From an uncultured Pirellula sp. (GTDB lineage: Bacteria; Planctomycetota; Planctomycetia; Pirellulales; Pirellulaceae): a stretch of 14,476 bases of DNA. The DNA is taken from positions 1 through 14,476 of the forward strand of contig CAILTZ010000308.1 of the NCBI GenBank assembly GCA_903837255.1, given 5' to 3'. The notes under the pieces were generated by a model. That model saw nothing but the letters and a program-made list of their open reading frames with translations, was not told the origin of the DNA and did no database searches. A program made the position numbers and the translations under genes. Below are positions 1-14,476 of the stretch, in pieces; the stretch's first letter is position 1, and every line of letters starts with the position of its first letter.

Positions 1-13
1 CTCTGGGCCCGTA

Positions 14-295
14 CTACGGCCAGGATGCGGCTGTTTTTTCGTACTGTGCCTGAGTTACTTCGTACACACCAAGGTAGTAGTCCTTGCTGATCGTCACTTC
101 GTGCTGGGTCTCGTCCTCATTACGGCCTTGCTCGCTCTCGGGCGAGCCCATCATGAATGTCCCTTTGGGGATCAGCACCAGTTTCATCCCAATGCTGTTG
201 GTGAGTTCTTTGGGTGGTTGGGCTTGCATGTACTCTGCAAAGATCAGTAGGACAAAAGCGAGTGCAGTGGAAAAAATCGATAGCGAGCTTTGCAT
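14..295 (-). pseudogene. Truncated formylglycine-generating-enzyme (SUMF1/FGE-sulfatase) family gene
   Basis: The 93-residue frame opens with a signal peptide (hydrophobic core about residues 5-20, probable cleavage after AQA near 24-25). It continues with the classic N-terminal part of an FGE-sulfatase domain: NSIGMKLVLIPKGTFMMGS followed by the YYLGVYEVTQAQYEK block. Family domains are usually over 200 residues, but here the frame hits a TAG at 16-14 only a few codons after YEK, where a residue stretch like VMGxNPS is expected. A run of six A in the coding strand lies just before the divergence (GAA AAA ACA), so a slipped frame is possible; neither other frame clearly restores the domain in the 13 remaining bases. 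The likely role of intact relatives is an exported or periplasmic protein; most planctomycete members are not proven sulfatase activators. A GGAG about 10 nt before the ATG at 295 supports the start. It could also be a sequencing error, since the window ends here. Confidence 0.6.
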
Positions 296-370
296 TGCTT
301 ATCGTCTCCAGGAAATTTTGAGTGTGCTCGTTGTGAACCAGCGACGAACGTTTATTGTAGAACCGTCGAG

Positions 371-420
371 GTGTCTTGTGGGCAGGCGGGGTCCGGCCGC
401 CTGTGGCAGGCGCGCTTGGT
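371..420. repeat. GC-rich hairpin, possible dispersed intergenic repeat
   Basis: In the gap between cimA and the FGE-like gene, CAGGCGG (383-389) pairs with CCGCCTG (397-403) around a GGTCCGG loop, and a further GGCAGGCG copy follows at about 405-412. The stretch is richer in G+C than its surroundings and carries no plausible gene. Short GC-rich hairpins of this sort are often dispersed through intergenic DNA; whether this one is repeated elsewhere cannot be seen here. A TACAAT at 359-354 (minus) just beyond it is a possible -10 element for the FGE-like gene, without a recognisable -35. Confidence 0.35.
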
Positions 421-424
421 TTTG

Positions 425-528
425 GACGGTGTTGACTGGATTGATAGTGTTGACAGTTGACGTCAACAGTGTCCATTCTGTCGGCTGTCAACACAGTCAA
501 TCCAGTCAACACCGTCAATCCAGTCAGA
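425..528. repeat. 32-bp inverted repeat made of 18-bp tandem units
   Basis: Arms at 425-456 and 485-516 are reverse complements over 32 bp with two adjacent mismatches (at the TA/CT position), separated by 28 bp. On the minus strand the right arm and the bases next to it are tandem copies of an 18-bp unit, GACTGGATTGACGGTGTT then GACTGGATTGACTGTGTT, plus a partial third. The spacer starts inside a perfect 12-bp palindrome GTTGACGTCAAC (456-467). The element begins 8 bp after the cimA stop codon (counting the partial unit), so an RNA hairpin could form at the cimA 3' end, but there is no U tract to make it a standard intrinsic terminator. Confidence 0.7.
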
Positions 529-536
529 AAAAGTAC

Positions 537-2123
537 CTAGCCGGATTGTTTCGCCAAGTGAAGCTTGTACTCGACGGCATCGACCAATGCCGCCCAGGAG
601 GCTTCGATGATGTTCTCGCTCACACCGATGGTCTGCCAGGTGTGATGCTCATCGGTGCTTTCGATGTTCACACGGATCCTCGCTGCTGTACCGGCCTCTC
701 CGTTGACCACACGCACCTTGTAGTCGACAAGCCGCATCGATTCGATCCCAGGATAGAATCTCACGAGGGTTTTCCGCAACGCAGCATCCATGGCATTGAC
801 CGGCCCATGCCCCTCGGCAGCCTCGACGCACACACTGTCTGCAATCTTGAGCTTCAAGATCGCTTCGGCGAATTGCTGGTTCCTGGCGGTGTCCAAGTCA
901 CCGGCTAGGACCTGGTACTTGATCGTCTCAAAGTGGGGGGTATACGTCCCCGAACACTGCTTGACCAAAAGATCGAACGAGGCCTCGGCTGCCTCGTACT
1001 GATAGCCTTGGTTCTCTTTCTTTACGACATGTTCCAAGATACGATCCAAGAGCACTCGGTCCTGTTGTCCACCATGCTTTTGGGTCAATGCAGCGATATT
1101 CGATCTGCCAGACAATTCGCTCACCAAGATCCTGCGTTCGTTTCCGACGAGTTCCGGGTTCATGTGCTCGTAGGTGTGCGCAAATTTGTTGACCGCGTGA
1201 ACGTGCATACCGCCTTTGTGAGCAAAAGCGCTACGACCGACAAAAGGCTGGCTGTTTCGAGGAATCAAATTCGCCGTTTCATAGACGAACCGCGACAGTT
1301 CGGTCAGGTGTTCGAGCGAGCCGTTTTGGAGGACTCGGTAGCCCTGCTTTTTGAACTGCAAATTCGAGATCACGCAGACCAAGTCGGCGTTTCCGCAGCG
1401 TTCGCCGATCCCATTGATCGTACCCTGGACCTGATCGCAGCCCGCTTCGATCGCAGCCAAGGAATTGGCGGTCGCAAGATCGCCATCATTGTGGCAGTGG
1501 ATCCCGAGCTTGGCCCCTGTAGGATCAAGCCTCGATTTGGAATCTCGGACAATCGCGGCGACCTGCTCGGGAAGCGATCCGCCGTTGGTATCGCAAAAGA
1601 CAATCCATTTGGCACCCGCTTTGGCCGCCGTCTCGACCGCCGATAAGGCATACTGCGGATTCGCCCTGTAGCCATCGAAATAGTGTTCCGCGTCATAGAC
1701 GATCTGGGCGTAACGCGAAAGATACTCGACCGTCTGGCCAATCATGTCGAGGTTTTCTTGCAAGCTCACTCCCAGGACTTCCGTTGCGTGGAAGTCCCAA
1801 GACTTGCCCACGATGGTGATCACCGGTGTCTGGGCGGCTATCAAGGCCGCGATTCCCGGGTCCTCGGCCGCCGTCATTCCCCGCCTGCGAGTCATGCCAA
1901 AGGCCGAAAGGAGGCTTGAACCAAGGTTCAGCTGCTTGGCCTTCTGAAAAAACATCGCATCCTTTTCGTTCGACAGTGGATATCCACCCTCGATCATCTC
2001 GATGCCGATCTCCGAAAGCCTCACGGCGATGTTGAGCTTGTCCTGGAGCGAAAGACTCACTCCCTCGCCTTGGGTTCCATCGCGTAGGGTCGTGTCGTAG
2101 ATGAGGATCGATCGGTCTTGCAT
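537..2123 (-). CDS. cimA: (R)-citramalate synthase
   Basis: The 528-residue protein should condense acetyl-CoA with pyruvate to (R)-citramalate, the first step of the threonine-independent route to 2-oxobutyrate and isoleucine. It has the alpha-isopropylmalate/homocitrate synthase TIM barrel: DTTLRDGTQGEG at 10-21, the metal-binding HCHND at 209-213, NGIGERCGNADL at 237-248, and a C-terminal regulatory (LeuA-dimer-like) domain from about 385 to 520. The GTQGEG form and the overall layout match the CimA-type (TIGR00977) rather than LeuA, where GEQSPG-like residues are usual. The length is typical. The ATG at 2123 has no Shine-Dalgarno site and lies about 17 nt after the U tract of a strong terminator hairpin, which makes regulation by attenuation likely (see the leader entries). 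The HD-domain gene lies upstream on the same strand. Substrate choice is inferred from family resemblance; 2-isopropylmalate synthase is the main alternative. Confidence 0.92.
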   Translation of the reverse strand: MQDRSILIYDTTLRDGTQGEGVSLSLQDKLNIAVRLSEIGIEMIEGGYPLSNEKDAMFFQKAKQLNLGSSLLSAFGMTRRRGMTAAEDPGIAALIAAQTPVITIVGKSWDFHATEVLGVSLQENLDMIGQTVEYLSRYAQIVYDAEHYFDGYRANPQYALSAVETAAKAGAKWIVFCDTNGGSLPEQVAAIVRDSKSRLDPTGAKLGIHCHNDGDLATANSLAAIEAGCDQVQGTINGIGERCGNADLVCVISNLQFKKQGYRVLQNGSLEHLTELSRFVYETANLIPRNSQPFVGRSAFAHKGGMHVHAVNKFAHTYEHMNPELVGNERRILVSELSGRSNIAALTQKHGGQQDRVLLDRILEHVVKKENQGYQYEAAEASFDLLVKQCSGTYTPHFETIKYQVLAGDLDTARNQQFAEAILKLKIADSVCVEAAEGHGPVNAMDAALRKTLVRFYPGIESMRLVDYKVRVVNGEAGTAARIRVNIESTDEHHTWQTIGVSENIIEASWAALVDAVEYKLHLAKQSG

Positions 2124-2290
2124 GGTCTTTTGCCGTTTAGAAAATAAAAAACCCCTGAAGCGGCAGGCTTCAGGGGTTGGGTTGCAAACTTTGGTTGCGA
2201 CACGGTTTCAAAATTGAAACTCTCCCCAAGGCCTACCGGCACTCGGGGATAATAATCTCGGTAAAGTTACAGAAATTGGTTCGTCGCATA
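2124..2290 (-). promoter_or_regulatory. cimA leader: ribosome-mediated attenuator with alternative hairpins
   Basis: Four segments can be drawn on the minus strand. Segment 1 TCCCCGAG (2249-2242) pairs with segment 2 CTTGGGGA (2230-2223) over 8 bp (one G-U). The stem continues, after one bulged T, with GCC/GGC around a GGTA loop that holds part of the leader stop codon. Segment 3 (2176-2168, CCCC-TG-AAG) can pair with segment 2 (CTTGGGG) over 7 bp with a 2-nt bulge. Otherwise it forms the terminator with segment 4. A small hairpin, GTTTCAA/TTGAAAC (2220-2205), sits between segments 2 and 3. A ribosome stalled on the Ile codons would cover segment 1 and free segment 2 to block the terminator; one reaching the stop would cover segment 2 and allow termination. 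The 2:3 pairing is modest, so the switch is a model, not a demonstration. Confidence 0.6.
2136..2178 (-). terminator. Intrinsic terminator in the cimA leader (attenuator)
   Basis: On the minus strand AACCCCTGAAG (2178-2168) pairs perfectly with CTTCAGGGGTT (2160-2150) around a 7-nt loop (2167-2161), and the stem runs straight into TTTTATTTTC. This is an 11-bp stem with a U tract, a textbook rho-independent terminator. It ends about 17 nt before the cimA ATG, which leaves no room for a separate promoter plus leader, so cimA transcription most likely has to pass through it. It may also serve as the terminator of the upstream HD-domain gene. Confidence 0.88.
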
Positions 2291-2298
2291 GTTTTCAT
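2233..2298 (-). CDS. Putative cimA leader peptide with three consecutive Ile codons
   Basis: A 21-codon frame runs from ATG at 2298 to TAG at 2235-2233, starting 23 nt after the HD gene stop. It reads MKTMRRTNFC then NFTEIIIPECR. Codons 15-17 are ATT ATT ATC (2256-2248), and Ile is the end product of the pathway that cimA starts. The next codons (Pro, Glu) form the 5' arm of an RNA hairpin whose loop contains the stop codon. The overall plan resembles classic attenuator peptides such as that of the enterobacterial ilv operon, which also carry runs of branched-chain codons near the end. No Shine-Dalgarno site is visible. If the overlapping promoter is real, the RNA would start near the internal ATG (codon 4, 2289) and translation could be leaderless from there, giving 18 residues. 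Its function would be the act of translation rather than the product. Confidence 0.6.
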   Translation of the reverse strand: MKTMRRTNFCNFTEIIIPECR

Positions 2299-2325
2299 TT
2301 TTCGCTTGAGCTCGGGGTCTGTCAA
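2297..2325 (-). promoter_or_regulatory. Candidate sigma70-type promoter for the cimA leader
   Basis: TTGACA (2325-2320) overlaps the TGA stop of the HD-domain gene. After exactly 17 bp comes AAAAAT (2302-2297), which matches four of six -10 consensus positions. A start six to eight bases downstream would fall at about 2291-2289, on or next to the ATG of leader codon 4. The -35 is perfect but the -10 lacks its first T, so this remains a candidate. Read-through from the HD gene is the alternative source of cimA transcript. Confidence 0.45.
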
Positions 2326-3662
2326 CTCGAACCTGCCAAAATCTCTTGTAGTAGTTCAGGGATATTCGCTTTTCTGATCGAGTCGCGGTGTTGGGGATGG
2401 ATAAAGACACGGACCCGTTTAACCATTTCGTCGAATTGGCGAGTGGCTAGCGACTGGACCACCGGGGAGACTTCGAACAGGTCCCTGTATTGGCCCGACT
2501 TTTGGCGGATACGCAGATCGAACTGGACCTCGCACTGGACCGGAGGAGCATCGATGAGCAATTCGTGAACCCCGATCGTTGTTTTGGTTCGGTCCGAAAG
2601 GGACCTGGCGAGTTTCCCAGAGAGCTCGACGAGCTGCCCATAGGGCTTGCTTGCGATCGAGCGATGAAGCTCTGGTTCGCAAAAGCAATCGAATTGGGCG
2701 ATGCGTTTGTAAAGCGTTCTTCGAGGGCCAAAGATCCCCTGGGCGCAAGGCTCGCTGGGAGTCCCTTTAGAATGCTGGATCAACGAAGCCTTCATCGCCG
2801 CGTCGTCCATATCGAGCCATGACTCGACAAGCTCGGTATGACCGCTCAAATCGTACACGGCTCGCTGGAGCATCGCCGTAGCGCTTCGGACCGCATGATG
2901 CCAATAGACTTCGCTGAACATGACGTACCTGGCAAAGACCATCATCTCGGCAGCCGTGCGGCCTTTTTCGCTGATCGCTATGCGATGCCGCTCGGAGTCG
3001 ATGCACATGGATTGGACCAAGCGATGGCGGTCGAAATTTCGTCCGTAGGGCACACCGGCGTGCAACGAATCCCGCTCGAGGTAATCGAGCTTGTCGATGT
3101 CGATCGGACCGCTCAGGATCGATCGCAGGATCGAATGGAGCGGATCGAGCGAACTGCCTGGACTCGGGTCGAGGAACTCGGCGATCGACTCGGGCTCAAG
3201 ATCCCAGTCGGATTTGAGCAAGCCAGCGATTTCTGAGTGAACCAAGAGCCGCTTGGCAAGCAGCTCGTGTCGAGGGGAGCCGACCAAGCCTAGGTCTTCG
3301 ATCAGGTGGCAAAAAGGCCAGTGCCCAAGATCATGAAAGAGTGCCGCGACGATTAGCAGCGAAGCATCATGATCGCCAAAAAGCATCGGTTGTTTCGGAT
3401 CGTTAGCCAATTGCTTGAGCACCTCAATCGCGTTGCGATACACCCCCAGTGAGTGCTCAAACCGCGAGTGGCTCGCCCCGGGGTAGACCAGCGAAACGAG
3501 CCCCAGCTGGGTTACGCCGGCCAAGCGGCGAAAGGGGGCCGTATCGATGAGCCGGCGGACCCTCGAAGTGATCGGCACATCGATCTCCGGGCTGATGCGG
3601 ATGACCGACGAGGTAGGTTGCAATTCCGGAATCATAGATGCGATTGGACTTTCCCGCCCCAT
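2322..3662 (-). CDS. HD-domain phosphohydrolase (dGTPase/SAMHD1-like, COG1078 type)
   Basis: This is probably a cytoplasmic metal-dependent nucleotide triphosphohydrolase. Counting from the ATG at 3662 (446 residues), the HD ligands are visible: H70 in RFEHSLGV, H110-D111 in the FHDLGHWPFCH motif, and D190 in PIDIDKLDYLERD. The Lys and Tyr of that last motif (K191, Y194) occupy the places where SAMHD1 uses K312 and Y315 to hold phosphates. SHSRFEH and the PFxRLxxVxQLG block also fit the SAMHD1/YpgQ-like branch. The actual nucleotide or other phosphoester is not known. The start is uncertain: a TTG at 3692 and an ATG at 3635 are in the same frame, and none has a good ribosome site; recognisable domain sequence begins after 3635. 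The gene is followed on the same strand by the cimA leader and cimA, and is divergent from the sigma-factor gene. No defect is seen. Confidence 0.85.
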   Translation of the reverse strand: MGRESPIASMIPELQPTSSVIRISPEIDVPITSRVRRLIDTAPFRRLAGVTQLGLVSLVYPGASHSRFEHSLGVYRNAIEVLKQLANDPKQPMLFGDHDASLLIVAALFHDLGHWPFCHLIEDLGLVGSPRHELLAKRLLVHSEIAGLLKSDWDLEPESIAEFLDPSPGSSLDPLHSILRSILSGPIDIDKLDYLERDSLHAGVPYGRNFDRHRLVQSMCIDSERHRIAISEKGRTAAEMMVFARYVMFSEVYWHHAVRSATAMLQRAVYDLSGHTELVESWLDMDDAAMKASLIQHSKGTPSEPCAQGIFGPRRTLYKRIAQFDCFCEPELHRSIASKPYGQLVELSGKLARSLSDRTKTTIGVHELLIDAPPVQCEVQFDLRIRQKSGQYRDLFEVSPVVQSLATRQFDEMVKRVRVFIHPQHRDSIRKANIPELLQEILAGSS

Positions 3663-3752
3663 GTGCCATTGGAGCGCCAGGCCACTGATCAAAATTCAAT
3701 AAAAATCCAGCTGAAAAACCACTCCCTCGGAGGCATTTCGCCGGGTAGACGG

Positions 3753-3779
3753 TTGGCATCCTCGACGGCACGCTAGAAT
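3753..3779 (+). promoter_or_regulatory. Candidate promoter for the sigma factor-kinase operon
   Basis: TTGGCA (3753-3758) and TAGAAT (3774-3779, preceded by GC) are each close to the -35 and -10 consensus, but the 15-bp spacer is short. The start would lie about 60-65 nt before the sigma-factor ATG. On the opposite strand GCTAAAAT (3803-3796) could supply a -10 for the HD-domain gene. Both are suggestive only. Confidence 0.3.
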
Positions 3780-3849
3780 GGTAGTGTCAGGCTGCATTTT
3801 AGCGGAAATACAATTTCGGCGGACGCTAGGAGACTCCTACGGGAGCTAC

Positions 3850-4506
3850 ATGTCAGATTCGATTTGGCCAGAGGGCCAAGCAACCACGGAACTGCTGGTC
3901 GATGTCCGAGAGGGCAAACCACAAGCGGTCGAAGAACTCTTCGACCGTCATCGAGATCCCTTGCGCCGCATGATCGCCATGAGGCTCGACCAAAGGCTAG
4001 CCCAGAGAGTCGACGTGAGCGACATCATTCAGGATGTGCTCATCGAGGCCAACCGCAGGCTCGTCGAGTACGTTAACTCGCCGACGATCCCTTTTCATCT
4101 TTGGATCCGACAAATCGCCAAAGATCGGATCATCGACGCCCACCGACGGCATCGCATGTCGGCCAAGCGGAGCATCGATCGCGAGCAAGGCCCGATCGGG
4201 TTTGCATCCAACCAAGAATCGGCAATCGATCTGGCCAACCAATTCAAAGACGGCGGATTGACCCCCGCAGCCGCCGCGACGCAAAAAGAACTGGCCCACC
4301 ACATGGAAATGGCTATCGGGCACCTCAAGGAGGGGGATCGCGAAATCATCCTGATGCGTCACTACGAGCAGCTCAACAATCAGGAGATCGCGCAGTCCCT
4401 AGGACTGACCGAACCGGCCGCTAGCATGCGATACCTGCGTGCGATCAAACGTCTGCGGGAGGTGATCGAAAGCCTGCCAAATCTCAATAGGGAAATCCGG
4501 GAATGA
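3850..4506 (+). CDS. ECF-type RNA polymerase sigma factor, Planctomycete-specific subfamily
   Basis: This 218-residue protein should direct RNA polymerase to a specific promoter set. Region 2 spans about residues 28-102, with DVSDIIQDVLIEANRRL (55-71) as the core-binding segment and FHLWIRQIAKDRIID as region 2.3-2.4. A linker of about 45 residues follows, then region 4 with its helix-turn-helix at about 150-208 (GDREIILMRHYEQLNNQEIA). The wording fits the planctomycete sigma-70 family modelled as TIGR02984. The start at 3850 is preferred because GGGAG ends 4 nt before it; an ATG at 3778 in the same frame would add 24 residues unlike the family and has no ribosome site. The stop overlaps the start of the kinase gene (ATGA), so the two are almost certainly co-translated. 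Control by the kinase through phosphorylation is plausible, since no anti-sigma gene is present. Confidence 0.9.
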   Translation: MSDSIWPEGQATTELLVDVREGKPQAVEELFDRHRDPLRRMIAMRLDQRLAQRVDVSDIIQDVLIEANRRLVEYVNSPTIPFHLWIRQIAKDRIIDAHRRHRMSAKRSIDREQGPIGFASNQESAIDLANQFKDGGLTPAAAATQKELAHHMEMAIGHLKEGDREIILMRHYEQLNNQEIAQSLGLTEPAASMRYLRAIKRLREVIESLPNLNREIRE

Positions 4507-6215
4507 ACGCCGAGCTCCCGGATGAGCCGATCTCGGGTCAGACTCAGCTTGACGATTCCCAAGCCGATGAGAACCTTGCTCTGCTGGTCGCAGAACTGAC
4601 CGATCGATTGCAAAAAGGCCTCGCTGTCGATATCCACCAAGTCTGCCGCGAGCACCCACTGTGCCGAGACTATCCAGCCGTGGCCGATGAACTGCGCGGC
4701 ATCTGGGGGACAATCATCGTGACCGATGCCATTGGGAGTCACGAAGTCCGATTGATGGCCGAGTCACTTCCCCCCTCAGGAGATTCGAACGTCTGGCGAT
4801 TGGCCTTGCCCTGCGTGTTCGGAGATTATCGCCTGGACCAAGAAATAGGTCGCGGCGGCATGGGAGTCGTGTACCGCGCCGAGCAGATCAGCCTCGGACG
4901 CCAAGTCGCCGTCAAAATGATCCTCAAGGATCAATTGGCTTCGGAGCCCGAGCGGCAACGTTTCTTTGCCGAAGCCCGCGACACGGCACAGTTGCAGCAC
5001 CCAGGAATCGTGCCTGTCTACGATGTCGGTGAAATCGACGGTCGGCCTTATTTCGCCATGCAGTACATCCAAGGTCGAACGCTTCAAGAGCTCATCAACG
5101 CCGGTTCGATCGATGAGCGAGAATCAGTCCGAATCGTCGAATTGATTGCCCAAGCGGTCGATTTTGCCCACCAAAACGGAGTGCTGCACCGAGACATCAA
5201 ACCATCGAACATCTTGATCGATCAAAACGGTGTCGCCCGGCTGACCGACTTTGGTTTGGCCAAACATACCGATGCGGGAGAGTCGCTCACCCGCACCGGA
5301 GTCATTCTAGGAACCCCCAGCTACATGAGCCCCGAACAGGCCAGCGGACGCATGGGAACCATCAGCCCGGCGTCAGATGTGTACAGTTTGGGTTCGGTCC
5401 TCTACCATGCACTCACTGGCAGGCCACCTTTCGTTGCCAAAACAACGATGGATATGCTCTTGCAAGTCATGGAGCAGGATCCCCCAAGTCCCAGGTTGCT
5501 CAATCCCAAAGTCGATCGCGACTTGGAGATGATCCTCACACGCTGCTTGCAAAAGCCCCCGGATTTGCGGTACCCGAGCGCTTCGAGACTCGGCGATGAC
5601 CTAGCAGCTTATCTAAACGACGAACCGATCTCCGCACGATCTGGGCAATTTGCACAGGTGGTAGCAAGATGGTTTCGCGAGACCCACCATGCACCGGTCC
5701 TAGAAAACTGGGGGCTATTATGGATGTGGCACTCGCTGGTCTTGGTCATCGCAAGTGTTATGACAGAGTTTTTGCAATGGAACCATGCCAGACGCGAGTC
5801 CTATGCGCTTTTGTGGACGGTGGGGTTAGGCAGTTGGGCCGCCGTCTTCTGGGCGTTGCGGCGACGGATGGGACCGGTGACATTCGTCGAGCGGCAGATC
5901 GCGCACGTTTGGGGCGCGGCCATGATCGGTATCGCTGCGCTGTTTCCCGTCGAGTGGGCACTAAAGCTCGATCCGCTTCGGCTCACACCGTTGTTAGCCG
6001 TGATCACCGGCATGATGTTTTTCATTAAAGCGGGGATACTCGGTGGCGTGTTCTACATACAAGCTGCAAGCCTATTTGTATCGGCAGCGGCCATGTTGGC
6101 TTGGCCCGAGGTCGCCCACTTGATCTTTGCGCTCGTGGCTGGACTGTGCTTCTTCGTGCCGGGCCTGAAGTACTATCGTTTGCGCCGTTCGATTCAAGCG
6201 ACCCAAAAGAACTAG
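4503..6215 (+). CDS. Membrane-anchored Hanks-type Ser/Thr protein kinase
   Basis: The 570-residue protein has an N-terminal segment (1-105) without a known fold. A complete kinase domain follows at about 108-372: GRGGMG nucleotide loop (116-121), VAVK lysine K138, HRDIKPSN catalytic loop with D231 (229-236), DFG (249-251), SPEQ in place of APE (276-279) and the DVYSLG helix (292-297). All catalytic residues are present, so it should be active. The C-terminal part (about 404-553) contains roughly six hydrophobic segments, so the kinase is probably held at a membrane by a multi-pass tail instead of the single helix plus sensor seen in PknB-like proteins. The ATGA overlap with the sigma-factor gene says the pair works together, presumably with the kinase transmitting a membrane signal to the sigma factor. 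The signal is unknown. Confidence 0.92.
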   Translation: MNAELPDEPISGQTQLDDSQADENLALLVAELTDRLQKGLAVDIHQVCREHPLCRDYPAVADELRGIWGTIIVTDAIGSHEVRLMAESLPPSGDSNVWRLALPCVFGDYRLDQEIGRGGMGVVYRAEQISLGRQVAVKMILKDQLASEPERQRFFAEARDTAQLQHPGIVPVYDVGEIDGRPYFAMQYIQGRTLQELINAGSIDERESVRIVELIAQAVDFAHQNGVLHRDIKPSNILIDQNGVARLTDFGLAKHTDAGESLTRTGVILGTPSYMSPEQASGRMGTISPASDVYSLGSVLYHALTGRPPFVAKTTMDMLLQVMEQDPPSPRLLNPKVDRDLEMILTRCLQKPPDLRYPSASRLGDDLAAYLNDEPISARSGQFAQVVARWFRETHHAPVLENWGLLWMWHSLVLVIASVMTEFLQWNHARRESYALLWTVGLGSWAAVFWALRRRMGPVTFVERQIAHVWGAAMIGIAALFPVEWALKLDPLRLTPLLAVITGMMFFIKAGILGGVFYIQAASLFVSAAAMLAWPEVAHLIFALVAGLCFFVPGLKYYRLRRSIQATQKN

Positions 6216-6222
6216 CGCATCG

Positions 6223-6291
6223 AACCCAGGGCGCCGCCGCTGGTTGCCAAACGCAGAGAGCCCTGATCTCTCGACCAAGGCCCTCTGGGTT
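6223..6291. terminator. Imperfect hairpin between convergent kinase and BON genes
   Basis: AACCCAG (6223-6229) pairs with CTGGGTT (6285-6291). Inside it TGGT (6241-6244) can pair with ACCA (6274-6277), and GAGAG (6256-6260) with CTCTC (6268-6272). The position between two convergent stop codons suits a bidirectional terminator, but the stem is interrupted and no U tract follows directly; TTTTT appears only 9 nt further on the plus strand. Confidence 0.25.
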
Positions 6292-6315
6292 GAATTCGGT
6301 TTTTACCCGATCGAC

Positions 6316-7407
6316 TTACTTGTGGGTAAAGTCGAGGTACCACAGTCCGTCATCCCATTCCAGGGAGACTCGTCGCCATCCAAGCGGCACTTGTGGGTAC
6401 GGATAAAACGGTCCGATGTATGGCCAAGCCGATGCTGAGTACTGCTTGGGATAAGTCACCGCTGCGTAGTTTGGATACGCTGCATAGCTAGGCCAAGCGT
6501 AGCTGGGCATGTAAGGTTGGTCGTATCGAGGCGTTCCACCACCATAGCTTGGGCCACCTTGCATGGGCATCGGAGCCTGTGGTGCTGCGACGTTGCCAGT
6601 ATAAGGTCCACCGACCGAACCACCGTTGACGGTGCTCGGAGCAAAAGGTCGTGGTGCTGCACCGCTCATCGCGGGTGCTCCCAAGCCTGGCACAGGTACA
6701 GTGACACCTGGGACAGATGGAACACCGGGAATTCCAGGTATCCCAGGAACGCCAGGAATCTGACCGCTGGCTGATTGGACTCGATTGACGGCAACTTCAT
6801 CGACCACGCGTTGTACGCCAGAGACGTACTGTGCGGTCTTGAGAACCATCGCCTTTTGCTCTGGAGTCGAGACATAGCCCCGCACCCAGACCTCTCCGTC
6901 GACAGTCGAAACATCCAGATCAAAACCCTTGAGCGATCCTGCCTTCTTGGCAGACCCGAGCTTGCTCAAGATCTCGCTGGTGATCGCTGCATCGCCCGAG
7001 GCCGATGCTCTTGGCATTGGCTTGGCAGGTGCAGATGCCCCGTCAGTTACATCCGTCAGCAGTGCTGGAACTTCGTTCGCCGATGCCGGAACTACTCCCG
7101 ATTTGGACTCGGTAGCACTCGGTACTTCCGCAGCGACACTCACTTTGCAATCGACAGATTTGACTCCCTCGGTTGCCCGAGCAGCGTGCAAGACCTCATC
7201 GAGTTGCTTTTGACTGCACGCCGCGCCAGAGACGGTAACATTCCCGTTCTCGACGGTCAGATCGACATCAAAACCTTTAAGGTCGATCTGCGATTTTTTT
7301 ACAGTAGCGATAATGGCATCAGCGATCTCGCGATCTCCACCAAACGCCGTTAAGGAAGCGCCGGCGGTCAGCGAGGCAATCGCCATGCCCAAAAAGAATC
7401 GACGCAT
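6316..7407 (-). CDS. Secreted protein with two BON domains and a Pro/Gly/Tyr-rich tail
   Basis: The 363-residue protein starts at ATG 7407, chosen because a strong AGGAGG lies 6 nt upstream, the best ribosome site in the window; frames further upstream lack support. A signal peptide (MRR then a hydrophobic stretch to about residue 23) sends it across the membrane. Two BON domains follow, at about 25-92 and 139-209, each with the GFDVDLTVENGNVTVSG-like pattern; BON domains are thought to bind membranes or other surface partners. They are joined by an Ala/Ser/Pro linker. Residues 216-242 are a collagen-like PGVPGIPG run without hydroxylatable X-Y-Gly order over its full length. Residues 287-347 are rich in Tyr and Pro, and the end (WRRVSLEWDDGLWYLDF) looks folded. 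The exact role is unknown; a cell-surface or envelope protein is likely. It is convergent with the kinase gene and divergent from ybeY. Confidence 0.8.
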   Translation of the reverse strand: MRRFFLGMAIASLTAGASLTAFGGDREIADAIIATVKKSQIDLKGFDVDLTVENGNVTVSGAACSQKQLDEVLHAARATEGVKSVDCKVSVAAEVPSATESKSGVVPASANEVPALLTDVTDGASAPAKPMPRASASGDAAITSEILSKLGSAKKAGSLKGFDLDVSTVDGEVWVRGYVSTPEQKAMVLKTAQYVSGVQRVVDEVAVNRVQSASGQIPGVPGIPGIPGVPSVPGVTVPVPGLGAPAMSGAAPRPFAPSTVNGGSVGGPYTGNVAAPQAPMPMQGGPSYGGGTPRYDQPYMPSYAWPSYAAYPNYAAVTYPKQYSASAWPYIGPFYPYPQVPLGWRRVSLEWDDGLWYLDFTHK

Positions 7408-7516
7408 GGATATCCTCCTACGATATGTTATGCGGGAACAACGGCGCTTCGGAGCCATTCACTCAGAACCTCGGCACCTGCAAAACCGACCGACTAGAGG
7501 ACTGCAGGGGACTCTT

Positions 7517-7584
7517 CGCGTTCAACCGCCGACTCTGGTGGGAATCCATTCCCTAGCCCAGTCGGCTCGTATCCGTTGAACGCG
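7517..7584. repeat. Nested palindrome able to form a long stem-loop
   Basis: Three sets of arms share one centre: CGCGTTCAAC (7517-7526) with GTTGAACGCG (7575-7584), GCCGACT (7528-7534) with AGTCGGC (7560-7566), and GGGAAT (7540-7545) with ATTCCC (7548-7553). All 23 pairs are perfect; the asymmetry is an 8-nt bulge at 7567-7574. It lies about 110 bp upstream of the BON-domain gene start. It could be an RNA structure in that gene's 5' leader, an operator, or a small-RNA fold; the sequence alone does not decide which. Confidence 0.6.
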
Positions 7585-7673
7585 GCCCCCCACACTCGAC
7601 CAGCCTAGCTGGGTTGCGAATACAAACTATGTTTCGGCAACTTCGGTCCGGAATAGAAAGGTTTTTACCAATT

Positions 7674-7702
7674 TTGACGCGCTTCAGGAGGATTCCTATA
7701 AC
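7674..7702 (+). promoter_or_regulatory. Candidate sigma70-type promoter for ybeY
   Basis: TTGACG (7674-7679) and TATAAC (7697-7702) each match five of six consensus bases and are separated by exactly 17 bp. A start at about 7709 would give a leader of roughly 130 nt to the ATG at 7842. Confidence 0.5.
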
Positions 7703-7841
7703 TCCGATCGTTCCGGGCCCCTCTAAGCTTGCGCTATGCACAAAAACCACCTAATCGTTAAACTTGACATCGTTTTCCACCACGCTGGCTTTCATGCCGG
7801 TCCCCTCCAATGAGCTTTTCCAGCAAATCACCGAGTGCTTC

Positions 7842-8294
7842 ATGCCGATCGACACGGAAATCCAGTTCGCTTCTCGACGAGTCAAATTGCCCAAAGCTTG
7901 GATCCTGCAAGCTGTCAATCAGATTGCTAGCGACTATGGATGGACCGAAGGCGAAATTTCAATCACGATCGTCGATGATCCCCAAATCCATCAGGTCAAC
8001 CGTCAGTACCTTAACCACGATTATCCCACCGATGTGATCAGCTTTGACACAACCGAATTGGACAGCTTTCTGGAAGGAGAGATCTTGGCCAGCGCCGACA
8101 CAGCCCACCGAGTTGCTAGCCAAAACGACTGGCCAGCTTCCCACGAACTGCTGCTCTACATTATTCATGGCATGTTGCATGTGATCGGACTCGATGACTC
8201 GACTTCAACCAAAGCCAAACAGATGCGGTCGGAGGAAAAGCACTACATCGAATCGATCCTGGGTGATACGACCGTATGCAAAGAAGCTCGATAA
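7842..8294 (+). CDS. ybeY: Endoribonuclease YbeY (rRNA maturation/quality control)
   Basis: YbeY is a metal-dependent RNase that takes part in 16S rRNA 3'-end processing and ribosome quality control in the cytoplasm. From the ATG at 7842 the protein has 150 residues, at the short end of the usual range. It shows VDDPQIHQVNRQYLNHD (44-60), TDVISF (63-68), LEGEI (77-81) and the metal site HGMLHVIGLDD (109-119). The usual third ligand, the His of HGxLHLxGxDH, is an Asp here (D119), a substitution I believe also occurs in other family members. The start is uncertain: ATG 7794 and TTG 7764 are in frame, but homology begins after 7842 and none has a clear ribosome site. The gene ends 19 bp before the stop of the convergent lolD-like gene. 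Confidence 0.88.
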   Translation: MPIDTEIQFASRRVKLPKAWILQAVNQIASDYGWTEGEISITIVDDPQIHQVNRQYLNHDYPTDVISFDTTELDSFLEGEILASADTAHRVASQNDWPASHELLLYIIHGMLHVIGLDDSTSTKAKQMRSEEKHYIESILGDTTVCKEAR

Positions 8295-8313
8295 ACCACT
8301 CGGCCAGCGACTT

Positions 8314-8991
8314 CTAGGTCACTTCGACCAGCTTTCCTCGGCGAAGCTCCCTGCACATGGACATCGAGCGAGCCAGTTCCAGCGAGTGAGTCACGACAAT
8401 CAGGATCGTGTTTTGCTCTTTAGGGACCTCTAAAAGGAGCCTTCCGATTTTTTGGGCGTTGTCCGAATCGAGATTGCCGGTCGGTTCGTCTGCCAAGACC
8501 AAGGTTGGGTTCAGCAGCAGCGCCCGAGCCACTGCGACCCGCTCGCGTTCGCCCCCTGAGAGCTGGCTGGGAAGATGCCCGAGCCGTGGGGAGAGCCCGA
8601 CGCGGTCGAGCAAGTCTCTAGCTCGTTTTTGCAACTCTGGCGTCGCCTTGCCAAAAGCCAACGAAGGCAGCAGCGTATTCTCTAGAACGTTCCACTGCGG
8701 CAGCAGGTGATGGTCTTGGAAGATAAAGCCAATATGCTGGTTTCGAAACTTGGCCTGCTGGTTCTCACTGAGCAAAAAGGGATTCTTTCCCTCGAGCTCA
8801 ACGGTTCCGGAGGACGGGGGGTCTAGAACCCCCAGGATCTGCAGCAGGGTCGACTTGCCAGACCCGCTCGGCCCGATCACCGCAAGATTTTCGCCTCGAT
8901 TCATCTCCAGGCACAGCCCATCGAGCACGGCGATTTGCTCGCTGGTGTTGCTGTAAGTCTTGCTCAACTGCTTGACGCTTAAATCGCTCAT
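8314..8991 (-). CDS. lolD: ABC transporter ATPase, LolD/MacB family
   Basis: The 225-residue protein is a stand-alone nucleotide-binding subunit. It has Walker A GPSGSGKST (40-48), Q-loop Q92, signature LSGGE (144-148), Walker B LVLADE with E169, D-loop GNLD and switch H202. The RNQHIGFIFQDHHLLP stretch (83-98) and LENTLLP closely match LolD, which powers lipoprotein release from the inner membrane with LolC/E; MacB- or FtsE-like exporters are related alternatives. No permease gene lies next to it within the window, so its partner must be encoded elsewhere. It starts 16 bp after the hemQ stop on the same strand, which suggests shared transcription, though a functional link is not evident. The ATG at 8991 lacks a Shine-Dalgarno site. 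Confidence 0.85.
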   Translation of the reverse strand: MSDLSVKQLSKTYSNTSEQIAVLDGLCLEMNRGENLAVIGPSGSGKSTLLQILGVLDPPSSGTVELEGKNPFLLSENQQAKFRNQHIGFIFQDHHLLPQWNVLENTLLPSLAFGKATPELQKRARDLLDRVGLSPRLGHLPSQLSGGERERVAVARALLLNPTLVLADEPTGNLDSDNAQKIGRLLLEVPKEQNTILIVVTHSLELARSMSMCRELRRGKLVEVT

Positions 8992-9007
8992 GGCAAACCG
9001 TTATGAC

Positions 9008-9850
9008 TTAGTTGCCGATGCAACAATGTTTGAGAATCTCTTCGGCAGTTGCTAAATAGCCGACGTAGAACTCACCGAACTGGCCAAAAGTAGCACTGGC
9101 TTTGTCGAACCGCATGGTGTAGACGATGTCTTTGAGAAACTGAGGGTTTCTGGCCCAGAGGGTCACGCCCCATTCCCAATCGTCCAAGCCGACCGAGGTG
9201 GTCACCAACTGGGTGACACGGCCAGCAAAGGCCATCCCACTTTGCGCATGCTCAGCCATCATTTCGGATCTCGCACTGAAAGGCTCGAGGAACCAATTGG
9301 CTCCGACATTGCGCGATTTGTTCATCGGGTAAAAGCACATCGCTGGCCAGTTGGGGAACTCCGGTGCAAGCCGCTGGGCATGCATGACAGGGATCCGACG
9401 TTCGTACGAAGCGACCTTGGCTTGGTAAGCCGGCGAGCCTGGGTCCTCGCCACCGCGGATGAGTTTCTCGGCGTACTGCTCTTTGTTGGGAAGGTATTCG
9501 CTGATCTCGGACATCGATACAAACGAATAGGTAGGAACCAAGGCGTGGCCCAGTCGTGTCGCCAGGAGTCGCTGGTGGACTTTGTCGATGCAAAGGGGAT
9601 TAGGGTCCATGAGGATCAAACCCAGATCGGCTCTGTGGCCGCTGACGATGAACGACTGCATGCGCTCGGGTCGATCGTTTAAATCATTCAGGCAATCGCA
9701 GAACTGCTGCTTGGCACTGGCCAACTCCGCAGGTCCGATGAGCGCTAATTCACGTCGATCCCATCGGTAAAAAAAGTGGTTGCAGTGCCAACCTTGGACG
9801 GGAACCACCGAGGGTTCTGGCAGATTGGCTGGTACGTGAGGATGTGTCAT
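9008..9850 (-). CDS. hemQ: Coproheme decarboxylase (HemQ, chlorite dismutase-like)
   Basis: HemQ converts iron-coproporphyrin III (coproheme) to heme b by two oxidative decarboxylations, the last step of the coproporphyrin-dependent heme route. The 280-residue protein retains the functional residues of the characterised Listeria enzyme at the same spacings: R160, Y174 (reactive Tyr in FYPM), M176, proximal heme ligand H201, Q214 and R247. The distal Arg of true chlorite dismutases is replaced by Gln (AGRVTQL), which argues against chlorite dismutase activity. The GLDDWEWGVTLWA segment is also typical. It lies 26 bp after sthA and 16 bp before lolD on the same strand. Other heme genes (hemY, hemH) are not in the window. 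The start ATG at 9850 has no ribosome site. Confidence 0.92.
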   Translation of the reverse strand: MTHPHVPANLPEPSVVPVQGWHCNHFFYRWDRRELALIGPAELASAKQQFCDCLNDLNDRPERMQSFIVSGHRADLGLILMDPNPLCIDKVHQRLLATRLGHALVPTYSFVSMSEISEYLPNKEQYAEKLIRGGEDPGSPAYQAKVASYERRIPVMHAQRLAPEFPNWPAMCFYPMNKSRNVGANWFLEPFSARSEMMAEHAQSGMAFAGRVTQLVTTSVGLDDWEWGVTLWARNPQFLKDIVYTMRFDKASATFGQFGEFYVGYLATAEEILKHCCIGN

Positions 9851-9876
9851 GATGCATTCGTGGGAGGGCGAGTAGT

Positions 9877-11259
9877 TTAGAACAGTCGGTTGTATCCGTT
9901 GAGGGCAGCGACTCGGTAAGCTTCAGCCATCGTCGGGTAGTTGAACGTTGTATCGATAAAATATTCCAAGGTGTTGTTCGGTGCCGGCTGCTTCATGATC
10001 GCTTGGCCGATGTGGATGATTTCGGTGGCGTTAGGGCCGAAGCAGTGCACACCCAGAATTTCCAGAGTCTCGCGATGAAAGAGGATCTTGAGCATCCCGA
10101 CGGCCCGACCGGTGATTTGTGCCCGAGCCAAACTTTTGAATTGCGAGTGACCGACCTCGTATGGAACCTTGTCGGCCGTTAGCTCCCGCTCGGTCTTTCC
10201 AATCGAACTGATTTCAGGGCTGGTGTAGATGCCATTGGGGATATCGGTCAATTGCAGATCGTCCTTGGCCCCGAGGATGTGCCGCGTGGCGGCTCGGCCT
10301 TGCATGTAGGCCGCACTGGCTAGCGAAGGAAAGCCGATGACATCTCCAACAGCGTAAACATGGGGGCAAGAGGTTTGAAAGCTTTCATTGACTTTGAGCA
10401 AGCCTCTGGCATCTGGAACAATCCCTACTTTGTCCAGACCGAGTCGATCGGTGTTGCCACTGCGCCCGTTGGCCCACAGCAGAATGTCTGTTTTGACTTG
10501 CTTGCCGCTCTCCAGGTAGAGCACCACCCCGTCGTCGACCGCTTCGATTTTCGAGAACGTCTCGTTGTGTCGGATGATGACCCCGGAGTCTCGCATTTGG
10601 TAACTGAGGGCATCGATGATCTCATCGTCGAGAAACTCCAAAAGCTTTGATCGGGTATTGATCAAGTTGACTTTAATCCCCAGGTTCCGAAACATCGAGG
10701 CGTACTCGCAGCCGATGACCCCAGCGCCGTAGATGGTGATCGACTGCGGCTTGATTTTCAACTCGAGGATCGTATCGCTATCGAAAACACGAGGGTGGCT
10801 AAAGTCGACCCCGGCGGGTCGGAAGGGTCGAGAGCCGGTAGCGATGATGATATTCTCGCCCCTGATGTGCGTATCGGGATCGAGCTCCAAAGTATGCTCA
10901 TCAATAAATTTCGCAAAACCTGGAAAAACAGGAACGTTGTTGCGTTCGTAGAATCGCTGCCTCATCTCGACCTGTTTATTGATGATCGATCGGGAGCTTG
11001 CTCGCAACTGGGCAATCGTCGGGTTGATATGGATTCCCATATCGCGGACGATCGGGTTGTTCATCGCCTCCATCATCGAATAGATCGAAAATCGCAGAGC
11101 CTTGCTCGGGATCGTACCCCAGTGGGTGCATCCCCCGCCAATCTCTTTATAAGCTTCGATAACGGCGGTTTTCTTGTCGGCTTTGGCGGCTTGCATCGCC
11201 GCTCCCTCGCCACCAGGACCTGTGCCGATCACGACGACGTCGAATGTTTGGGGATGCAT
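9877..11259 (-). CDS. sthA: Soluble (Si-specific) NAD(P)+ transhydrogenase
   Basis: SthA moves hydride between NADPH and NAD+, balancing the two cytoplasmic pools. The 460-residue flavoprotein has an FAD-binding GTGPGGEG (12-19) and [15 protein letters not shown] (41-55). A second Rossmann site appears at about 181-186 ([11 protein letters not shown]), and the FAD-contact [13 protein letters not shown] comes later. One of the two redox cysteines of disulfide reductases is replaced by Thr (C44, T49), and the C-terminal His-Glu pair reads YPTMAE, both as in E. coli SthA. The last 20 or so residues ([16 protein letters not shown]) are almost the same as in that enzyme. This rules out lipoamide dehydrogenase, mercuric or glutathione reductase. 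AAAGGAG 8 nt before the ATG at 11259 is a good ribosome site. It lies 60 bp downstream of thiG. Confidence 0.95.
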
Positions 11260-11319
11260 GGGACGGACTCCTTTGATGTATCGACTTTTCGGTGTTGGTT
11301 AGCTTTGCAAACGGATTGT

Positions 11320-12168
11320 TTACCAAGGTCTCGAGGTGATCAGGCCTTCCTCAGGGCTGCTTGCCATCGCATAAAGCCGCTTGGGGATGCGGCCTGCAAG
11401 GTAGGCCTCGCGGCCAGCAATAGCAGCATGACAAACGGCGCTTGCCATGAGCACCGGATCGCGTGCATGAGCGATGGCTGTATTGAGCAGTACGCCGTCG
11501 GCACCGAGCTCAAAGACCTGTGCCACATCGCTTGCAGTTCCTACGCCCGCATCGATGATCACCGGATAATTCGGATCGTCACTCTTGAGGTACTCGAGAA
11601 TGATCTTGAGGTTGTTTGGATTGAGGATCCCTTGGCCACTTCCGATAGGACTGCCAGCGGGCATCACGCTGGCCGCTCCGGCGGACTTGAGCCGTACGGC
11701 CATGATCGGACAATCGCTGGTGTAACACAATACCTTAAAGCCGTCCTGGACGAGTTTCTCACAGGCTTCTAGTGTTGCGAGCGGGTCGGGCAAAAGGGTC
11801 TTGGTATCGCCGAGCACCTCGAGCTTGACCCAATCGGCTCCCGGGTTCCCCAACGCTCGCAAGATCTCACGGCCCATCCGCGCCACCCGAACGGCGTCTT
11901 TGGCGTTGTAGCATCCGGCGGTATTGGGCAGGAGCGTGAAGCGATCTAGGTCGATGTAGTCCAAGAGGTTCTTGCCGTCTCGGTCGTAGAGCTTCTCTCG
12001 CCGCACTGCCACCGTCACGCAACTCGAACCGCTTGCATCGAGCGATGCTCGCATCTGTTCGAGCGTATCGTACTTGCCCGTACCGACGATCACTCGACTA
12101 GCAAGCAGTTTACCCCCTACACTCAGTTGATGGACTTGGTCGGTCGCTTGCGCCCTGTGTGCGTTCAT
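11320..12168 (-). CDS. thiG: Thiazole synthase ThiG
   Basis: ThiG makes the thiazole phosphate part of thiamine from 1-deoxy-D-xylulose 5-phosphate, dehydroglycine and the ThiS thiocarboxylate. The 282-residue TIM barrel shows [10 protein letters not shown] (24-33), PNTAGC (81-86), the Schiff-base lysine K115 in [21 protein letters not shown] (169-180) and [10 protein letters not shown] 15-residue N-terminal extension precedes the usual start. Its ATG shares one base with the thiS stop (TGATG), so the two are translationally coupled. The glycine oxidase or ThiH that would supply dehydroglycine, and the ThiF/E genes, are not in the window. Confidence 0.95.
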
Positions 12169-12371
12169 CAGCCGCCACCTACCAAGGTCACGACCTCGAT
12201 GCGATCGCCCGCTTGCACTCGATAGCTATCGTATTGGTCCTTGGGAAGAATCTGCTCGTTGACTTCTACGGCGCAAAAACGACTCTCAATCCGAGAGGAC
12301 TCTAACAAGCCCCGGATCGTGGTGGCAGCTTGGGCCTTTTGCGGGGTGCCATTGAATTCGAATTCGACCAT
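12168..12371 (-). CDS. thiS: Sulfur carrier protein ThiS
   Basis: The 67-residue ubiquitin-like protein carries sulfur as a C-terminal thiocarboxylate for thiazole formation. It has the typical start (VEFEFNG), the VEVNEQILP strand (35-43), [13 protein letters not shown] at the end and the required terminal Gly-Gly. The 1-bp overlap with thiG and the shared pathway support the call. The ATG at 12371 has only a weak upstream GGT, and no TPP riboswitch precedes it. Confidence 0.93.
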
Positions 12372-12436
12372 GAACTAGACGGACCTACCGGTTAGGTAAA
12401 CAGCGGGTAGTTGAATGCCTGAAAGAGGATCCGAGT

Positions 12437-12459
12437 ATTTTAGCCGAAAGTGCTAAAAT
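12437..12459. promoter_or_regulatory. AT-rich inverted repeat carrying TAAAAT on both strands
   Basis: In the 127-bp gap before thiS, ATTTTAGC (12437-12444) and GCTAAAAT (12452-12459) form an 8-bp stem around CGAAAGT. It may be a transcript-end hairpin of the hydrolase gene, although no U tract follows. Alternatively, the minus-strand GGCTAAAAT could be a -10 region giving thiS a 60-nt leader; the matching -35 is poor. Confidence 0.35.
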
Positions 12460-12498
12460 CCAAAAGGGTCTTGGGTCCCATTGCCTAACGACCTGCGA

Positions 12499-14476
12499 CT
12501 AGCGGACCGTTTGTGAAGGAGCCGATGGGCTGTTTCCCAAGTGAATCGGTGGTAAATCCGAAACGGGAGATTGGGCAGCGGCCGGCCGGACGGACCAGTC
12601 GAAACTCTCAGCGGTTCTCCTCGGAACATTCTTGTGGACGAGCTTCCACTCCTCGGGTAGATCCAGACAATGAGCCAATTGAGGTTTTTCACAAGCCTCC
12701 CTCAAGTGCTCGATGAGAATCCGCCGGACCTCGAGGATCGCGCGAGGCGTTGTATGGACCGATCCGTGATTGGCTTGAACAACGATCTGCGTCTCGACAT
12801 CGTCCATCTGAGCACTTGCAAACGACACGATTCCATCGGACTCCATGGTGTCCCTCGAGAACCAACTCGAGTTCTCAATCATGCCGACAATGTTGTGATA
12901 GCGAACCCATGGCGCCCGACGGGAACGGAGCAAGACCGGGAAGATCGGTGAATCGGGACTCAGCGCGTCGATGCTCGTCTTGGTGATGAGCAACTCGGTG
13001 TCGCGGAAGACACCGGGGTTTTGTCGTATCAGCGAATTGCCCATCTCAATCACCCCAGAAGGAAGCTGTATGAGCTTTCGACCAAGCCATTGGGTATAGC
13101 TATTCGCATAATCGCTCCCGCGATGGGGAGTTGCGATCATGACGACGCGCTGGATCGAAGGATTAGGATGAAAGAACAGCACACTCGATAGCCGACTTTT
13201 TTCTTCGTCGCTGGCCTGAATCTGCTCGAAGGGAGCGTCGCTCAATGTCCTCCAAAATTCCTGGCCACTCTCGATCGTCTGCATCCGAGAAACCAAGCCC
13301 CCCATGCTATGGCCCACAAGTACCATCTGATCGAGCACCACAGATTGATGATGCGGGTCTAAGTTCTGACGCAATTCGGCCAAGTCGGCTCGCATCTGGG
13401 CTGAACTGATCCAGAAAGGTTGGCCTGTGGGATACTGATAGAACCAGAACTGGTAGTTCTTTCGAAGCTCTCGAAAGGATCGCAGGTCGTTGAACATCGG
13501 CATCCATGTCATCGGGCTCGACCACAATCCATGAACCATCACCACCGGGATCCGATTCGGATCAAACGGTTCGAGCATGTACACGCCTCGAAGCTTCTGC
13601 GATTGGTCGGGAAACAATAGCCCCGCAGTGCTGTCAGTCTGCTCCTTGAACTTGGGATTCTCCAAAAAGTGTGCAAGCGGGGTGCTCAGGTCCGACTGGA
13701 TCGGGGCGGTCCGCTCATTGAGCACCAACTCCGAACCCGAGAGCGGATCATGGAACTCCAACACACAGTGATGTCGCTGAGGTTCATCGTGCTGGTCGTA
13801 AGTACCATCGGCTTGGTAAAGATGCGGGGAGGTCACTCTCAGGATCGCCGTGACCGGAAACGAGAGCCCCTCAGGATAATACTGCTCGGCTGGCGTCTCC
13901 TGCTCAGGCCTATTCCGCACCGCAAGCATCGGCACGCCAATCCCATACGTCACGTTTCCTGCATCGATGGTCTTGACCTGAAAGTCGCTGCAAAACTTCA
14001 GCTCCCCAAAGTCCTCGTCGGTCCACGGGCCACAGTTCGACACGCTGACCTCATGCGACGTGCTGTCGGTGCTGATGCGATAACTCATTCCAGGCCGCAA
14101 ATTGCCTTCATGGCTGACAATTCTGAGCACAGCCTCTAGCGATGTGTTGTACAAATCGCATGCTCCCCGAAACTGGGGATCGTAGGGATTCCTCGACCCA
14201 TCGAGCTCCGGACAAAATAAGTACAGATAGGCATTGCTCACCGCCACCGAATACATGTCGAGCGCCTTGCCGGGATTACCGCCTCGCTGATAGCGAACCC
14301 CCAGGATGTAGGCAAGCTCGGCGATGGCGTAAGTCTTCTCGGCACCCTTCTCGTCGGTGGCAACCCTCTGTAGATTCTCTAACGCCAATTCGGGATGGTG
14401 GTGAAAGACATCCAAAACATCGTAGTGCCTAAGCAGCGAGAGCGTACGCCCGGTCGGCTGCGGTCCGGCGCGATTC
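12499..14476 (-). CDS. Large alpha/beta-fold hydrolase (lipase/esterase-like), 5' end outside the window
   Basis: The frame is open to the right edge; 658 residues are visible and the true start lies beyond it (a TTG at 14415 is internal). The first 110 or so visible residues are helical and TPR-like (YAIAELAYILGVRYQRGGNPGKAL written in part), followed by a beta-rich region to about 290. The hydrolase domain starts with the oxyanion segment MVHGLW (H315-G316), the nucleophile elbow GHSMGG with S390, a probable acid D547 (ESDGIV) and His candidates H570 and H574 (NHGSVHTTP). ATPHRGS (449-455) after the elbow is typical of PGAP1/DUF676 and triacylglycerol lipase relatives. A Pro/Ser-rich tail ends the protein. 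The substrate is unknown; a lipid or ester is likely. No signal peptide can be judged. The gene ends 127 bp before thiS on the same strand. Confidence 0.8.
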   Translation of the reverse strand, partial: NRAGPQPTGRTLSLLRHYDVLDVFHHHPELALENLQRVATDEKGAEKTYAIAELAYILGVRYQRGGNPGKALDMYSVAVSNAYLYLFCPELDGSRNPYDPQFRGACDLYNTSLEAVLRIVSHEGNLRPGMSYRISTDSTSHEVSVSNCGPWTDEDFGELKFCSDFQVKTIDAGNVTYGIGVPMLAVRNRPEQETPAEQYYPEGLSFPVTAILRVTSPHLYQADGTYDQHDEPQRHHCVLEFHDPLSGSELVLNERTAPIQSDLSTPLAHFLENPKFKEQTDSTAGLLFPDQSQKLRGVYMLEPFDPNRIPVVMVHGLWSSPMTWMPMFNDLRSFRELRKNYQFWFYQYPTGQPFWISSAQMRADLAELRQNLDPHHQSVVLDQMVLVGHSMGGLVSRMQTIESGQEFWRTLSDAPFEQIQASDEEKSRLSSVLFFHPNPSIQRVVMIATPHRGSDYANSYTQWLGRKLIQLPSGVIEMGNSLIRQNPGVFRDTELLITKTSIDALSPDSPIFPVLLRSRRAPWVRYHNIVGMIENSSWFSRDTMESDGIVSFASAQMDDVETQIVVQANHGSVHTTPRAILEVRRILIEHLREACEKPQLAHCLDLPEEWKLVHKNVPRRTAESFDWSVRPAAAQSPVSDLPPIHLGNSPSAPSQTVR

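Follow-up and report, generated by a model that had tools for sequence, protein, structure and literature searches.

Why should a short reading frame with three consecutive isoleucine codons, a hairpin and an apparent terminator lie directly ahead of cimA, the citramalate synthase gene, which serves the first step committed to making isoleucine, in the 14,476-nucleotide stretch of DNA from an uncultured Pirellula sp. that was analysed here (the window)? We think, with a probability of about 0.9, that the cimA leader is a ribosome-mediated transcription attenuator opened by isoleucine shortage and, since the same arrangement recurs in many planctomycetes, that these cells probably sense their isoleucine supply via a co-transcriptional ribosome. 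Control by Ile-tRNA supply was the original prediction, and sequence comparison now lends it support: isoleucine codons are enriched, the antiterminator sits where the leader stops, and two RNA segments, termed 2 and 3, match each other in a lineage-specific way. Computation shows which parts are present, how far they are conserved, which amino acid the leaders favour and how segments 2 and 3 match each other from genus to genus.

From these observations we infer the transcript ends, the ribosome stalling, the kinetic choice of fold and the isoleucine response of the following circuit. RNA polymerase would start at the promoter (2325-2297) and a ribosome would translate the short leader. With enough charged Ile-tRNA, this ribosome would pass the three Ile codons, reach the stop and cover segment 2, whereupon segment 3 would pair with segment 4, the terminator would form and cimA would go untranscribed. 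If charged Ile-tRNA were short, the ribosome would stall on the Ile codons and cover segment 1 (CCCCGAG), leaving segment 2 free to pair with segment 3, and transcription would go on into cimA. With no ribosome at all, hairpin 1 would hold segment 2 and the terminator would form, and the circuit would therefore normally be off.

The leader and its parts

Read on the minus strand from the HD-domain gene towards cimA, the order is promoter-like site, leader frame, hairpin 1, antiterminator segment and terminator (Table 1), and the gene names given at the outset proved right; the named relatives also agree with the phylum proposed. As for the surroundings, a planctomycete-type ECF sigma factor frame (TIGR02984, above cut-off) overlaps a Ser/Thr protein kinase frame by 4 bases (3778-6215, plus strand). 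Threonine deaminase, which would serve another route to isoleucine, reaches 166 bits to TIGR01127 in this 83% complete genome against a cut-off of 378.75; the cut-off is exceeded in 2 of 23 genomes, and 18 of the 23 have some match at E<=1e-40.

Table 1. Features of the cimA locus, in window coordinates
Feature	Position	Strand	Evidence and detail
cimA, citramalate synthase, putatively regulated gene	537..2123	-	NCBIfam TIGR00977, 662 bits (curated cut-off 450)
HD-domain gene, upstream of cimA leader	2322..3692	-	Pfam PF19276 and PF01966
Sigma-70-like promoter	2297..2325	-	TTGACA 2325-2320, 17-nt spacer, AAAAAT 2302-2297; 10 of 12 consensus matches
Leader peptide frame (predicted)	2233..2289	-	18 codons and TAG, MRRTNFCNFTEIIIPECR; sequence, and same length in close relatives
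Putative control codons ATT ATT ATC (Ile-Ile-Ile)	2248..2256	-	Sequence; Ile enrichment in relatives' leaders
Hairpin 1 (segments 1:2)	2223..2249	-	11 bp, TCCCCGAG.GCC/GGC.CTTGGGGA; fold -20.3 kcal/mol
Segment 2, antiterminator 5' arm	2224..2238	-	CGGTAGGCCTTGGGG; holds leader stop codon
Segment 3, antiterminator 3' arm; also terminator 5' arm and loop	2161..2176	-	CCCCTGAAGCCTGCCG
Intrinsic terminator (predicted)	2146..2178	-	Stem 2178-2150, 5-nt loop, T6 2151-2146; fold -20.9 kcal/mol

Just one promoter-like site was found at the locus, against 0.1 in shuffles. Its -35 hexamer overlaps the end of the HD gene, and such sites precede the leader in 88 of 119 loci compared with 25 of 119 after shuffling (one mononucleotide shuffle each). 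The leader had been read as 21 codons from ATG 2298 (MKTMRRTNFCNFTEIIIPECR and a stop, with TAG at 2235-2233), and while the ATT ATT ATC run and the TAG are indeed present, that start was not borne out. The -10 hexamer AAAAAT shares bases with ATG 2298, and 18 codons is the length seen in close relatives, so the leader probably starts at ATG 2289, in frame and 7 nt past the -10 box. Leaders of 18 codons also occur in the relatives L031, L032, L033, L042 and L063, with the start 7-8 nt after the -10 box in the last four and 36 nt after it in L031; across all 88 loci that have a promoter-like site the median is 32.5 nt. Given how close the promoter (2325) and the leader start (2289) lie here, translation of this frame may be leaderless, as the 7-8 nt distance in those four relatives would also suggest.

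RNA folding, by which the original prediction could be checked, gives the 177-nt leader a z of -5.55, with none of 200 shuffles as good and all of the described parts present. Some details needed adjustment. Hairpin 1 does have 11 bp counted from the T of the third Ile codon, but only two bases of the stop codon, its U and A, rather than the whole of it, fall within the 4-nt loop. The terminator and its U tract are there, with a stem of 12 bp by folding, or 10 without the two end A-U pairs, where 11 had been claimed, and the antiterminator is real and extends further than first suggested, with 2238-2224 paired to 2176-2161. From the end of the T-rich stretch to the cimA ATG at 2123 there are 17 nt, as first described, and the T6 tract itself is separated from that ATG by 22 nt, which leaves little room for another promoter.

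How might such a leader choose between its folds? With the ribosome edge placed 12 nt past each Ile codon and the 3' arm of the terminator not yet made, folding yields the antiterminator at about -28 kcal/mol, and with the edge at the leader stop the antiterminator cannot form. The finished leader folds into the terminator at equilibrium whatever the position of the ribosome, and so the switch must be a kinetic one, in which the antiterminator would have to win by forming first.

Isoleucine codons ahead of cimA in related genomes

Taken alone, the Ile count of this locus is modestly unusual (3 against 0.86 expected, p 0.045), and the weight of the argument therefore comes from relatives. Regions upstream of cimA were taken from 60 genomes of relatives (58 with a strong match; G014 and G045, with a weak LeuA-like match, were dropped), from named GTDB contigs (the best 80 of 221 confirmed loci) and from the class (strong match in 115 of 118 genomes), which after removal of duplicates make up 212 regions. 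In the phylum, 35 of 98 genomes had a strong match. G011, G065 and G164, which matched later parts of the gene only, and G150 were left out.

An intrinsic terminator lies within 330 nt of cimA in 128 of the 212 regions, and the leaders of these 128 loci hold 514 Ile codons in total against 114.9 expected (the GTDB part being the best 80 of 221 in both counts), a z of 36.9 which, since the loci are related, is not a probability. The tally takes the best-frame count over the last 22 codons of frames ending 4-75 nt before the terminator and compares it with dinucleotide shuffles; by allowing no more than 75 nt from leader stop to terminator, it misses forms with a long spacer (L140, perhaps L065). 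Ile stands out among the 20 residues, with Val at z 16.5, Gly at 8.0 and Leu at 0.8, and 93 of the 128 loci reach p<=0.05 for Ile singly. Given the enrichment of Val, isoleucine is perhaps not the only signal: Val too may be sensed by some leaders, or it may have been retained for a different reason.

The two long-spacer cases share a feature of their own, CCGGGGGATAGGGTTTGCGGTGGGGGAAA, which lies far before a CCCCCGAGG terminator upstream of cimA. In L140 the shared stretch begins at the stop codon closing a frame in which the Ile codons are spaced, and this is perhaps a long-spacer form of the attenuator.

How widely is the unit kept? A genome-by-genome tally was made under a loose rule (a terminator, at least two Ile, p<=0.35), which L125 and L119 failed on p only, and from which L034 and L112 (too short) and 29 named loci without a twin in the tally were excluded. 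In our own genus the terminator and the Ile leader occur together in 21 of 24 evaluable genomes, a count that leaves out one genome without a strong CimA match and two with cut contigs. Among the exceptions, L039 and L064 have neither terminator nor leader, and L047 alone keeps the terminator without an Ile run, which is the pattern that would speak against an Ile-responsive leader. Beyond the genus, the unit is found in 19 of 22 genomes from other genera of the family and 18 of 26 from other families of the order, then in 23 of 28 in f22, 18 of 23 in f23, 1 of 3 in f26 and 0 of 2 in f24, and it is missing altogether from f21 (0 of 27 loci among L163-L238); we tentatively take f21, f22 and f23 to be Isosphaeraceae, Planctomycetaceae and Gemmataceae. 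The 29 named loci outside the tally divide into 14 with a terminator and at least two Ile, 2 with a terminator only and 13 with no terminator. Outside the class, 3 of 28 regions have a terminator and an Ile leader (L338, L342, L345), and L348, also one of the 28, is incomplete. Among the 212 regions are also 26 loci (L085-L110) whose names mostly point to other phyla, and three of these have both elements: L095 and L098, two of the three contigs named Omnitrophota (with ...IIEIIGIIIGQGGPGPMP; not L096), and L100, a contig named Phycisphaerales.

Certain f23 and f26 leaders (L250-L259) carry in addition an in-frame GCGCAGGGAGTGCGC (Ala-Gln-Gly-Val-Arg) after the Ile codons, about 129-211 nt before the cimA start motif. 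It forms a hairpin, GCGCA/UGCGC with the loop GGGAG, for which L222 has the swapped pair GCGCG/CGCGC, and of the 13 exact matches to this sequence in 148 genomes of the class, 10 fall within cimA leaders.

These surveys bear on what else the leader might be. Attenuation could act on the translation of cimA or through Rho instead of an intrinsic terminator, as ribosome-controlled leaders of such types do elsewhere, and in some relatives (L228, L242, L204) the U tract of a terminator-like stem is poor; with a strong stem and T6 at this locus, however, and terminators in 22 of the 24 own-genus genomes, we regard this as very improbable. Equally improbable, in our opinion, is direct sensing of a metabolite by the leader RNA, as a riboswitch or by binding a protein, with no role for the Ile codons. 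A terminator/antiterminator pair is riboswitch design too, and the hairpin GCGCA-GGGAG-UGCGC is conserved in the f23 and f26 leaders, yet what the genera were seen to have in common is in-frame Ile and the position of the stop codon rather than any aptamer-like core. Rfam, moreover, finds no family at gathering score in the window and only two hits at E<=0.5 on 20 related loci, far below gathering score (31 vs 56 and 23.8 vs 297 bits), so a known Rfam leader or riboswitch family was rejected. The weakest suggestion, which we also reject, is that hairpin and U tract are the HD-domain gene's own terminator and the Ile triplets are due to chance: the terminator does lie between the two genes, and p for Ile at this locus alone is modest, but of 46 related loci, 8 have the HD gene next to cimA and 30 have the leader (22 of these without the HD gene), a promoter-like site separates the HD gene from the leader, and Ile is strongly enriched among the 128 loci. 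On these counts the attenuator unit goes with cimA, and the neighbouring HD-domain gene is not part of what is conserved.

Pairing between the leader stop and the terminator arm

If the cimA leader is a ribosome-mediated attenuator, the segment that prevents termination should be found where a ribosome that has finished the leader would cover it. In the 119 loci that have both leader and terminator, the stretch pairing best with the terminator 5' arm spans, in the median, -5 to +13 counted from the first base of the leader stop, and shuffling of each locus gives p<=0.05 for the pairing of segment 2 with the terminator arm in 74 of them. Two simpler tests were weak. A swap test on the 119 loci (mean rank 0.26; 31 at or below 0.1) was weak because relatives share arms, which led to the use of one locus per genus with permutation, and a count, in 30 genera and with the register held fixed, of pairs between the terminator arm and the 5 nt preceding the stop (90 of 150 pairs against 83.4 shuffled, 40 of 2000 shuffles as high; 101 pairs at slide +1) was weak because the register differs between lineages, hence a flexible duplex test.

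In that test, with one locus from each of 53 genera, own terminator arms beat permuted arms at z -9.3, none of 5000 permutations being as good. Permutation within groups gives z -6.0 (0 of 5000) for the 32 genera of the family and order and z -3.1 (10 of 5000) for the 8 of f23; for the 12 genera of f22 it is not significant (z -1.2, 578 of 5000). Complementarity of 13-nt windows to the terminator 5' arm in the 53 genera is best at the leader stop, at -12.1 kcal/mol for the window from -6, compared with -4.1 to -6.1 kcal/mol for the same type of window in the leader body (-60 to -16). Direct reading gives matching stop-proximal and terminator pairs such as GGTCG with CGACC (L116), GGCGT with ACGCC (L147), GACTTGAGG with CCTCAGGTC (L160, one G-U), CTTCGGGGT with ACCCCGAAG (L198) and CTCCGGGG with CCCCGGAG (L207). 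As segment 2 sits at the leader stop, a ribosome ending there would cover the very segment that prevents termination.

Within the genus the alignment of relatives, proposed originally as a check, bears out the Ile run and the terminator, but its covariation is uninformative. The antiterminator has 92.2% of cells paired over 21 sequences, and its columns are so nearly invariant that double changes are absent; the terminator has 94.8% of cells paired. Hairpin 1, present at the locus, is kept only in part: 80.1% of cells are paired across the genus, with no covariation signal, so full conservation did not hold up.

Other branched-chain genes, Gemmata-like genomes and known attenuators

Is the arrangement peculiar to cimA, or common to branched-chain genes? 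Before ilvB and ilvC in 23 genomes, terminators were found in 2 and 1 respectively, and none has an Ile-rich leader. The sole two-Ile frame among these controls (L301, ilvB; MISRDGKLIPQLFA, 14 codons) was not counted, because the frame is short, its Ile codons stand apart and 271 nt lie between the end of the terminator and the ilvB match. Among 20 genomes examined for leuA (L262-L281), 14 have a terminator, and the leuA leaders hold 99 Leu against 18.6 expected (z 15.5) and 9 Ile against 9.1 (mononucleotide shuffles). With Ile in cimA leaders and Leu in leuA leaders, the amino acid matches the end product of the gene. Seen by eye, a second Leu-containing motif with a hairpin lies nearer leuA than the terminator does in L264, L266, L272, L273, L275, L280 and L281, possibly a second control element.

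We consider it likely that Planctomycetia have separate attenuators at two committed branch points of branched-chain synthesis, Ile at cimA and Leu at leuA, with none comparable at the shared ilvB and ilvC, and that the cimA attenuator extends to a Gemmata-like genus with large genomes and an oxidosqualene cyclase, where its working would imply coupling. In genus g48 a terminator and a leader with at least two Ile occur in 10 of 10 genomes (L192, L198, L199, L202, L205, L206, L240, L243, L244, L245). Oxidosqualene cyclase is above cut-off in 7 of these 10, with 1190 bits in G072, and partly on this basis we tentatively take g48 to be Gemmata and G072 to be G. obscuriglobus. In Gemmata obscuriglobus, transcription and translation are reportedly spatially separate. 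If the cimA attenuator works in this Gemmata-like genus, transcription and translation of that gene would have to be coupled, contrary to the reported separation. Since attenuation needs a ribosome close behind RNA polymerase, its presence there makes the dispute over nucleus-like separation genetically testable. More generally, the double match of Ile with cimA and Leu with leuA offers a clear and testable control circuit for a phylum with few regulatory models.

The mechanism is of a known kind, and the case of cimA in Planctomycetota is one for which we found no earlier report in the literature searched: titles and abstracts, with most subscription papers outside the scope, contained no report of leader peptides or attenuation for cimA, citramalate synthase, Planctomycetes or Gemmata. 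In 2010 the authors of one study knew leader peptide systems only from Proteobacteria and Actinobacteria before their own example from Firmicutes (PMC2965389). A further paper describes uORF attenuators before ilvB in Corynebacterium and candidates in other bacteria (PMC10272879). The ilvB-II, ilvB-OMG and ilvB RNA motifs have branched-chain amino-acid codons in a uORF, and ilvB-II has a terminator and an antiterminator (PMC10272879). The cimA leader resembles them in this, but these motifs precede ilvB, whereas here the unit precedes cimA and nothing comparable stands before ilvB in 23 genomes.

Closer to home, the leuA leaders of the same class follow the leader-and-terminator plan of cimA, likewise matched to the end product of the gene, but with Leu instead of Ile and with no terminator in the 4 own-genus genomes examined. 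The trp, his, leu and ilvGMEDA attenuators of Proteobacteria have leaders with runs of codons for the regulated amino acid and choose among 1:2, 2:3 and 3:4 pairings. The cimA leader shares with them the codon runs, predicted alternative pairings and a stop-codon ribosome that would mask segment 2. It differs in the gene that it precedes, in its predicted specificity for Ile (with some Val) and its occurrence in Planctomycetota, in having the leader stop codon inside segment 2 and, here and in some close relatives, in a leader frame that would start at about the start of the transcript.
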